The notes under the pieces: generated by a model | Seen by the model: only the letters and a program-made list of their open reading frames with translations | The model's database searches: none | Told to the model about the DNA's origin: nothing | Assembly (NCBI RefSeq): GCF_000224785.1 | Contig: NZ_AGAV01000016.1 | Span: forward strand, 1-64,000 | Direction of reading: 5' to 3' | DNA: 64,000 nucleotides | From: Lentibacillus jeotgali | GTDB taxonomy: Bacteria; Bacillota; Bacilli; Bacillales; Amphibacillaceae | Made by a program: the position numbers and the translations under genes | In this document: one piece after another, positions 1 to 64,000 of the stretch | Layout of the letters: each line of letters starts with the position of its first letter | How positions within the stretch are numbered: position 1 is the stretch's first letter

Positions 1-1
1 A

Positions 2-817
2 TGGCGCGAGCAGAATGAAGATGCATACATCCCAACCGTTAAGGAATTGAAAAAAGAAGATAAAGATTTCGAATATCTTTTCTGGGTAAGCTCAATGGGG
101 TCATTTGACAACCGTAGCCAAAAAATCGCGCTTGCGTTTGCCAAATTGATGAATCAAGCAGGCATCAGCTTTGCCATCCTTGGAAATAAAGAGCAAAACT
201 CGGGTGATACAGCGCGCCGTATCGGAAATGAGTTTTTATTCCAGGAAATCGCCGAGAAAAACATCAAGGAATTTGAAAAGCATGACGTGAAGAAAATCGT
301 GACCATTGATCCGCACGCCTATAATATTTTCAAAAATGAATACCCTGATTTCGGGTTCGAAGCGGAAGTTTATCACCATACTCAGATGCTGTATGATCTC
401 GTCATGAATGGCAAGCTGAAACCGCAGCGTGAAATCAATCAGAAACTCACCTATCATGATTCCTGTTATCTAGGACGATACAATGGCGTTTATGATCCGC
501 CAAGAGAAATTCTGAAATCCATCCCGGGACTTGATCTGGTCGAGATGGACCGGAGCCGTGAAAACGGCATGTGCTGCGGTGCCGGCGGCGGTCTGATGTG
601 GACGGAAGACACAACAGGAAACCGTATCAACGTGGCCCGCACCGAACAGGCAATGGAGACTGAATCGACGATGATTTCCAGTGCATGTCCATTCTGCCTC
701 ACGATGCTCAGTGACGGGACGAAAGCGAAAGAAGTTGAGGAAGACATCAGTACCATGGATGTTGCTGAAATTCTGGCATTGTCAGTGCTGGTGGATGATG
801 AACAGAAGACTGCTTAA
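2..817 (+). CDS. fadF: FadF-like (Fe-S)-binding oxidoreductase, C-terminal part
   Basis: The window opens inside this gene; the reading frame is open from base 2 and the start lies off the left edge. The visible 271 residues carry the cysteine-rich CCG-type modules of heterodisulfide-reductase/GlcF-like proteins: HDSCYLGR followed by the CCGAGGG motif, then a late SACPFC motif. In B. subtilis, FadF is a membrane-linked iron-sulfur protein thought to pass electrons from acyl-CoA dehydrogenases to the quinone pool. The following genes for thiolase, hydroxyacyl-CoA dehydrogenase and two acyl-CoA dehydrogenases fit that role. A strong hairpin terminator follows at 954-982, so the downstream genes probably have their own promoter. 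The family assignment is firm; the exact electron partner is inferred. Confidence 0.85.
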   Translation, partial: WREQNEDAYIPTVKELKKEDKDFEYLFWVSSMGSFDNRSQKIALAFAKLMNQAGISFAILGNKEQNSGDTARRIGNEFLFQEIAEKNIKEFEKHDVKKIVTIDPHAYNIFKNEYPDFGFEAEVYHHTQMLYDLVMNGKLKPQREINQKLTYHDSCYLGRYNGVYDPPREILKSIPGLDLVEMDRSRENGMCCGAGGGLMWTEDTTGNRINVARTEQAMETESTMISSACPFCLTMLSDGTKAKEVEEDISTMDVAEILALSVLVDDEQKTA

Positions 818-953
818 AGATTTGAGGGCTTTGAAATTCGTGCGACACAGCACCAGAATCGCGCGGCGCGATACGGGAACAGACAGATTGACCCATCCCG
901 ACGGGACAGGATCAGCCTGAATTAGTGACACAAACCTGAAGTCAGTATATCTT

Positions 954-982
954 GAGGGGCAGTTGTACAACGCCCCTCTCCA
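954..982 (+). terminator. Rho-independent terminator after fadF
   Basis: Seven-base stem GAGGGGC/GCCCCTC (954-960 with 972-978), 11-base loop, followed by a short T-rich run. It ends the fadF transcript. The rest of the 818-1097 gap shows no gene. Confidence 0.7.
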
Positions 983-1097
983 TTTTGGATCTGTGCTGAG
1001 CGAGCGTTCGGTCAAAAAACAAATACCCGCTCAACTCAACAGAGTAAGCGATACCATATGAATCTATGAATATATAAATTGAAAGGATGTCGATTGT

Positions 1098-2285
1098 ATG
1101 CGAAAGACGGTTATTGTATCTGGTGCACGGACGCCATTTGGAAAATTTGGAGGGGCATTGAAGCCGTTCACAGCATCACAGCTGGGCGGTGCAGTCATTA
1201 AAGAAGCACTTAAGCGAGCAGGGCTGGATGGAGAAAAAGTTGATGAGGTTATGATCGGCAATGTCCTGCAGGGAGGGCAGGGCCAGATCCCTTCCCGGCA
1301 GGCAGCACGTGAAGCGGGCATCCCATGGGAAGTCAAAACCGAAACGATCAACAAGGTATGTGCATCAGGACTTCGCAGTGTGACCCTTGCCGATCAGCTG
1401 ATCCGCCTTGGTGATGAAGACATTATTGTTGCTGGCGGAATGGAAAGTATGAGCAACGCCCCATATATTTTACCCGATGCCCGGTGGGGAAATCGCATGG
1501 GTGATAAAAAGATCGTCGATATGATGGTACATGACGGATTGACTTGTTCATTTGCCGGTGTTCACATGGGCACTTATGGCAACAGCACCGCAGAGGAATA
1601 CGGATTAACAAGAGAAGCGCAGGATGAATGGTCATATCGCAGTCATCAGCGGGCAGCGAGGGCAATTGAAGACGATAAATTTGCTGAAGAAATCGTTCCG
1701 CTTGAGGTTCCACAGCGGAAAGGTGATCCAATCACAATTGATATTGACGAGGCGCCACGCAAGGATACAAGTGTTGATGTCCTTTCGAAATTACGTCCGG
1801 CGTTTGATAAAGACGGCACGATAACAGCCGGAAATGCCCCGGGCGTCAATGACGGTGCGGGTGCATTTGTTGTCATGTCTGACGAAGCAGCAGAACAGCT
1901 TGGCAAAACACCGATGGCAGTAATTCATGGCCATGCGGAAGTGGCTGTTGAATCCAAAGACTTTCCGAAAACCCCGGGACTGGTCATCAATAAGCTGCTT
2001 GAAAAGACCGGTTACGCCAAAGAGGATATTGACTTGTACGAAATTAATGAAGCGTTTGCGGCTGTATCCCTCGCGAGCGGGAAAATCGCGGATATTGATC
2101 CAGAAAAAATCAACGTAAACGGCGGAGCGGTCGCATTGGGTCATCCAATCGGTGCAAGCGGTGCGCGCATTATTCTGACGCTAATCCATGAATTACAGCG
2201 GCGCGGCGGTGGACACGGCGTTGCAGCCATCTGCAGCGGCGGCGGCCAGGGTGACGCGATAATGGTGGAAGTACCGAAGCAATGA
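1098..2285 (+). CDS. mmgA: Acetyl-CoA C-acetyltransferase (thiolase)
   Basis: A 395-residue thiolase, the normal length for biosynthetic/degradative thiolase II. It cleaves acetoacetyl-CoA to two acetyl-CoA, or condenses them. The nucleophilic cysteine lies in KVCASGLRS (about residue 88), the histidine in GHPIGASG (about 350), and the second catalytic cysteine in ICSGGGQG near the C-terminus. The ATG start follows GAAAGGATG. The next genes encode 3-hydroxybutyryl-CoA dehydrogenase and acyl-CoA dehydrogenases, the same order as mmgABC of B. subtilis, so a role in short-chain acyl-CoA breakdown is likely. The symbol is assigned by family and order, not by function shown here. Confidence 0.93.
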
Positions 2286-2347
2286 GAATAGCTACACAGT
2301 GTTTTTGCTAAAGTTCACATTTTCAATCCAAAGGAGGTAACGAGATC

Positions 2348-3199
2348 ATGACTATGAAAAAGATTATGGTGATTGGGGCTGGCCAGATGGGCTCAGGAAT
2401 CGCTCAAGTCTGCGCCCAGTCCGGTTACGACGTTTTATTAAATGATGTTAATGAAGAAGCTCTTCAGAAAGGCATGCAAAACATCGATAAGCATTTAACA
2501 AGGTCTGTTGCTAAAGAACGCATCAGCGAGCAGGAAAAAAATGACACCATTAAACGGTTGAAATCGACAACAGCTATACAGGATGTCAAAGATTGCGATA
2601 TGACGATTGAAGCGATTGTCGAAAACATGGATGTGAAAACAAACGTGTTCCGTCAGCTGGATGAATATGCACCTGAACACGCGATTCTGGCAACCAACAC
2701 ATCATCACTTCCGATTACGGAAATCGCAGCATCGACAAACCGGGCGGAACAGGTTATCGGGATGCACTTCATGAACCCGGTTCCGGTGATGAAGCTTGTG
2801 GAAGTCATCCGCGGACTGCAGACAAGTGATGAAACATATGAAGCGGTTGCCGATATGGCGAAAAAGCTTTCTAAAACATCTGTGGAAGTGAATGATTACC
2901 CGGGATTTGCTGCTAACCGGATTTTAATGCCGATGATTAACGAAGCCATTTTTGCCCTGCATGAAGGTGTCGCATCGGTCGAGGATATTGATACGGTTAT
3001 GAAACTCGGCATGAATCATCCAATGGGCCCGCTGACACTGGCTGATTTTATCGGGCTGGATACGTGCCTTTACATTATGGAAGTGCTGCATGACGGTTTT
3101 GGCGACAGCAAATACCGCCCATGCCCGCTCCTTAGAAAATATGTCAACGCCGGCTGGTACGGCAAAAAGTCAGGTAGGGGCTTTTATCAGTATAGCTGA
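2348..3199 (+). CDS. mmgB: 3-hydroxybutyryl-CoA dehydrogenase
   Basis: A 283-residue soluble enzyme interconverting 3-hydroxybutyryl-CoA and acetoacetyl-CoA with NAD(P). The N-terminal Rossmann motif is [11 protein letters not shown] (residues about 9-19). The catalytic histidine is in [15 protein letters not shown], with the family-typical [11 protein letters not shown] before it and a C-terminal 3HCDH domain ending in [14 protein letters not shown]. The start at 2348 is 10 bases after AAAGGAGG; an ATG two codons later is too far from it. The gene lies 62 bases after the thiolase gene and 39 before an acyl-CoA dehydrogenase gene, consistent with one operon. Confidence 0.93.
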
Positions 3200-3238
3200 T
3201 TCAACATCCACGATTTACGAAAAAGGAGGCCTTCGCAT

Positions 3239-4378
3239 ATGAACCTTCACTTAACCGAAGAACAGGAAATGATGCGTAAAATGGTCCGGGATTTTGCCGT
3301 AAATGACGTGCAACCGGAAGTTGAGCGGATGGAACGAGAAGAGAGGTTCCCAGTCGAAATTATCCGTAAAATGGGCGAACTCGGGCTAATGGGGGTTCCG
3401 ATTCCTGAAAAATATGGCGGAAGTGGAATGGATTACACGTGTTATATCATTGCCATCAATGAACTTGCTAAAGTCAGTGCGACGCTTGCTGTTATCCTGT
3501 CGGTTCATACATCGGTCGGCACCAATCCGATCCTGTCCTTCGGCAATGAGGAGCAGAAAAACAAGTATCTGCCCAAGCTTGCTTCAGGTCAATATCTTGG
3601 AGCGTTCGCCCTGACAGAACCCGGCGCCGGATCTGATGCCGCCAACTTGAAGACAAGAGCCGTAAAAGACGGGGATAGCTACATACTTAAAGGCTCCAAA
3701 ATTTTTATTACAAACGGCGGGCAGGCTGATACATATATCACGTTTGCCCGTACAAGTGATGAACCCGGCTCAAAAGGGGTCAGCGCCTTCGTTGTCGAAA
3801 AAGATACTCCAGGTCTGGAAATTGGGAAACCCGAAAAGAAAATGGGACTGCACGGTTCGAATACTGTTCAGCTCAGCTTTGATCATTGTGTTGTTCCAAA
3901 AGAGCAGCTCCTTGGGGAAGAGGGCGACGGTTTCAAAATTGCAATGGCCAATTTGAATGTTGGACGCATCGGCATTGCCGCCCAGGCTCTCGGAATTGGT
4001 GAGGCAGCCCTTGAATACGCTGTGGCTTATGCAAAAGAGCGTGAGCAATTCGGTAAACCAATTGCCGAGAATCAGGGAATCGCATTTAAGCTTGCGGATA
4101 TGGCCACCGAAGTCGAAGCGGCTAAACTATTGGTCTACCAGGCTGCAGATTTGGTTGAACAAGGTGTGCCATCAAGCAAGGAAGCATCAATGGCCAAAAT
4201 GTATGCATCTAAGACAGCACGTAAAGCAGCCATTGAAGCGGTACAGGTTTATGGTGGTTATGGCTATACAGAGGACTATCCGGTAGAGCGACTTTTCCGT
4301 GATGCCAAAGTGACGGAAATTTATGAAGGAACAAATGAAATCCAGCATATCGTCATAGCAAAGAACCTACTTGACTGA
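3239..4378 (+). CDS. mmgC: Acyl-CoA dehydrogenase (short/medium chain type)
   Basis: A 379-residue flavoprotein of the acyl-CoA dehydrogenase family, which introduces the trans-2,3 double bond into acyl-CoA and passes electrons to ETF. Family signatures are present: ALTEPGAGSDAA (about residue 125, FAD/substrate binding), FGKPIAENQ, QVYGGYGYTEDYPVERLFRDAK, and the C-terminal [10 protein letters not shown] with the catalytic-base glutamate. The start follows AAAAGGAGG. The next gene encodes a second, clearly related but distinct, acyl-CoA dehydrogenase of the same length, suggesting old duplication with split substrate range. Chain-length preference cannot be read from the sequence. Confidence 0.92.
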   Translation: MNLHLTEEQEMMRKMVRDFAVNDVQPEVERMEREERFPVEIIRKMGELGLMGVPIPEKYGGSGMDYTCYIIAINELAKVSATLAVILSVHTSVGTNPILSFGNEEQKNKYLPKLASGQYLGAFALTEPGAGSDAANLKTRAVKDGDSYILKGSKIFITNGGQADTYITFARTSDEPGSKGVSAFVVEKDTPGLEIGKPEKKMGLHGSNTVQLSFDHCVVPKEQLLGEEGDGFKIAMANLNVGRIGIAAQALGIGEAALEYAVAYAKEREQFGKPIAENQGIAFKLADMATEVEAAKLLVYQAADLVEQGVPSSKEASMAKMYASKTARKAAIEAVQVYGGYGYTEDYPVERLFRDAKVTEIYEGTNEIQHIVIAKNLLD

Positions 4379-4400
4379 GTTTTACCCACAATCCGGTATG

Positions 4401-4417
4401 ACGAATGAATCATTCGT
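4401..4417. promoter_or_regulatory. Perfect palindrome, candidate TetR/FadR-type operator
   Basis: Arms ACGAATGA and TCATTCGT are separated by one base, placed between the two acyl-CoA dehydrogenase genes and just upstream of the GAAGGGAG ribosome site of the second. The arms resemble those of the B. subtilis FadR box (TGAATGA...TCATTCA, from memory), but the spacer is shorter. A TetR-family gene lies at 6425. Binding is inferred. I saw no second copy in the cluster. Confidence 0.4.
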
Positions 4418-4438
4418 TTTGAAGGGAGATCGTATTCA

Positions 4439-5578
4439 ATGAATTTTCAACTGACTGAAGAACAGGAAATGCTGCGCAAGATGGTCCGTGATTTTGCTAA
4501 AAATGATGTGGAACCGACGGCAGCCGAACGTGATGAAGAAGAACGCTTTGATCGCGGGATTTTTGACAAAATGGCTGAGCTGGGTCTGACAGGTATTCCC
4601 TGGCCGGAAAAATATGGCGGAATCGATTCCGACTATGTCAGTTATGTGATTGCGGTTGAGGAGCTGTCACGTGTGTGTGCGTCAACTGGCGTAACGTTAT
4701 CAGCACACCTTTCACTGGCGAGCTGGCCGATTTACAAATATGGAAGCGAAGAACAGAAGAAAACATTCCTGTACCGTCTGGCAACCGGGGAAGCACTGGG
4801 AGCTTATGCGTTGTCTGAGCCGGGATCAGGCAGTGATGCAGCCGGCATGAAAACGGTTGCCAAAAAAGATGGCGATGACTATATCCTGAATGGCAACAAA
4901 GTCTGGATCTCCAACGGTGGTGTGGCCGATATCTACATTGTCTTTGCGATGACGGATCCCGAAGCACGGCACAAAGGTATCAGTGCATTCATCGTGGAAA
5001 AGGATACGGAAGGTTTTACCACCGGCAAGAAGGAAAAGAAGCTCGGTATCCGTTCATCACCTACGACTGAACTGATTTTTGAAAACTGCCGCGTGCCAAA
5101 GGAAAACCTGCTTGGTGCGGAGCGTGAAGGATTCAAAATCGCCATGACGACACTTGATGGCGGACGCAATGGCATTGCAGCCCAGGCGCTGGGGATCGCT
5201 CAGGGTGCGCTCGACGCAGCAGTAGACTATGCGAAAGGACGCGAGCAGTTCGGCAAACCGATTGCCGTCAATCAGGGTATCTCGTTTAAGCTAGCAGATA
5301 TGGCGACAGAAATTGAAGCATCTCGTCTATTAACCTACCAGGCAGCATGGCTTGAGTCAGAAGGAAAGCCATACGGAAAAGCGTCGGCCATGTCCAAACT
5401 GTACGCCGGTGATACGGCGATGCGCGTTACGACTGAAGCGGTTCAGGTATTTGGCGGCTATGGTTACACGAAAGACTATCCCGTCGAACGCTACATGCGT
5501 GATGCTAAAATCACACAAATCTATGAAGGAACAAACGAGATCCAGCGCCTTGTAATTGGCCGGATGCTGACGAAATAG
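4439..5578 (+). CDS. Acyl-CoA dehydrogenase, second paralogue
   Basis: A 379-residue acyl-CoA dehydrogenase, similar throughout to the preceding gene product. Motifs: [45 protein letters not shown] and the terminal [11 protein letters not shown] with the catalytic glutamate. It should oxidise an acyl-CoA with ETF as acceptor, in the cytoplasm. The start follows GAAGGGAG. The upstream gap holds a perfect 17-base palindrome that could be an operator. Neighbouring icmF and meaB remnants suggest branched or butyryl-type acyl-CoAs as substrates, but this is inference. Confidence 0.92.
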
Positions 5579-5593
5579 TTTAATGGGGTCGTT

Positions 5594-5697
5594 TTGGCTC
5601 AAGTTGTCATAGAATCGGCTCAAGTCACATGATTTTGGCTCAAGTTGTCACAAAATCGGCTCAAGTTCACAATTTTTTCGCTGAAGTTCACAATTTC
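5594..5697 (+). repeat. Intergenic array, family 1 (GGCTCAAGTTGTCACA core)
   Basis: Five consecutive degenerate units of about 20-22 bases, each beginning GGCTCAAGT (the last GCTGAAGT) followed by TGTCAYA- or TCACA-like bases and an A/T-rich tail. They fill the gap between the second acyl-CoA dehydrogenase gene and the meaB remnant. The same core occurs in the opposite orientation at 20404-20509. No coding potential. Confidence 0.8.
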
Positions 5698-5795
5698 AAA
5701 AGGGCGCAGCATCGGCTGCACCATCGATTCACGTGAGCGCAGCACAACAACAAGCAAACCGGACACTGCCAATCTGCAGAAAGGAAGTCAAACAT

Positions 5796-6424
5796 ATGCA
5801 CCAACTCGTTGAACGAATGAAGGAAAACGACATACGAGCACTGGCCCGGGCGGTCTTGCCCGAGCAACCAAGGATGCGGTCAGGATATGTGACGCATTCG
5901 GATTTGATGTGGTGATTGTCGAAACGGTTGGTGTCGGCCAGTCGGAGCTTGATATTATGAAGGTCGTTGACACCACCGCACTTGTCCTGACCCCGAACAG
6001 TGGTGATGTGTTGCAGATATTCAAGGCCGGGATCATGGAGATAGCCGATATGTTCGTCATTAACAAGGCTGATCTTGATGGTGTCGGAAAACTGAAAGGC
6101 CTTCTGAAAGAGCTTGTCATGATGACGTCTAAGGACGCCCATAAAACACCAATCATTAAAATCATCACAACCGAAAATAAAGGAATTGACATGTTTTGGG
6201 AAAAAATCAATGAACATCATGATTACCTGTACAGGACAGAAGAAGGAGGCAGGCGCCGGAAACAACAGCAGGAGCTCGAAGTATATGAACTGATCCGCGA
6301 AGAAATCTGGCGTGATGTGAAAGCATACGCAGAACGTACAGACATGATTATTCAGGCAGACGATGATCCATATAAACGTGCGAAAGACATCTATAATCAA
6401 TGGAAAGAGGAAGGGGGCGGCTAA
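5796..6424 (+). pseudogene. meaB: meaB remnant: G-protein chaperone with an internal deletion and frameshift
   Basis: The first 19 codons (MHQLVERMKENDIRALARA, ATG at 5796 after AAAGGAAG) match a MeaB N-terminus. The reading then stops at 5913-5915. From about 5847, in another frame, a MeaB-like sequence resumes with GGLARATKDAVRICDAFGFD, then VIVETVGVGQSELDI, the NKAD guanine-specificity motif at about 6062 and a normal C-terminus to 6424. The Walker A/P-loop part, which should lie between ALARA and GGLARAT, is missing. Intact MeaB proteins are about 330-360 residues; about 210 codons remain. MeaB protects B12-dependent acyl-CoA mutases. The neighbouring icmF carries its own MeaB-like domain, which may explain why loss is tolerated. 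The stop of the remnant precedes the TetR gene directly. Confidence 0.85.
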
Positions 6425-7069
6425 ATGACAAAAAACCAAGTCGTTTCTTCTGTCAAAGATACCGATCTGGTTGAAAAACGCCGCAACCAGATGATCAAAG
6501 GTGCAATTGCTTTATTTAAGGAAAAAGGGTTCCACCGTACCACGACAAGAGAAATCGCCAAGGAATCGGGTTTCAGTATCGGAACCCTGTATGAATACAT
6601 TCGGACGAAAGAAGATGTGCTGTTCCTGGTGTGTGATGCGATATATGACCAGGTCAGGGAGCGTTTGGAAGCTTCCGGCGACTGGCAGAACCCATCGCTT
6701 GCCAATCTGGAAAAAGTTGTTGAATCGTATTTTTACCTGATGGATGACATGCAGGAAAAAATCATCATCATGTATCAGGAAGTCAAGTCACTCAAGAAAG
6801 AATCGATTGAATATGTTTTGCAGAAGGAGCGGGACATGGTCGCTATGCTCGAAAAAATGATTGTCACATGCCTGCCGGAAACTATTGGTAAACAGGATGC
6901 GGCGCTTATCGCCAACAATATTTTCGTTCAGGGGCAGATGTGGGGATTCAGAAGGTGGATGCTGCAAAAACAATTTACCCTGAAAGAGTACGCTGAACGC
7001 CAGATTCATTTTATGATGCAATCCCTGTCAATTGCCAGGATGGCGAAAAATAAGACACATGAAGCATGA
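6425..7069 (+). CDS. TetR/AcrR-family transcriptional regulator (FadR-like)
   Basis: A 214-residue regulator. The N-terminal helix-turn-helix is at about residues 22-68 (GAIALFKEKGFHRTTTREIAKE, then SGFSIGTLYEYIRTKEDVLF), followed by an all-helical ligand domain of the type that often binds acyl-CoA. The start ATG directly abuts the stop of the meaB remnant and uses GAAGGGGG. Position inside an acyl-CoA degradation cluster suggests it represses that cluster, as FadR does in B. subtilis. The ligand is not deducible. A palindrome at 4401-4417 is a possible target. Confidence 0.85.
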   Translation: MTKNQVVSSVKDTDLVEKRRNQMIKGAIALFKEKGFHRTTTREIAKESGFSIGTLYEYIRTKEDVLFLVCDAIYDQVRERLEASGDWQNPSLANLEKVVESYFYLMDDMQEKIIIMYQEVKSLKKESIEYVLQKERDMVAMLEKMIVTCLPETIGKQDAALIANNIFVQGQMWGFRRWMLQKQFTLKEYAERQIHFMMQSLSIARMAKNKTHEA

Positions 7070-7089
7070 GTTTTTGAAGGAGGGGTATC

Positions 7090-10000
7090 ATGGAACAAGT
7101 TCAAATCTATAAACCGGTCAACCCGGTCCGGTTCGTCACGGCATCGAGTTTGTATGATGGGCACGATGCCTCAATTAATATTATGCGCCGGATTCTTCAA
7201 TCAAGCGGGGCAGAGGTCGTTCATCTCGGGCACAACCGTTCAGTTGAAGAGGTCGTGTATGCCGCGGTTCAGGAGGATGCCCAGGGGATTGCCGTATCAT
7301 CCTATCAGGGCGGGCATGTGGAGTATTTTAAATACATGATTGATCTGCTCAATGAACTGGGTGCAAGCCACATTAACGTTTATGGCGGCGGTGGCGGAAC
7401 CATCATCCCGCGTGAAATCAAGGAACTCGAAGATTATGGTGTATCAAGTATCTTTTCACCGGATAATGGCCGTGACATGGGTCTTCAGGGCATGATTAAC
7501 AGTATGGTTGAAGAATGCGACTTCTTGCCGTCGGTTGACTTGAACGCGGAACAGAAGAAACTTACAGCGGGTGAACGGCAGGCAGTTGCCCGATTAATTA
7601 CCTATATCGAAAACCATGATGATGACGAAAAGCAAGCAGTCCTTAGTAAATTGCGGTCACAGTCGAATAATGCACCTGTTTTAGGCATTACCGGCACGGG
7701 CGGTGCGGGGAAAAGTTCATTGACCGATGAATTGATCCGCCGCTTTATCAATGAAATACCGGATAAGAAAATTGCCATCATTTCCATCGACCCAACGAAA
7801 AAGAAAACCGGCGGGGCGCTCCTCGGTGACCGGATCCGGATGAATGCGATTTTCACCGACCGTGTTTACATGCGGTCACTTGCAACACGCGGGTCAAGAA
7901 CAGAGCTGTCCCAGTCGCTTCAGGATGTGCTCGATGTTCTTCGCGCTTCCAATTACGATTTCATTATTGTTGAAACGAGCGGCATCGGCCAGGGCGATGC
8001 AGCCATTACAGATGTTACCGACCTGTCCATGTATGTGATGACGGCTGAATTCGGAGCGCCTTCACAACTTGAAAAAATCGACATGATCGATTTCGCCGAC
8101 TTTGTTGTTATTAATAAGTTTGAACAAAAGGGTTCCGAAGATGCGCTGAATCAGGTACGCAAACAATATCAGCGCAGCCACTTACTGTTCGGTGAAGCTA
8201 AAGAAATGTTCCCTGTTTTCGGCACAATTGCCAGCCAATTTAATGATGCAGGTACAAACGCGTTATTCGCATCGATGATTGACACGCTGAATGAAAGGTT
8301 CAGCTGGGACAATGCCGTTGATTTTGACCGGCATACGATTGCTGAAAAACAAAACATGATCATTACGAATGAGCGACGTCACTACTTGCAGGAAATTGCC
8401 CAGCATGTTCGCAGTTATCACGAAAATGCCGCAAAGCAAAGCGATATTGCACGAAAACTTTATCAGCTTGAAGGTGCTAAAAATGCCCTCGATGATGAAA
8501 GCGCTGGAGCCATCGACAAGGCCATTCAAACGTACGAGGAAAAATTGTCATCCGAGGCGAAAAAGCAACTGGATCATTGGGATGACACAAAAGAAAAATA
8601 CAGTCAGGATACGATGACATTCAAAATTCGCAACAAAGACATTGAAATGGAATTGAACACAGAATCTATTTCAGGGCTGAAAATCCCGAAAGTCATGCTG
8701 CCGAAATACTTGGACTGGGGTGATCGCCTGACGTGGCTGATGAAGGAAAATGTTCCGGGTTCGTTTCCATTCACAGCAGGTGTTTTCCCGTTCAAACGCA
8801 AAGGGGAAGATCCGACACGCCAGTTTGCCGGGGAAGGCACGCCGGAACGTACCAACCGCCGTTTCCATTATTTATCCGAAGACAGTGAAGCAAAACGGCT
8901 GTCAACAGCGTTTGACTCGGTAACCCTTTACGGGGAAGACCCGGCACCCCGCCCGGACATATACGGGAAAGTTGGCGAAAGCGGTGTCAGTATATGTACA
9001 CTGGACGATATGAAAAAACTGTATGATGGATTTGACCTGACCGATCCGAAGACATCTGTGTCGATGACGATCAATGGTCCCGCACCGATCATACTGGCCA
9101 TGTTCTTCAATACTGCGATCGATCAGCAGCTGGCGAAGTTCAGGGAGGACAATGGCCGTGAACCGACCCGGGAGGAGTATGAAAACTTAAGAGGCGAGAC
9201 GATTTCAGTCGTGCGCGGAACGGTTCAGGCGGATATTTTAAAAGAAGACCAGGGGCAAAACACCTGTATCTTCTCGACGGAGTTTGCATTGCGAATGATG
9301 GGTGATATCCAGCAATATTTTATTGATAAAAATGTGCGGAACTACTACTCGGTTTCGATTTCCGGCTATCACATTGCTGAAGCCGGTGCGAACCCGATCA
9401 CCCAGCTGGCCTTTACACTGGCAAACGGATTTACGTATGTTGAGTATTACTTGAGCCGCGGCATGGATGTGAATAAATTTGCACAGAATTTGTCGTTTTT
9501 CTTCTCCAACGGGCTTGACCCGGAATACACGGTAATCGGCCGGGTTGCCCGCCGTATTTGGGCGATAACGATGCGCGATAAATACAGTGCAGATGAGCGG
9601 AGCCAGAAATTGAAATATCATATCCAGACATCCGGTCGCTCCCTGCACGCTCAGGAAATTGACTTTAACGATATTCGGACGACACTGCAGGCACTTCTCG
9701 CGATACAGGATAATACAAATTCACTGCATACCAATGCTTACGATGAAGCGATCACGACACCGACAGAAGAGTCCGTACGTCGTGCGATGGCCATCCAGAT
9801 GATCATTAATAAGGAATTCGGCCTGACTAAGAACGAAAATTCGTTGCAGGGATCATTCATTGTGGAGGAACTGACCGATCTTGTCGAAGAAGCGGTCCTG
9901 CAGGAATTTGAAAAAATGAATGACCGCGGCGGCGTTCTTGGGGCCATGGAACGGCAATATCAGCGCGGAAAAATCCAGGAAGAGTCCTTGTACTATGAAG

Positions 10001-10320
10001 GCAAAAAACATTCCGGCGAGCTGCCGATTGTTGGGGTGAACACGTATGTTAGCCCGAATCCGACATCAGCGGATGACATCAATTCGATGGAACTGGCCCG
10101 AGCATCCAAAGAAGAAAAAGAACATCAAATCAGTGAGCTTCACAAATTTCAGGATGGACATAAAGGCCAGACGGAAGCGGCGCTTGAACAGCTGAAAAAA
10201 GTGGCAGCATCCGGCGGCAATATCTTTGCTGAATTAATGGAAACCGTGAAAGCTGCCAGCCTCGGTCAGATTACGAATGCGCTCTATGAGGTCGGCGGAC
10301 AATACAGACGGAATATGTAA
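7090..10320 (+). CDS. icmF: Fused isobutyryl-CoA mutase (IcmF)
   Basis: A 1076-residue B12 enzyme, the expected length for IcmF. In order: an N-terminal B12-binding domain (about 15-150) with [12 protein letters not shown] and GGGGTI; a MeaB-like GTPase domain (about 190-430) with P-loop [39 protein letters not shown] and NKFEQKG; a linker; and the mutase TIM-barrel domain (about 530-1076) with the substrate-site region [18 protein letters not shown] and [16 protein letters not shown]. It interconverts isobutyryl-CoA and butyryl-CoA, with GTP hydrolysis guarding cofactor loading. The start follows GAAGGAGGGG, 20 bases after the TetR gene. Related fused mutases can accept pivalyl-CoA or isovaleryl-CoA, so substrate is likely but not certain. 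Confidence 0.93.
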
Positions 10321-10340
10321 GGCTCGAATGATCAGGATGT

Positions 10341-10369
10341 AAGGAATCGGAACAAAGCCGATTCCTTTA
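10341..10369 (+). terminator. Terminator after icmF
   Basis: Perfect 10-base stem AAGGAATCGG/CCGATTCCTT with a 7-base loop and trailing T. It ends the acyl-CoA cluster transcript. Confidence 0.75.
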
Positions 10370-10374
10370 CCCCC

Positions 10375-10550
10375 GCATGTAACGCGCAGTAAAGACCCCG
10401 CTTCAATATTTTTTGGAAATCGGGAGAGATAAGCGGAGGTCCAGTTGCTTGTAAATAGGGGGGGTGGACATAACATAACTAAAATAGCCAACTCTAAAGA
10501 TGAACCATACACTGCTTTAGCGGAGGAAATATACGTAGACTCCAGTTAAT
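10375..10550. repeat. Decayed repeat elements between icmF and rpoE
   Basis: Bases about 10381-10455 resemble, in degenerate form, the element at 56095-56170 (CAGTAA, GACCCC, then GATAAGY and a pyrimidine/purine run). Bases about 10450-10550 (GTGGACATAA, CCAACTCTAAAGA, AGGAAATATACGTAGACTCC) match the left part of the full element at 51453-51694 but stop after TAGACTCC. The remainder of the 408-base gap holds the rpoE promoter and no gene. Confidence 0.65.
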
Positions 10551-10633
10551 AGAGATTATACATAACATGTGTTTCAATTAGACTGATTTTAATTAATTTG
10601 TTTTTCCGCTGGCATATTCCGCCTATTTTTGTT

Positions 10634-10639
10634 TATAAT
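10634..10639 (+). promoter_or_regulatory. Putative -10 box for rpoE
   Basis: A TATAAT hexamer about 90 bases before rpoE; the -35 region (around CTGGCA at 10609) is weak. Offered as a candidate only. Confidence 0.4.
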
Positions 10640-10728
10640 GAATGGTATGATTTGAACAAATCGCTAAATGTTAACAATCAGGCGAGAATGCCCTGACTAT
10701 GAAATATATATAAAGGGAGTGCGGTACC

Positions 10729-11274
10729 GTGAGCTTGAAAAACTACAGCCGCGAAGAACTTGAAGTGACATCAATGCTTGAGCTGGCTGGTGAAATCTTG
10801 CATGATGAGCAGAAAGCACAAAATTTTAATGATCTTTACAACAAGGTTGTTGAACTCAAGGGGTATACAGACGAACAGAAAAGGCAATTTATTGCCCAAT
10901 TTTATACGGATCTAACAGTGGATGGGAGATTTCTTACTATTGACCCCGGCGTTTGGGGCCTGAAGCGCTGGTATCCGGTTGAACAAATGGATGAAATCGT
11001 AACATCACCGACACCAAAGAAAAAGAAAAAAGCGAAGAAGAAAAAGAAAGAAGAGGCCCCGCGTGAGGAACCTGCAGAAGGCGAACTTGATCTTGGTGAT
11101 GATAATGTTGAAATCCTGACGAACAAATTTGAAGATGAACCGCTGGATGAACGCGATGAAAGCAATGAAAACAATGAAAACATCGGCTTTGATGATGAAC
11201 TGGATGAAGTTGATGACGATTTCGACGATGACGACTTCGATGACAGTGATGATGAAGAGGAAGATAATAACTAA
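10729..11274 (+). CDS. rpoE: DNA-directed RNA polymerase delta subunit
   Basis: A 181-residue protein with the two-part structure of Gram-positive delta. The N-terminal globular HARE-HTH domain (about 1-90: EELEVTSMLELAGEIL, then FYTDLTVDGRFLTID, WGLKRWYPV) is followed by a lysine-rich tract and then an extremely acidic, disordered tail of Asp/Glu. Delta promotes RNA polymerase recycling and lowers open-complex stability. The GTG start at 10729 has AAAGGGAG 10 bases before it. The Lys-rich block between domain and tail is also known in B. subtilis delta. pyrG follows, as in B. subtilis. Confidence 0.95.
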   Translation: MSLKNYSREELEVTSMLELAGEILHDEQKAQNFNDLYNKVVELKGYTDEQKRQFIAQFYTDLTVDGRFLTIDPGVWGLKRWYPVEQMDEIVTSPTPKKKKKAKKKKKEEAPREEPAEGELDLGDDNVEILTNKFEDEPLDERDESNENNENIGFDDELDEVDDDFDDDDFDDSDDEEEDNN

Positions 11275-11283
11275 ACTAGCCGC

Positions 11284-11325
11284 TTGACTTTTTAAATGTC
11301 GATGCGTACAATCTTTATTGGGCTC
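11284..11325 (+). promoter_or_regulatory. pyrG promoter with GGGCTC start region
   Basis: TTGACT (11284-11289), 17-base spacer, TACAAT (11307-11312), then GGGCTC at 11320-11325, where transcription should begin 7-8 bases after the -10 box. B. subtilis pyrG starts with the same pppGGGC, the substrate for CTP-sensitive reiterative G addition. Confidence 0.75.
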
Positions 11326-11345
11326 GTAAATTCATAAACATCTTG

Positions 11346-11382
11346 CGCTCCCCCTGGATAAGTAAAGGGGGAGCGTTTTTTA
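11346..11382 (+). promoter_or_regulatory. pyrG leader attenuator (CTP-sensing terminator)
   Basis: Perfect 9-base stem CGCTCCCCC/GGGGGAGCG followed by seven T, lying between the pyrG start site at about 11320 and the pyrG coding start. By the established B. subtilis mechanism, low CTP stalls polymerase at the first C, extra G residues are added to the 5' end, and the poly-G pairs with the C-rich arm to prevent termination. All needed parts are present here. It also serves as terminator for rpoE transcripts. Confidence 0.75.
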
Positions 11383-11492
11383 TTTAGGCCGCTTTAAGCA
11401 ATCTTCTAATGTTTAACAATTAAGGATAGATATAACCTAATCACAAAAGCAAACAAGATGGGAACAAATTCATATAGAAAGAAGAGGGATAA

Positions 11493-13097
<1,605 letters not shown>

Positions 13098-13125
13098 GAG
13101 ATATTTTAGTTGAAAATCGTGACAA

Positions 13126-13175
13126 AAGACCTGGGTCAAGAACGGTTTTTCCGTTTTCTATCCGGGTCTTATTTG
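13126..13175 (+). terminator. Terminator after pyrG
   Basis: Stem AAGACCTGG/CCGGGTCTT (one G-T pair) around a 27-base loop that can itself fold (AACGG/CCGTT), followed by ATTTGT. Confidence 0.6.
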
Positions 13176-13245
13176 TCCCCGTTACTTTATTTAAAACCGA
13201 TAGCCATAATATACATATAAGCATAAGAAACGTTCTTTAAATAGA

Positions 13246-13270
13246 AGGATTTTGGGGAAATTTGTAGAAT
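13246..13270 (+). promoter_or_regulatory. Sigma-H promoter of spo0F
   Basis: GA-AGGATTT (13244-13252), exactly 11 bases, then GTAGAAT (13264-13270), matching the sigma-H consensus RNAGGAWWW-N11/12-RNNGAAT. spo0F has a sigma-H promoter in B. subtilis. The same spacing occurs at 57602-57626 before the AimR-like gene. Confidence 0.75.
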
Positions 13271-13320
13271 AATAATAAGAGCAGAACAAAGAAATTACAT
13301 AAGTGGGGAGTGTTCAAGTT

Positions 13321-13677
13321 ATGACTAAGGAGATACTGGTGGTGGATGATCAGCCAGGAATACGTATGTTATTACAAGAAATTTTCAGCGATGAAGGGTA
13401 CAGCGTGTCAACAGCAGAAACCGGTAAAGAGGCACTCGACCAGCTTTATGCCCGTTCATTCGATTTGCTTATACTAGACTACAAATTACCGATTGTTGAT
13501 GGATCGGAAGTATTAAAAAGATTGGAGCGGGATCAGATTTCTGTTCCGGCAATTGTCATGAGCGGTTTGGATGATATCAGAAAGGAGATAAATGGCTTCA
13601 GTATCGTCAGGAAAGTTTTTGCTAAGCCATTTAATATTCAGGAAGTCAGCGATTTTGTAAAAGGTTTTTTGGAATGA
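13321..13677 (+). CDS. spo0F: Sporulation phosphorelay response regulator Spo0F
   Basis: A 118-residue single receiver domain. The acidic pocket is Asp9-Asp10 (VVDDQPGIR), the phosphoacceptor Asp53 (LILDYKLPIVDG), and the conserved lysine lies in FAKPF. In the phosphorelay, Spo0F takes phosphate from sensor kinases and passes it to Spo0B. The start at 13321 is chosen because it gives the normal Spo0F N-terminus and follows GTGGGGAG. The usual MTAYG segment (Thr82 in B. subtilis) is changed to MSGLD and the following helix is divergent, a region touched by kinases, Spo0B and Rap phosphatases. Position after pyrG and the sigma-H promoter support the name. No fba gene follows. Confidence 0.88.
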   Translation: MTKEILVVDDQPGIRMLLQEIFSDEGYSVSTAETGKEALDQLYARSFDLLILDYKLPIVDGSEVLKRLERDQISVPAIVMSGLDDIRKEINGFSIVRKVFAKPFNIQEVSDFVKGFLE

Positions 13678-13979
13678 ACTAATACTATTATAATAAATAC
13701 ACTGTGCAGCAGACATTATGTGCCTTGCTGCATTTCTTAATTTCGGTTGCCTGGATTGAAATTGATTGGTTGATTGGCTCATAATATGCCCTGTTAACTG
13801 TACAACCAACTAATGAAAGGTGCTCAGCCTGAATCAAAGCTTGCGACATTGTGTTCTTGTTGGTATTCTTATAATGTAGTTATTTTCGGATTTTGCATAA
13901 TTTAATGAAGGTCATTAGACTTTCGGGCATTCGTCCGGTGTTGATTGATCAATATATTAACAAAGCGAGGGGTTGGCAA
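13678..13979. other. Gap between spo0F and tal without a gene
   Basis: In B. subtilis this position holds fructose-bisphosphate aldolase fbaA. Here 302 bases carry no open frame of that family and no clear terminator. An A/T-rich stretch near 13860-13890 may contain the tal promoter, but I cannot fix it. Confidence 0.6.
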
Positions 13980-14621
13980 ATGAAATTTTTCCTGGATTCT
14001 GCAAGTATTAACGATATTCGATCCGCAAATGAACTTGGCATTCTGGCGGGTGTGACAACTAATCCGAGCCTGGTTTCAAAAGAAGGCGTTTCGTTCCACG
14101 ATCGGCTGGGGGAAATTACGGATGAGGTTTCAGGATCCGTCAGTGCGGAAGTCATATCCGAAGATGCGGAAGGCATGGTGAAAGAAGGGAAAGAACTGGC
14201 GGCAATTGCACCAAATATCACAGTGAAAGTCCCGATGACACTGGAAGGGCTTAAAGCTGTTAAAAAGTTCAGTGATTTAAATATCAAAACGAACGTGACA
14301 TTGATTTTCAATGCGAATCAGGCATTGCTGGCAGCACGCGCAGGAGCATCCTTTGTATCACCGTTCCTTGGACGTCTGGATGATATCGGTCATGATGGCA
14401 TGGACCTGATTGCGACGATTTCCGAAATATTTAACCGTCATGATATTGGGACTGAAATCATTGCAGCATCCATCAGACATCCATTGCACGTGACAGATGC
14501 TGCCATGAATGGCGCACATATTGCGACACTCCCATACAAAGTACTCGCTCAGCTTGTTAAGCACCCATTGACAGACCAGGGTATTGAAAAATTCCTTGCC
14601 GATTGGAATAAGCAAAATTAA
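13980..14621 (+). CDS. tal: Transaldolase (small Fsa-like subfamily)
   Basis: A 213-residue TIM-barrel enzyme of the pentose phosphate pathway, transferring a dihydroxyacetone unit between sugar phosphates. The Schiff-base lysine is in ITVKVPMT (about residue 83). SAEV (Glu) and SPFLGRLDD (Phe) match transaldolases rather than fructose-6-phosphate aldolases, which have Gln and Tyr at these places. The ATG at 13980 is 7 bases after GCGAGGGG and gives the canonical MKFFLDSA start. Upstream in-frame codons do not resemble the family. It corresponds to ywjH of B. subtilis. Confidence 0.92.
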
Positions 14622-14639
14622 ATGCATAAAACTGGAAAA

Positions 14640-14810
14640 AATGTGTAATATAAGAAGGGTAGCGAAGGCGAATGTCCAGAGGCGTACGGGGTGGGCTACC
14701 CTCAAAGGTGCCAGTTTGACTTATCGCAGGTCAGGAAGCCCGTCAGTCGCCAGGAGCTTAAGCTAGCCAAAGAAAGCGGAAACGACTGTTTAACAAATAA
14801 GGCTGTTGTG
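14640..14810. repeat. Degenerate hairpin repeat before murAB
   Basis: GGGTAGC at about 14658 pairs with GCTACCC at 14694. A GTCCAG...GCGTACGG block is followed by AAAGAAAGCGGAAACGACTG. This looks like a decayed copy of the long hairpin repeats common between Bacillaceae genes, one of which is clear at 19353-19480. No coding potential. Confidence 0.4.
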
Positions 14811-14853
14811 ACCGCAATAGAACTGTACAACGTCTAGAAGCGGGGTGCTATAA

Positions 14854-16140
14854 TTGCAAAAGATTTTAATTGAAGGCGGTCATCCATTAAATGGGAAAGT
14901 ACGGATCAACGGGGCAAAAAACAGTGCTGTTGCATTGCTTCCCGCCGCACTTATGGCCGATTCACACGTTGCCATTGAGGGGCTGCCGGATATTTCGGAT
15001 GTTTATACACTCGGCCATTTACTTGAGGAAATTGGCGGAAAGGTAAGCTGGGACGGGCAGACAGTACATATTGATCCTGAAAATATGGTCTCCATGCCGC
15101 TCCCGAACGGAAAAGTTAAAAAGCTCAGAGCATCCTATTATTTTATGGGTGCGATGCTGGGCAAGTTCAACCAGGCCGTGATCGGACTGCCGGGCGGATG
15201 TCATTTGGGGCCGCGTCCGATCGATCAGCATATTAAAGGGTTTGAAGCACTGGGAGCGGAAGTCACCAACGAGCAGGGCGCTATCTACATCCGAGCGAAT
15301 GAACTTCGGGGAGCCAGAATTTACCTTGATGTTGTCAGTGTCGGAGCAACGATCAATATTATGCTTGCTGCTGTTAAAGCAAAAGGAAAAACAATTATTG
15401 AAAATGCCGCAAAAGAGCCTGAAATCATTGATGTTGCCACTCTGCTGACAAACATGGGAGCTAATATCAAAGGTGTCGGAACCGATGTGATCCGGATTGA
15501 AGGTGTGCCATCTTTGAATGGCTGCCAGCATACCATTATTCCTGATCGCATTGAGGCTGGAACCTATGCGATTGCTGCTGCGGCACAAGGCAGCGAAGTC
15601 ATCATCGATAACGTGATACCACAGCATTTGGAGTCTGTACTGGCAAAGCTGGAGGAAATGGGTGTCACCATCGAGCAGAGTGATGAGCAATTATACATTG
15701 CACCGAAGCAGCCGCTTACAAGTGTTGACGTGAAAACGCTGGTTTACCCTGGTTTTCCTACTGACCTCCAGCAGCCTTTTACAACCTTAATGACAAAGGC
15801 TGTGAATACAGGCGTTATAACGGATACGATCTATTCGGCCCGTCTGAAACATATTGATGAATTACGGCGCATGAACGCTATGATTAAGGTTGAAGGCGGC
15901 TCAGTGATTATTAACGGCCCTGTCCAGTTGGAAGGTGCTCGTGTAAAAGCAAGCGATTTACGTGCCGGTGCCTCACTCATCATAGCCGGACTGATGGCAA
16001 ACGGCGTCACTGAAATCACTGGTGTCGAACATATCGACCGGGGCTATGAAAAAATCACCGAAAAACTGAACAGTCTCGGCGCCAACGTATGGCGGGAAGA
16101 AATGAACGAAAAAGAGATAGAACAATTTCAGAACTCGTAA
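14854..16140 (+). CDS. murAB: UDP-N-acetylglucosamine 1-carboxyvinyltransferase, MurZ/MurAB type
   Basis: A 428-residue EPSP-synthase-fold enzyme that adds enolpyruvate from PEP to UDP-GlcNAc, the first committed step of peptidoglycan synthesis. Features: the [12 protein letters not shown] start, the fosfomycin-target cysteine in [13 protein letters not shown] (about residue 117), the [11 protein letters not shown] segment, and [12 protein letters not shown] start at 14854 after GCGGGGTG. A second paralogue (murAA) is at 45062. The genomic place (after tal, before glpX) identifies this as the murAB copy, usually the minor enzyme. Confidence 0.93.
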
Positions 16141-16207
16141 TAAAGAAAGAAAGCGCAAGCGCCCTTTTGGTCCAAATAGAGAGAGAAGTAGAGAATTCCC
16201 CTTTATA

Positions 16208-16280
16208 GTGCGTGTTCAAAAAGGTGGATAACAACGACGACATTCGATGTGTCATTGTTACCGGACTTTTTGAACAACCT
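16208..16280. repeat. GTTCAAAAAG hairpin element, copy A
   Basis: Left arm GCGTGTTCAAAAAGG (16210-16224), right arm CCGGACTTTTTGAACAACC (16261-16279). The interior reads ACGACATTCGATGTGTCATTG. The same arms recur at 37548, 40345 and 42971 in the atp operon. No protein is encoded. Confidence 0.8.
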
Positions 16281-16337
16281 CTTATATGTAGATCCTTTTG
16301 GGATGAGGATATTCTTTTAAATAAGGGAGAGGGAAAT

Positions 16338-17306
16338 ATGGAAAGAAGTTTAACGATGGAAATTGTTCGCGTTACGGAAGCTGCAGCCCAATCATCCGCA
16401 CGCTGGATGGGCCGTGGGCAAAAGAACGAAGCAGATGATGCGGCGACCTCAGCAATGCGTGATGTTTTTGATACAATTCCGATGCAAGGGACTGTTGTAA
16501 TCGGTGAAGGTGAAAAAGACGAGGCGCCAATGCTCTATATTGGCGAGGAACTCGGTACTGGTTCCGGTCCTGAGGTGGATGTCGCTGTAGATCCGCTGGA
16601 AGGCACCAATATTGTTGCACAGGGTACATGGAATGCCCTGGCCGTGATTGCGATAGCTGACGGGGGATCACTGCTGCATGCGCCCGATATGTATATGAAG
16701 AAAATCGCAGTCGGTCCTGAAGCGGTCGGCAAGATAGATATAAATGCTTCAACACTCGATAATTTAGAAGCGGTCGCAAAGGCTAAAAACAAAGCAGTCG
16801 AGGATTTGGTGGTCATTGTACTGGATCGCCCCCGTCATGCCGAATTAATTGAAGAAATCCGTGCCACCGGAGCCCGGATTAAATTAATTCCGGATGGCGA
16901 TGTGGCTGCAGCGATGAATACGGCTTTCGACGACACCGGCGTGGACATTCTGCTCGGAATTGGTGGAGCGCCAGAGGGTGTCCTCAGTGCGGCTGCATTA
17001 AAATGTCTTGGCGGGGAGATCCAGGGGAAGCTGGTCCCGTCCAATGATGGTGAAGTTGAGCGCTGCAGGAGAATGGGCATCGATGATATTGAAAAAGTCT
17101 ATTATATGGACGATTTCTGCAGTGGTGATGATGCCATTTTTGCGGCAACCGGCGTAACCGATGGTGAATTGCTGCAAGGCGTCCAGTTCAAAGGCGCAAA
17201 GGCAACAACGCAAACAGTCGTGATGCGTGCCAAAAGCGGCACAGTACGCTTTATTGATGGCGCGCACAGTCTGATGAAAAAGCCTAATCTTGTTATACAG
17301 CCTTAA
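16338..17306 (+). CDS. glpX: Fructose-1,6-bisphosphatase class II
   Basis: A 322-residue GlpX-family phosphatase that removes the C1 phosphate of fructose-1,6-bisphosphate in gluconeogenesis. Motifs include [15 protein letters not shown] and VDPLEGTN (metal and substrate site), [11 protein letters not shown], and [12 protein letters not shown]. The ATG at 16338 has AGGGAGAGGG before it and gives the normal family start ([14 protein letters not shown]). The promoter must lie close to, or inside, the hairpin element at 16208-16280. A terminator follows. In B. subtilis the same position is ywjI. Confidence 0.93.
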
Positions 17307-17313
17307 TGATATG

Positions 17314-17346
17314 AAAGGAAGCCAGCACCTTAATTGGCTTCCTTTT
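17314..17346 (+). terminator. Terminator after glpX
   Basis: Stem AAAGGAAGCCA/TGGCTTCCTTT, 10-base loop, then TTTTGT. Confidence 0.75.
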
Positions 17347-17364
17347 GTCCATATATGACTCTGG

Positions 17365-17410
17365 CAGCAATCAGTGGGGGAAGAAAGAAATCCTCCGCTG
17401 ATTTTGCTGA
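17365..17410. repeat. Short AATCAGTGGGGG hairpin
   Basis: AATCAGTGGGGG and CCTCCGCTGATT form an imperfect stem around a 12-base purine-rich loop. It resembles the first arm pair of the larger elements at 43470, 56095, 63274 and 63905. The rest of the gap to rho (to 17614) has no gene. Confidence 0.5.
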
Positions 17411-17614
17411 TGGTATTGAATATTAGGCTATAAAAGGGTATGATGATGTTTATGGATAGGGATAACTGGCAATGATAAATACAAATTGGAAAACTTCCAT
17501 TCTAGCTTCCTGCAAACTCTTCTATAACTACTAACCATTCAAATAGAAAGAGAAAAAATTCACTTTTTCACAATGGAAATATAACCTTTAAAAATGAATA
17601 GGTGTGGTGATTTA

Positions 17615-18892
17615 ATGGCATCGTTAACGATTTCCCATCTGGAGACATTAACTTTAAAAGAGATTTATGCTCTGGCCAGGGAATACAAAGTATCGTATTA
17701 TTCAAAACTGACAAAGAAAGAACTGATTTTTGCTATATTAAAAGGACAGGCTGAACAGGATGGCTATTTGTTTATGGATGGCATTCTGGAAATTATCCCT
17801 TCAGAAGGGTTTGGCTTTCTCCGTCCAATTAATTATTCCCCAAGTGCAGAAGATATTTATATTTCCGCATCACAAATCCGCCGTTTTGATTTAAGGAATG
17901 GTGACAAAGTTTCCGGGAAGGTGCGACCGCCGAAAGAAAATGAACGTTATTACGGCTTGTTGCACGTCGACGCGGTAAACGGGGAAGATCCGGAAACATC
18001 AAAAGAACGCGTCCACTTTCCTGCGCTCACGGCTCTTCATCCTGACCGATTAATGAATCTTGAGCGTGAGACCAAAAATTTATCCACCCGTATTATTGAT
18101 CTGATGACCCCGGTCGGCTATGGCCAGCGCGGACTGATTGTGGCGCCGCCAAAGGCAGGTAAAACAGTTCTCCTGAAGGAAATTGCCAACAGCATTTCAA
18201 CCAATCATCCGGAGGCAAAACTGATTATTTTACTGGTGGACGAGCGTCCGGAAGAGGTAACTGATATTGAGCGTTCAGTCCACGAAGATGTGGATGTTGT
18301 CAGCTCAACATTTGATGAAGTGCCGGAAAACCATATCAAAGTATCGGAACTTGTTTTGGAACGTGCGATGCGTCTGGTGGAGCACAAACGTGATGTGATT
18401 GTGCTGATGGATAGCATCACCAGACTGACACGCGCATATAACCTGGTTATTCCGCCAAGCGGACGGACGCTCTCCGGCGGTATCGACCCCGCGGCGTTCC
18501 ATCGTCCAAAACGCTTTTTTGGGGCAGCCAGAAACATTGAAGAAGGCGGAAGTTTTACTGTGTTGGCAACGTCGCTCGTTGATACTGGTTCACGGATGGA
18601 CGATGTGATCTATGAAGAATTTAAAGGGACAGGCAATATGGAATTGCACCTTGACCGCAGCCTTGCTGAACGTCGGATTTTCCCATCAATCGATATACTG
18701 AAATCCGGGACACGGAAAGAGGAGCTGCTTGTTTCGAAAGGCCATCTTGATAAAATATGGGCAATCCGCAAAACCATGCAGGACTCCCATAACTTCCTTG
18801 ACCGGTTCCTGAAACGTCTGCGGTCAACGAAAAACAATGAAGAGTTTTTCCAGCAAATGGACGATGAGATGAAGCGTAAAGGAACCAAATAG
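17615..18892 (+). CDS. rho: Transcription termination factor Rho
   Basis: A 425-residue hexameric RNA helicase that terminates transcription. The N-terminal Rho_N helices (about 1-50), the cold-shock-like RNA-binding domain (about 55-125: LEIIPSEGFGFLRP), and the RecA-type ATPase with P-loop PPKAGKT (about 170), Walker B VIVLMDSITR and Q-loop/R-loop region (PSGRTLSGGID) are all present. ATG at 17615 follows TAGGTGTGGTG and gives the family N-terminus. Position between glpX and an L31 gene is as in B. subtilis. Confidence 0.96.
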   Translation: MASLTISHLETLTLKEIYALAREYKVSYYSKLTKKELIFAILKGQAEQDGYLFMDGILEIIPSEGFGFLRPINYSPSAEDIYISASQIRRFDLRNGDKVSGKVRPPKENERYYGLLHVDAVNGEDPETSKERVHFPALTALHPDRLMNLERETKNLSTRIIDLMTPVGYGQRGLIVAPPKAGKTVLLKEIANSISTNHPEAKLIILLVDERPEEVTDIERSVHEDVDVVSSTFDEVPENHIKVSELVLERAMRLVEHKRDVIVLMDSITRLTRAYNLVIPPSGRTLSGGIDPAAFHRPKRFFGAARNIEEGGSFTVLATSLVDTGSRMDDVIYEEFKGTGNMELHLDRSLAERRIFPSIDILKSGTRKEELLVSKGHLDKIWAIRKTMQDSHNFLDRFLKRLRSTKNNEEFFQQMDDEMKRKGTK

Positions 18893-18894
18893 CC

Positions 18895-18925
18895 TCCGGA
18901 AAGCGAAGTATATACGGTCTGCGAA
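18895..18925. repeat. Fragment of the 51453-51694 element
   Basis: CCGGAAAGCGAAGTATATACGG resembles CGCGGAAAGCGAAGTATATTTCC near the right half of the full element. Only about 25 bases remain. Confidence 0.4.
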
Positions 18926-18970
18926 GCACAAAGCAACAAACAATGCAAAAATAGAGAAAATGACTAGCTA

Positions 18971-18999
18971 TTGCAATCAAGACACGACGCTGTTATAAT
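18971..18999 (+). promoter_or_regulatory. Sigma-A promoter of rpmE2
   Basis: TTGCAA (18971-18976), 17-base spacer, TATAAT (18994-18999), about 100 bases before the L31 gene. Confidence 0.75.
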
Positions 19000-19103
19000 C
19001 TTTCTGTATGAGTTAAGATAATCAGATAACGTTTGAGACCTGTAAACGGCTCTACAATAACTCTGAATGCATAAGGATTCAGGGCAAAAAGGAGTGGAAA
19101 GAC

Positions 19104-19349
19104 ATGAAAAACGAAATTCATCCGGAATACAGAAGAGTTGTCTTCTTGGATACAAGCTCGGATTATAAATTCCTGAGCGGTTCAACGCAGACCTCCGAAG
19201 AAACCATTGAATGGGAAGATGGCAACACGTACCCGCTTATCCGTGTTGAAATCAGCTCAGCTTCACACCCATTCTACACCGGAAAACAAAAAGCTGATAA
19301 AGTCGGTGGGCGTGTAGACCGATTCAAGAAAAAATATAATATGAAATAA
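19104..19349 (+). CDS. rpmE2: 50S ribosomal protein L31, type B (zinc-independent)
   Basis: An 81-residue L31. It starts [19 protein letters not shown] and has the [10 protein letters not shown] and [11 protein letters not shown] segments of type B. The CxxC zinc ribbon of type A is absent. In B. subtilis the rho-tdk interval holds the zinc-binding type A gene, while the type B paralogue lies elsewhere under Zur. Here type B occupies the housekeeping place behind a strong sigma-A promoter, so it is probably the main L31. I see no obvious Zur box upstream. Confidence 0.93.
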
Positions 19350-19352
19350 AAA

Positions 19353-19480
19353 GCTGAGGCGACTGGTCAGAAGCGGACCCATAAGCAAGAGGCCGGAAAA
19401 CACCCGGTTTTTGGTGTTGGACTGCCCATTGCTTATGACGGCAGCTTCTAGGAGTCGAAGCTGGATTGAATAAAAGCTGA
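19353..19480. repeat. Long hairpin intergenic repeat
   Basis: AGCTGAGGCGACTGGTCAGAAG, then CCCATAAGCAA pairing with TTGCTTATGACGG. The centre holds a second inverted pair (AACACC...GGTGTT). The outer part ends CGAAGCTGGATTG. This is the type of long hairpin repeat recurrent between Bacillaceae genes (recalled, not searched). It probably folds in RNA after rpmE2. Confidence 0.65.
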
Positions 19481-19505
19481 GGCCGACCATACCTCGTTTA
19501 TATGA

Positions 19506-19541
19506 AAAACAGGCAATTTGTCTACATGTTGCCTGTTTTTT
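19506..19541 (+). terminator. Terminator before tdk
   Basis: Stem AAACAGGCAA/TTGCCTGTTT followed by T residues. It ends the rho-rpmE2 transcript. Confidence 0.8.
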
Positions 19542-19658
19542 GCTTTAATACAAGATAACTTTTCCAGTTTTAACTAAAAGTGTTATCAAATTTTGTTTGA
19601 AATAATGTTTAACGAACTCTTACATAATAGTAATATACCTTGAAGGGAGTTTCCGCAT

Positions 19659-20282
19659 ATGTACGTGATGAGTCAAAGCGGATGGGTCGAAGTGATCTGC
19701 GGCAGCATGTTCTCCGGCAAATCCGAAGAATTGATACGGCGTGTTCGCCGGGCCACATATGGTAATCTGTCGGTCCGAGTTTTTAAACCGGTGATTGATG
19801 ACCGTTATTCCGATGAATCAGTTGTGTCCCATAACGGCACGTCCATCATCGCACGCCCTGTTAAAAACTCGGAGAAAATTTTGGAGTATATCGAGCACAA
19901 TCATATCGATGTCATCGGGATCGATGAAGTCCAATTTTTTGATGATAACATCGTTTCGGTAGCCAATGAACTCGCAAACAGAGGCGTCCGTGTCATTGCA
20001 GCTGGCCTTGATACAGACTTCCGCGGCGAACCATTCGGCCCGATGCCGGACATGATGGCACAGAGTGAGTCCATTTCAAAATTGAATGCGATTTGCCCCG
20101 TTTGCGGATCTCCCGCCAATCGAACGCAGCGTCTTATTGATGGCAAACCGGCATCATATAACGATCCGGTGATTCTGGTCGGCGCGTCGGAATCGTACGA
20201 GCCCAGATGCCGCCATCACCATGAAGTACCGAATAAACCCAGTAAAAAAAATGCTGAAGCCGTAACCGAAATATTTGATTAA
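19659..20282 (+). CDS. tdk: Thymidine kinase
   Basis: A 207-residue type II thymidine kinase for pyrimidine salvage. P-loop [14 protein letters not shown] (about 15), DEVQFFD (Walker B-like, with the catalytic glutamate), and a structural zinc site made by CPVC and CRHHH near the C-terminus. The ATG at 19659 follows GAAGGGAG. An in-frame ATG at 19668 is possible. It lies alone between terminators at 19506 and 20281. Confidence 0.95.
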
Positions 20283-20311
20283 AAAAAGAGTGCCCCGGCG
20301 CTCTTTTTTAA
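20281..20311 (+). terminator. Terminator overlapping the tdk stop
   Basis: Stem AAAAAAGAGTGCC/GGCGCTCTTTTTT immediately after the stop codon. Confidence 0.8.
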
Positions 20312-20403
20312 TCGTATTCAATTTTTAGCGACATAATTGTGCTGGCATGCCTGGCTCCAGTGCTGGGCACAGTCCGTTTTAGCTTTGTTCGCAGCGGCAG
20401 CTA

Positions 20404-20509
20404 ATTGTGACAACTTGAGCAAAAAATTTGTGAACTTGAGCGGAATTTGTGACAACATGAGCCAATTCATGATTATTTAAGCCGATTCTGTGACAACATG
20501 AGCCGATCC
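20404..20509 (-). repeat. Intergenic array, family 1, second copy
   Basis: Units GTGACAACTTGAGC, GTGAACTTGAGC, GTGACAACATGAGCC (twice, plus a decayed unit) at about 20-22 base steps with A/T-rich joints. They are the reverse complement of the core at 5594-5697. The array sits between tdk and the prfA promoter. Confidence 0.8.
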
Positions 20510-20578
20510 AACAATTCACTCGACGAATGGTCATGCAAATCTGTTGCCATAAACCGGCAGAAGCCTATCTGTATAATT

Positions 20579-20607
20579 TTGACCTCCCTTTATGAGTGTA
20601 TTATAAT
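20579..20607 (+). promoter_or_regulatory. Sigma-A promoter of prfA
   Basis: TTGACC (20579-20584), 17-base spacer, TATAAT (20602-20607), ending 30 bases before the prfA GTG. Confidence 0.8.
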
Positions 20608-20637
20608 TATACTGTTAATCGAAAAGAGGTGACCGTT

Positions 20638-21708
20638 GTGTTAGACCGATTGCAATCACTGGAAGACCGATATGCTAAATTGAATGAATTGCTCAGTGAC
20701 CCTGATGTCATAAGTGATACGAAAAAACTGCGCGAGTATTCCAAAGAACAGTCTGACCTAGAAGAAGTTGTGCAGTCATACCGGACTTATAAAGATGTTG
20801 AAGAACAGTTGAAAGATACAAAAGAAATGCTTGAAGACGAATCGGATGATGAAATGGAAGAAATGGCGAAAGCTGAAATTGAGGAGCTTTCCGACAAAAA
20901 ACAGGAGCTTGAGGAAAGACTGCGCATCCTGCTCCTGCCGAAAGATCCGAACGACGATAAAAATGTGTTCATGGAAATCCGCGGTGCTGCGGGCGGTGAT
21001 GAAGCCGCATTATTCGCCGGCGACCTTTACCGCATGTACAGCAAATATGCTGAATCGCAGGGCTGGAAAATCGACGTTGTCGAAGCGACGACAACTGGAG
21101 TCGGCGGCTATAAAGAAATTATTTTCATGGTGAACGGCACCGGCGCTTACTCCAAATTAAAATACGAAAATGGCGCACACCGCGTGCAACGTGTCCCGGA
21201 AACTGAATCCGGCGGCCGGATCCATACGTCTACAGCAACTGTAGCGGTGTTGCCTGAAGCGGAAGAAGTGGAAGTTGATATTAATGAAAAAGATATCCGC
21301 GTCGACACATTTGCTTCCAGCGGCCCCGGCGGCCAAAGTGTTAATACAACCATGTCCGCCGTGCGTCTGACGCATGAACCAACTGGGATTGTTGTCTCCT
21401 GTCAGGATGAAAAGTCACAAATCAAAAATAAGGAAAAAGCGATGAGAGTGCTGCGCGCACGCATTTATGACAAGTTTCAGCAGGAGGCACAGGAGGAAAT
21501 CGATGAGAACCGCAAATCTGCAGTTGGAACCGGCGATCGTTCAGAACGCATCCGAACGTACAATTTTCCGCAGACTCGCGTAACCGATCATCGTATCGGT
21601 ATGACCATTCAAAAGCTTGACCAGGTGATGGAAGGGAAATTGGATGAATTCATAGACGCCCTGCTCCTGGAAGAACAAGCGAAAAAACTTGAACAAATTG
21701 GTGAGTAG
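20638..21708 (+). CDS. prfA: Peptide chain release factor 1
   Basis: A 356-residue class I release factor for UAA/UAG. The GGQ motif is in [12 protein letters not shown] (about residue 230). The anticodon-like recognition tripeptide region lies in domain 2. The start is GTG at 20638, 5 bases after AAAGAGGTGACC, giving the normal [13 protein letters not shown]-terminus and the same length as B. subtilis PrfA. An upstream in-frame ATG overlaps the -10 box and is unlikely. The methyltransferase that modifies the GGQ glutamine (prmC) is next. Confidence 0.96.
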
Positions 21709-21779
21709 AACAGAATTGGACATTGACGACAGTAATCTCCTGTTCTTTGGGAGATAAGTGCTCGTGAAGGCGGGATAAA

Positions 21780-22649
21780 TTGGAAAACGAACAGAAATTG
21801 CACGAAGTCCTGCGCCGGGCTTCGCTTTTTTTAGAAAGAAATAACCGAGAGCCAAAAGTGGCTGAACTGCTCTTGCAGCATTTTTTAGGCGTATCGCGGT
21901 CCGAATTTTTCATGAAGATGCGCGACCCTGCGCCGGAAGAAGTATTAATACCATTTCAGCAGGCAATTGAACGGCATGCTGAAACCGGGGTGCCGGTCGA
22001 ACATATTACCGGGTATGCCTCGTTTTACGGCAGGGATTTTCAAGTCAATGCGCACACATTGATACCACGCCCGGAAACAGAGGAACTCATTCAGAACATG
22101 ATCCAAACCGTTCCGGACGAGCCACTCACGATTGTGGATATTGGGACCGGGACCGGCATTATTGCTGTAACGCTTGCGCTTGCCTTACCTGAGGCAGACG
22201 TATACGCAACCGATATTTCAGCTGAGACGCTTCATGTTGCCCATCGAAACGCAGAAAGATGGGGCGCCAATGTTACGTTTCTCCAAGGGGATTATCTGAA
22301 GCCGCTGATCGACTGGGATATTCAGGCTGATATAATCGTTTCCAACCCCCCGTATATCGCCCCCGAGAAAAAAAAATCGCTAGCTGATACGGTAAAAAAT
22401 TTCGATCCAGAACAAGCCCTGTTTGCAGACGAACAAGGACTGGGTGCATACAAAGAAATTATTGGCGACCTTCCGAACGTGATGAAACAGGATGGCTATG
22501 TTTTTTTCGAAATCGGATACGATCAGAGAGAGGCTGTCAAGTCCATGTTGCAAAATGTCTTTCCGAAAATTGATATGGAAATTATTCGGGATATGAATGG
22601 AAAGGACCGGATTGTCCGCGGGAGGTTGGGTGAGTTTGGCGATAGTTGA
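21780..22649 (+). CDS. prmC: Release factor glutamine N5-methyltransferase
   Basis: A 289-residue SAM-dependent enzyme that methylates the GGQ glutamine of release factors. The N-terminal helical domain (about 1-75), SAM motif IVDIGTGTGIIAVTLAL, and the diagnostic catalytic NPPY motif (VSNPPYIAPEK, about residue 185) are present. TTG start at 21780 after AAGGCGGG, 71 bases downstream of prfA, so the two are probably co-transcribed. Length equals that of B. subtilis PrmC. Confidence 0.94.
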   Translation: MENEQKLHEVLRRASLFLERNNREPKVAELLLQHFLGVSRSEFFMKMRDPAPEEVLIPFQQAIERHAETGVPVEHITGYASFYGRDFQVNAHTLIPRPETEELIQNMIQTVPDEPLTIVDIGTGTGIIAVTLALALPEADVYATDISAETLHVAHRNAERWGANVTFLQGDYLKPLIDWDIQADIIVSNPPYIAPEKKKSLADTVKNFDPEQALFADEQGLGAYKEIIGDLPNVMKQDGYVFFEIGYDQREAVKSMLQNVFPKIDMEIIRDMNGKDRIVRGRLGEFGDS

Positions 22650-22685
22650 TAGAGGATATCTAAACGAAAATATAATAGATTCATA

Positions 22686-22715
22686 GTATGAAAATTGAAC
22701 CCCTCGTCCATACTG
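22686..22715 (+). promoter_or_regulatory. Sigma-F-like promoter of spoIIR
   Basis: GTATG (22686-22690), exactly 15 bases, then GTCCATACTG (22706-22715). Against the sigma-F consensus GYATA-N15-GGNNANAHTR each box has one mismatch. spoIIR is a sigma-F gene in B. subtilis. Near-identical boxes precede ywmB (44251-44280) and related ones spoIIQ (56357-56386). Transcription should start near 22722. Confidence 0.7.
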
Positions 22716-22744
22716 TTTGTAAATCAGGTTGGAGAGGGGTTTTA
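22699..22744 (+). promoter_or_regulatory. Hairpin covering the spoIIR ribosome site
   Basis: ACCCCTC (22699-22705) pairs with GAGGGGT (22734-22740), which includes the Shine-Dalgarno GGAGAGGGG; TTTT follows. The left arm lies in the spacer of the sigma-F-like promoter, so only transcripts reading in from prmC would contain it. It may act as terminator and translational block for those transcripts. Confidence 0.6.
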
Positions 22745-22748
22745 CGCA

Positions 22749-23366
22749 ATGGGACGGTTTACGATTTCTGCACTTATATTTATGATAATTCTATTGATTA
22801 TGCCGATTCAACTATTTAATGGAGAGACCGGGACAGGCAGTGCCCAGTCTGAGATAAAGGTGATTCCGGATGAGGCGATTCGCCTGCGGATTTTGGCCAA
22901 CAGCGACAAGCCGGATGATCAGGAGCTTAAACGGAAGGTTCGTGACGAGGTGAATGCTGTCATCACTGAGTGGGTTGAAGATATAACCGATATCAATGAA
23001 GCCAGAAAATTAATAGAAGAAAAGATTCCGACAATACGCGATATCGCGGCAGATGCCCTGGAAGAGGAAAATAAAGAGCAGTCCTTGGAGGTTAAATATG
23101 GCGAAAACATCACGTTTCCCGCCAAGTTATACGGTTCATATATGTATCCGCCGGGTGAATACGAGGCGGTGCTGATTACATTGGGTGAAGGCAAGGGTGC
23201 CAATTGGTGGTGTGTGCTCTTTCCACCGCTTTGCTTTCTAGATTTCTCAAACGGGACCAGTGTTGCTGAAGCGGAAGAGGCTGAAGCAGATGAAGAAGCA
23301 CAGGATGAAAAAGACGAAAAAGAAAAGGCTGAGGTCAAATTTTTCCTCTTTGAATGGTTTAGTTAG
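22749..23366 (+). CDS. spoIIR: Stage II sporulation protein R
   Basis: A 205-residue SpoIIR-family protein. A cleavable or anchoring N-terminal hydrophobic segment (about 5-22: ISALIFMIILLIMPIQ) precedes the conserved domain EAIRLRILANSDKPDDQELKRKVRDEV. WWCVLFPPLCFLD is the other conserved block. SpoIIR is made in the forespore under sigma-F and secreted to trigger SpoIIGA cleavage of pro-sigma-E in the mother cell. The ATG at 22749 follows GGAGAGGGG. The C-terminus has an Asp/Glu/Ala/Lys-rich low-complexity stretch (about 172-198), fitting a halophile. Regulation is described at 22686 and 22699. Confidence 0.92.
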   Translation: MGRFTISALIFMIILLIMPIQLFNGETGTGSAQSEIKVIPDEAIRLRILANSDKPDDQELKRKVRDEVNAVITEWVEDITDINEARKLIEEKIPTIRDIAADALEEENKEQSLEVKYGENITFPAKLYGSYMYPPGEYEAVLITLGEGKGANWWCVLFPPLCFLDFSNGTSVAEAEEAEADEEAQDEKDEKEKAEVKFFLFEWFS

Positions 23367-23374
23367 GTCATAGA

Positions 23375-23405
23375 CTTTCTAGTTTTTGCATAGTCTACTA
23401 GAAAG
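23375..23405. repeat. Inverted repeat between spoIIR and the GNAT-like gene
   Basis: CTTTCTAGT and ACTAGAAAG, perfect 9-base arms with a 13-base loop, nested with TAGACT/AGTCTA. No T-run follows, so it is not a typical terminator. It could be an operator or an RNA fold. Confidence 0.4.
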
Positions 23406-23466
23406 ATGTGAAGAAAAGACATCATGGCCTTATACTGGAAAACTTAAAATCATAGAGGTGAGAAAA

Positions 23467-23868
23467 ATGGAACTGATTGCAGCGAATCGTGCTATAAGTG
23501 AAAAACTCGAAACATTTTTGGAAAACAACAAAGATGTTAAACGGGATCTGTTGCTGGAAAAGGGTTATGTGGTCGAGTTTAATGGAACGATTGAAGGTTG
23601 TTTTGTCATAGATTCGGTTGATGAAGATATTTACTGGCTAAAACAGCTGTACGTGACCAAAAGCGCAGCAACATCATTGCCTGTTTTACTGGAGTCAATT
23701 CTGGCATTGGCTAAAGAAAAGCAGGCAAGGCAATTATTTGTCCACAGCCACCAGCCGATGGTCGACGTACTGCTTGAAGCACTGCAGTTTTCTCCGCAAA
23801 AAGAAAATGCGTTTGTGGCAAATCATCCGGATAATAAAGGAAATTGGTGGACTTATAACGTTTCATAG
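23467..23868 (+). CDS. Small GNAT-like conserved protein
   Basis: A 133-residue protein of uncertain function. The pattern resembles a minimal GNAT acetyltransferase fold: a beta pair VVEFNGTIEGCFVIDS, WLKQLYVTKSAATSLPVLLESILALAKEK in the place of the acetyl-CoA loop and helix, then FVHSHQPMVDVLLEALQF. The usual Q/RxxGxG/A loop is not evident, so catalytic activity is doubtful. The start at 23467 has AGAGGTGAG 6 bases before it. The position between spoIIR and ywlC corresponds to the ywlA/ywlB region of B. subtilis, and YwlB is annotated there as a GNAT protein. Confidence 0.6.
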   Translation: MELIAANRAISEKLETFLENNKDVKRDLLLEKGYVVEFNGTIEGCFVIDSVDEDIYWLKQLYVTKSAATSLPVLLESILALAKEKQARQLFVHSHQPMVDVLLEALQFSPQKENAFVANHPDNKGNWWTYNVS

Positions 23869-23906
23869 TTACTTATCCCGTTGAATGGTATTTCAGTTAT
23901 TAACAC

Positions 23907-24133
23907 TTATGCACAATCACTTGTGGGTAACTTGTTTAAAAAAGCTGGATAACCCTATTTATTATACACACTTCATGTGGAAAAGATGTTGACGCTGGGG
24001 ATAAATAATTATCAGAATTTGCCACCATGACACCGCTTGCCGTAGTATGGCTTTTTTCAAAAGGTAAGCAAATACCTGTTTTCATGTTATGGTTTAAGTC
24101 ATCTCCTTTAGTCTGTGGATAGCCTGTGGAAAA
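23907..24133. promoter_or_regulatory. DnaA-box cluster upstream of ywlC
   Basis: Two perfect TTATNCACA boxes, TTATGCACA (23907-23915) and TTATACACA (23962-23970), plus four one-mismatch boxes on the other strand: TGTGGGTAA (23922), TGTGGAAAA (23976), TGTGGATAG (24114) and TGTGGAAAA (24125). They fill most of a 451-base gap with no gene. From memory, one of the DnaA-binding clusters of B. subtilis outside oriC lies at ywlC, so this looks like a conserved site that titrates DnaA or regulates nearby genes. A perfect box also ends ywlC (25331-25339). Confidence 0.7.
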
Positions 24134-24319
24134 GTTCCGCCAGGCTTATTTTTTTGCATCAAAAAAGCTGTTCAGCTAGAATAAAAATGCATTCTGTGGG
24201 GCGTTGTTTTTCCCTGCTGAATGCTCGTAACAATCGGACATATACGGACAGCCATCCTTTGTTTTGCAGGGGGAATCACTGTCCATAACGGCTATATGAT
24301 AGAAATGAGGGAATGAGCG

Positions 24320-25342
24320 ATGCTGACAAAACGATGGAATATTCATCAAGAAAACCCTGACTATCAGGCAATCCGGGAGGCGGCTGAACTGCTGAGGGAT
24401 GGCCGGACGGTTGCTTTTCCGACTGAAACAGTGTACGGCCTGGGAGCTGACGCGACAAACGAGGCAGCCGTCTCAGGGATTTTCAGGGCAAAAGGGCGTC
24501 CTGAAGATAACCCGTTGATTGCCCATGTTGCCACAAAAGAACAATTGCGAAGTTTGGTCAGCACTTTGCCTTCCGTAGCTGAGAAGCTGCTGGATCAATT
24601 TACACCGGGGCCACTGACGGTTGTTCTTCCGAGTAATGGTGTATGTGCCGGCAATGTCACGTCAGGGTTATCCACAATTGGCGTGCGTATACCGGAACAC
24701 CCGGTTGCACGCGAACTGCTGAAAGCATGTGATATCCCTGTAGCCGCCCCGAGCGCCAATATTTCCGGAAAACCAAGCCCGACCACTGCTGATCACGTCT
24801 GGGAAGATTTAAATGGCAAAATTTCCGGGCTTGTGGATGGCGGATCAACTGGTGTTGGCGTTGAATCAACGGTTGTCGATTGTACACAGGATGTCCCGAT
24901 CGTTTTAAGACCTGGCGGCATCACAAAAGAGCAGCTTAAAGCGGCGGTCGGTTCTGTGATGGTTGATCCGGCTCTGGCTAATACAGAGGAAAGCCCGAAA
25001 GCACCGGGGATGAAATATACACATTACGCCCCTGAGGTACCAATGTGGCTGGTGGCGGGAACACCAGAGGATCTACAGGCCATCATTGACAGGGAACAGG
25101 ACGGACAGAAGCGTATCGGTGCTATGGTCAGTACAGCAACGGCAGATAAACTGCAGGCAGATCGGGTGATTCAGCTCGGTTCGGACTTGCGGGAAATTGC
25201 GGCAAGCCTGTACGATGCACTGCGTATTTTCAAAAATGGTGATGTGGATCTGATTGTGTGTGAGACATTTCCACAAACAGATATCGGTCAGGCTATTATG
25301 AACCGGCTAAAAAAAGCAGCCACTTCATATGTGGATAAGTAA
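24320..25342 (+). CDS. ywlC: Threonylcarbamoyl-AMP synthase (Sua5/YwlC)
   Basis: A 340-residue Sua5-type protein making threonylcarbamoyl-AMP from threonine, bicarbonate and ATP for the t6A37 tRNA modification. The YrdC domain (about 15-205) has FPTETVYGLGADA, KGRPEDNPLIAHV, TPGPLTVVLP and PAAPSANISGKPSPT-like segments. A linker KAPGMKYTHYAPEVP leads to the smaller C-terminal Sua5 domain. The ATG at 24320 follows ATGAGGGAATGAG. Length and the upstream DnaA boxes match the B. subtilis locus. Confidence 0.94.
   Translation: MLTKRWNIHQENPDYQAIREAAELLRDGRTVAFPTETVYGLGADATNEAAVSGIFRAKGRPEDNPLIAHVATKEQLRSLVSTLPSVAEKLLDQFTPGPLTVVLPSNGVCAGNVTSGLSTIGVRIPEHPVARELLKACDIPVAAPSANISGKPSPTTADHVWEDLNGKISGLVDGGSTGVGVESTVVDCTQDVPIVLRPGGITKEQLKAAVGSVMVDPALANTEESPKAPGMKYTHYAPEVPMWLVAGTPEDLQAIIDREQDGQKRIGAMVSTATADKLQADRVIQLGSDLREIAASLYDALRIFKNGDVDLIVCETFPQTDIGQAIMNRLKKAATSYVDK
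25331..25339 (-). promoter_or_regulatory. DnaA box at the 3' end of ywlC
   Basis: TGTGGATAA, a perfect reverse-complement TTATCCACA, overlapping the last codons of ywlC. It is isolated from the upstream cluster by one gene length. Confidence 0.5.
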
Positions 25343-25564
25343 ATCGCGATCGATGCTGCAACAAAAGAGTTTTACAGTGTAAGGCGTTTTCGTCTAAATC
25401 AGCGAAGTATTTTTCCGGAGCGGTGGCTAATCCTTGTCCCAACATTATACCAAGTTTTTAATGTTCAATATTTATTTTGTTCCAACCTCTGTGTAAGCTG
25501 ACTGACTGCATATTTTCCCTTGGAAAGACATATAGTTTAGTAGCATGTCCGAGGGGGATTGTGA

Positions 25565-26119
25565 ATGTCGGTTCATCAACTAGGGGAAATTGTATCACTC
25601 ATATTTATGGCAATTGCATTGGGGATGGACGCATTCTCTGTTAGTCTTGGCATGGGAATGCAGCAAATCCGGCTTAAACGCATTGCCAGTGTCGGGGCCG
25701 TTATCGGGTTATTTCATATCATTATGCCATTTATCGGAATTCTATTGGGACAAGCAATCTCTACGCAAATCGGACAATACGCAACACTGACAGGCGGATT
25801 GCTGCTAGTAGGCATTGGGGCACAAATGGTTTTTTCCGCATTTAACCATGAGGCGAAACGTCTGGCTCAGCCAGTCGGAGTCGGGCTGTTTTTTTTCGCG
25901 CTGAGTGTCAGCCTCGACAGTTTTTCAGTCGGGCTCAGTCTCGGACTGTCGGAAGCAAAGGCCGCCATTGCTTTGTTGTTGTTTGGAACTGTCAGTATGC
26001 TGCTCACATGGGCTGGCATGATTTTAGGAAGAAAAATGCATGGTCTGCTCGGTGTTTACAGCGAAATATTGGGCGGTAGCATTCTTTGCGGGTTTGGCTT
26101 GAATATATTATTTGGATAG
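25565..26119 (+). CDS. mntP: Manganese efflux pump MntP
   Basis: A 184-residue inner-membrane protein with six predicted helices and the two-repeat MntP structure: IALGMDAFSVSLGMGM in the first half and SVSLDSFSVGLSLGL in the second, both with the aspartates needed for export. The ATG at 25565 has GAGGGGGA upstream. In B. subtilis MntP follows ywlC (as ywlD). I see no yybP-ykoY manganese riboswitch in the 220-base leader. A bidirectional terminator separates it from the minus-strand gene. Confidence 0.9.
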   Translation: MSVHQLGEIVSLIFMAIALGMDAFSVSLGMGMQQIRLKRIASVGAVIGLFHIIMPFIGILLGQAISTQIGQYATLTGGLLLVGIGAQMVFSAFNHEAKRLAQPVGVGLFFFALSVSLDSFSVGLSLGLSEAKAAIALLLFGTVSMLLTWAGMILGRKMHGLLGVYSEILGGSILCGFGLNILFG

Positions 26120-26209
26120 GCAGCAGTACCAGGCCGGGATGAGCCTCTGCTCTCCCAGGGATCTTCGCATCTTTCTTTCGCTAATTTAGATGAAACCGCC
26201 TTATACTGC

Positions 26210-26267
26210 AAAAATCCGAACAATCATTCAAACCTTTTAGTTGGTTCGAATCGTTGTTCAGATTTTT
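26210..26267. terminator. Bidirectional terminator between mntP and the glycosyltransferase gene
   Basis: About 25-base imperfect stem starting AAAAATCCGAACAA and closing TTGTTCAGATTTTT, with T-runs on both strands. It is suited to end the two converging transcripts. Confidence 0.75.
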
Positions 26268-26327
26268 AGTATATGAAACTTTGTGTCCCACCCTCTGATT
26301 CCAGTCAGCCGACCGGTTCAACTGTAA

Positions 26328-27614
26328 CTATCGAACATCATCAACGGATTTCACCACTGTGTGAGCGATTGGCTTCCACTTAACGTCCTTGAACAGGGCT
26401 GTAATGGCAATTGGAATATAGGTTAGCATAAAGAATGGAAAAGTGATGGTATAACCGATTTTTTTCCACCAGGAACAATGGACTTTTCTCCACTCCGTCA
26501 AGGTTGTCATAACACCAAGTATAAACAGGATCGAATAAATCCAGCTGATGCACTGTAATAAGGCCATAAAGGAAGCCTGAATAGCCTTTCCGTCTATTAT
26601 TTCAAAGACACCAGCGAGAACAAAGGATCCATTGACTATAATACTAAGAAATGAAAAAAGCGCAGCCGGCAAAATTGTCATGGCCATATCGTAGCAGGAA
26701 AAACTGTTTCGCTTTCCCTTGAAAATACCTCTGAATAAACGCCTGCCATAACTGCCAAATACCTGGTAAAATCCCTTTGCCCAGCGTAACCTCTGATTCC
26801 AGGATTGTTTAAAAGTGACAGGCTGCTCGTCATAGAATATGGCTTTATTGCAGTATCCGATCTTTTCGCCTTTAATAATCTGTGAAACGGAAAACTCGAT
26901 GTCTTCTGTCAGTAAATGATGAATCCAGCCGCCATTTTCTTTAATCAAATCGGCATGTACCAGAAATCCTGTTCCGGATATTGCACAACTGGTGTTAAGG
27001 AACATTCTTGGAAGGTTTAGATATTCAGCTTCATGTAAAAACCAGAGCGCATAGCCTGAAGTAATCCAATTCTGGCCAAAGTTTTTAGAGTTTCTGTAAC
27101 TGGTGACTACCCTGTATCCTTGATTAAAAGTCTGGTTCATCCTTGTTATATAATTTTCATCAAGCAAATTGTCAGCATCAAAGACGAAATATCCTGCATA
27201 ATTTCGGGATGAATATTCTTTCTTGATCGTTTTAAACATATAATCGAGGGCGTATCCTTTTCCAACCAACGTCTTATTGAAGCGCTCCCGGACAATAGCC
27301 CCTGCCTGTTCTGCTACCTGGAATGTATTATCTGTACAATTGTCTGCTACTACGAAAATATCAATCAGATCTTCGGGATAGTTCTGTTGCTTTATACTTT
27401 TTATCAGTTGTCCAATGACGAGTTCTTCATTTCGGGCAGCTATGATGACTGCGTATTTGTTGAGAGGCCCCTTATTGAGCCCGGGTCCCGATTTATAGGC
27501 CTTTTTGGCTTTAATTGTGACAAACATGTACACGATCTGATAGGCATACATCACTGTAAATAATATAAACATAATCGTGTTGAAATTATAAATAAAAGAT
27601 GTAATTGAATCCAA
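26328..27614 (-). CDS. Membrane glycosyltransferase, family 2
   Basis: A 428-residue processive-type GT2 protein. One N-terminal membrane segment (FILFTVMYAYQIVYMFVTI) precedes the catalytic domain with AVIIAARNEE, VVADNCTDNT, the DADN metal motif (FVFDADNLLDENY), HHLLTEDIEFS and QRLRWAKGF (the QxxRW motif of cellulose/hyaluronan synthase-like enzymes). About three to four C-terminal membrane helices follow. It probably transfers sugars to a surface polymer; the product is unknown. TTG at 27614 is chosen because GGAGGT lies 6 bases upstream; an ATG 11 codons earlier overlaps that site. The gene interrupts the conserved mntP-ywlE order on the opposite strand, suggesting insertion. Confidence 0.82.
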   Translation of the reverse strand: MDSITSFIYNFNTIMFILFTVMYAYQIVYMFVTIKAKKAYKSGPGLNKGPLNKYAVIIAARNEELVIGQLIKSIKQQNYPEDLIDIFVVADNCTDNTFQVAEQAGAIVRERFNKTLVGKGYALDYMFKTIKKEYSSRNYAGYFVFDADNLLDENYITRMNQTFNQGYRVVTSYRNSKNFGQNWITSGYALWFLHEAEYLNLPRMFLNTSCAISGTGFLVHADLIKENGGWIHHLLTEDIEFSVSQIIKGEKIGYCNKAIFYDEQPVTFKQSWNQRLRWAKGFYQVFGSYGRRLFRGIFKGKRNSFSCYDMAMTILPAALFSFLSIIVNGSFVLAGVFEIIDGKAIQASFMALLQCISWIYSILFILGVMTTLTEWRKVHCSWWKKIGYTITFPFFMLTYIPIAITALFKDVKWKPIAHTVVKSVDDVR

Positions 27615-27862
27615 GCTGATACCTCCACGATGATAAATCAACGCCATTTACTTTTTGCAAATTTTGGTAATGCTTTGTAAAACTTTCGAATTATTTCAAA
27701 TTAATTAACATAAAAGTGACGAGCTTACGGTGTCTATTTCCGTGTTCCTAGCAATTTAAACATAATTTTTAATGTAAATGGGCAAATTTACAAACACTTA
27801 AATATAATGTTATAAACTTAAATCTAGCTTAATAGAGTTCAAACAGCAGAAATGAATTTTTT

Positions 27863-27891
27863 CTGACAATGCAAAAATTCTATGGTATAGT
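27863..27891 (+). promoter_or_regulatory. Sigma-A promoter of the ywlE operon
   Basis: CTGACA (27863-27868), 17-base spacer, TATAGT (27886-27891), about 90 bases before ywlE. The rest of the divergent 365-base gap is A/T-rich and carries no gene. Confidence 0.65.
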
Positions 27892-27979
27892 TTGGATAGA
27901 TGTCACATACATTGTTCCCGCCCAAGAATAGGCAAGAATTTCCTGTTTCACTACACAGGGGTATCGGAGGTTCAACCCA

Positions 27980-28588
27980 ATGAAGATATTGTTCGTTTGT
28001 ACTGGAAATACATGCCGAAGCCCGATGGCAGAGGCGCTGTTAAAATATAAAGTGCCCGAAGCTGATGTGCAGTCGGCAGGGATTTTTGCTGTAAACCACC
28101 AGCGTCCCAACGACCATGCTGTGGAAGCATTGAACCATCAAGGAGTAACCCTTGATACAACGTCCCAGCCCGTCACCAAAGAATTGTTGGATTGGGCGGA
28201 TCTGGTGTTGACGATGACAACCCAGCATAAGCAGTCACTCATTCTCGAGTTTCCTGATTTCCAGGAAAAATATTTTACGTTAAAAGAATATGTTTCGCAT
28301 GCTGACAGGCAGATCTGGAATGAGTTGACACAACGGTATGCTGATTATGAAGAAAAGCGTTCCCAGTTCATCCAGCAAAATCAGCACAAGATGGATCAGT
28401 ATACACTCCACCAGAAACTTAAGAACAATCTGCAGAATGATTGGGAAAAGATCCAAAAACTTGAGGCCAGTCTGATTAATTATGATATTTCGGACCCGTT
28501 TGGCGGAAGCGTGGAAATATATAAACAGACACTGGAAGAGCTGAAAAAACATATAAACGAATTGTCTAGAAAACTGTATGACAAGTGA
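27980..28588 (+). CDS. ywlE: Protein-arginine phosphatase YwlE with an internal insertion
   Basis: Low-molecular-weight phosphatase fold. P-loop CTGNTCRS (residues 7-14) has the Thr that marks arginine phosphatases. The DPFGGS loop near residue 173 holds the general acid. It should reverse McsB arginine phosphorylation, a mark for ClpCP degradation. B. subtilis YwlE is about 150 residues; this one is 202. The extra 50-55 residues lie between LKEYVSHADRQ and ISDPFGGS and are rich in Glu, Gln, Lys and Asn (QNQHKMDQYTLHQKLKNN), probably a helical hairpin close to the catalytic acid loop. The reading frame is continuous and both flanks align, so this is an insertion, not a fusion. Operon with rpiB and ywlG. 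Confidence 0.88.
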   Translation: MKILFVCTGNTCRSPMAEALLKYKVPEADVQSAGIFAVNHQRPNDHAVEALNHQGVTLDTTSQPVTKELLDWADLVLTMTTQHKQSLILEFPDFQEKYFTLKEYVSHADRQIWNELTQRYADYEEKRSQFIQQNQHKMDQYTLHQKLKNNLQNDWEKIQKLEASLINYDISDPFGGSVEIYKQTLEELKKHINELSRKLYDK

Positions 28589-28647
28589 TGGCAATATGTT
28601 AAGCTAGTAAAAATTCTTGACGTTTTTGAACGGGGGAGGTGCAGACG

Positions 28648-29115
28648 ATGAAAGTATTGATAACAGGTGACCATGCAGGCATGACAATTCGGAATGAAGT
28701 GATAAAGTTGCTTGATGAATTGAATATTGAATATGAGGATGCAGGATGCTCCTGCGAGCACTCGGTCGATTATCCCGACTATGCGCTCCCGGCAGCAGAG
28801 CAGGTTGCCAGCGGGGAATTTGATCGTGGTATTTTTATTTGCGGAACAGGCATTGGCATGTCGATTTCAGCGAACAAGGTGAGGGGCATCCGCTGTGCGC
28901 TGGTAAGTGATGTCTATAGTGCTGAATTGACACGCCGGCACAATGATTCCAACGTATTGGCGTTGGGTGAGAGGGTTATCGGTCCGGGACTCGCCCGTGA
29001 AATCGCCAGGACGTGGCTGGAAACCGAATTTGACGGCGGCCGGCATGCGGACCGGATTGAAAAAGTGACAGCGTATGAAACACATCAATCAAAGCAAGAG
29101 GCAGGTGAGCTGTGA
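28648..29115 (+). CDS. rpiB: Ribose 5-phosphate isomerase B
   Basis: A 155-residue RpiB/LacAB-family isomerase interconverting ribose-5-phosphate and ribulose-5-phosphate. The family signatures are GDHAGMTIRNEV at the N-terminus, CEHSVDYPDYA, and GIFICGTGIGMSISANKVRGIRCALVSD with the catalytic cysteine. The ATG at 28648 (MKVLITGDHAG) follows GGGGGAGGTG at ideal spacing; an ATG three codons earlier lies inside it. The stop overlaps the ywlG start by one base. Confidence 0.93.
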   Translation: MKVLITGDHAGMTIRNEVIKLLDELNIEYEDAGCSCEHSVDYPDYALPAAEQVASGEFDRGIFICGTGIGMSISANKVRGIRCALVSDVYSAELTRRHNDSNVLALGERVIGPGLAREIARTWLETEFDGGRHADRIEKVTAYETHQSKQEAGEL

Positions 29116-29687
29116 TGAGTTTCAAAGGGCAGGTCAGACAGAATATTGAAGCTTTGTCCAATGAGTGGCGGAGAAGCGGCCACTTAAATGAGGGCGACGT
29201 ATTTGTCGTCGGCTGTTCAACCAGCGAAGTGGCCGGGGAACGGATTGGCACATCCGGGAGCGAAGATATCGCATCTATTCTGTTTGAAGAGCTGGAGACG
29301 CTGCGATCGGAGGCCGGTGTGTTGATTGCGTTTCAGTGCTGCGAACATCTGAACCGCGCGCTTGTTGTGGAGAGAGAAACAATGCAGCGCCTGGGTCTTG
29401 ATCAAGTTTCGGTAATTCCGGTTCCGCGTGCAGGCGGAGCGATGGCGTCATTTGCCTATAAAACGATGAAAAATCCGGTGGTTGTCGAGGCTATCAAAGC
29501 AGATTGCGGCATAGATATTGGCGAAACAATGATTGGCATGCATCTGAAGCCGGTCGCCGTGCCGCTCAGGTTTGACCAGCGGATGATCGGAAATGCCCGC
29601 ACCACTGCAGCACGCTCCCGACCAAAACTGATCGGCGGAAAGCGTGCAGTGTATGATCGTGAAACGGCCGGTATAAATGGCGACTGA
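29115..29687 (+). CDS. ywlG: YwlG/UPF0340 family protein
   Basis: A 190-residue protein of the TIGR01440/UPF0340 family, function not established. Conserved blocks: FVVGCSTSEVAGERIGTSGS, FQCCEHLNRALVVERE, VPRAGGAMASFAY and DIGETMIGMHLKPVAVP. The start overlaps the rpiB stop (TGATG) after GGTGAGC, so translation is coupled. The place between rpiB and glyA is the same in B. subtilis and many relatives, but no reaction can be proposed from the sequence. Confidence 0.88.
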   Translation: MSFKGQVRQNIEALSNEWRRSGHLNEGDVFVVGCSTSEVAGERIGTSGSEDIASILFEELETLRSEAGVLIAFQCCEHLNRALVVERETMQRLGLDQVSVIPVPRAGGAMASFAYKTMKNPVVVEAIKADCGIDIGETMIGMHLKPVAVPLRFDQRMIGNARTTAARSRPKLIGGKRAVYDRETAGINGD

Positions 29688-29806
29688 GCGATTTTCACTG
29701 TTCAGGCAGCGATAATTGATGAATATCGCGGAGATCAGGTTGACATCTCAGAAAATCTGGTTGAGCATATAAAATTCTACACCGTTAAACAAGGAGGAAT
29801 TAACAA

Positions 29807-31042
29807 GTGGACCATCTAAAGCAAACAGATCATGAAGTGTTTGAAGCAATCCAGGATGAAAAAACACGCCAGCAGGACAAAATTGAACTGATTGCATCTG
29901 AAAATTTTGTATCCGAAGCAGTCATGGAAGCAATGGGCTCTGTGATGACGAATAAATATGCGGAAGGCTACCCGAGTAAGCGCTATTATGGGGGCTGTGA
30001 ACACGTGGACGTCGTGGAAAATCTGGCACGCGACCGGGCAAAGGAACTGTTCGGTGCAGATCATGCGAATGTTCAGCCGCATTCCGGTGCTCAGGCAAAT
30101 ATGGCCGTGTACTTTTCCGTATTGAATCCTGGAGATACCATTCTCGGCATGAATTTGAACCATGGCGGCCATTTGACCCATGGCAGTCCGGTGAATTTCA
30201 GCGGGAAACTGTATAACGTTGTGGATTACGGTGTTGATGATGAAACGGAGAAACTGGATTATGATGCTGTGCTCGAACGGGCTAAGGAAGAACAGCCGAA
30301 ATTAATCATCGCCGGTGCGAGTGCCTATTCCCGTGAAATTGACTTTTCCAAATTCCGGGAAATCGCTGATGAAGTTGGGGCTTATCTGCTGGTTGACATG
30401 GCCCATATTGCTGGGCTTGTTGCAGCTGGACTCCACCAAAATCCTGTCGAACATGCTGATTTCGTAACGACAACAACGCATAAAACCTTGCGCGGACCAC
30501 GCGGGGGCATGATTTTATGCAAAGAAGAGCATGCAAAACTCATCGATAAAAACGTGTTTCCAAGAATGCAGGGCGGCCCGCTAATGCACGTGATTGCTGC
30601 CAAAGCCGTTTCGTTTAAGGAAGCGTTGACTGACGACTTTAAAACTTATGCGAAACAGATCATCCAAAATGCAAAAGCGTTAAGTGATGCCCTGACGAAC
30701 GAAGGCCTCCGTGTTGTTTCAGGCGGAACAGACAATCATTTGCTGCTGCTTGATGTGACGCCATTGAATTTGACCGGAAAAGTTGCTGAAAACGTCCTGG
30801 ATAATATCGGCATTACTGCTAACAAGAATACCATTCCATTTGACCAAGAGAGCCCGTTTGTCACGAGCGGTATGCGCATGGGTACGGCGGCCGTGACAAC
30901 TCGCGGTTTTAAAGAGCCGGAAATGAAAGAAATTGCATCAATCATTGCATTGGTTTTGAAAAATCATGAAGATGAAAACGTATTGCGTGAAGCAGAAGAG
31001 CGTGTCCAGACGCTGACCGGTAATTTTGCAATATATGCATAG
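29807..31042 (+). CDS. glyA: Serine hydroxymethyltransferase
   Basis: A 411-residue PLP enzyme converting serine and tetrahydrofolate to glycine and methylene-THF. The PLP lysine is in [14 protein letters not shown] (about 225-238). Also present are [22 protein letters not shown], and the VNGMRMGT-like [17 protein letters not shown] start at 29807 with a strong AAGGAGGAA 8 bases before. A terminator with eight paired bases and a T-run follows at 31045-31078. Confidence 0.96.
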
Positions 31043-31044
31043 TC

Positions 31045-31078
31045 AAAAAGGATGCCCCTTGGTGGGGTGTCCTTTTTT
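31045..31078 (+). terminator. Terminator after glyA
   Basis: Stem AAAAAGGATGCCCC/GGGGTGTCCTTTTT with a T-run. Confidence 0.85.
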
Positions 31079-31095
31079 CGCTGGGCGAGAGCGGC

Positions 31096-31233
31096 TCATT
31101 TCGCGCGGAAAGTTGTTGAAATCGCGCATCACCAGCGGAAAATCGCGCGGCAATGTCATGATTTCGCGCGAGGCCTATAAAAATCGCGCGACTCCGACCC
31201 GAATTCGCGCAATGTCTGCATAATCGTGCAACA
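31096..31233 (+). repeat. Intergenic array, family 3 (ATCGCGCG core)
   Basis: Units of almost exactly 21 bases, each with WTCGCGCG flanked by A/T: TGAAATCGCGC, GAAAATCGCGCGG, TGATTTCGCGCGA, AAAATCGCGCGAC and GAATTCGCGC, closing with TAATCGTGCAAC. A second array with the same core and the same closing sequence is at 51338-51433. It lies between the glyA terminator and the upp promoter. Confidence 0.85.
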
Positions 31234-31338
31234 GCGTATGAATTCACATAGGCGGTAAGTAGTTCTGGTAAACAACAATAACCGTGATTTTTGGCCGCTG
31301 CTAAAAATCTTCATTTTAATAATCAGTCCCAACGCCAC

Positions 31339-31367
31339 TTGAAAGCTCGTCCATTTTTCAGTACAAT
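31339..31367 (+). promoter_or_regulatory. Sigma-A promoter of upp
   Basis: TTGAAA (31339-31344), 17-base spacer, TACAAT (31362-31367), 39 bases before the upp ATG. Confidence 0.7.
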
Positions 31368-31406
31368 TTTAAAGATGCCACTAATGACAAGGAGTGATCG
31401 GTAAAA

Positions 31407-32036
31407 ATGGGAAAAGTACACGTGCTGGATCATCCATTAATTCAACACAAGCTGACATACATACGTGATAAACATACCGGAACAAAGGAATTCCGTGAGC
31501 TTGTTGACGAAGTTGCGATGCTGATGGCATTTGAAATCACACGCAATCTGCCATTGCAGGAAAAGACAATCGAAACACCGGTAATGGAGTCACAAACCCA
31601 AGTGCTTGCCGGTAAAAAAATCGGACTGATCCCGATTCTCCGGGCGGGACTTGGTATGGTTGACGGTATGCTGAAGCTGATTCCGGCAGCCCGTGTCGGA
31701 CATGTGGGTCTTTATCGGGATCCGGAAACGTTCAAGCCGCATGAATATTACATTAAACTGCCTTCTGATATCGAAGAGCGCGAATTGATCGTCATCGATC
31801 CGATGCTGGCTACAGGCGGTTCGGCCAATGATGCGATTCATTCTTTGAAAAAACGCGGGGCAAAGCAGATTCGTCTGATGTGCCTTGTTGCGGCACCAGA
31901 AGGCGTTGAAGTTATTCAAAATGAACACCCTGACGTTGATATTTTCCTTGCCGCGCTCGATGAAAAATTAAATGATCACGGTTATATAATACCGGGACTC
32001 GGTGACGCCGGCGATCGGCTGTATGGAACTAAATAA
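31407..32036 (+). CDS. upp: Uracil phosphoribosyltransferase
   Basis: A 209-residue enzyme making UMP from uracil and PRPP. PRPP-binding loop [16 protein letters not shown] (about 128-143), [13 protein letters not shown], and the uracil-binding [17 protein letters not shown] at the C-terminus are all present. Start after AAGGAGTGA. mnaA follows after 19 bases and shares the transcript. Confidence 0.96.
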
Positions 32037-32055
32037 TGGGTGGAGTCGAAGCAAG

Positions 32056-33171
32056 ATGGACAGGCCAATCAAGGTGATGGCAATTTTTGGAACAAGGCCA
32101 GAAGCCATCAAAATGGCTCCGCTCGTTCTGGAATTAAAAAAACGTCCTAAAAACTTTGAACCGATTGTAACGGTCACGGCACAGCATCGTGAAATGCTTG
32201 ATCAGGTGCTGGCCATTTTCGGTATCACCCCTGACTTTGATTTGAATATCATGAAAAAGAAACAATCACTTGCCCAAATCACAACGCGCGCACTTGAAGG
32301 TCTTGATGAAGTCATGAAAGAAACAGCGCCTGATATGGTGCTGGTGCATGGTGATACAACGACAACATTTGCCGCGTCGCTAGCGGCTTACTACAACCAG
32401 ATTGCAGTGGGACATGTTGAAGCAGGCTTGCGGACATGGGACAAGTATTCGCCTTATCCGGAAGAAGTGAACCGGCAGCTGACAGGTGTCATGGCTGATA
32501 TGCATTTTGCTCCGACAGACAAGTCCAGGAAGAATCTTCTGGACGAAAATAAACCGTCTGACCGCATTGTTGTGACCGGGAATACGGCGATCGACGCGTT
32601 GAAAACAACGGTTGATGACGCATATACAAGTCCGGTGCTCGATGAAATCGTTGATCGGCGGCTTGTGCTTGTGACCGCCCACCGCCGCGAGAATCTGGGA
32701 AGCAACATGGAGCAAATGTTTAGGGCCATCAAGCGACTTGTTGATAAACATGGCGATGTTCAGGTTATTTACCCGGTCCATCTGAATCCGATTGTTCAAG
32801 AGACAGCGACCGGCATTTTAGGTGACGATGACCGTATTACGCTGATTGAACCGCTTGATGTAATTGATTTTCATAATTTCGCTGCGAAGTCCCATTTAAT
32901 TATGACGGATTCCGGCGGTGTGCAGGAAGAAGCGCCGTCATTAGGTGTGCCTGTCCTTGTCCTGCGTAATACGACTGAGCGTCCGGAAGGCATTGAGGCA
33001 GGAACACTGAAGCTGGCCGGTACTGATGAGGATAATATTTTTAATCTGGCTGATGAATTATTAAGCGATGATGCTGCCCATGAAGTCATGGCAAAAGCAT
33101 CCAATCCGTATGGCGATGGTGAAGCGTCAGGCAAAATAGCCGATGCGATTATGACGTATTTTAATAACTGA
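32056..33171 (+). CDS. mnaA: UDP-N-acetylglucosamine 2-epimerase
   Basis: A 371-residue non-hydrolysing epimerase that converts UDP-GlcNAc to UDP-ManNAc for teichoic-acid linkage units. Motifs: FGTRPEAIKMAPLV at the N-terminus, VHGDTTTTFAASLAA, VEAGLRTWDKYSPYPEEVNRQ, VTAHRRENLG and TDSGGVQEEAPSLGVPVLVLR. ATG at 32056 after GGGTGGAG gives the family start; upstream in-frame codons overlap upp. A perfect-stem terminator follows at 33184-33212. Confidence 0.95.
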   Translation: MDRPIKVMAIFGTRPEAIKMAPLVLELKKRPKNFEPIVTVTAQHREMLDQVLAIFGITPDFDLNIMKKKQSLAQITTRALEGLDEVMKETAPDMVLVHGDTTTTFAASLAAYYNQIAVGHVEAGLRTWDKYSPYPEEVNRQLTGVMADMHFAPTDKSRKNLLDENKPSDRIVVTGNTAIDALKTTVDDAYTSPVLDEIVDRRLVLVTAHRRENLGSNMEQMFRAIKRLVDKHGDVQVIYPVHLNPIVQETATGILGDDDRITLIEPLDVIDFHNFAAKSHLIMTDSGGVQEEAPSLGVPVLVLRNTTERPEGIEAGTLKLAGTDEDNIFNLADELLSDDAAHEVMAKASNPYGDGEASGKIADAIMTYFNN

Positions 33172-33183
33172 GTTATAAGGATC

Positions 33184-33212
33184 AGGATCCGGCAGCGGCC
33201 GGATCCTTTCTG
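33184..33212 (+). terminator. Terminator after mnaA
   Basis: Perfect stem AGGATCCGG/CCGGATCCT, 6-base loop, then TTCTGTTT. Confidence 0.8.
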
Positions 33213-33218
33213 TTTGAA

Positions 33219-33440
33219 TGGAAAGTGGTAACTTCATCCCGAGAGCAGAAACTTCAGCTCGAGAGCAAGAACTTCATCCCGAGAGCAGAAACTTCAGCTC
33301 GAGAGCAGGAACTTCAGCCCGAGCACAGGGAACTTCGGCTCGAGAGCAGGAACTTCAGCTCGAGCGCAGAAACTTCATCCCGAGCGCAGAAACTTCAGCT
33401 CGAGAGCAAGAACATCAGCCCGAAAACAGAAACTTCTCCC
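33219..33440 (+). repeat. Intergenic array, family 2 (AACTTCAGCTCGAG core)
   Basis: About eleven units of 19-21 bases, AACTTCAGCTCGAGAGCAG alternating irregularly with AACTTCATCCCGAGAGCAG. The units stay open in all three forward frames, and one frame continues into the protease gene, so an automatic annotation could wrongly extend that protein by 104 residues. A second array is at 59870-60130. Confidence 0.88.
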
Positions 33441-33536
33441 GTGCGTCCTCTTCCTGAGGCAAATCTCTTCACATGTATGTTTACCCTCTCTTTTCCAAAT
33501 GCTAGGTATATACTTATTCAAAAAGGAGTACCCGCC

Positions 33537-35732
33537 ATGTATCGTGTCTTGATTAGCATCATTGCTCTTATTATGCTCACAGCCGTGCCTGCAGCTGCTG
33601 AATCCGGAGGCAATAAGACAGAAAAAGAAGCCGTCATCATTGAAGTAGACGGTAATCCGAGCGAGCATAAGTCATACTTTAACACCTATCATCCCTATAT
33701 CGAAGTGGTACATACATATGACACGCTGTTCAATGGTCTGGCACTGAAAGCGAAACCGGATCGATTTGAGCAGATCGAGTCACTTGAGTTTATAAAAGCG
33801 GTGCACCCTGTTGCTGAATATGAAACGCAGAGTGAACAGGTTGAACCTTTGAATCAAAATGAAAACAGTGTTATTCCGGCTGCCCTTAATGATACATCCT
33901 ACACGGGAAAGGGGGTTCAGGTTGCTGTGATCGATACAGGAATCGACTACGAGCATCCTGATCTCGCTGAAAATTACGCCGGCGGGTATGATCTGGTCGA
34001 CCTAGACGATGATCCGATGGAAACCACCGCTGAAGAGGGATTGCCAACACAGCATGGAACCCATGTGGCGGGTATTATTGCTGCTGATGGCAAATTGCAG
34101 GGAGTTGCGCCTGATGCGGATATTTACGCCTACCGTGCGCTTGGGCCCGGCGGAAGGGGGACCTCAGTCCAGGTGATTGCTGCTTTGGAGCAGGCGGTTG
34201 ATGACGGGGCGGATGTCATCAATCTTTCGTTAGGAAACAGTGTCAATGGACCGGATTTTCCGACAAGTGCTGCCGTAAACCGGGCACAGGACCTAGGTGT
34301 GCCGGTTGTGATCGCTAACGGCAATAATGGTCCAGAGAACTGGACGATTGGTTCCCCGGCAACAGCAGCCGACGCGCTTTCTGTTGGTGCTACATCCAAT
34401 CCGCAAACTGTTCCATATCTGTTTGATTCGCTGAGCAACAAGAAAATCCCGCTGACAGAAATGGATGGGTCGAAACCATGGGATCTTGGTAAAAGCTATG
34501 ACATGGCTGTTTTTAAGGGACAAAATGTTCAGGGGAAAATTGCGCTCATGAAACGCGGTAAAACGCCTTTTTCCGAGCTGGCCAAACAGGCAGAGGAAGC
34601 CGGCGCGGTCGCTGCAGTCATTTATAATAATGAAAAAGGGCTTTTCCGGGGGAGGATTTCCAATAATAAAAAGTCGATTAATATCCCTATTGCATCGATT
34701 TCAAAGCAGGCTGGTGAATGGCTCATGCAAAACACTCAAAACAAAAACCTGTACATGGAAACGAAAGAGGCAACAACGAAACAGACGATTGCCGATTTCA
34801 GCTCACGCGGCCCGGTTACCGTAAACTGGGACTTGAAGCCCGGAGTGAGCGCACCGGGAACCAATATTTTAAGTACAGTCCCGGGAGGTTACCAGGAACT
34901 GCAGGGAACGAGCATGGCAGCACCGCATGTAACAGGTGCGATGGCACTTCTGATGGAGGCGCATCCGAATTGGTCGGTCAAACAACTGACTGGTGCTTTG
35001 AAAACAACAGCCAAACGCATCAGGAATAAACAGGGTGAACCGTTCGCGCCAATTATTCAGGGGGCAGGTGAAATTCAGCCAGAAAAGGCAATTAATACAA
35101 AGACCATTATCGATAAGTCGCTCCTGTCATTCGGCAAGGTCACTGACAATAACAAAACGAAAACGCAACATGTGACCATCGAGAATCAATCAGATCAGAA
35201 GCAGACCTATACATTTTCCATCCCGGAAAAACAGAAAGGTATGACATGGAGACTGCCGCAAAGCTTTACACTGGAAAAAGGGGAAACCAAGAAGCTCCAG
35301 GTCGAATTGGACGTTAACAGCAGACAGATTGAGGAAGGACTCCACCAGGGCTGGCTGACATTAAACGGTGAAAATCAGAAGTTTCATCTGCCATATCTGT
35401 TCATCAATAAAACAGCGGATTATCCGAGAGCAATGGGCTTCCAGTTCTCACTGAAGCCATTTTCCGATGACATGTACACTTATCAGTTTTACCTTTCTGA
35501 AAAGGCGGAAAGTGTTGCTGTCACACTCTACAATCCGGACACACTGATGTATGAGCGGACTTTGCTGAGGCGTGATGATGTGAAGGTTGGCCTAAATGAA
35601 GGACAGCTTGAACAGTCAGAACTGGGCGAGCCAGGCCAATATCTGGCTGTCATCAATGTGAAACTCAATGATGGCAGGATGGCTGGTTATCAGACTAAAA
35701 TTTTTATACCAAGGTCACAATCGCCAGGCTGA
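33537..35732 (+). CDS. Secreted subtilisin-family serine protease (Vpr-like)
   Basis: A 731-residue S8 protease. A signal peptide (MYRVLISIIALIMLTAVPAAA) is followed by an inhibitor_I9-type propeptide (about 25-105), then the catalytic domain with Asp in VAVIDTGIDYEHPDL, His in HGTHVAGIIA and Ser in LQGTSMAAPHVTGA. A PA domain is inserted before the serine (VQGKIALMKRGKTPFSELAKQAEEAG and GAVAAVIYNN). The C-terminal 200 residues look like Fn3-type beta domains. B. subtilis Vpr is about 800 residues with the same plan. The start at 33537 is set by AAAAGGAG and the signal peptide. It probably degrades extracellular protein for nutrition. It interrupts the usual mnaA-atpI order. Confidence 0.9.
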   Translation: MYRVLISIIALIMLTAVPAAAESGGNKTEKEAVIIEVDGNPSEHKSYFNTYHPYIEVVHTYDTLFNGLALKAKPDRFEQIESLEFIKAVHPVAEYETQSEQVEPLNQNENSVIPAALNDTSYTGKGVQVAVIDTGIDYEHPDLAENYAGGYDLVDLDDDPMETTAEEGLPTQHGTHVAGIIAADGKLQGVAPDADIYAYRALGPGGRGTSVQVIAALEQAVDDGADVINLSLGNSVNGPDFPTSAAVNRAQDLGVPVVIANGNNGPENWTIGSPATAADALSVGATSNPQTVPYLFDSLSNKKIPLTEMDGSKPWDLGKSYDMAVFKGQNVQGKIALMKRGKTPFSELAKQAEEAGAVAAVIYNNEKGLFRGRISNNKKSINIPIASISKQAGEWLMQNTQNKNLYMETKEATTKQTIADFSSRGPVTVNWDLKPGVSAPGTNILSTVPGGYQELQGTSMAAPHVTGAMALLMEAHPNWSVKQLTGALKTTAKRIRNKQGEPFAPIIQGAGEIQPEKAINTKTIIDKSLLSFGKVTDNNKTKTQHVTIENQSDQKQTYTFSIPEKQKGMTWRLPQSFTLEKGETKKLQVELDVNSRQIEEGLHQGWLTLNGENQKFHLPYLFINKTADYPRAMGFQFSLKPFSDDMYTYQFYLSEKAESVAVTLYNPDTLMYERTLLRRDDVKVGLNEGQLEQSELGEPGQYLAVINVKLNDGRMAGYQTKIFIPRSQSPG

Positions 35733-35884
35733 CTCTCGACAATTTTGTTCACATAATGTTCATAGAAACGGTCTGAGTCTTCCTATATAATATGAAGAAG
35801 AAGGTGAAAAATCGCTGCAAAAATGGCTTATCCGGAGCCTGTAAAACTGGCAGCAGATGGTATTCCTTTTCATCAATATACTAA

Positions 35885-35913
35885 TTGACAATGGGGTATG
35901 GCTAATGTAAACT
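35885..35913 (+). promoter_or_regulatory. Promoter of the atp operon
   Basis: TTGACA (35885-35890), 17-base spacer, TAAACT (35908-35913). Predicted transcript start near 35919-35921, about 190 bases before atpI. Confidence 0.7.
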
Positions 35914-35915
35914 AG

Positions 35916-36052
35916 CGTAGTGGGAATGGTAAGGGGTGCAGTGGGTGTTACAGATACCCGTGCAGACAATACCTTACATAGATTATAGGATGTATATTCC
36001 GCATTAGCTGTGATTTACCTCACTTCTGTTACAAAGGCTCATTCCCGCTACG
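35916..36052 (+). ncRNA. Candidate structured leader of the atp operon
   Basis: A 13-base closing stem with one G-T pair, CGTAGTGGGAATG (35916-35928) with CATTCCCGCTACG (36040-36052), encloses at least two hairpins. GTAAGG (35929-35934)/CCTTAC (35972-35977) has TGCA..GGGT/ACCC..TGCA nested inside it (35937-35964). A small GTGA/TCAC hairpin follows at about 36010-36023. The layout is a multibranched junction beginning at the predicted transcript 5' end. It matches no riboswitch class I recognise. No terminator follows it before atpI. Confidence 0.5.
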
Positions 36053-36109
36053 TGAGCTGATACAGGGGACACTTATCATGCTCGGAATTTTTGGGAGAAG
36101 AGTCAAATC

Positions 36110-36478
36110 ATGTCGTATTATGGAATGACGATTAACAGGCAACGCAAGTGGATGTTCTACTTTCTCGCCGCATTTGTGCTGGGGGCAGGTTTTACCCCTT
36201 ACCCGCGTATTTTCCTGGGGCTTCTTTTAGGCGGTGTTGCAAGTTTTTACAACTTATGGCTGCTGCAGCGTAAAATAGAAGCGTTTGCAGAGTCGGCTCA
36301 AAAGAACAAACGGGCAACAGGGATCGGAACGCTTTCCAGGATGGCATCAGCCGTTTTGGCTGTCATTATTGCATTTCGTTATCCGGAATATTTCGACATG
36401 ATTTTTGTTATAGTTGGATTAATGACATCCTATCTGGTCATTGTGATAGATTTTTTTATGTCTAAATCTGAAGAATAA
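36110..36478 (+). CDS. atpI: ATP synthase protein I
   Basis: A 122-residue membrane protein with four predicted helices, first gene of the atp operon. AtpI helps c-ring assembly and has been linked to Mg2+ uptake in Bacillus. Hydrophobic segments: WMFYFLAAFVLGAGF, IFLGLLLGGVASFYNLWLL, MASAVLAVIIAF and FVIVGLMTSYLVIVIDFFM. The start at 36110 follows GGGAGAAGAG; a Met five codons in is possible. Sequence conservation in this family is low, so the call rests partly on position. Confidence 0.85.
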   Translation: MSYYGMTINRQRKWMFYFLAAFVLGAGFTPYPRIFLGLLLGGVASFYNLWLLQRKIEAFAESAQKNKRATGIGTLSRMASAVLAVIIAFRYPEYFDMIFVIVGLMTSYLVIVIDFFMSKSEE

Positions 36479-36495
36479 TGCTTGGAGAGGGGTGA

Positions 36496-37224
<729 letters not shown>

Positions 37225-37287
37225 GTTTTATAACTATTGTTAAGTAACCCGTTTCGGCAGCTGACTGCTGAAACAGGAAATTACTAA

Positions 37288-37530
<243 letters not shown>

Positions 37531-37547
37531 CTGTATGGAATAAAAAT

Positions 37548-37627
37548 GTGTGTTCAAGAAAGAGGATAAAGACGACCGGGAAGAGATTCGAATTGTCATT
37601 TTTACCGGAATTTTTTGAACAACATCT
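37548..37627. repeat. GTTCAAAAAG hairpin element, copy B (atpE-atpF)
   Basis: Left arm GTGTGTTCAAGAAAG, right arm ACCGGAATTTTTTGAACAACATC. The interior contains GATTCGAATTGTCATTTTTACC, like the interior of copies A and C. It lies 18 bases after the atpE stop. Confidence 0.75.
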
Positions 37628-37735
37628 AAAAACAATAATGGCGGAGATCATCTTTACAAAGACCCTTCGCCGTTGTTTGTACTTCAGGCCTAAACAATCG
37701 AAAGCTCGATATGTAACGTGAAAGGAGTGAATTCT

Positions 37736-38263
37736 GTGCAGGCATTCACCGGGTTAACAATTAACGCTGCAATCGGCGGACTTCAGGTTGGCGACATGCT
37801 GACTCAGCTGTTCTTCTTTATTGTCTTAATACTATTGGTTCGTAAATTTGCATGGGGCCCGCTAATGGGCGTTATGCAACAACGTGAAGAATATGTGACA
37901 GGCGAAATTGAAGCTGCTGAAAAAAGCCGTGCCGAAGCTGAAAAAGCGCGTGAGGAAGCAGCTGAACAATTGAAACAGACCAAACAGGAAGCGCAGCAGA
38001 TTATTGAAGATGCTAAAAGCGCCGGCGCGAAGCAGGAGCAGGACATTATTGAATCCGCACGTCTCGAGGCAGACCGCATCAAAGAATCAGCGCAGGAAGA
38101 AATCGAAAATGAAAAAGAAAAAGCGATACAGACACTTCAGGACAAAGTCGCTTCTCTATCTGTACTAATTGCCAGCAAAGTGATTGAAAAGGAAATCAGT
38201 GCACAGGATCAGGAAGAGCTGATTAATCAATACATTAAAGAGGCAGGAGAAAGCAATGAGTGA
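37736..38263 (+). CDS. atpF: ATP synthase Fo subunit b
   Basis: A 175-residue subunit with one N-terminal membrane helix (MLTQLFFFIVLILLVRKFAWGPL) and a long charged coiled coil (about 45-160, Glu/Ala/Lys-rich) that forms the peripheral stalk dimer. GTG at 37736 is preferred because AAAGGAGTG lies 6 bases upstream; the ATG six codons earlier lies within that site. The 3' end overlaps atpH by 8 bases, coupling their translation. Confidence 0.93.
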   Translation: MQAFTGLTINAAIGGLQVGDMLTQLFFFIVLILLVRKFAWGPLMGVMQQREEYVTGEIEAAEKSRAEAEKAREEAAEQLKQTKQEAQQIIEDAKSAGAKQEQDIIESARLEADRIKESAQEEIENEKEKAIQTLQDKVASLSVLIASKVIEKEISAQDQEELINQYIKEAGESNE

Positions 38264-38795
38264 AGTAGTTGCCAGCCGTTATGCCGAAGCTCTTTTTCAG
38301 ATTGGCAATGAAAAAGGTACTCTGGAGCAATTGGCCAGCGAATTGGATGTCCTGAAATCGATTTTTGTTGAAAACGAAAAGCTTGTGCCATTCCTGGAAC
38401 ATCCGCGTGTTGATAATGAAACGAAAAAACAATTCATTAACGATGTATTTCAAGGGTTTTCAGATGATGTTCTGAACACGCTGTACCTTTTGACTGAGCG
38501 GCACCGAATTGGAATCGTGCCGGCTGTGACTGACCATTTTACCCAGATGGTAAACGATGTAAAAGGAATTGCAGAAGCTAAAGTTTATACTGTTCGCGAA
38601 TTGTCGGAAAGCGAGAAAGAACAGCTTGAAAACACGTTTGCGAAACGTTTTGATAAACAGGCCGTTAAACTTGAGACCATTGTGGATCCGTCAATCATCG
38701 GCGGCCTTAAACTAAGGATCGGCAACACCATTTACGATGGTACGATAAGTGGCAAATTAAAACGGATTGAACGGCGTATTGTAACAGCAGACTAA
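38256..38795 (+). CDS. atpH: ATP synthase F1 subunit delta
   Basis: A 179-residue OSCP/delta subunit joining F1 to the b-stalk. The N-terminal helical domain begins VVASRYAEALFQIGNEKG and has FLEHPRVDNETKKQF. The C-terminal part has the family signature VDPSIIGGLKLRIGNTIYDGTISGKL. The start lies inside the end of atpF after AGGAGA. Confidence 0.95.
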   Translation: MSEVVASRYAEALFQIGNEKGTLEQLASELDVLKSIFVENEKLVPFLEHPRVDNETKKQFINDVFQGFSDDVLNTLYLLTERHRIGIVPAVTDHFTQMVNDVKGIAEAKVYTVRELSESEKEQLENTFAKRFDKQAVKLETIVDPSIIGGLKLRIGNTIYDGTISGKLKRIERRIVTAD

Positions 38796-38810
38796 TGAAG
38801 ATAGGGGTGA

Positions 38811-40328
<1,518 letters not shown>

Positions 40329-40344
40329 ATGATCAGGCAATAGA

Positions 40345-40497
40345 GCGTGTTCAAAAAGGAAGCTAAAAAGGACCGAGAAGTTCGAGGCGGCGTAGTTTCG
40401 AGTAGCGTAATGTATGCTTTTAGATACATGAGCAACGGAGAATCAAGCCAATGAAGAAATTCGACGTGTCTTTTTTACCGGACTTTTTTGAACAACC
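40345..40497. repeat. GTTCAAAAAG hairpin element, copy C (atpA-atpG)
   Basis: Left arm GCGTGTTCAAAAAGG, right arm CCGGACTTTTTTGAACAACC, 153 bases overall, the longest copy. The interior has its own inverted part (GTATGCTTTTAGATACATGAGC) and GAAATTCGACGTGTC. It begins 17 bases after the atpA stop. Confidence 0.8.
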
Positions 40498-40519
40498 ACA
40501 ATAAAAGAGTTTGGATTAA

Positions 40520-42901
<2,382 letters not shown>

Positions 42902-42970
42902 TCATGCAGACGTAATACTGGGTGAAAGTAGCTTCAGTTTCAATGAGATGAACCTGAAATTGTACCGGTA

Positions 42971-43462
<492 letters not shown>

Positions 43463-43469
43463 ACATACC

Positions 43470-43565
43470 CAATCAACGGGGACGTTTTTCCAGCTGATTA
43501 TCAGTTAAACGAATGGGACATTTACTGGTGTTTAGCCGCCACACTTTGGTGTGTTAGGCACTTTG
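43470..43565 (+). repeat. AATCAGCGGGG-family element after atpC
   Basis: ATCAACGGGG, then TTTTTCCAGCTGATTATCAGTTAAACGAATGGGACATTTACTGG and TTAGCCGCC, ending CACTTTGGTGTGTTAGGCAC. The order of blocks matches the element at the right end of the window (63905-64000). Confidence 0.6.
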
Positions 43566-43583
43566 TCGATGCGGGGTAAGCAG

Positions 43584-43619
43584 AAATCTCTTGTAACAGC
43601 TTGTTATAAGAGATTTTTT
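43584..43619 (+). terminator. Terminator of the atp operon
   Basis: Stem AAATCTCTTGTAACA/TGTTATAAGAGATTT with a T-run. Confidence 0.85.
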
Positions 43620-43687
43620 GTGTTTGAACTCTGGGAGATGGTAACGAAACTTGCAAATGCTGGATTATGTATCTGCCGATAATCGGT

Positions 43688-43759
43688 AATATCAGCAGAT
43701 GGCCAGGAATATCAGCAGTTAACCACCATTATCAGCAGAAAAAAATCAATTTTCAGCAG
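43688..43759 (+). repeat. Intergenic array, family 4 (AATATCAGCAG core)
   Basis: The core AATATCAGCAG (or ATTATCAGCAG, AATTTTCAGCAG) starts at 43688, 43708, 43728 and 43748, an exact 20-base step with 9-base unrelated joints. A decayed unit may precede it. The rest of the 510-base atpC-ywzB gap contains the terminator, the preceding element, a small hairpin (AGGCGTT...AACGCC, 43867-43901), and no gene. Confidence 0.85.
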
Positions 43760-43972
43760 AACCGCCGCCGGTAGAGACTTTGAACCATTTGTATTCGTCT
43801 GGTAATGCGTCAATATTTCTGTCGATATTTCCCGGGAAATAATAAAAACTGTCGATAAGTAGAAAAGGCGTTAGGAAGGGCTTCCTAATTTGACAAACGC
43901 CCTGATACATGGCAAAGTAACAATTGATAAAAGACAAGTAATCGATTTGATAACAGATAAAGGTGTGGAAGT

Positions 43973-44206
43973 ATGTTTTCTTCAATAGGTATAACCGCAA
44001 TCATTAGTATGATATCGCATTTGATTTTCATTTATATCACATGGCGGGTTATCACAACAATCAATTTTGATCCGCTGATCCGAAAAGGCCGCGAAACAGA
44101 AGCCAGAGTGCTGATTATGTTTATTGCGATCGTTATCGGCACAGGTGTGAGCAGATTTTTCCTTGAATTTATCCAATGGTCACAGGATTTGCTGTACCTA
44201 TTCTGA
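43973..44206 (+). CDS. ywzB: Small membrane protein YwzB (DUF1146)
   Basis: A 77-residue protein with two hydrophobic helices (ITAIISMISHLIFIYITWRVI and VLIMFIAIVIGTGVSRFFLEFI). The DUF1146 pattern includes ITTINFDPLIRK and the charged loop. The family regularly sits between the atp operon and ywmB-murAA in Bacillaceae; function unknown. ATG at 43973 after AAAGGTGTGG. Confidence 0.8.
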   Translation: MFSSIGITAIISMISHLIFIYITWRVITTINFDPLIRKGRETEARVLIMFIAIVIGTGVSRFFLEFIQWSQDLLYLF

Positions 44207-44250
44207 TTAAGGATGCAGTTGAGTTATTCTATAAAACTATTATTCTAACC

Positions 44251-44280
44251 GTATGCTTAAGCTCCCCCTTGTTCATACTG
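44251..44280 (+). promoter_or_regulatory. Sigma-F-like promoter of ywmB
   Basis: GTATG (44251-44255), exactly 15 bases, GTTCATACTG (44271-44280). The boxes are nearly identical to those before spoIIR at 22686-22715. Predicted start near 44287. Confidence 0.6.
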
Positions 44281-44309
44281 ATTATATAGCAGAACAAGGG
44301 GGAGAATTT
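44262..44309 (+). promoter_or_regulatory. Hairpin covering the ywmB ribosome site
   Basis: Perfect 13-base stem CTCCCCCTTGTTC (44262-44274)/GAACAAGGGGGAG (44292-44304), then AATTTTT. The right arm contains the ywmB Shine-Dalgarno AAGGGGGAG; the left arm lies inside the sigma-F-like promoter. It should stop or silence transcripts from ywzB but be absent from transcripts started at the promoter. Confidence 0.7.
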
Positions 44310-44311
44310 TT

Positions 44312-45028
44312 ATGCGTAAAATGGTACTCATAACAGGTATTTTTATATTGATGATCGTAAACACAACGGCTTTTGCCAACGATGGTGATGAAATGACCGA
44401 TCTGGCATCCTTGGTAATTGGCAGTGATTTATCCGTTGATAGTTGGCAGGTGACCATCAAAGAAAAAATGAACGAAAATGCCATTGACAGCATCCTGAAA
44501 AAACTGAAGCACAAAAATAGTTATAAGGTCTCTAGTACCGAAGATGAAAACACAGTAAAATATTTTTTTAAGCGCGTACAGAAACAGGAAGGCTTTTTCG
44601 AAAGTTATAGTGTTGTCATTCCTAAAAACCCAAAATACGAAGCAGAACTGATTGCCGTGTTAAAAGGGGATAGATGGAGTAACAAAACTGCTGTTAACTA
44701 CGCTGATCGTTTAGAAGACATACATACGACATATTTCACAAAAAGGTCGACAAAATTTGCTTGTCTAACCACTACAGTTGGTGGTAATATAAGTAGTGAC
44801 TATTTTTTTGATCGACTAAAAGATACCCTGCAGCTGTCGAATGTTCGGGAACAAACCGACAATGTGGAAGAATCGGCGGTTAAAAATATCATGTACGGGT
44901 ATACACCACTATGGGAGCAAACGATTCAGATGGAGCAACCCATGAATCTGCAGATAGTGGTTCAAAACGCAGCGCAGAACAGCAAACGTTTGACGATAGG
45001 CACACCTATCCTAATAAATGAATATTAA
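44312..45028 (+). CDS. ywmB: YwmB-family (DUF1779) secreted protein
   Basis: A 238-residue protein with a signal peptide (MRKMVLITGIFILMIVNTTAFA) and the DUF1779 fold related to TATA-box-binding protein, made of repeated alpha/beta units. Function unknown; the gene nearly always precedes murAA and spoIID in Bacillaceae. It probably acts outside the membrane. ATG at 44312. Its ribosome site is buried in a hairpin and a sigma-F-like promoter lies directly upstream, suggesting forespore expression. The murAA start is 34 bases after the stop. Confidence 0.82.
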   Translation: MRKMVLITGIFILMIVNTTAFANDGDEMTDLASLVIGSDLSVDSWQVTIKEKMNENAIDSILKKLKHKNSYKVSSTEDENTVKYFFKRVQKQEGFFESYSVVIPKNPKYEAELIAVLKGDRWSNKTAVNYADRLEDIHTTYFTKRSTKFACLTTTVGGNISSDYFFDRLKDTLQLSNVREQTDNVEESAVKNIMYGYTPLWEQTIQMEQPMNLQIVVQNAAQNSKRLTIGTPILINEY

Positions 45029-45061
45029 TATAGTGAAATTGGATTATAAGGGGAATAGAAT

Positions 45062-46393
45062 ATGGAAAAAATCATCGTAAAAGGCGGAGAACGACTCAGC
45101 GGCTCCGTGAGGGTTGAAGGAGCCAAAAATGCAGTGCTGCCGGTCATAACCGCCAGCATACTGGCCAGCGAAGGAAAAAGCACCATCAAAGATGTTCCCG
45201 TCCTGGCCGATGTGTATACGATTAATGAAGTACTGCGAAACATGAATGCGAATGTACATTTTGAAAATAATACTGTTTACGTTGATGCGGCTAATCAATT
45301 ACTGACTGAAGCTCCCTTTGAATATGTGCGAAAAATGCGTGCCTCCGTATTGGTTCTAGGACCTTTATTGGCACGCTATGGGCATGCAAAAGTAGCTATG
45401 CCTGGAGGGTGTGCTATCGGATCACGGCCGATTGATTTGCATTTGAAAGGTTTTGAAGCAATGGGTGCGCACGTACACGTTGGTAATGGCTACGTGGAAG
45501 TGGAAGCTGCCGGACGTCTGCAGGGGGCCAAAATTTATTTGGATATGCCAAGTGTAGGCGCAACCGAGAATATTATGATGGCAGCAGCACTCGCGGAAGG
45601 CAAAACCGTAATTGAAAATTGTGCAAAAGAACCTGAAATTGTAGACCTGGCCAACTTCCTTAATAAAATGGGAGCCAAAGTAGTCGGTGCAGGCACGGAA
45701 ACAATCCGTATCGAAGGTGTTGAAGAACTTAATGGCGCAGAACATGTGATTATTCCGGATCGTGTAGAAGCCGGCACATTTATGGTTGCGGGCGCCATTA
45801 CCGGCGGGGATATTCTGATTGAAAATGTAGAGAGTGAACATTTGCGTTCCGTTATATCCAAGCTGGAAGAAATGGGTGTGACATTTTTGGAACAGGGCGA
45901 TGGCATCCGTGTCATTGGTCCTGATAAACTACATTCAACCGATATTAAAACATTGCCGCATCCAGGATTTCCGACAGACATGCAATCGCAAATGATGGCT
46001 CTGATGCTGAACGCATACGGCACAAGCGTTATTACGGAAACGGTGTTTGAGAACCGCTTTATGCACGTGGAGGAATTCCGTCGCATGAATGCTAAAATGA
46101 AAATCGAAGGCCGCAGTGTGATCATTGAAGGCCCTGCCGATCTGCAAGGAGCTGAAGTGGCAGCAACAGATTTGCGTGCGGCAGCAGCGCTGATTCTGGC
46201 AGGTTTGGTTGCTGACGGCTATACCCGTGTAACAGAATTGAAGCATCTTGACCGTGGCTATGTTAATTTTGCCGACAAATTGGCCGGGTTAGGAGCCAAC
46301 ATTGAGCGAGTGGATGAAAACGGAAATGCCGTTAACCCATTTATGCAAACTGATATTTATTCTGAAGAAGTTGCAATTGAAATCGAAAGCTAA
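45062..46393 (+). CDS. murAA: UDP-N-acetylglucosamine 1-carboxyvinyltransferase, MurAA type
   Basis: A 443-residue paralogue of the enzyme at 14854 and, by position before spoIID, the principal Mur[15 protein letters not shown] at the N-terminus, active-site cysteine in [22 protein letters not shown] (about residue 118), [30 protein letters not shown] after GGGGAATAG. A terminator follows. Confidence 0.95.
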
Positions 46394-46424
46394 ACTTATA
46401 ATTGAATTAATAATTGATATCGCA

Positions 46425-46453
46425 AAAACAGATGGCGCAACCATCTGTTTTTT
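46425..46453 (+). terminator. Terminator after murAA
   Basis: Perfect stem AAAACAGATGG/CCATCTGTTTT, 5-base loop, T-run. Confidence 0.85.
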
Positions 46454-46560
46454 CGCGTGCCGTTTTCAATAATAGTATAGTGTACCTCATTTATGAACCA
46501 ACATTGAGGCTGGAGCTGCTTTTATCCTAGGTATGTCTTCATCACCCGTCAAATTTTTTG

Positions 46561-46599
46561 TTGCAATTTCATTGTAATATGATAAAATTTAAGAAAATT
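46561..46599 (+). promoter_or_regulatory. Promoter of the dpp-ykf operon with a CodY-like box
   Basis: TTGCAA (46561-46566), 16-base spacer, TAAAAT (46583-46588). AAATTTAAGAAAATT at 46585-46599 matches the CodY box AATTTTCWGAAAATT at 13 of 15 positions and overlaps the -10/start region. CodY represses the dpp operon of B. subtilis. The A/T-rich context lowers the weight of the match. Confidence 0.5.
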
Positions 46600-46659
46600 A
46601 AAAATAACAGTTAGAAGACTGATGCCTTTATCAAATTGCTTTCTTTAAATCAAATAAGT

Positions 46660-46673
46660 TGAAATCGCTTACA
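46660..46673 (+). promoter_or_regulatory. cre site (CcpA) upstream of dppB
   Basis: TGAAATCGCTTACA fits the cre consensus TGWAANCGNTNWCA at every position. It lies downstream of the promoter and 31 bases before dppB, a place where CcpA would act as a roadblock. Confidence 0.65.
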
Positions 46674-46704
46674 GTAGAGTTGGATGACATAGGAGGGTAG
46701 CAGA

Positions 46705-47637
46705 ATGCTCGGTTATATCTTAAAACGATTTGCCATTATGGCTGTAACGCTTTGGATCATTGTTACCCTGACATTTGTCTTGATGGTGACATTACCCGGG
46801 TCGCCGCTTAATGAGGAACGGACCACCAACGAGACGGTTCAGGCTAACCTTGAAGCACATTATAACTTGGATGAACCATATTATATACAGTATTTGCTTT
46901 ACATAAAATCAATTGTCACGTTTGACTTTGGTCCTTCGATTAAACAGCCAACTGAGTCGGTGAACGATTTGCTTGGACGAGGGTTTCCGATTTCATTTGA
47001 ACTCGGGATTGTCACAATTGTGGTTGCCGTTATTTCCGGAATCATACTCGGTATTTTTGCAGCTCTCAAACACAACGGCATCATTGATTATCTGGCGATG
47101 ACGATTGCTGTTCTCGGGATATCGATCCCCAATTTTGTCCTTGCGACAATGCTGATTCAGGTCTTTGCAGTCTATTGGGGCATTCTCCCAGCGGCCACCT
47201 GGTCAAGCCCGGTACATATGATTATGCCGACCATTGCACTGGCAACGGGCCCAATGGCTATTATTGCTCGTCTCACGCGTTCGACCATGCTTGAAGTGCT
47301 GACACAGGATTATATTAAAATGGCACGTGCCAAAGGACTGAAACCCTGGAAAGTCATCATTAAGCATGCTCTCAAAAATGCGCTAATGCCTGTGGTAACA
47401 ATCACGGGGACCCTGCTCGCCGGCATTTTGACGGGAACATTTGTTATTGAGCAGATCTTCGGCATACCGGGCATGGGCAAATACTTTGTCGAAAGCATCA
47501 ATCAGCGGGATTATCCGGTGATTATGGGGACTACCGTTTTTTATAGTGCCTTTCTGATACTGATGCTGTTTTTGGTCGATGTTGCCTATGGTCTGCTTGA
47601 TCCGAGAATTAAACTGCATAACAAGGGAGGAGAATAA
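46705..47637 (+). CDS. dppB: Di/oligopeptide ABC transporter permease DppB
   Basis: A 310-residue permease with six membrane helices; the N-terminal helix MLGYILKRFAIMAVTLWIIVTLTFVLMVTLPGSP is typical of DppB/OppB. The EAA loop is YIKMARAKGLKPWKVIIKHALKNALMPV, which docks to the ATPase. ATG at 46705 after AGGAGGG. First gene of an operon with dppC, dppD, dppE, ykfA, ykfC and ykfD. Confidence 0.93.
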   Translation: MLGYILKRFAIMAVTLWIIVTLTFVLMVTLPGSPLNEERTTNETVQANLEAHYNLDEPYYIQYLLYIKSIVTFDFGPSIKQPTESVNDLLGRGFPISFELGIVTIVVAVISGIILGIFAALKHNGIIDYLAMTIAVLGISIPNFVLATMLIQVFAVYWGILPAATWSSPVHMIMPTIALATGPMAIIARLTRSTMLEVLTQDYIKMARAKGLKPWKVIIKHALKNALMPVVTITGTLLAGILTGTFVIEQIFGIPGMGKYFVESINQRDYPVIMGTTVFYSAFLILMLFLVDVAYGLLDPRIKLHNKGGE

Positions 47638-47638
47638 T

Positions 47639-48595
47639 ATGTCTGCAACCGATGAAACAAAACATGTCCATTCTCCTGCCGATATACCGGATGATTGGTT
47701 TAAATGGCGCGATAAAGATTTAAAAGCGGCTGAGACTGTGTCGCGTCCATCGCTTTCGTACTGGAAAGATGCATGGAAGCGTCTTAAGAAAAATAAACTG
47801 GCCATGGCAGGGTTCGCCTTCCTGATTTTGTTGGGAATCCTCGCGGTTATTGGTCCAATGATATCACCATATACGGTAACAGACCAGAACCGCCCGAACC
47901 AGTTCCTGCCGCCCTCAGCGGATCACTGGTTTGGCACAGACGCACTAGGACGCGATGTCTTCACCCGCACATGGTACGGTGCCAGAATCTCACTGTTTGT
48001 CGGGTTAATGGCCGCCCTGATTGACTTTTTCGTCGGGGTTATCTACGGGGGCATTTCCGGCTATAAAGGCGGCCGCACTGACAGTATCATGATGCGGATC
48101 ATCGAGGTTCTGTACGGTCTGCCTTATTTATTGGTCGTCATTTTGCTCCTAGTCGTCATGGGACCGAGCCTGACGACGATTATTATCGCCTTGTCTGTCA
48201 CCGGCTGGGTCGGAATGGCCAGGATTGTCAGGGGACAGGTTCTGCAAATCAAAAACTTTGAATTTGTGCTGGCATCGAAATCATTTGGCACAAAAACACC
48301 AAGGATCATCAGGAAAAATTTGCTCCCAAATACAATGGGGCCGATCATCGTTCAAATGACGCTGACCGTACCGAATGCGATTTTTGCTGAAGCATTTCTG
48401 AGCTTCTTGGGATTGGGCATTCAGTCGCCGTTTGCGAGCTGGGGTGTGATGGCTAATGATGCATTGGGCGCCATTCTATCAGGATACTGGTGGACGTTGT
48501 TTTTCCCGGCTTTCTTTATTTCATTTACAATGTTTGCATTTAACGTATTAGGTGACGGGCTTCAGGATGCACTGGATCCGAAGCTGAGGGAGTAG
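47639..48595 (+). CDS. dppC: Di/oligopeptide ABC transporter permease DppC
   Basis: A 318-residue permease. After a cytoplasmic N-terminus come six helices. The periplasm-like loop HWFGTDALGRDVFTRTWYGARISL and the EAA loop FVLASKSFGTKTPRIIRKNLLPNTMGPI are typical of DppC/OppC. The ATG at 47639, one base after the dppB stop, follows AAGGGAGGAG; upstream in-frame starts lie inside dppB. Confidence 0.93.
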   Translation: MSATDETKHVHSPADIPDDWFKWRDKDLKAAETVSRPSLSYWKDAWKRLKKNKLAMAGFAFLILLGILAVIGPMISPYTVTDQNRPNQFLPPSADHWFGTDALGRDVFTRTWYGARISLFVGLMAALIDFFVGVIYGGISGYKGGRTDSIMMRIIEVLYGLPYLLVVILLLVVMGPSLTTIIIALSVTGWVGMARIVRGQVLQIKNFEFVLASKSFGTKTPRIIRKNLLPNTMGPIIVQMTLTVPNAIFAEAFLSFLGLGIQSPFASWGVMANDALGAILSGYWWTLFFPAFFISFTMFAFNVLGDGLQDALDPKLRE

Positions 48596-48603
48596 GTGAA
48601 GCG

Positions 48604-49611
48604 ATGGAAAAAATACTGGATGTAAATGACCTGCACGTAACCTTTACAACATATGGCGGAACGGTCAAAGCAGTAAGAGGTGTCAGTTTTGATCTGCACC
48701 GAGGCGAAACATTAGCAATCGTCGGGGAGTCCGGCTGTGGAAAAAGCGTCACCTCAAATGCAATTATGCAGCTGATTCCCGTTCCGCCCGGAAAAATTTC
48801 AAACGGGACAATCACGTTTAAAGGAAAAGAATTAACAGCAATTCCTGAAAAAGAAATGCGAGCGATCCGCGGTGTCGATATTTCGATGATTTTTCAGGAT
48901 CCGATGACGGCATTGAATCCGACATTAACGATCGGTACACAGCTGACAGAGGGCTTAATAGAGCATCGGAAAATCTCAAGGGCCGAGGCAAAAGAGAAAG
49001 CACTGGAGATGATGAATCTTGTCGGGATCCCGAACCCCAGGGAGCGATTCAAACAGTACCCGCACCAATTCAGTGGCGGCATGCGGCAGCGGATTGTGAT
49101 TGCCATCGCCTTAATCTGTGAACCGGAGCTGCTGATTGCCGACGAGCCGACGACAGCACTTGATGTGACCATCCAGGCACAGATACTGGAATTGTTCGAG
49201 CGCATACAGGAGCAAACCGGCGTGTCGATTATTTTAATCACGCATGATCTCGGGGTTGTCGCAAAAATAGCTGACCGCATCGTTGTCATGTATGCAGGCA
49301 AAATTATCGAGGAAGGCACACGGAAAGAAGTATTTTACGAACCGCAGCATCCGTATACAAGGGGCTTATTGAAATCCGTGCCGCGACTCGACATTAAGGG
49401 AGAGAAACTGATCCCGATTGATGGCACACCACCGGATTTATTCTCACCTCCCCAAGGGTGCCCGTTTACAGCGCGGTGCCCGATGGCCATGGAGGTGTGT
49501 AATAAAGTTTACCCGCTCCAAACGGAACTTAGCGAGACACACAAAGTGGATTGCTGGCTCCAGGATGACCGGGCTAAACAGCTTTTGGCTGCAACAGCCG
49601 ATAAATACTGA
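48604..49611 (+). CDS. dppD: Di/oligopeptide ABC transporter ATPase DppD
   Basis: A 335-residue ATPase, same length as B. subtilis DppD. Walker A GESGCGKSV (about 40), Q-loop FQDPMTALNPT, signature FSGGMRQRI, Walker B LLIADEPTTALD, and the oligo_HPY C-terminal domain (PPDLFSPPQGCPFTARC). It works with YkfD as heterodimer to energise peptide import. Starts 8 bases after dppC with GGGAGTAGGTG. Confidence 0.94.
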   Translation: MEKILDVNDLHVTFTTYGGTVKAVRGVSFDLHRGETLAIVGESGCGKSVTSNAIMQLIPVPPGKISNGTITFKGKELTAIPEKEMRAIRGVDISMIFQDPMTALNPTLTIGTQLTEGLIEHRKISRAEAKEKALEMMNLVGIPNPRERFKQYPHQFSGGMRQRIVIAIALICEPELLIADEPTTALDVTIQAQILELFERIQEQTGVSIILITHDLGVVAKIADRIVVMYAGKIIEEGTRKEVFYEPQHPYTRGLLKSVPRLDIKGEKLIPIDGTPPDLFSPPQGCPFTARCPMAMEVCNKVYPLQTELSETHKVDCWLQDDRAKQLLAATADKY

Positions 49612-49629
49612 CAAGGGGGGATAACGAAC

Positions 49630-51279
49630 ATGAAGAAAAAAAGCTTATGGCTGATCATGTTTACAGCCTTCATGCTAGTGCTGGCGGCATGTACGACATC
49701 AACTGGCAATGAAGGCAGCGAGGGGGAAAATTCAGACTCAGAGGCGGAAGCAACGGAAGAAAATGGCGGTGAAAAAGTATTGCGCATGAATAATGGCGAA
49801 GAGCCAACGTCATTGAATCCGCCGGTCGGCTTTGACTCTGTTTCATGGAATGTGCTGAATAACCTGATGGAAGGGTTGACGCGACTTGGCAAGGATGACA
49901 TGCCGCAGCCTGCGATGGCAGAGGATTGGGAAGTATCCGATGATGGAAAAACTTACACCTTCAAACTTCGGGAAGACGCCAACTGGTCCAATGGTGATCC
50001 GGTAACGGCTGAAGACTTTGTGTATGCATGGAAACAGCTGCTGAATCCTGAAACGGGTTCGTCTGCAGCATTTCTCGGTTATTTTATTGAAGGCGGGGAA
50101 GCGTACAACTCAGGCAATGGTTCAGTGGATGATGTAGCAGTTCAAGCTGTCGATGAAAAGACGTTTGAAGTTACATTGACCTCGCCAACAAATTATTTCC
50201 TGCATGTCGTGTCCAATCCGGCATTCTTCCCGGTTAATAAGGAAGTTGCTGAAGAAAATCCGGAATGGTATGCAGAGGCAGATTCATTTGTTGCAAATGG
50301 TCCATTCAAGCTGGAATCATGGACACACGATAAGGAAATGGTGTTTGCCAAGAACGAAGAATACTGGGACAGCGACACCGTAAGTCTTGATAAAGTTCAC
50401 TGGGCAATGGTTAACGATGTCAATACCGAGTATCAGATGTTTGAAAGCGATGAACTGGATGTAACCGAGATTCCGTCCGATATGGCTGATCAGCTGATTG
50501 ACGGGGATAATGTTGTCATTGAAGAACAAGCAGGACTTTATTTCTACCGATTTAATGTGACACAGGAACCATTCCAGAACAAAAAAATCCGGAAAGCATT
50601 CGCTTTGGCCATCAACCAGGAAGATATCGTTAATTATGTTACCAAAAACAAAGAGAAAGCAGCCAAGGCATTTGTATCACCAGGCTTCACCACCCCATCG
50701 GGAGAGGATTTCCGTGATGTGAACGGTGACTTGGTAAACTTCGATCCGGAGCGGGCAAAACAGTTGCTGGAAGAAGGCATGGAAGAGGAAGGCTATGATG
50801 AACTGCCGCCGGTCACATTGACATACAATACGGATGAACAGCATAAAGCTATTGCAGAAACGATGCAAAATATGTTCAGTGAAAATCTTGGCGTGGATGT
50901 TGAATTGGCCAATACGGAGTGGAACGTCTTCTTGGAAGACCAAAAGTCACTGAATCTGCAGTTCTCCAGAAGCTCTTTCATCTTTGACTATGGTGATCCG
51001 ATTAACTTCCTGGAAAGCTTTGTTACAGATTCTTCAATGAATCGCACAGGCTGGTCAAATGAAGCATATGATAATCTGATTTCACAGGCGAAACAGGAAA
51101 CGGATGAAGAAAAACGCTGGGAAATGATGTATGAAGCGGAAAAGATACTGGCGGAGGAAATGCCGATTTTCCCAATTCATTATTACAACCAGGTTTATAT
51201 TTACAAAGATGACGTAAAAGATATTGTCCGCCACCCGGTCGGCTACCTCGAGCTGAAATGGGCAGATATCCAGCAGTAA
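49630..51279 (+). CDS. dppE: Peptide-binding lipoprotein DppE
   Basis: A 549-residue extracellular solute-binding protein (SBP_bac_5). The lipoprotein signal ends LVLAACTT (lipobox, Cys at about 21), followed by an acidic, flexible linker (SEGENSDSEAEATEENGG), then the binding domain with EPTSLNPPVGFDS and YTFKLREDANWSNGDPVTAEDFVYAWK. In B. subtilis DppE binds murein tripeptide as well as dipeptides. Two muropeptide enzymes downstream support a cell-wall peptide here. ATG after AAGGGGGGA. An array and a mobile-type element separate it from ykfA. Confidence 0.92.
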   Translation: MKKKSLWLIMFTAFMLVLAACTTSTGNEGSEGENSDSEAEATEENGGEKVLRMNNGEEPTSLNPPVGFDSVSWNVLNNLMEGLTRLGKDDMPQPAMAEDWEVSDDGKTYTFKLREDANWSNGDPVTAEDFVYAWKQLLNPETGSSAAFLGYFIEGGEAYNSGNGSVDDVAVQAVDEKTFEVTLTSPTNYFLHVVSNPAFFPVNKEVAEENPEWYAEADSFVANGPFKLESWTHDKEMVFAKNEEYWDSDTVSLDKVHWAMVNDVNTEYQMFESDELDVTEIPSDMADQLIDGDNVVIEEQAGLYFYRFNVTQEPFQNKKIRKAFALAINQEDIVNYVTKNKEKAAKAFVSPGFTTPSGEDFRDVNGDLVNFDPERAKQLLEEGMEEEGYDELPPVTLTYNTDEQHKAIAETMQNMFSENLGVDVELANTEWNVFLEDQKSLNLQFSRSSFIFDYGDPINFLESFVTDSSMNRTGWSNEAYDNLISQAKQETDEEKRWEMMYEAEKILAEEMPIFPIHYYNQVYIYKDDVKDIVRHPVGYLELKWADIQQ

Positions 51280-51337
51280 AAAGAGCTGATTTCGGCAGTT
51301 GCCGAAATCTTCTCTTTGTCAATTTTGTTAAGACGGC

Positions 51338-51433
51338 TAATCGCGCGGGAACGCCACTGAATCGCGCGGAAATAGCGGGAAATCGCGCGACAAAGGCCCA
51401 AATTCGCGCGAGCACGGCAATAATCCGTGCAAC
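51338..51433 (+). repeat. Intergenic array, family 3, second copy
   Basis: Four units with ATCGCGCG at steps of 20-22 bases (CTAATCGCGCGGG, CTGAATCGCGCGG, GAAATCGCGCGAC, AAATTCGCGCGAG), closing ATAATCCGTGCAACC. The close and the core match 31096-31233. It lies inside the dpp-ykf operon. Confidence 0.85.
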
Positions 51434-51452
51434 CCAATCTGAAGTGCTAAAC

Positions 51453-51694
51453 GGGCTGGGACATAATTAAAACAACCAACTCTAAAGACGAACAATATAC
51501 TGCCTTAGCGTAGGAAATATACGTAGACTCCTGCGGGAGAAGAGGCATAGGTGAGACCCCGGAGTGCGAAGCGCGAGGAGGCTCACCAGCCGCCCGCGGA
51601 AAGCGAAGTATATTTCCGAAGCGGGTTATATCACCAATCATATTTTCTATTTAGTTTGGATTTTCTTTTTCATCAAAGCACTTTTGTCCCGCCC
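51453..51694. mobile_element. MITE-like element with terminal inverted repeats
   Basis: 242 bases bounded by GGGCTGGGACA (51453) and TGTCCCGCCC (51685-51694). Inside is a second palindrome, GGAAATATACGTAGACTCCTGCGGG with CCCGCGGAAAGCGAAGTATATTTCC. It encodes no transposase. Partial copies are at 10450-10550 and 18895-18925, and a possible right end (TGTGTCCCACCCTC) is at 26281. From memory, close relatives are scattered through many Bacillaceae genomes. It sits within the dpp-ykf operon just before ykfA. Confidence 0.75.
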
Positions 51695-51745
51695 TCTTCT
51701 TTCACTTCTATACATAATAGGGCGTATTCAAAGGAATGGATCAGA

Positions 51746-52663
51746 ATGAAACCAAAGCGTTTAACAAAAGGTGATACAATTGGCATAACAGCACCGGCCA
51801 GCCCTGCTGAGGTAAAACGTGTGAAAGAAACAATCCCATTTTTTGAACACTTGGGACTACGTGTCAAGCTCGGCAGGACACTTGGCCTAAAGCACGGCTA
51901 TTTAGCCGGAACTGATGCAGAGCGGCTTTTTGATTTCCATCAGATGATGGCAGACGACTCAATCAAAGCGGTCTTTTTTGCCCGCGGCGGCTATGGGACG
52001 GCACGCATCGCTGATGATATAGATTATCAGCTCGTACGGCAGAATCCCAAAATAATATGGGGCTACAGCGATATCACTTATCTGCATACAGCCATCCGCC
52101 AAAGAACCGGACTGACGACGTTCCATGGCCCGATGCCGGCTTCGGATATAGCGGATAGTGATTTTGATAGACTGTCTGCAAGCATGTTTCAGCAGCTGTT
52201 CGAACCTGTCACATTGTACTATTCAGAACATATTTCGCTGCTGAATGTCATCGTACCGGGAAAAGCAAACGGGGAGCTTGTCGGTGGAAATCTGTCACTC
52301 TTAATCAGTTCAATGGGCACACCATACGAAATCGAGACATACGGAAAATTGCTTTTGATTGAGGATATCGGGGAGGAGCCGTACCGCGTCGATTCCATGC
52401 TCAATCAGCTTAAGCTCGCCGGCAAATTGAATGCGGCAGCAGGAATCGTGATCGGGGATTTTGCTGAAGCGGATCCGCCGGAAGGGAAATCATCACTTTC
52501 CCTGGAGCAGGTCTTTTATGATTATTTTTCCGGTCTGTCGTGTCCGGTTATGTCCGGATTTAAAATCGGTCACTGCTTCCCGCATTTTTCCGTACCATTG
52601 GGAGAAACAGCCGTCATAAACACAGCGGATAAAACACTGACAGTCGAAGCAGGCGTGCGATAG
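51746..52663 (+). CDS. ykfA: LD-carboxypeptidase YkfA
   Basis: A 305-residue S66 peptidase that removes the terminal D-Ala from murein tetrapeptides in the cytoplasm. Nucleophile serine in WGYSDITYLH (about residue 111), catalytic Glu in LLIEDIGEEPYRVDSML, His in KIGHCFPHFSVPLG. No signal peptide. ATG at 51746 follows AAAGGAATGG. Its partner genes dppE (upstream) and ykfC, ykfD (downstream) match the B. subtilis dpp-ykf arrangement, but the mobile-type element upstream may alter its expression. Confidence 0.92.
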   Translation: MKPKRLTKGDTIGITAPASPAEVKRVKETIPFFEHLGLRVKLGRTLGLKHGYLAGTDAERLFDFHQMMADDSIKAVFFARGGYGTARIADDIDYQLVRQNPKIIWGYSDITYLHTAIRQRTGLTTFHGPMPASDIADSDFDRLSASMFQQLFEPVTLYYSEHISLLNVIVPGKANGELVGGNLSLLISSMGTPYEIETYGKLLLIEDIGEEPYRVDSMLNQLKLAGKLNAAAGIVIGDFAEADPPEGKSSLSLEQVFYDYFSGLSCPVMSGFKIGHCFPHFSVPLGETAVINTADKTLTVEAGVR

Positions 52664-52803
52664 CTGAACAGAATCCTATAGGGCGAGCTGTTATTGTGGA
52701 TATTTTTCCTGATCCCCCCTCAAATATTGAGGCGAGGTTTGGGGATAAGTTTTACAAAGATAGCACTAATCAGCTTGATAAGCATTAAGAGGGGGTGTAT
52801 CTG

Positions 52804-53760
52804 ATGGTTAAACAAACGTTTGGTCCATATACTGCAGAAGTTTGGGTGACAGCAGTTCAGGTCGCAACAATATGGACGTCGCCAGCGTCGCCACGGACAA
52901 TTGATGAACATGGGCTCAGTCATCCGACTGACATCGACGGCTGGGTTAGCAGTCTCGATTATGAATCAACTGTCGCGCTGTCCGATGAAAATCGTATTCA
53001 GACCCAAACATTATATGGAGAAGCGGTCACCGTTACCGAAACAAAGGGTGACTGGGCGCATGTTGTCATCCCGACACAGGTCTCGGTAAAAGATGAGCGC
53101 GGGTACCCCGGCTGGATGCCACTCGACCAGCTGAAACAGGTGAATAAGCAGGACTGGCAACGCGGGGAATCAGCTGCCGTCATCTCACCGCATGCCTGGC
53201 TGGAGGGTGAGGAGGGCGAAAGCATCATGAAACTCAGTTATATGACGATTTTGCCGGTTGAAACGAAAGCGGGTAGCCGTGTTAAAGTGAACACACCTCA
53301 TGGCTATAATTATTTACAGAAAAATGATGTAACGATTTTTCGCTCCGATCAAGGTTTGAAAAAGCAGCCGGGCACTGAGTTGTTAAAGGCTGGTGAGGCG
53401 TACGTCGGTCTGGATTATTTCTGGGGCGGCATGAGTTCGTTCGGCTATGACTGCTCAGGCTTTACCTATGCCATGCATAAAGCAAATGGCTATCAGATCC
53501 CGCGCGATGCCGGCGATCAGGCGAACTCCGGGCAAAGCATTCCATATGACCAGATGGAGCCGGGTGATCTGCTGTTTTTTGCCTATGAAGAAGGAAAAGG
53601 CAAATTACATCATGTCGGATTTTACTATGGTAAAGGCAACATGCTGCACTCGCCGCAAACCGGACGCGGTATTGAGCTGATTGAACTGAAAGGCACAAAA
53701 TATGAAAGTGAGCTTTGTGCTGTAACGAGATACTGGCAAGAAGCAGAGGAGCAATCATAA
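52804..53760 (+). CDS. ykfC: Gamma-D-glutamyl-L-diamino acid endopeptidase YkfC (NlpC/P60)
   Basis: A 318-residue cytoplasmic peptidase that cuts murein peptides with free N-terminal L-Ala between D-Glu and the diamino acid. Two SH3b-like domains (about 10-190) precede the NlpC/P60 domain: catalytic Cys in YDCSGFTYAMHKANG (about 220), His in HHVGFYYG and the third polar residue in HSPQTGRG. No signal peptide. ATG at 52804 is 8 bases after AAGAGGGGG. The stop overlaps the ykfD start by one base. Confidence 0.92.
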   Translation: MVKQTFGPYTAEVWVTAVQVATIWTSPASPRTIDEHGLSHPTDIDGWVSSLDYESTVALSDENRIQTQTLYGEAVTVTETKGDWAHVVIPTQVSVKDERGYPGWMPLDQLKQVNKQDWQRGESAAVISPHAWLEGEEGESIMKLSYMTILPVETKAGSRVKVNTPHGYNYLQKNDVTIFRSDQGLKKQPGTELLKAGEAYVGLDYFWGGMSSFGYDCSGFTYAMHKANGYQIPRDAGDQANSGQSIPYDQMEPGDLLFFAYEEGKGKLHHVGFYYGKGNMLHSPQTGRGIELIELKGTKYESELCAVTRYWQEAEEQS

Positions 53761-54779
53761 TGGCGGAGAAAATATTACAGCTAAGCAACCTGACCAAACA
53801 TTTCAATATGCGAAAAGGGCAAGTACTGCAGGCTGTCAATGATGTAACGTTTCATATCAATAAAGGGGAAACATTCGGCCTCGTCGGGGAGTCTGGCTGC
53901 GGCAAAACAACTGTCGGCCGCACGATTATGGGCCTCTATGACAAGACATCAGGTGATGTTTTTTATGATGATCAAAATGTGCACGAACTGGACGATAAAG
54001 AAACGTTCAATTTTTACCGGCAGATGCAAATGATTTTCCAGGACCCATATGCGTCATTGAACCCGCGTTCGACGGTTAAGGAAGTCATCTCCGAGCCGAT
54101 GGACGTCCATCGGCTTTATCCAAATAAAAAGGAACAATTGGACAGGGTGATACAGCTGCTGGAAGAGGTTGGGCTGAACCGTGACCATGCCAACCGTTAT
54201 CCCCATGAATTCAGTGGCGGACAGCGGCAGCGGATTGGTATTGCGCGGGCGCTTGCGCTCGATCCGGATTTTATCATTGCCGATGAGCCGATTTCCGCAT
54301 TAGATGTATCCGTCCAGGCACAGGTTGTAAATCTATTAAAAAATCTTCAAGAGGAAAAAGGCTTGACCTTTTTATTTATTGCCCATGATTTATCAATGGT
54401 CAAACAGATTTCTGACCGGATCGGTGTGATGTATTTAGGCAATCTGGTGGAACTGACCTCGAGTGATTCACTTTATGAAAACCCGCTCCATCCGTATACA
54501 CAGGCACTACTGTCGGCCATCCCGATTCCAGATCCCGATATCGAGGATACACGAGAGCGGATTATCCTGGAAGGCGAGCTACCAAGTCCGATCGATCCGC
54601 CGAGCGGCTGTGTATTCCGCACCCGCTGTCCGTTTGCGATGGATGTTTGTGCCGAGAAAAGACCCGGGTGGCTTGAGGTGGAAAAAGACCACTATGTTGC
54701 ATGCCACTTGTATGATGAAACGTTAAATGAAGCGGATCAACCGGACATAACAATCAATCATAAGCCTGTGCGGTCATAA
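53760..54779 (+). CDS. ykfD: Oligopeptide ABC transporter ATPase YkfD (OppF-type)
   Basis: A 339-residue second ATPase of the transporter. Walker [24 protein letters not shown], signature FSGGQRQRI, Walker [15 protein letters not shown], and the oligo_HPY tail ([15 protein letters not shown]). Start codon overlaps the ykfC stop (TAATG). A perfect-stem terminator spans the stop codon, ending the operon. B. subtilis additionally has dppA and the epimerase gene ykfB; neither is here. Confidence 0.93.
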
Positions 54780-54797
54780 CGCACAGGCTTATTTCGA
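54760..54797 (+). terminator. Terminator of the dpp-ykf operon
   Basis: Perfect 13-base stem ATAAGCCTGTGCG/CGCACAGGCTTAT overlapping the last codons of ykfD, followed by TT. Confidence 0.85.
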
Positions 54798-54923
54798 ATT
54801 TGTGTGACTGCAGGATTGTTTTTCATAATCTCTGGTTCTATTGTTTTCCTCAACTGTATAAATTTAATAGTAGGAATACTAGAGGCTGTACCAATTAATT
54901 TTATCAGGTTAAGGAGGCAGTAC

Positions 54924-56045
54924 ATGAGAAAAAACAACATCATAGCACAAATCAGGAAAAAGCGGAAAAAACGCCAGGCACAATCCCTGCAGCTGCTGCA
55001 AAAAAATAAAAACCCGGTGTCACTCAACAAGTCTCCGGCATCATGGAAAGCATCCACCATATTGTTTTTGTCTTGCATGATGACGCTCATTTTGGTGGTT
55101 CCGACATTAATCGTTGTGCCGTTCATGTCCAGCTCGGGCGACCAGGAAGAAGCCGTTGAAAAAAGCGGTGAGGATGTGGAGATTGCGATGGGTGATTCCC
55201 CGTTTGCAGTCGAAGTCATGCGGGCGAACTCCGAACAGGTTGAAAGAGTACCGCTTGAGACGTATGTTTCCCGTGTGGTTGCCTCGGAAACGCCGGCCGA
55301 ATTTGAAATGGAAGCCCTAAAGGCGCAATCCCTCGCCGCACGAACGTTTATCGTCAACCGCATGCTCCATCAAAACAATTCAGATCAGCCTGATGTGACG
55401 GACACAACAAGTGATCAAGTATACCATAATGAACAGGAACTCAAAAAGACAATGGGAAGCAACTACGATGAAGAAATGACCAAAATCAAAAAAGCGGTCG
55501 CAGCCACTCAAGGTGAAATTTTAACTTATGACAATAATCCCATTACAGCCGCCTATTTTTCCACCAGCAATGGCTATACGGAGAACTCGGAGGATTACTG
55601 GGAAAATAAAGTCCCGTATTTGCGCAGTGTGGAAAGCCCGTGGGATAAAAATACACAAAAATTCATGGATCAAAAAGTGCTGACGGTAAAAGAAATGGAA
55701 GACGCACTCGGCGCGGATCTACCGTCGCTTGATCAACTGTCAATGGAAATCACCAGGACGGAAGGCCAGCGTGTCGATCAGCTCAAGATTGGCGATAATT
55801 CCTATTCAGGGCGGAAAGTTCGCGAAGAGCTGGGATTAAGATCAAGTGACTTTTCCATCGAGAAAAACAATGGCCATCTGATTTTCACAACAAAAGGGTT
55901 CGGTCACGGTATCGGTATGAGTCAGTTCGGTGCAAACGGCATGGCGCAGGATGGAAAAACATATAAGGAAATTGTGAAGCATTATTATCAGGGAGTCGAA
56001 ATCAGCACCGTATCCGACACCGCACCGAAATTAGTCGTGAAATAA
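54924..56045 (+). CDS. spoIID: Stage II sporulation protein D
   Basis: A 373-residue lytic transglycosylase that, with SpoIIP and SpoIIM, dissolves septal peptidoglycan for engulfment. A basic cytoplasmic N-terminus (KKRKKRQ) and one membrane segment (ILFLSCMMTLILVVPTLIVV) precede the SpoIID domain: PLETYVSRVVASETPAEFEMEALKAQSLAARTF with the catalytic glutamate, AYFSTSNGYTENSEDYW, and KGFGHGIGMSQFGANGMA. ATG at 54924 after AAGGAGG. The gene should be sigma-E dependent, but I could not define a convincing sigma-E promoter. Confidence 0.95.
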   Translation: MRKNNIIAQIRKKRKKRQAQSLQLLQKNKNPVSLNKSPASWKASTILFLSCMMTLILVVPTLIVVPFMSSSGDQEEAVEKSGEDVEIAMGDSPFAVEVMRANSEQVERVPLETYVSRVVASETPAEFEMEALKAQSLAARTFIVNRMLHQNNSDQPDVTDTTSDQVYHNEQELKKTMGSNYDEEMTKIKKAVAATQGEILTYDNNPITAAYFSTSNGYTENSEDYWENKVPYLRSVESPWDKNTQKFMDQKVLTVKEMEDALGADLPSLDQLSMEITRTEGQRVDQLKIGDNSYSGRKVREELGLRSSDFSIEKNNGHLIFTTKGFGHGIGMSQFGANGMAQDGKTYKEIVKHYYQGVEISTVSDTAPKLVVK

Positions 56046-56058
56046 ATCGTTCAAAATC

Positions 56059-56086
56059 ATGCCCGGGAAGCCCCGGGTATTCTTAT
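56059..56086 (+). terminator. Terminator after spoIID
   Basis: Stem ATGCCCGGG/CCCGGGTAT with a 4-base loop and TCTTATT. A second hairpin with a stronger T-run is at 56306-56349. Confidence 0.6.
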
Positions 56087-56091
56087 TCCGC

Positions 56092-56240
56092 ATCTAACTG
56101 TCAGTAAGACCCCACTTTACGGAGATGAGGTGAAAACAAAGACGATAAGTAGGGGGCAACTGCCAGTAAATGCCCGATTCTGGTCAACTAACAATCAGTG
56201 GGGGATAAAGAAAACTCCCACTGATTGAAGTGCCAATTAC
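56092..56240 (-). repeat. AATCAGCGGGG-family element, reverse orientation
   Basis: Read on the minus strand: AATCAGTGGGAG, CCCCCACTGATTGTTAGTTGACC, AATCGGGCATTTACTGGCAG, then TTGCCCCC and an end with GTGGGGTCTTACTGACAG. It has the same block order as the elements at 43470-43565 and 63905-64000 and is the longest copy here. Confidence 0.7.
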
Positions 56241-56305
56241 TCAAAATCCCCCATCTTAAAATCTGTCAACGTCACCATCAACAACCATATTAACCCCTTA
56301 CTTTA

Positions 56306-56349
56306 TCCCGGATTTCCGAAAAAATGCACGAAACCGGGAATTTTTTTGA
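56306..56349 (+). terminator. Hairpin with T-run upstream of spoIIQ
   Basis: TCCCGGATTTCCG and CGAAACCGGGA pair with two bulges; AATTTTTTT follows directly. It isolates spoIIQ from upstream transcription. Confidence 0.65.
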
Positions 56350-56356
56350 TTAAAAT

Positions 56357-56386
56357 GTATAGTTTCCCATTTTTCTGCTCAGAATG
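56357..56386 (+). promoter_or_regulatory. Sigma-F promoter of spoIIQ
   Basis: GTATA (56357-56361), exactly 15 bases, GCTCAGAATG (56377-56386). One mismatch to GYATA-N15-GGNNANAHTR, 20 bases before the spoIIQ ATG. spoIIQ is a sigma-F gene in B. subtilis. Confidence 0.75.
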
Positions 56387-56405
56387 GTTGTTGAGGTGAT
56401 GAGAC

Positions 56406-57440
56406 ATGAAAGAAGAAAACAACGGCACTCCAAAAAATAAATGGAGTCGAATTTTCCGGAAAAAATGGTTCTTTCCGGCAGTCTATCTAACAGTAGCTGC
56501 ACTTCTTCTATCACTGGTGGTATGGTACCAGAATCTAGGCAACCAGATTGACCAAAGCCAGGAAGAAAATACAGAAGAATACGCACCAGTCGAACATGAT
56601 GAAGAGGCACAGCCGGTCATGGATCAGCAGGAAGTCATTCAAACGCCCGTCGAAAGCATGGATCAAGCAGAAATCGTAACTAAATACTATGACTACAACG
56701 CAGACCAGGAAGCTCAGGAGAATGCAATCGTCGTATTCAACGACCGCTACTATCAAAGCACAGGCATTGATATTGCATCTGCTGACGGTGAAACATTTGA
56801 TGTGTTGGCGTCATTGAGTGGAACAGTAAGCGAAGTCAAGGAAGATCCGATGCTGGGAAATGTCGTAACACTGAAACACGCTAATGGTGTCACAACGCAT
56901 TATGCCAGCCTTGGAGACGTTGAGGTTTCTGCTGATCAGGAAATCAATCAGGGAGATACGATTGGAACCGCTGGAGAAAACCTATTCGGTAAAGACAACG
57001 GGACACATCTCCATTTCGAAATCAGAAAAGATGGAGAAGACGTTAATCCAGAAGACTTCTTTAATCAGCCTTTAAGCGCGCTTGATGAAGTATCAACTGA
57101 GGAAGAGAAAGCGGATGGCGAAAATGCGGCGTCTGATGGAAGCGAGCACGAGAGTGAGCAATCTGAAGCAACAGAAGAGGAAAATACTGAATCCAACTCC
57201 GATGGTGCACAAGAGGAAAGCCCAGACTCTGAGGGCTCTCAGGAGGAAAACACTGACTCTGAGGGATCTGAAGAGGAAGGTGCAGACTCTGAAGGTGCAG
57301 AAGAAAGCGAATCCGGCTCATCTAACAATGACAATGCTGAATCTGACTCGTCAGAAAACAGCAACTCGGAATCTGACGGAAGTAAAGACAGCAATCAGGA
57401 TGACGCTTCAAATGATGTATCACAACCAGGCAATGAGTGA
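56406..57440 (+). CDS. spoIIQ: Stage II sporulation protein Q
   Basis: A 344-residue forespore membrane protein that pairs with SpoIIIAH in the channel between forespore and mother cell. One membrane helix (FFPAVYLTVAALLLSLVVWY, about 20-40) and a LytM/M23 domain (about 100-225). As in B. subtilis SpoIIQ the first metal histidine is replaced (YYQSTGIDI, Ser), while HLHFE is kept, so it is probably not an active peptidase. After about residue 225 comes a 120-residue tail of Ser, Glu, Asp, Asn and Gly, including repeated DSEGS/EEEN-type units (near 260-290). B. subtilis SpoIIQ is 283 residues; the long acidic tail fits a halophile's extracytoplasmic surface. Confidence 0.93.
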   Translation: MKEENNGTPKNKWSRIFRKKWFFPAVYLTVAALLLSLVVWYQNLGNQIDQSQEENTEEYAPVEHDEEAQPVMDQQEVIQTPVESMDQAEIVTKYYDYNADQEAQENAIVVFNDRYYQSTGIDIASADGETFDVLASLSGTVSEVKEDPMLGNVVTLKHANGVTTHYASLGDVEVSADQEINQGDTIGTAGENLFGKDNGTHLHFEIRKDGEDVNPEDFFNQPLSALDEVSTEEEKADGENAASDGSEHESEQSEATEEENTESNSDGAQEESPDSEGSQEENTDSEGSEEEGADSEGAEESESGSSNNDNAESDSSENSNSESDGSKDSNQDDASNDVSQPGNE

Positions 57441-57506
57441 GCGATGCGGGAGATGAAAATATATTTGCTTCGTCTCCCACATGACAATACGTTTCATCTA
57501 TTATGC

Positions 57507-57543
57507 AATAACCCTAGTTGGCATTCAACTGGGGTTATTTTTT
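57507..57543 (+). terminator. Terminator after spoIIQ
   Basis: Stem AATAACCCTAGTTG/CAACTGGGGTTATT with T-run. Confidence 0.85.
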
Positions 57544-57595
57544 GGTAACTAAGGTTTCTGATTTTTAAGGACAATTCTATCATTAATGCGAAATT

Positions 57596-57626
57596 TGTCG
57601 AAGGAAATTGCTATTATTTGGCGAAT
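57596..57626 (+). promoter_or_regulatory. Sigma-H promoter with Spo0A box, upstream of the AimR-like gene
   Basis: GA-AGGAAAT (57600-57608), exactly 11 bases, GGCGAAT (57620-57626), matching the sigma-H consensus RNAGGAWWW-N11/12-RNNGAAT. A perfect Spo0A box TGTCGAA (57596-57602) overlaps the -35 region. The layout equals the spo0F promoter at 13246-13270 in both motif and spacing. The transcript would start about 80 bases before the gene. Confidence 0.7.
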
Positions 57627-57713
57627 CTTGTGGTATTATATAGATATATAGAATTTTTACTAAAATTATTTTATACAGGTGACCCATGCCAATTTTGATA
57701 AGGAGGTGTATTC

Positions 57714-58751
57714 ATGTCCGGCTTTAGGTTTAATTTGATGCCTGATTCGATCGCAGCCTTGTCCACTGACGACGAGCTGAAAATAGAACAAATTTTACTG
57801 ATATTGCGGCAGGATTACGATGAGCATGCTGTCCATCAGCTAATGCGAAAATTTTGCCATGAAACGACCTCCGAGGAAATCAGAAAAAAAGGCATGGAAT
57901 TTTTATATATGTATGGCTATTATGACGACCTGCAGCGGCTGATCACCAAAAACAGATCATCGGAATCTCCCTCCAATCGCAAATGGGCTGAAGTTTATCA
58001 GCTGACTCTGGATCGCAAGCAAAGGCGATACCCGGCAAATGACGTTTTACGAAAAGCCAGTAAGTTTCGGACGGATGAGACCGAGTTGAAATGTCTGATC
58101 GAATTCATCAAGCTGGCAGTTTACTTTAGCAGACATGAATACGGGATGTTAGGCAATATCCTTGAAAAACAGCAGCAGCTATTCGAAAAAGTGACTGACT
58201 GCTTTATGCTGGCATTTTTCCATAACCGGCTGGATCAGAACTTATTCGTGTACTATCTCGTCCGAAATGAAGCCATTATTGCCCGCAAGTATGCGTTTCG
58301 CGCTCTAAAGGAAGCAACAAGCCCGATAACAAAAATCAGCTTGCATATCCGTCTTGGATTATCGTATATGCACGACACCTATTTGCAAGGCATCTATCAT
58401 CTGACCGAAGCACTGAAACTTGCAAAGAAAGAAAACCTCCAGACAGAAGTCGAGAACATCGAACAACGGAACATTCCGTTTTTATCCGCACACTTCAACC
58501 AATTAGAAGGCATTACATCAACCGACATAAGTGAACAAGCCCATATCGAGATAGCCAAAGGGAACTATGCCAAAGCAGAGGCCCTTCTGAGCGAGATTGA
58601 AATCAACAGCCCATTCAAACTGTACTACCTGGGCATGGCCAAGCAGGATGAAAGGATTCTCCTGCAGTCATACAATGATTTTATTGAAAAACGGAGCGAC
58701 TACTTCTTCAGCCGGCTGCCGCTGAATGCGCTCCGGAAAATGACCGGATAG
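57714..58751 (+). CDS. AimR-like (RRNPP-type) peptide receptor lacking the DNA-binding region
   Basis: A 345-residue, all-helical TPR-type protein. By recalled comparison with SPbeta AimR (386 residues) it aligns over most of its length: LMRKFCHETT with LMKDYC, then EYGMLGNILEK, RKYAFRALKEATSP, KISLHIRLGLSYMHDTYLQG, and the C-terminus EQAHIEIAKGNYAKAEALLSEIE and FFSRLPLNALRKM. The about 40 N-terminal residues that form the helix-turn-helix in AimR are missing. The start at 57714 follows AAGGAGGTG, so this is not a mis-called start. It may act by protein contact, like Rap proteins, rather than on DNA. A 43-codon secreted-peptide gene follows. No phage gene is near. Promoter elements indicate sigma-H/Spo0A control. 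Confidence 0.75.
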   Translation: MSGFRFNLMPDSIAALSTDDELKIEQILLILRQDYDEHAVHQLMRKFCHETTSEEIRKKGMEFLYMYGYYDDLQRLITKNRSSESPSNRKWAEVYQLTLDRKQRRYPANDVLRKASKFRTDETELKCLIEFIKLAVYFSRHEYGMLGNILEKQQQLFEKVTDCFMLAFFHNRLDQNLFVYYLVRNEAIIARKYAFRALKEATSPITKISLHIRLGLSYMHDTYLQGIYHLTEALKLAKKENLQTEVENIEQRNIPFLSAHFNQLEGITSTDISEQAHIEIAKGNYAKAEALLSEIEINSPFKLYYLGMAKQDERILLQSYNDFIEKRSDYFFSRLPLNALRKMTG

Positions 58752-58794
58752 TGCCGCTGCGGGTGGCACTCATCCGTCTTGTTAACCGCTGTAA

Positions 58795-58824
58795 TTGGAA
58801 ATAGGGCGTGGCTGCCAGTATATA
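58795..58824 (+). promoter_or_regulatory. Possible separate promoter of the peptide gene
   Basis: TTGGAA (58795-58800), 18-base spacer, TATATA (58819-58824), 21 bases before the peptide ATG. A small hairpin TGCC...GGCA (58752-58768) lies between the receptor stop and this site. Confidence 0.4.
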
Positions 58825-58844
58825 TTCATGAGAGGAGGAAGACC

Positions 58845-58976
58845 ATGAGAAAACTAATTGTTTCATTAGGTCTCTTTACTGTATTGCTGTTCGGCATTGT
58901 GCCAATTGATGCGGCAGGTACAGCAGGCGATGGGCCTACAGTAAATTATGACCCAGACTTAGGCGACGTGGATTAA
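58845..58976 (+). CDS. Small secreted propeptide, AimP/Phr-like
   Basis: A 43-residue product: a basic start (MRKL), a hydrophobic signal segment (IVSLGLFTVLLFGIVPI, 5-21), a likely cleavage region after DAA or GTA, and a short acidic tail GDGPTVNYDPDLGDVD. ATG follows a strong GAGGAGG. The order receptor-then-propeptide and the length (phage AimP propeptides are also about 43 residues, from memory) match arbitrium and Rap-Phr systems. The tail does not end in the GA of phage arbitrium peptides and is acidic, so the mature signal, if any, would be of a different type. Confidence 0.65.
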   Translation: MRKLIVSLGLFTVLLFGIVPIDAAGTAGDGPTVNYDPDLGDVD

Positions 58977-59433
58977 TTTCCGGCTACATTTTTTGAATTA
59001 GAATTTATGAGAGCAGAGACAGGACCGAAAAGGACTTAAGCGTGACATAAGCTGAAAATTCAGCAGCCAAAGCCACTGCCCTATTTTCTTTTTTAATAAC
59101 CTACCGATTGAGAGAACAATATTTCTTGTCCCCATTTCACCTAACATGCAATTTTAATCATAATCCTCCCTAAACGTTAATAAAATATTACAAACCAAGC
59201 ATTCAGAAAAGTCTGAGGTGAGAGCTTGTGTAGCTTTCCATCCAGCCATCCGAATTTTCATCTAATACATACAAATGTCATATGCGAAGGGGTTTTTCTT
59301 CAGTTGATCCAATAAATAAAATACAGCCAGAGCTGCACACAAGAATTGTCCAGAAGATAAGTGAACAGTGTAACATGTATCACCTTGTCTCAAACCACAC
59401 CTCGGAAATATCCAACTTAGGGAGGCGAACGGT
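58977..59433. other. Gap between the peptide gene and spoIIID
   Basis: 457 bases. A short palindrome GCTGAAAATTCAGC (59050-59063) lies after the peptide gene. A TTTTCTTTTTT run near 59086 could end that transcript. The right half holds a sigma-E-like -10 box. A 62-codon open frame at 59282 overlaps spoIIID and has no ribosome site; I do not call it. Confidence 0.5.
59268..59275 (+). promoter_or_regulatory. Sigma-E-like -10 box before spoIIID
   Basis: CATACAAA resembles the sigma-E -10 consensus CATACAMT. The expected -35 region (about 59245-59253) is a poor match. spoIIID is sigma-E dependent in B. subtilis. Confidence 0.35.
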
Positions 59434-59718
59434 GTGCACGATTACATCAAAGAAAGGACAATCAGGATAGGCAAATATGTTGTGGAGACGAAGAAAACTG
59501 TCCGATTGATCGCTAAAGAATTTGGTGTCTCCAAAAGCACAGTCCACAAAGATTTAACAGAACGCTTGCCGGAAATAAATCCCGAACTCTATAATCAGGT
59601 CAAAGATGTACTCACCTACCACAAATCAATCCGCCATCTCCGTGGAGGCGAAGCAACCCGTAACAAATACAGGGACGACAATAGGACAGAAAACTCCACC
59701 TTCAAGCCAGTAGGATGA
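59434..59718 (+). CDS. spoIIID: Stage III sporulation transcriptional regulator SpoIIID
   Basis: A 94-residue DNA-binding protein that tunes sigma-E and sigma-K genes in the mother cell. The helix-turn-helix is in TVRLIAKEFGVSKSTVHKDLTERL (about 23-46), the basic C-terminal extension in HKSIRHLRGGEATRNKYR. GTG start at 59434 after GGGAGG. A terminator follows at 59806-59835. In B. subtilis mbl follows directly; here an array and a minus-strand gene intervene. Confidence 0.96.
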   Translation: MHDYIKERTIRIGKYVVETKKTVRLIAKEFGVSKSTVHKDLTERLPEINPELYNQVKDVLTYHKSIRHLRGGEATRNKYRDDNRTENSTFKPVG

Positions 59719-59805
59719 TGTAAGTCATTCATTGCCACTAAAGGAGGTGGTAACACCACAGCACCGCTATCCATACATCAGGAGGAGGTGCAGCCGATTG
59801 TCAGA

Positions 59806-59835
59806 AAACCCGGCCCAGATGCGGCCGGGTTTTTG
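59806..59835 (+). terminator. Terminator after spoIIID
   Basis: Stem AAAACCCGGCC/GGCCGGGTTTT, 7-base loop, T-run. Two strong ribosome-site-like stretches (AAAGGAGGTGG at about 59741 and AGGAGGAGGTG at 59780) lie between spoIIID and this terminator without a convincing gene. Confidence 0.8.
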
Positions 59836-59869
59836 GGGTGGATGCAGTTATAGAGAGTTTTTCTCTGAT

Positions 59870-60130
59870 GCGTGAACTTCAGCGCGAGATCGAGCTGTTC
59901 AGCTCGAGAGCAGAAACTTCAGCTCGAGCGAGGAAACTTCATCCCGAGTGGAGAAACTTCAGCTCGAGCGAGGAAACTTCATCCCGAGCGAGGAAACTTC
60001 AGCTCGAGCGAGGAAACTTCATCCCGAGCGGAGAAACTTCAGCTCGAGATCGGAAACTTCATCCCGAGCGAGAAAATTTCAGCCCGAGAGCAGAAACTTC
60101 AGCTCGAAACGAATATCTTCTTCTCGAGGT
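59870..60130 (+). repeat. Intergenic array, family 2, second copy
   Basis: About thirteen 20-base units, AACTTCAGCTCGAGCGAGGA alternating almost strictly with AACTTCATCCCGAGCGAGGA. Same core as 33219-33440. Open in all three forward frames because 20 is not a multiple of 3, producing long repetitive spurious proteins. Confidence 0.88.
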
Positions 60131-60141
60131 GAGATCAGTAA

Positions 60142-61185
60142 CTAATCCAGCCTTTGTTTTGCAAAATCGTTTTTAAATCTAACTGGGATGATGGAATTTT
60201 GCGGGAAGTCATTAATTGGAGGTGAGAAGTACACCCTGGCGCTGGTGTTTCCGGTCTTTCTTAGATTCATCGAATTCATTATGACGTACGCTGTTTTGGG
60301 AGAAGCAACCTGTAAAAGTTCACGGCACTGTTTATTAGTGATCGTGGTGCCATGGAGGAGAAAATAGTCAAGGATAAAACGTTCGTGGGCGTTGTAACTA
60401 ATAGCAGAACAGTATGGACATTGCCATCTTTTGTACAGACGTTTCATCGGATATTTATAGCACTTTTCACAAGGAACGCCTTTTATCAGATGTTGTTCGT
60501 TAATGTTGTGTTGTTGTATGATGCTAGTCCTGAGCGGTACATTTTCCCTTAATATGGTACTGCATAATTTTTTGATATCTGCATTGGTGAGGATGTTCGT
60601 TGTGTAGCTGTCGTTTAACCTGTCAAGGTGCTGATGGAGGCTTTCGTTATGAATAATCTTCTTATAAGCATCTGGATCTTGTGTGACATTTTCAATGATG
60701 GTTGTAGGATACGCAACGACAACGAGGGTCTCAATCGGGATATTGAAAACGCCATGCCGCGCAAGCCATGCCCGCAAATGTGTTTTTTGCGCCTCGGCCT
60801 GTAAAATGGGATCTTTGTAGGATGTCACCTCTCCGTTTACGACCTGCGTTAATTGCCGCTGCTCGGAATTATATTTAAATGTTCCTTTCTGGTTTTTGGT
60901 TTCGAGAATGTAAATCACTTTGTTTGTCAGGATAAGTGTATCCATTTGAAAATTGAATGGAGGGTTTTCCAACCGGATGCCTTGAAAAACGAAGAAATCT
61001 TTGTGCGGATAAGTGGAAAGCTTGTAGTCAACATTTTTCTCGCCGTCATAGCCTGCCTTTGCCCGTTTGTATTCCGAAACGATGGCTTCGTGCTGCCGGT
61101 ATTTCTCCAAAATACATCTAAAGAGCGCTTCATAAGCCAGCAGCTCGTGCGGTTTCTTTCGCTGCAATACTATTGTCGGGAACAA
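60142..61185 (-). CDS. NERD-domain protein with a zinc ribbon
   Basis: A 347-residue protein. The NERD (nuclease-related) domain lies at about 40-160: GYDGEKNVDYKL, FNFQMDTLILTNKVIYILETKNQKG with the D...ExK pattern of nuclease folds. A zinc ribbon CEKCYKYPMKRLYKRWQCPYC follows at about 240-260, then a helical C-terminal part (FILDYFLLHGTTITNKQCRELLQV). TTG start at 61185 is supported by AAGGAGTGATGA. Such proteins are common in Bacillaceae and mostly uncharacterised; DNA processing or defence has been suggested for the domain. It lies on the minus strand between spoIIID and mbl. Confidence 0.8.
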   Translation of the reverse strand: MFPTIVLQRKKPHELLAYEALFRCILEKYRQHEAIVSEYKRAKAGYDGEKNVDYKLSTYPHKDFFVFQGIRLENPPFNFQMDTLILTNKVIYILETKNQKGTFKYNSEQRQLTQVVNGEVTSYKDPILQAEAQKTHLRAWLARHGVFNIPIETLVVVAYPTTIIENVTQDPDAYKKIIHNESLHQHLDRLNDSYTTNILTNADIKKLCSTILRENVPLRTSIIQQHNINEQHLIKGVPCEKCYKYPMKRLYKRWQCPYCSAISYNAHERFILDYFLLHGTTITNKQCRELLQVASPKTAYVIMNSMNLRKTGNTSARVYFSPPINDFPQNSIIPVRFKNDFAKQRLD

Positions 61186-61547
61186 ATAATCATCACTCCT
61201 TATTAAATTTTGAATTCTCAGGATTAGTATTCGACATACACCTACAAATTCCTTCTAAAATACAATCATATTTTTAAAAAACTTTAAAGTTCACAGGTGG
61301 GCATGAGCGCAAGATCGCAAACATGCTCTCGAGCGCAAAAACGAGGACATGGCACGAAGTCATAAACACCACCCTGATCCCCATCACTTCAACACCAAGA
61401 GCGTTCGCCGCATAGTGAATTTTTCCTGAGCTTTTTTATTCAAATAGAAGTTATATATTATGTTTTGTGGTAAAATATAATATTAGCGATAATGTGTTTA
61501 CATATGGATACGACTAAAGTATTTGATAGCTAGGGAGGATTAAATGA
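61186..61547. other. Divergent gap between the NERD gene and mbl
   Basis: Contains the ribosome site of the NERD gene (about 61193-61200, minus strand), a weak repetitive patch around 61300-61345 (CATGAGCGCAAGATCGCAAA, then CATGCTCTCGAGCGCAAAAA, about 20 bases apart, perhaps a decayed array), and TATAAT at 61476-61481 as a likely mbl -10 box. No gene seen. Confidence 0.45.
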
Positions 61548-62549
61548 ATGTTTTCGAGGGATATCGGGATTGACCTGGGAACTGCCAATGTGTTGATCCA
61601 CTTGAAAGGAAAAGGGATTGTTTTGAATGAACCCTCCGTTGTGGCGATCGATAAAAATACCGGCCGTGTGCTTGAGGTCGGGGAAGCGGCGCGCCGCATG
61701 GTTGGACGGACGCCTGGTAATATCGATGCGATTCGTCCATTAAAAGACGGTGTGATTGCCGATTTTGATATGACTGAAGCGATGCTGCGGCATTTTATTG
61801 ATAAAATTAATGTTAAAGGATTTTTTTCCAAACCGACAATGCTGATTTGCTGTCCGACAAATATTACCAAGGTTGAGCAAAAGGCGATCAAGGAAGCGGC
61901 TGAGAAATCCGGCGGCAAAAAAGTTTATCTGGAGGAAGAGCCCAAAGTGGCTGCAGTCGGCGCTGGTATGGAGATTTATCAGCCGAGCGGGAACATGATC
62001 GTGGACATCGGCGGTGGCACAACGGATGCGGCGGTACTGTCGATGGGGAACATCGTAACGGCTGAAACCGTGAAAATGGCCGGCGACAAATTTGATGCGG
62101 AAATTCTTCAATACATCAAAAAGGAATACAAACTGTTGATCGGCGAACGGACAGCTGAGGATATTAAAATTAATGTGGCCACCGTCTGGGAAGGTTCACG
62201 CAATGAGGAAATGGAAATTCGCGGCCGTGATATGATGACTGGTTTGCCGCGTACCATAACGGTTCGCTCAGAGGAAATTGAAAAAGCACTTCGGGAGCCG
62301 GCTTCGATTATTGTCCACGCGGCGAAACAGGTGCTGGAGAAGACCCCGCCTGAATTGTCGGCTGATATCATCGATCGCGGTGTGATTCTTACTGGAGGCG
62401 GTGCATTGACGCACGGAATCGATCAGCTTCTCGCTGACGAGCTGAAAGTCCCTGTCCTCCTGTCTGAAGACCCGATGGACTGTGTTGCCAAAGGGACAGG
62501 TATCATGCTAGAAAACATTGGTAAAGTTGAACGGAAAAAGATTATTTGA
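61548..62549 (+). CDS. mbl: Rod-shape-determining actin homologue Mbl
   Basis: A 333-residue MreB-family protein, same length as B. subtilis Mbl and with its N-terminus (MFSRDIGIDLGTANVLIHLKGKG). Actin-fold motifs: phosphate 1 DLGTAN, phosphate 2 IVDIGGGTTDAAVLSMG, adenosine LTGGGALTHGIDQLL. It forms membrane-bound filaments that guide lateral wall synthesis. ATG at 61548 after GGGAGGATTAA. Position after spoIIID identifies it as Mbl rather than MreB. flhO and flhP, which follow mbl in B. subtilis, are absent. Confidence 0.96.
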   Translation: MFSRDIGIDLGTANVLIHLKGKGIVLNEPSVVAIDKNTGRVLEVGEAARRMVGRTPGNIDAIRPLKDGVIADFDMTEAMLRHFIDKINVKGFFSKPTMLICCPTNITKVEQKAIKEAAEKSGGKKVYLEEEPKVAAVGAGMEIYQPSGNMIVDIGGGTTDAAVLSMGNIVTAETVKMAGDKFDAEILQYIKKEYKLLIGERTAEDIKINVATVWEGSRNEEMEIRGRDMMTGLPRTITVRSEEIEKALREPASIIVHAAKQVLEKTPPELSADIIDRGVILTGGGALTHGIDQLLADELKVPVLLSEDPMDCVAKGTGIMLENIGKVERKKII

Positions 62550-62563
62550 TCTAAGAGCGTGCG

Positions 62564-62627
62564 GTTGACATACACGAGGCTATCTTGTCCTTCAGCGGAA
62601 AGCTCGGAAAGTGTGATGTATGTCAAC
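62564..62627 (+). repeat. Long-loop inverted repeat after mbl
   Basis: GTTGACATACA (62564-62574) and TGTATGTCAAC (62617-62627), perfect 11-base arms around a 42-base interior containing CCTTCAGCGG and GAAAGCTC. No T-run follows. It could be an RNA fold or a repeat relic. The rest of the gap to 62894 contains no gene. Confidence 0.5.
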
Positions 62628-62894
62628 TGTGATGGCATAACAAGAACCATTCAGCGTAATGGACAAAATGATGGTTAACGTGGTAATGTAAATAAAAATG
62701 ACGGAAATCTGACAATCAATGAAGCTTTTCGACTAAGATTACTAGACATAATTGGATAAATGCTATGATGTGTCAAATTTGGGAGATCCCCAAATCAATC
62801 CCATGAAAATCGATACGGAAGCACTCTGATACAACTCGAAAACATCCGGCATCAAGAATTCACATGCAACAACAGAAGTAAGGAGAAAGAAGCC

Positions 62895-63269
62895 ATGCCT
62901 ATAGACCAGAAAGAAAAAACAGAACAGCGCGATCAAGCGGCAGAACAGGAAAAAGAACAACAACAGGAAACGACTCCGGATACAGTGACGCGCAGAGAGC
63001 AGGAGCAGCAGCAGGAAACGTCAACAGATAAAGCACTGCGGAAAGAACAAAAGAAAAAGCGGAGACAGGAGAAACGTCAAAACAAAAGGCCGCGCCGCCG
63101 CATTTTTCCAATTTGGCTGCGGATCATCGTCGTCCTCGTTCTTTCGGCAATCGCCCTGTTAGTGGGTCTAATGGTTGGCTATGGCATTATTGGAGACGGC
63201 AATCCAATTGACGCGTTAAAATGGGAAACATGGCAGCATATTATCGATATCGTAGTCAAAGAAAGGTAA
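62895..63269 (+). CDS. EpuA-type membrane protein (annotated elsewhere as RNA polymerase subunit beta-like)
   Basis: A 124-residue protein. A long Gln/Glu/Lys/Arg-rich cytoplasmic N-terminus (about 1-70), a basic cluster (KRPRRRIFPIWLR), one membrane helix (IIVVLVLSAIALLVGLMVGYGIIG) and the conserved tail GNPIDALKWETWQHIIDIV. The tail is the EpuA-family hallmark; these proteins are often labelled DNA-directed RNA polymerase subunit beta without firm evidence. It usually sits near fabZ and mbl in Bacillaceae. ATG at 62895 after AAGGAGAAAG. Confidence 0.75.
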   Translation: MPIDQKEKTEQRDQAAEQEKEQQQETTPDTVTRREQEQQQETSTDKALRKEQKKKRRQEKRQNKRPRRRIFPIWLRIIVVLVLSAIALLVGLMVGYGIIGDGNPIDALKWETWQHIIDIVVKER

Positions 63270-63273
63270 AGTG

Positions 63274-63350
63274 AAACGTCAATCAGGGGGCGTTTTCCCC
63301 TGTTGACTGTTGGTTGAGAAGCATGTCCGCTGAAAACGGGCATGTTTCTT
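63274..63350 (+). repeat. AATCAGCGGGG-family element after the EpuA gene
   Basis: AACGTCAATCAGGGGGCG and CCCCTGTTGACTGTTGGTTGA form a stem-loop, followed by a second small hairpin (GCATGTCCGC...CGGGCATGT). The first hairpin may act as terminator. Confidence 0.6.
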
Positions 63351-63383
63351 TATTTAAATCTTCGGCAAACGGCGGGCATCTGT

Positions 63384-63389
63384 TATAAT
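63384..63389 (+). promoter_or_regulatory. Putative -10 box for fabZ
   Basis: TATAAT 97 bases before fabZ; the -35 (TTCGGC at 63361-63366, 17-base spacer) is weak. Confidence 0.45.
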
Positions 63390-63485
63390 GAATGCATCTT
63401 ACATATCATCAGGCTGTTTTCAGAGAGATTGTTGCTTTTAAAGAAATAACGAGTTAAAAACAGCCTATCATAAAGGAGAGATTGG

Positions 63486-63905
63486 ATGGATATCGACCAA
63501 ATTAAAGATACTATCCCACACCGCTATCCGTTTTTACTGGTTGACAAAGTAACCGAAATTGAAGAGGGCAAGCGGGTAGCTGCCGTAAAAAATGTGACAG
63601 CAAACGAGCCATTTTTCCAGGGACATTTTCCTGACTATCCGGTCATGCCAGGTGTGCTGATTGTGGAAGCATTGGCACAGGCCGGCGCGATTTGTGTGCT
63701 TGGCATCGAGGAAAATCAGGGCAAAATCGGCTTTCTCGCAGGGCTTGAAAAATGCCGGTTTAAACGTCAGGTAAAACCGGGCGATCAGCTGCGACTGGAA
63801 GTTGAGATCACTCGCTTAAAAGGCCCCGTTGGCAAAGGAAAAGGTGTTGCAACCGTTGAGGGTGAAGTGGCTGCTGAAGGCGACATCACCTTTGCGATAA
63901 AGTGA
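63486..63905 (+). CDS. fabZ: 3-hydroxyacyl-[acyl-carrier-protein] dehydratase FabZ
   Basis: A 139-residue hot-dog-fold enzyme that dehydrates 3-hydroxyacyl-ACP in fatty acid elongation. The catalytic histidine is in [16 protein letters not shown] (about residue 48) and the glutamate in [10 protein letters not shown] (about 62). N-terminal [13 protein letters not shown] is typical. ATG at 63486 after AAGGAGAGA. Complete within the window. Confidence 0.96.
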
Positions 63906-64000
63906 AACTTCAATCAGCGGGGCGCTTTTCCCCGCTGATTGTTAGTTGAACAAATCGGGCATTTAGGGACAGTTAGCCGCCGTACTTTGGCGGCTTATTG
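63903..64000 (+). repeat. AATCAGCGGGG-family element after fabZ (runs off the window)
   Basis: Perfect stem CAATCAGCGGGG/CCCCGCTGATTG (63911-63942) around CGCTTTT, then GTTAGTTGAACAAATCGGGCATTTAGGGACAG and TTAGCCGCC with a second hairpin GCCGCC...GGCGGC. The element is cut by the window end. The first hairpin probably terminates fabZ. Confidence 0.7.

Follow-up and report, generated by a model that had tools for sequence, protein, structure and literature searches.

A chromosomal AimR-like receptor and its putative octapeptide pheromone between spoIIQ and spoIIID in Lentibacillus jeotgali and its relatives

Overview of the locus

The window analysed here, the whole stretch of 64,000 nucleotides from contig NZ_AGAV01000016.1 of Lentibacillus jeotgali, was found to carry an AimR-like receptor gene without an HTH part, followed by a small gene for a signal-type propeptide. 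Judged by sequence, the two genes form a real, conserved and host-owned receptor–pheromone pair, a variant of the RRNPPA systems whose function we infer. The genes follow each other in the order spoIID, spoIIQ, receptor, propeptide, usd-like ORF, spoIIID, a NERD gene on the minus strand, mbl/mreB and fabZ, and the SpoIID, SpoIIQ, SpoIIID, MreB/Mbl and FabZ neighbours were confirmed by profile. The features of the locus are as follows.

56406..57440, plus strand: spoIIQ, flanking sporulation gene (NF053738 S2SprSpoIIQBc, 325 bits, cut-off 250)
57507..57539, plus strand: terminator-like hairpin past spoIIQ, 15 pairs and then a T run
57594-57602, between spoIIQ and the receptor gene: TTTGTCGAA, containing TGTCGAA
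57596..57602, plus strand: TGTCGAA, the core of a Spo0A box, ahead of the receptor gene; exact here and conserved in relatives
57619..57625, plus strand: possible second Spo0A half-site TGGCGAA, fitting TGNCGAA and kept in only some aligned orthologues
57631..57639, plus strand: extended -10 TGGTATTAT, 35 nt after the box start
57700..57708, plus strand: ribosome binding site AAGGAGGTG of the receptor gene, read in the sequence
57714..58751, plus strand: HTH-less AimR-like receptor, 345 aa, ATG start (Pfam, NCBIfam and PHROGs profiles)
58845..58976, plus strand: propeptide gene, 43 aa, signal-type N-terminus, ribosome binding site GAGGAGG
58950..58973, plus strand: coding for DPDLGDVD, the octapeptide predicted as mature product (family consensus and tandem units in relatives)
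59226..59315, plus strand: usd-like small ORF of 29 codons before spoIIID, with a CTGAGGTGAGAGC start region conserved in relatives
59434..59718, plus strand: spoIIID, flanking sporulation regulator (TIGR02844, 143 bits, cut-off 111.5)

The receptor site belongs to a vertically inherited sporulation gene cluster and not to a mobile element, the location that is characteristic of AimR. The original prediction had placed the pair between spoIIQ and spoIIID with no phage genes nearby, and both points held: all scanned neighbour proteins matched cellular families in Pfam and NCBIfam (PHROGs was run on the receptor and the propeptide only), while the position between spoIIQ and spoIIID is conserved in 30 of the 30 best loci and for 109 of 182 receptors from relatives.

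Several further features of the region may be recorded. The hairpin past spoIIQ is weak by itself, as three terminator-like sites were found against 2.0 expected in shuffles. The small ORF at 59226-59315, which we take to be probably usd, has a strong ribosome binding site and starts with TTG here and with ATG or GTG in some relatives. Upstream of spoIID lie genes for an LD-carboxypeptidase (51551-52663), an NlpC/P60-like protein (52795-53760, matches below curated cut-offs) and, just before spoIID, an oligopeptide/dipeptide ABC transporter ATPase (ABC_tran and oligo_HPY, 53715-54779); together they resemble a murein-peptide uptake operon, the importer part of which is close to the receptor–peptide pair. 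A NERD (nuclease-related) domain protein is encoded at 60142-61185 on the minus strand between spoIIID and mbl, and repeat DNA at 59838-60176 holds three overlapping forward frames with an ARKLHPE/RGNFSS-type repeat unit.

The receptor and its missing parts

A profile search of 57714-58751 found the AimR family in Pfam (PF22871, E 2.6e-83, 280 bits, cut-off 26.7), NCBIfam (NF038310, E 3.5e-58, 197 bits, cut-off 70, matched from profile position 30) and PHROGs (phrog_1728, E 6.2e-53). In addition, a profile built from the window receptor and 22 of the other 29 first loci matched the solved AimR 6hp3 with an E of 4.3e-17 and an alignment starting at AimR residue 48. By these four comparisons an AimR-type TPR domain is present, and the resemblance across the TPR part named in the original prediction is now carried by a strong profile match. 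The NCBIfam model is the equivalog named 'lysis-lysogeny pheromone receptor', and the window receptor lies above its cut-off. In one alignment, the AimP-contact residues E300, D360, F276 and F362 are kept, while N202, N206, R228 and N239, which hold much of AimP in AimR, are changed. A Pfam scan to E 1 detected no RapH_N bundle in the receptor.

Two further parts of the original prediction, a true start with AAGGAGGTG and the absence of the DNA-binding N-terminus, were likewise upheld. The ATG at 57714 follows that site at 57700-57708, and the open frame of 349 aa leaves just four codons upstream of it, so that no in-frame HTH can be added. The DNA-binding domain of AimR has been assigned to residues 1-48 (PMC6536502) or to residues 1-59 (PMC6458997), the fourth helix of which is counted with the first TPR in the former description; the receptor alignment begins where the former ends and eleven residues short of the latter end. 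Frame length, N-terminal alignment and the profile against solved AimR thus agree that an N-terminal HTH is absent from the receptor. Among the 182 relatives, 39 frames have room for at least 24 residues before profile position 1, and in none of them does a start codon preceded by GGAGG, AGGAG or AAGGA lie far enough upstream.

The phage AimR of SPbeta has been reported to dimerise via its last helix with leucines L380, L383, L384 and L386 (PMC6340889, PMC6458997). The window receptor ends 2 residues past the profile end and misses this C-terminal dimerisation helix. Receptors of the chromosomal set run a median of 2 residues past the profile end (182 proteins) against a median of 12 in 20 AimR of the other branch, these being the ones that run on among the 25 that reach the profile end. 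Only 13 of the 182, all from family f36, possess 9-22 extra C-terminal residues. Most of the chromosomal clade has therefore lost both parts that AimR needs for a DNA-binding dimer, and because the HTH and the dimer helix are gone, the receptor is proposed to act by protein contact, as Rap does.

The propeptide and its predicted octapeptide

As had been predicted, a 43-codon propeptide gene with a signal segment follows the receptor gene (58845-58976). Its product, which is of the Sec type, begins with basic residues, continues with a hydrophobic segment and finishes with DPDLGDVD; Pfam and NCBIfam were silent on it, and the best PHROGs match had an E of 0.21. The 63 propeptides recognised at the locus share the octapeptide consensus DP[GDE][YL]G[DE][ILV][DG]. 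Tandem copies, 2-14 per propeptide, are present in 13 of 79 propeptides, one relative carrying five DPVMGDLD units with one residue between units, and it is because of these copies that the unit length can be set at eight residues.

A propeptide accompanies the receptor in 28 of the 30 best loci, and one with DP..G is found downstream of 63 of the 109 unique receptors at the locus and of 79 of 182 overall when ORFs up to 500 aa, and with them the long tandem propeptides, are counted. With ORFs limited to 130 aa, a downstream DP..G ORF was found in sense for 61 of the 109, against none in antisense at the same limit and 0.4 expected from shuffles, and a filter for signal plus DP gave the same 61/109 and 0; the pairing of receptor and propeptide is therefore not due to chance. 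Away from the locus, 15 of 72 receptors have a DP..G ORF. That a small secreted-type ORF would be conserved in relatives thus proved true for 63 of the 109 locus receptors and failed for the other 46, which have no recognised propeptide; these include receptors from a number of Oceanobacillus, Gracilibacillus-like and g16 genomes, and most of those from f36. Many of these receptors may listen to another source, or their peptide may be of a different type.

Two of the 12 genomes of the genus (G001 and G007) have no receptor, and the receptor is therefore dispensable. Both keep a propeptide ORF whose signal part is intact but whose end has no DPxxG, and the gap between spoIIQ and spoIIID measures about 1.1 kb in them against about 2.3 kb in the window genome. 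The exact TGTCGAA core is also absent there. The two genomes may stand for a single event, and the decay of DPxxG without a receptor is what would be expected if the receptor reads the octapeptide. An attempt at receptor–peptide covariation is given no weight, as high mutual information was spread over the whole protein, and the one pair of interest, L/W at residue 182 against L/Y at position 4 of the peptide, goes back to a single independent change.

Distribution and descent

Homologues were found in 10 of 12 genomes of the genus, 118 of 146 of the family (39 of 46 genera), 57 of 397 of the order, with weaker phage-type matches included, and 12 of 398 of the class. The carriers include Lentibacillus, Virgibacillus, Oceanobacillus, Ornithinibacillus, Paucisalibacillus, Aquibacillus, Paraliobacillus and Gracilibacillus. 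After removal of duplicates, 246 receptor frames left 182 unique ones, 109 of them at the spoIIQ–spoIIID locus, which is occupied in two families (f1 and f36). For 67 of the 182, neither spoIIQ nor spoIIID lies in the fetched stretch, with flanks of about 1.5-3 kb, and these represent paralogues elsewhere.

Across the 109 loci, receptor distances follow SpoIIQ distances (Mantel r 0.805, 0 of 1000 permutations). Six of the seven pairs compared gave dN/dS values of about 0.05-0.17, indicating purifying selection (dS was undefined for the remaining pair), and the receptor frames are mostly intact in relatives. By these signs the pair would be chromosome-owned and vertically inherited.

In quick trees with SH-aLRT support only (94 and 100) and no inferred root, the chromosomal receptors sampled group in a single clade that excludes the phage-type AimR. 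The first tree held 102 of 207 unique proteins (79 of them chromosomal and 23 from the other branch); for the second, one long branch (L249) was dropped and nine class-level rows were added, these nine including two pairs of identical rows and a long row of doubtful value. Of the 25 loci of the other branch, one is a phage record and two are plasmid records, and 'phage-type' serves as a working label for the rest, as it does for the further AimR of order and class level on that side of the trees. INPHARED yielded one relative at 22%, a pattern-based scan of IMG/VR none, and plasmids two distant matches. For 17 family genomes, every match listed belongs to the chromosomal type, with an E of 2e-61 or better. 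With the trees unrooted, the clade may have been co-opted from arbitrium or may be ancestral to it, the two options named in the original prediction.

Some receptors outside the main pattern deserve mention. Two loci of family f36 (L213 and L214) have tandem arrays of HTH-less receptors, and the L213 array, the one that was read, contains four receptor copies with no peptide gene between. At the class level, four of seven matches in family f65 are long HTH-type frames.

Upstream region and putative Spo0A control

In the window, a core Spo0A box, TGTCGAA (PMC3485338, PMC5295017), is located upstream of the predicted promoter of the receptor gene, as is characteristic of the Spo0A regulon. When the 300 bp upstream of the approximate receptor start were searched on the forward strand, this core turned up before 82 of the 109 locus receptors, where 2.1 were expected and a downstream control interval gave 4 of 109; the exact core is absent before 27. 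The link to sporulation that the original prediction had suggested gains support from this conservation. Over the whole window the 7-mer shows no excess (13 found, 10.5 expected). Moreover, TGnTAnnnT occurs within 60 nt of the box at 64 of the 82 box-bearing loci against 11.3 expected, and lies at 35-36 nt as the first match in 55 of the 82; in the window itself the site at 57631 is the second match, the first and nearer one being TGCTATTAT at 57609, 13 nt from the box. For receptors away from the locus, the forward box core was found in 14 of 73 against 1.5 expected, with 3 of 70 in the control.

The gene abrB is a known Spo0A target, and as a positive control the core was found before 11 of the 11 abrB loci examined in the 12 genus genomes, the window's own genome included. 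The genes spoIIGA and spoIIE are expected Spo0A targets as well, and TGNCGAA was found upstream of them at 0 of 24 loci. Many Spo0A targets have degenerate boxes (PMC3485338), which this negative result fits, yet it weakens the case for Spo0A. On balance, Spo0A control of the receptor promoter seems likely.

Two longer candidate motifs were set aside. The pattern WTTGTCGAANGAWT, tried as a genome-wide marker of Spo0A, gave two unrelated matches in the window's own genome and missed the window's own site. The pattern TTGTCGAACGATT was rejected as proof of Spo0A since it also recurs before a yqeG-like gene: it occurs in 91 of 146 family genomes at 115 places, against about 78 for the backward pattern, and not in the window's own genome, and 10 of 19 chosen sites away from the receptor lie before a yqeG-like gene (L334, L335, L338-L340, L343, L345, L346, L348 and L349), three of them with an sda-like gene opposite that faces away. 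The names yqeG-like and sda-like are our assignments from the protein sequences. In B. subtilis, DnaA binding has been reported in an interval of the sda/yqeG type (PMC4447404). The recurrence of TTGTCGAACGATT leaves another regulator behind the box motif possible, and it hints at a regulator common to sda/yqeG and the receptor.

Comparison with known systems

The pair shares with AimR–AimP of the SPbeta-group phages the AimR TPR domain, a small downstream Sec-type propeptide and, as far as one alignment shows, some of the peptide-contact residues (E300, D360, F276 and F362). It differs in having no HTH and no C-terminal dimer helix, in its chromosomal sporulation locus, in the Spo0A box core and in its peptide, which is predicted to be an acidic octapeptide of the DPxxGDLD kind, whereas AimP is a hexapeptide such as GMPRGA. 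By the defining features legible in its sequence, the receptor is not an arbitrium receptor; the combination of a TPR receptor and a short secreted-type propeptide is that of the RRNPPA systems. With Rap–Phr of Bacillus it has in common an HTH-less chromosomal TPR receptor with its own peptide and a possible phosphorelay link, while the RapH_N bundle is missing and the sporulation locus is fixed here. Rap has also been inferred to have arisen by HTH loss and is placed in another clan than AimR (PMC12700828).

RRNPP subfamily 21, named in PMC12700828, consists of chromosomal systems of Alkalihalobacilli that branch within AimR in the sequence tree (Extended Data Fig. 10 there) and thus resembles the pair in being chromosomal and branching with AimR; the passages on this subfamily make no mention of spoIIQ–spoIIID, HTH or Spo0A. 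The receptors of family f7, with peptides such as DPGDGGYW and DPGDSGIG, may correspond to it. AloR and subfamily 08 of Paenibacillaceae, known here by their description as HTH-9TPR, belong to the same clan as AimR, and a DPG motif is common to the peptides of AimR and subfamily 08 (PMC12700828). PMC10075063 treats its AimR clusters as belonging to phages from the B. cereus and B. subtilis groups. No paper in the full-text search of the literature combined AimR with spoIIID, and none of the listings and abstract beginnings covered described this locus; some of the genes may nevertheless be listed in earlier work.

Proposed role and alternative explanations

Taken as a whole, the best explanation appears to be a Spo0A-driven, octapeptide-gated and Rap-like host pair, in which our confidence is slightly better than even. 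At sporulation entry, Spo0A~P would act on the receptor promoter via the TGTCGAA box. Sec would export the propeptide, processing would yield an octapeptide of the DPxxGDLD type (DPDLGDVD in the window), and this would presumably be taken up again and bound by the lone TPR receptor. Binding would switch the grip of the receptor on a partner protein, for which a phosphorelay component or an early sporulation regulator is the most plausible guess. By analogy with Rap–Phr, the free receptor might block some step in the phosphorelay or in early sporulation and the peptide might lift this block, although this direction is guessed. A Spo0A-driven receptor would then provide density-gated feedback, as Rap–Phr does in Bacillus subtilis.

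The distribution of SpoIIID bears on this role only weakly. SpoIIID is present in 138 of 146 family genomes and the receptor in 118 of these 138, while all eight genomes without SpoIIID, from three genera, are also without the receptor; one of those genera (g27) additionally includes three genomes with spoIIID and no receptor. As for Rap itself, no RapH_N domain was found in the window's genome, and it occurs in three of 17 sampled family genomes, all of genus g16, a genus that has some of the most divergent locus receptors in the family.

The receptor gene could instead be a passenger of the locus, part of an AimR-like pair that Spo0A controls for some purpose other than sporulation, such as biofilm, competence or toxin control. 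Spo0A governs many non-sporulation processes (PMC3485338), and the 67 of 182 receptors with neither spoIIQ nor spoIIID in flanks of about 1.5-3 kb show that paralogues reside elsewhere, but the same position is held in both f1 and f36 and the eight SpoIIID-less family genomes of three genera are also without the receptor, which makes this reading unlikely. Quite unlikely, in turn, is an action on DNA after all, in which the receptor would dock on a second protein that carries the HTH, with the adjacent SpoIIID as one candidate. SpoIIID is the next conserved gene, and a split arrangement does exist on a Bacillus velezensis plasmid, where a 74-aa HTH gene is followed by a 320-aa AimR; against docking, SpoIIID, the sole HTH-type regulator among the scanned neighbours, also occurs in 20 family genomes that have no receptor, and its timing fits poorly with a Spo0A box at the receptor. 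SpoIIID acts in the mother cell. The plasmid locus itself (L235, 2006-3553), in which an AimP gene comes third, is possibly a split arbitrium receptor.

Chromosomal AimR homologues outside mobile elements have been described as 'eavesdroppers', and a DNA-blind host AimR might listen in on the arbitrium peptides of phages, titrate them, or pair with phage AimR. In that published view, 11% of AimR outside mobile elements have a propeptide (PMC9765709), compared with 63 of 109 at the locus here, and the two sets may overlap. The 46 locus receptors without a propeptide would suit such listening, as would some AimR of the other branch that adjoin DPG-type peptides, e.g., DPGGG. However, 63 receptors have a propeptide of their own, no DPxxG is left in the two congeners that have no receptor, the dimer helix for pairing with phage AimR is missing, and the phage collections gave one 22% relative in INPHARED and none in the pattern-based IMG/VR scan. 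Eavesdropping was set aside as the main reading, and is considered very unlikely, on account of the receptors' own propeptides and of the 17 family genomes for which only chromosomal-type matches, with an E of 2e-61 or better, were listed. A decayed, functionless prophage remnant might be suspected in that the AimR family is best known from phages; purifying selection, vertical inheritance, a conserved promoter motif and mostly intact frames make its probability close to nil.

Significance

AimR is known as a phage receptor, and its chromosomal copies have been read as eavesdroppers (PMC9765709); here such a receptor is common in one large family. A wider view, which we hold tentatively and put somewhat below an even chance, is that of a second and independent 'Rap': a lineage of AimR that would have shed its DNA-binding and dimer parts and become a Spo0A-driven, peptide-controlled sporulation regulator in genera with few or no Rap, so that arbitrium and host control would be two outgrowths of one family and the 'eavesdroppers' of this clade would in many species also speak. 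If the proposed role is true, DPxxGDLD octapeptides would be candidate sporulation pheromones where few Rap domains are found, the NCBI 'lysis-lysogeny pheromone receptor' model would be seen to cover host genes too, and the pair would represent a host counterpart of arbitrium through which the origin of arbitrium becomes open to experiment.
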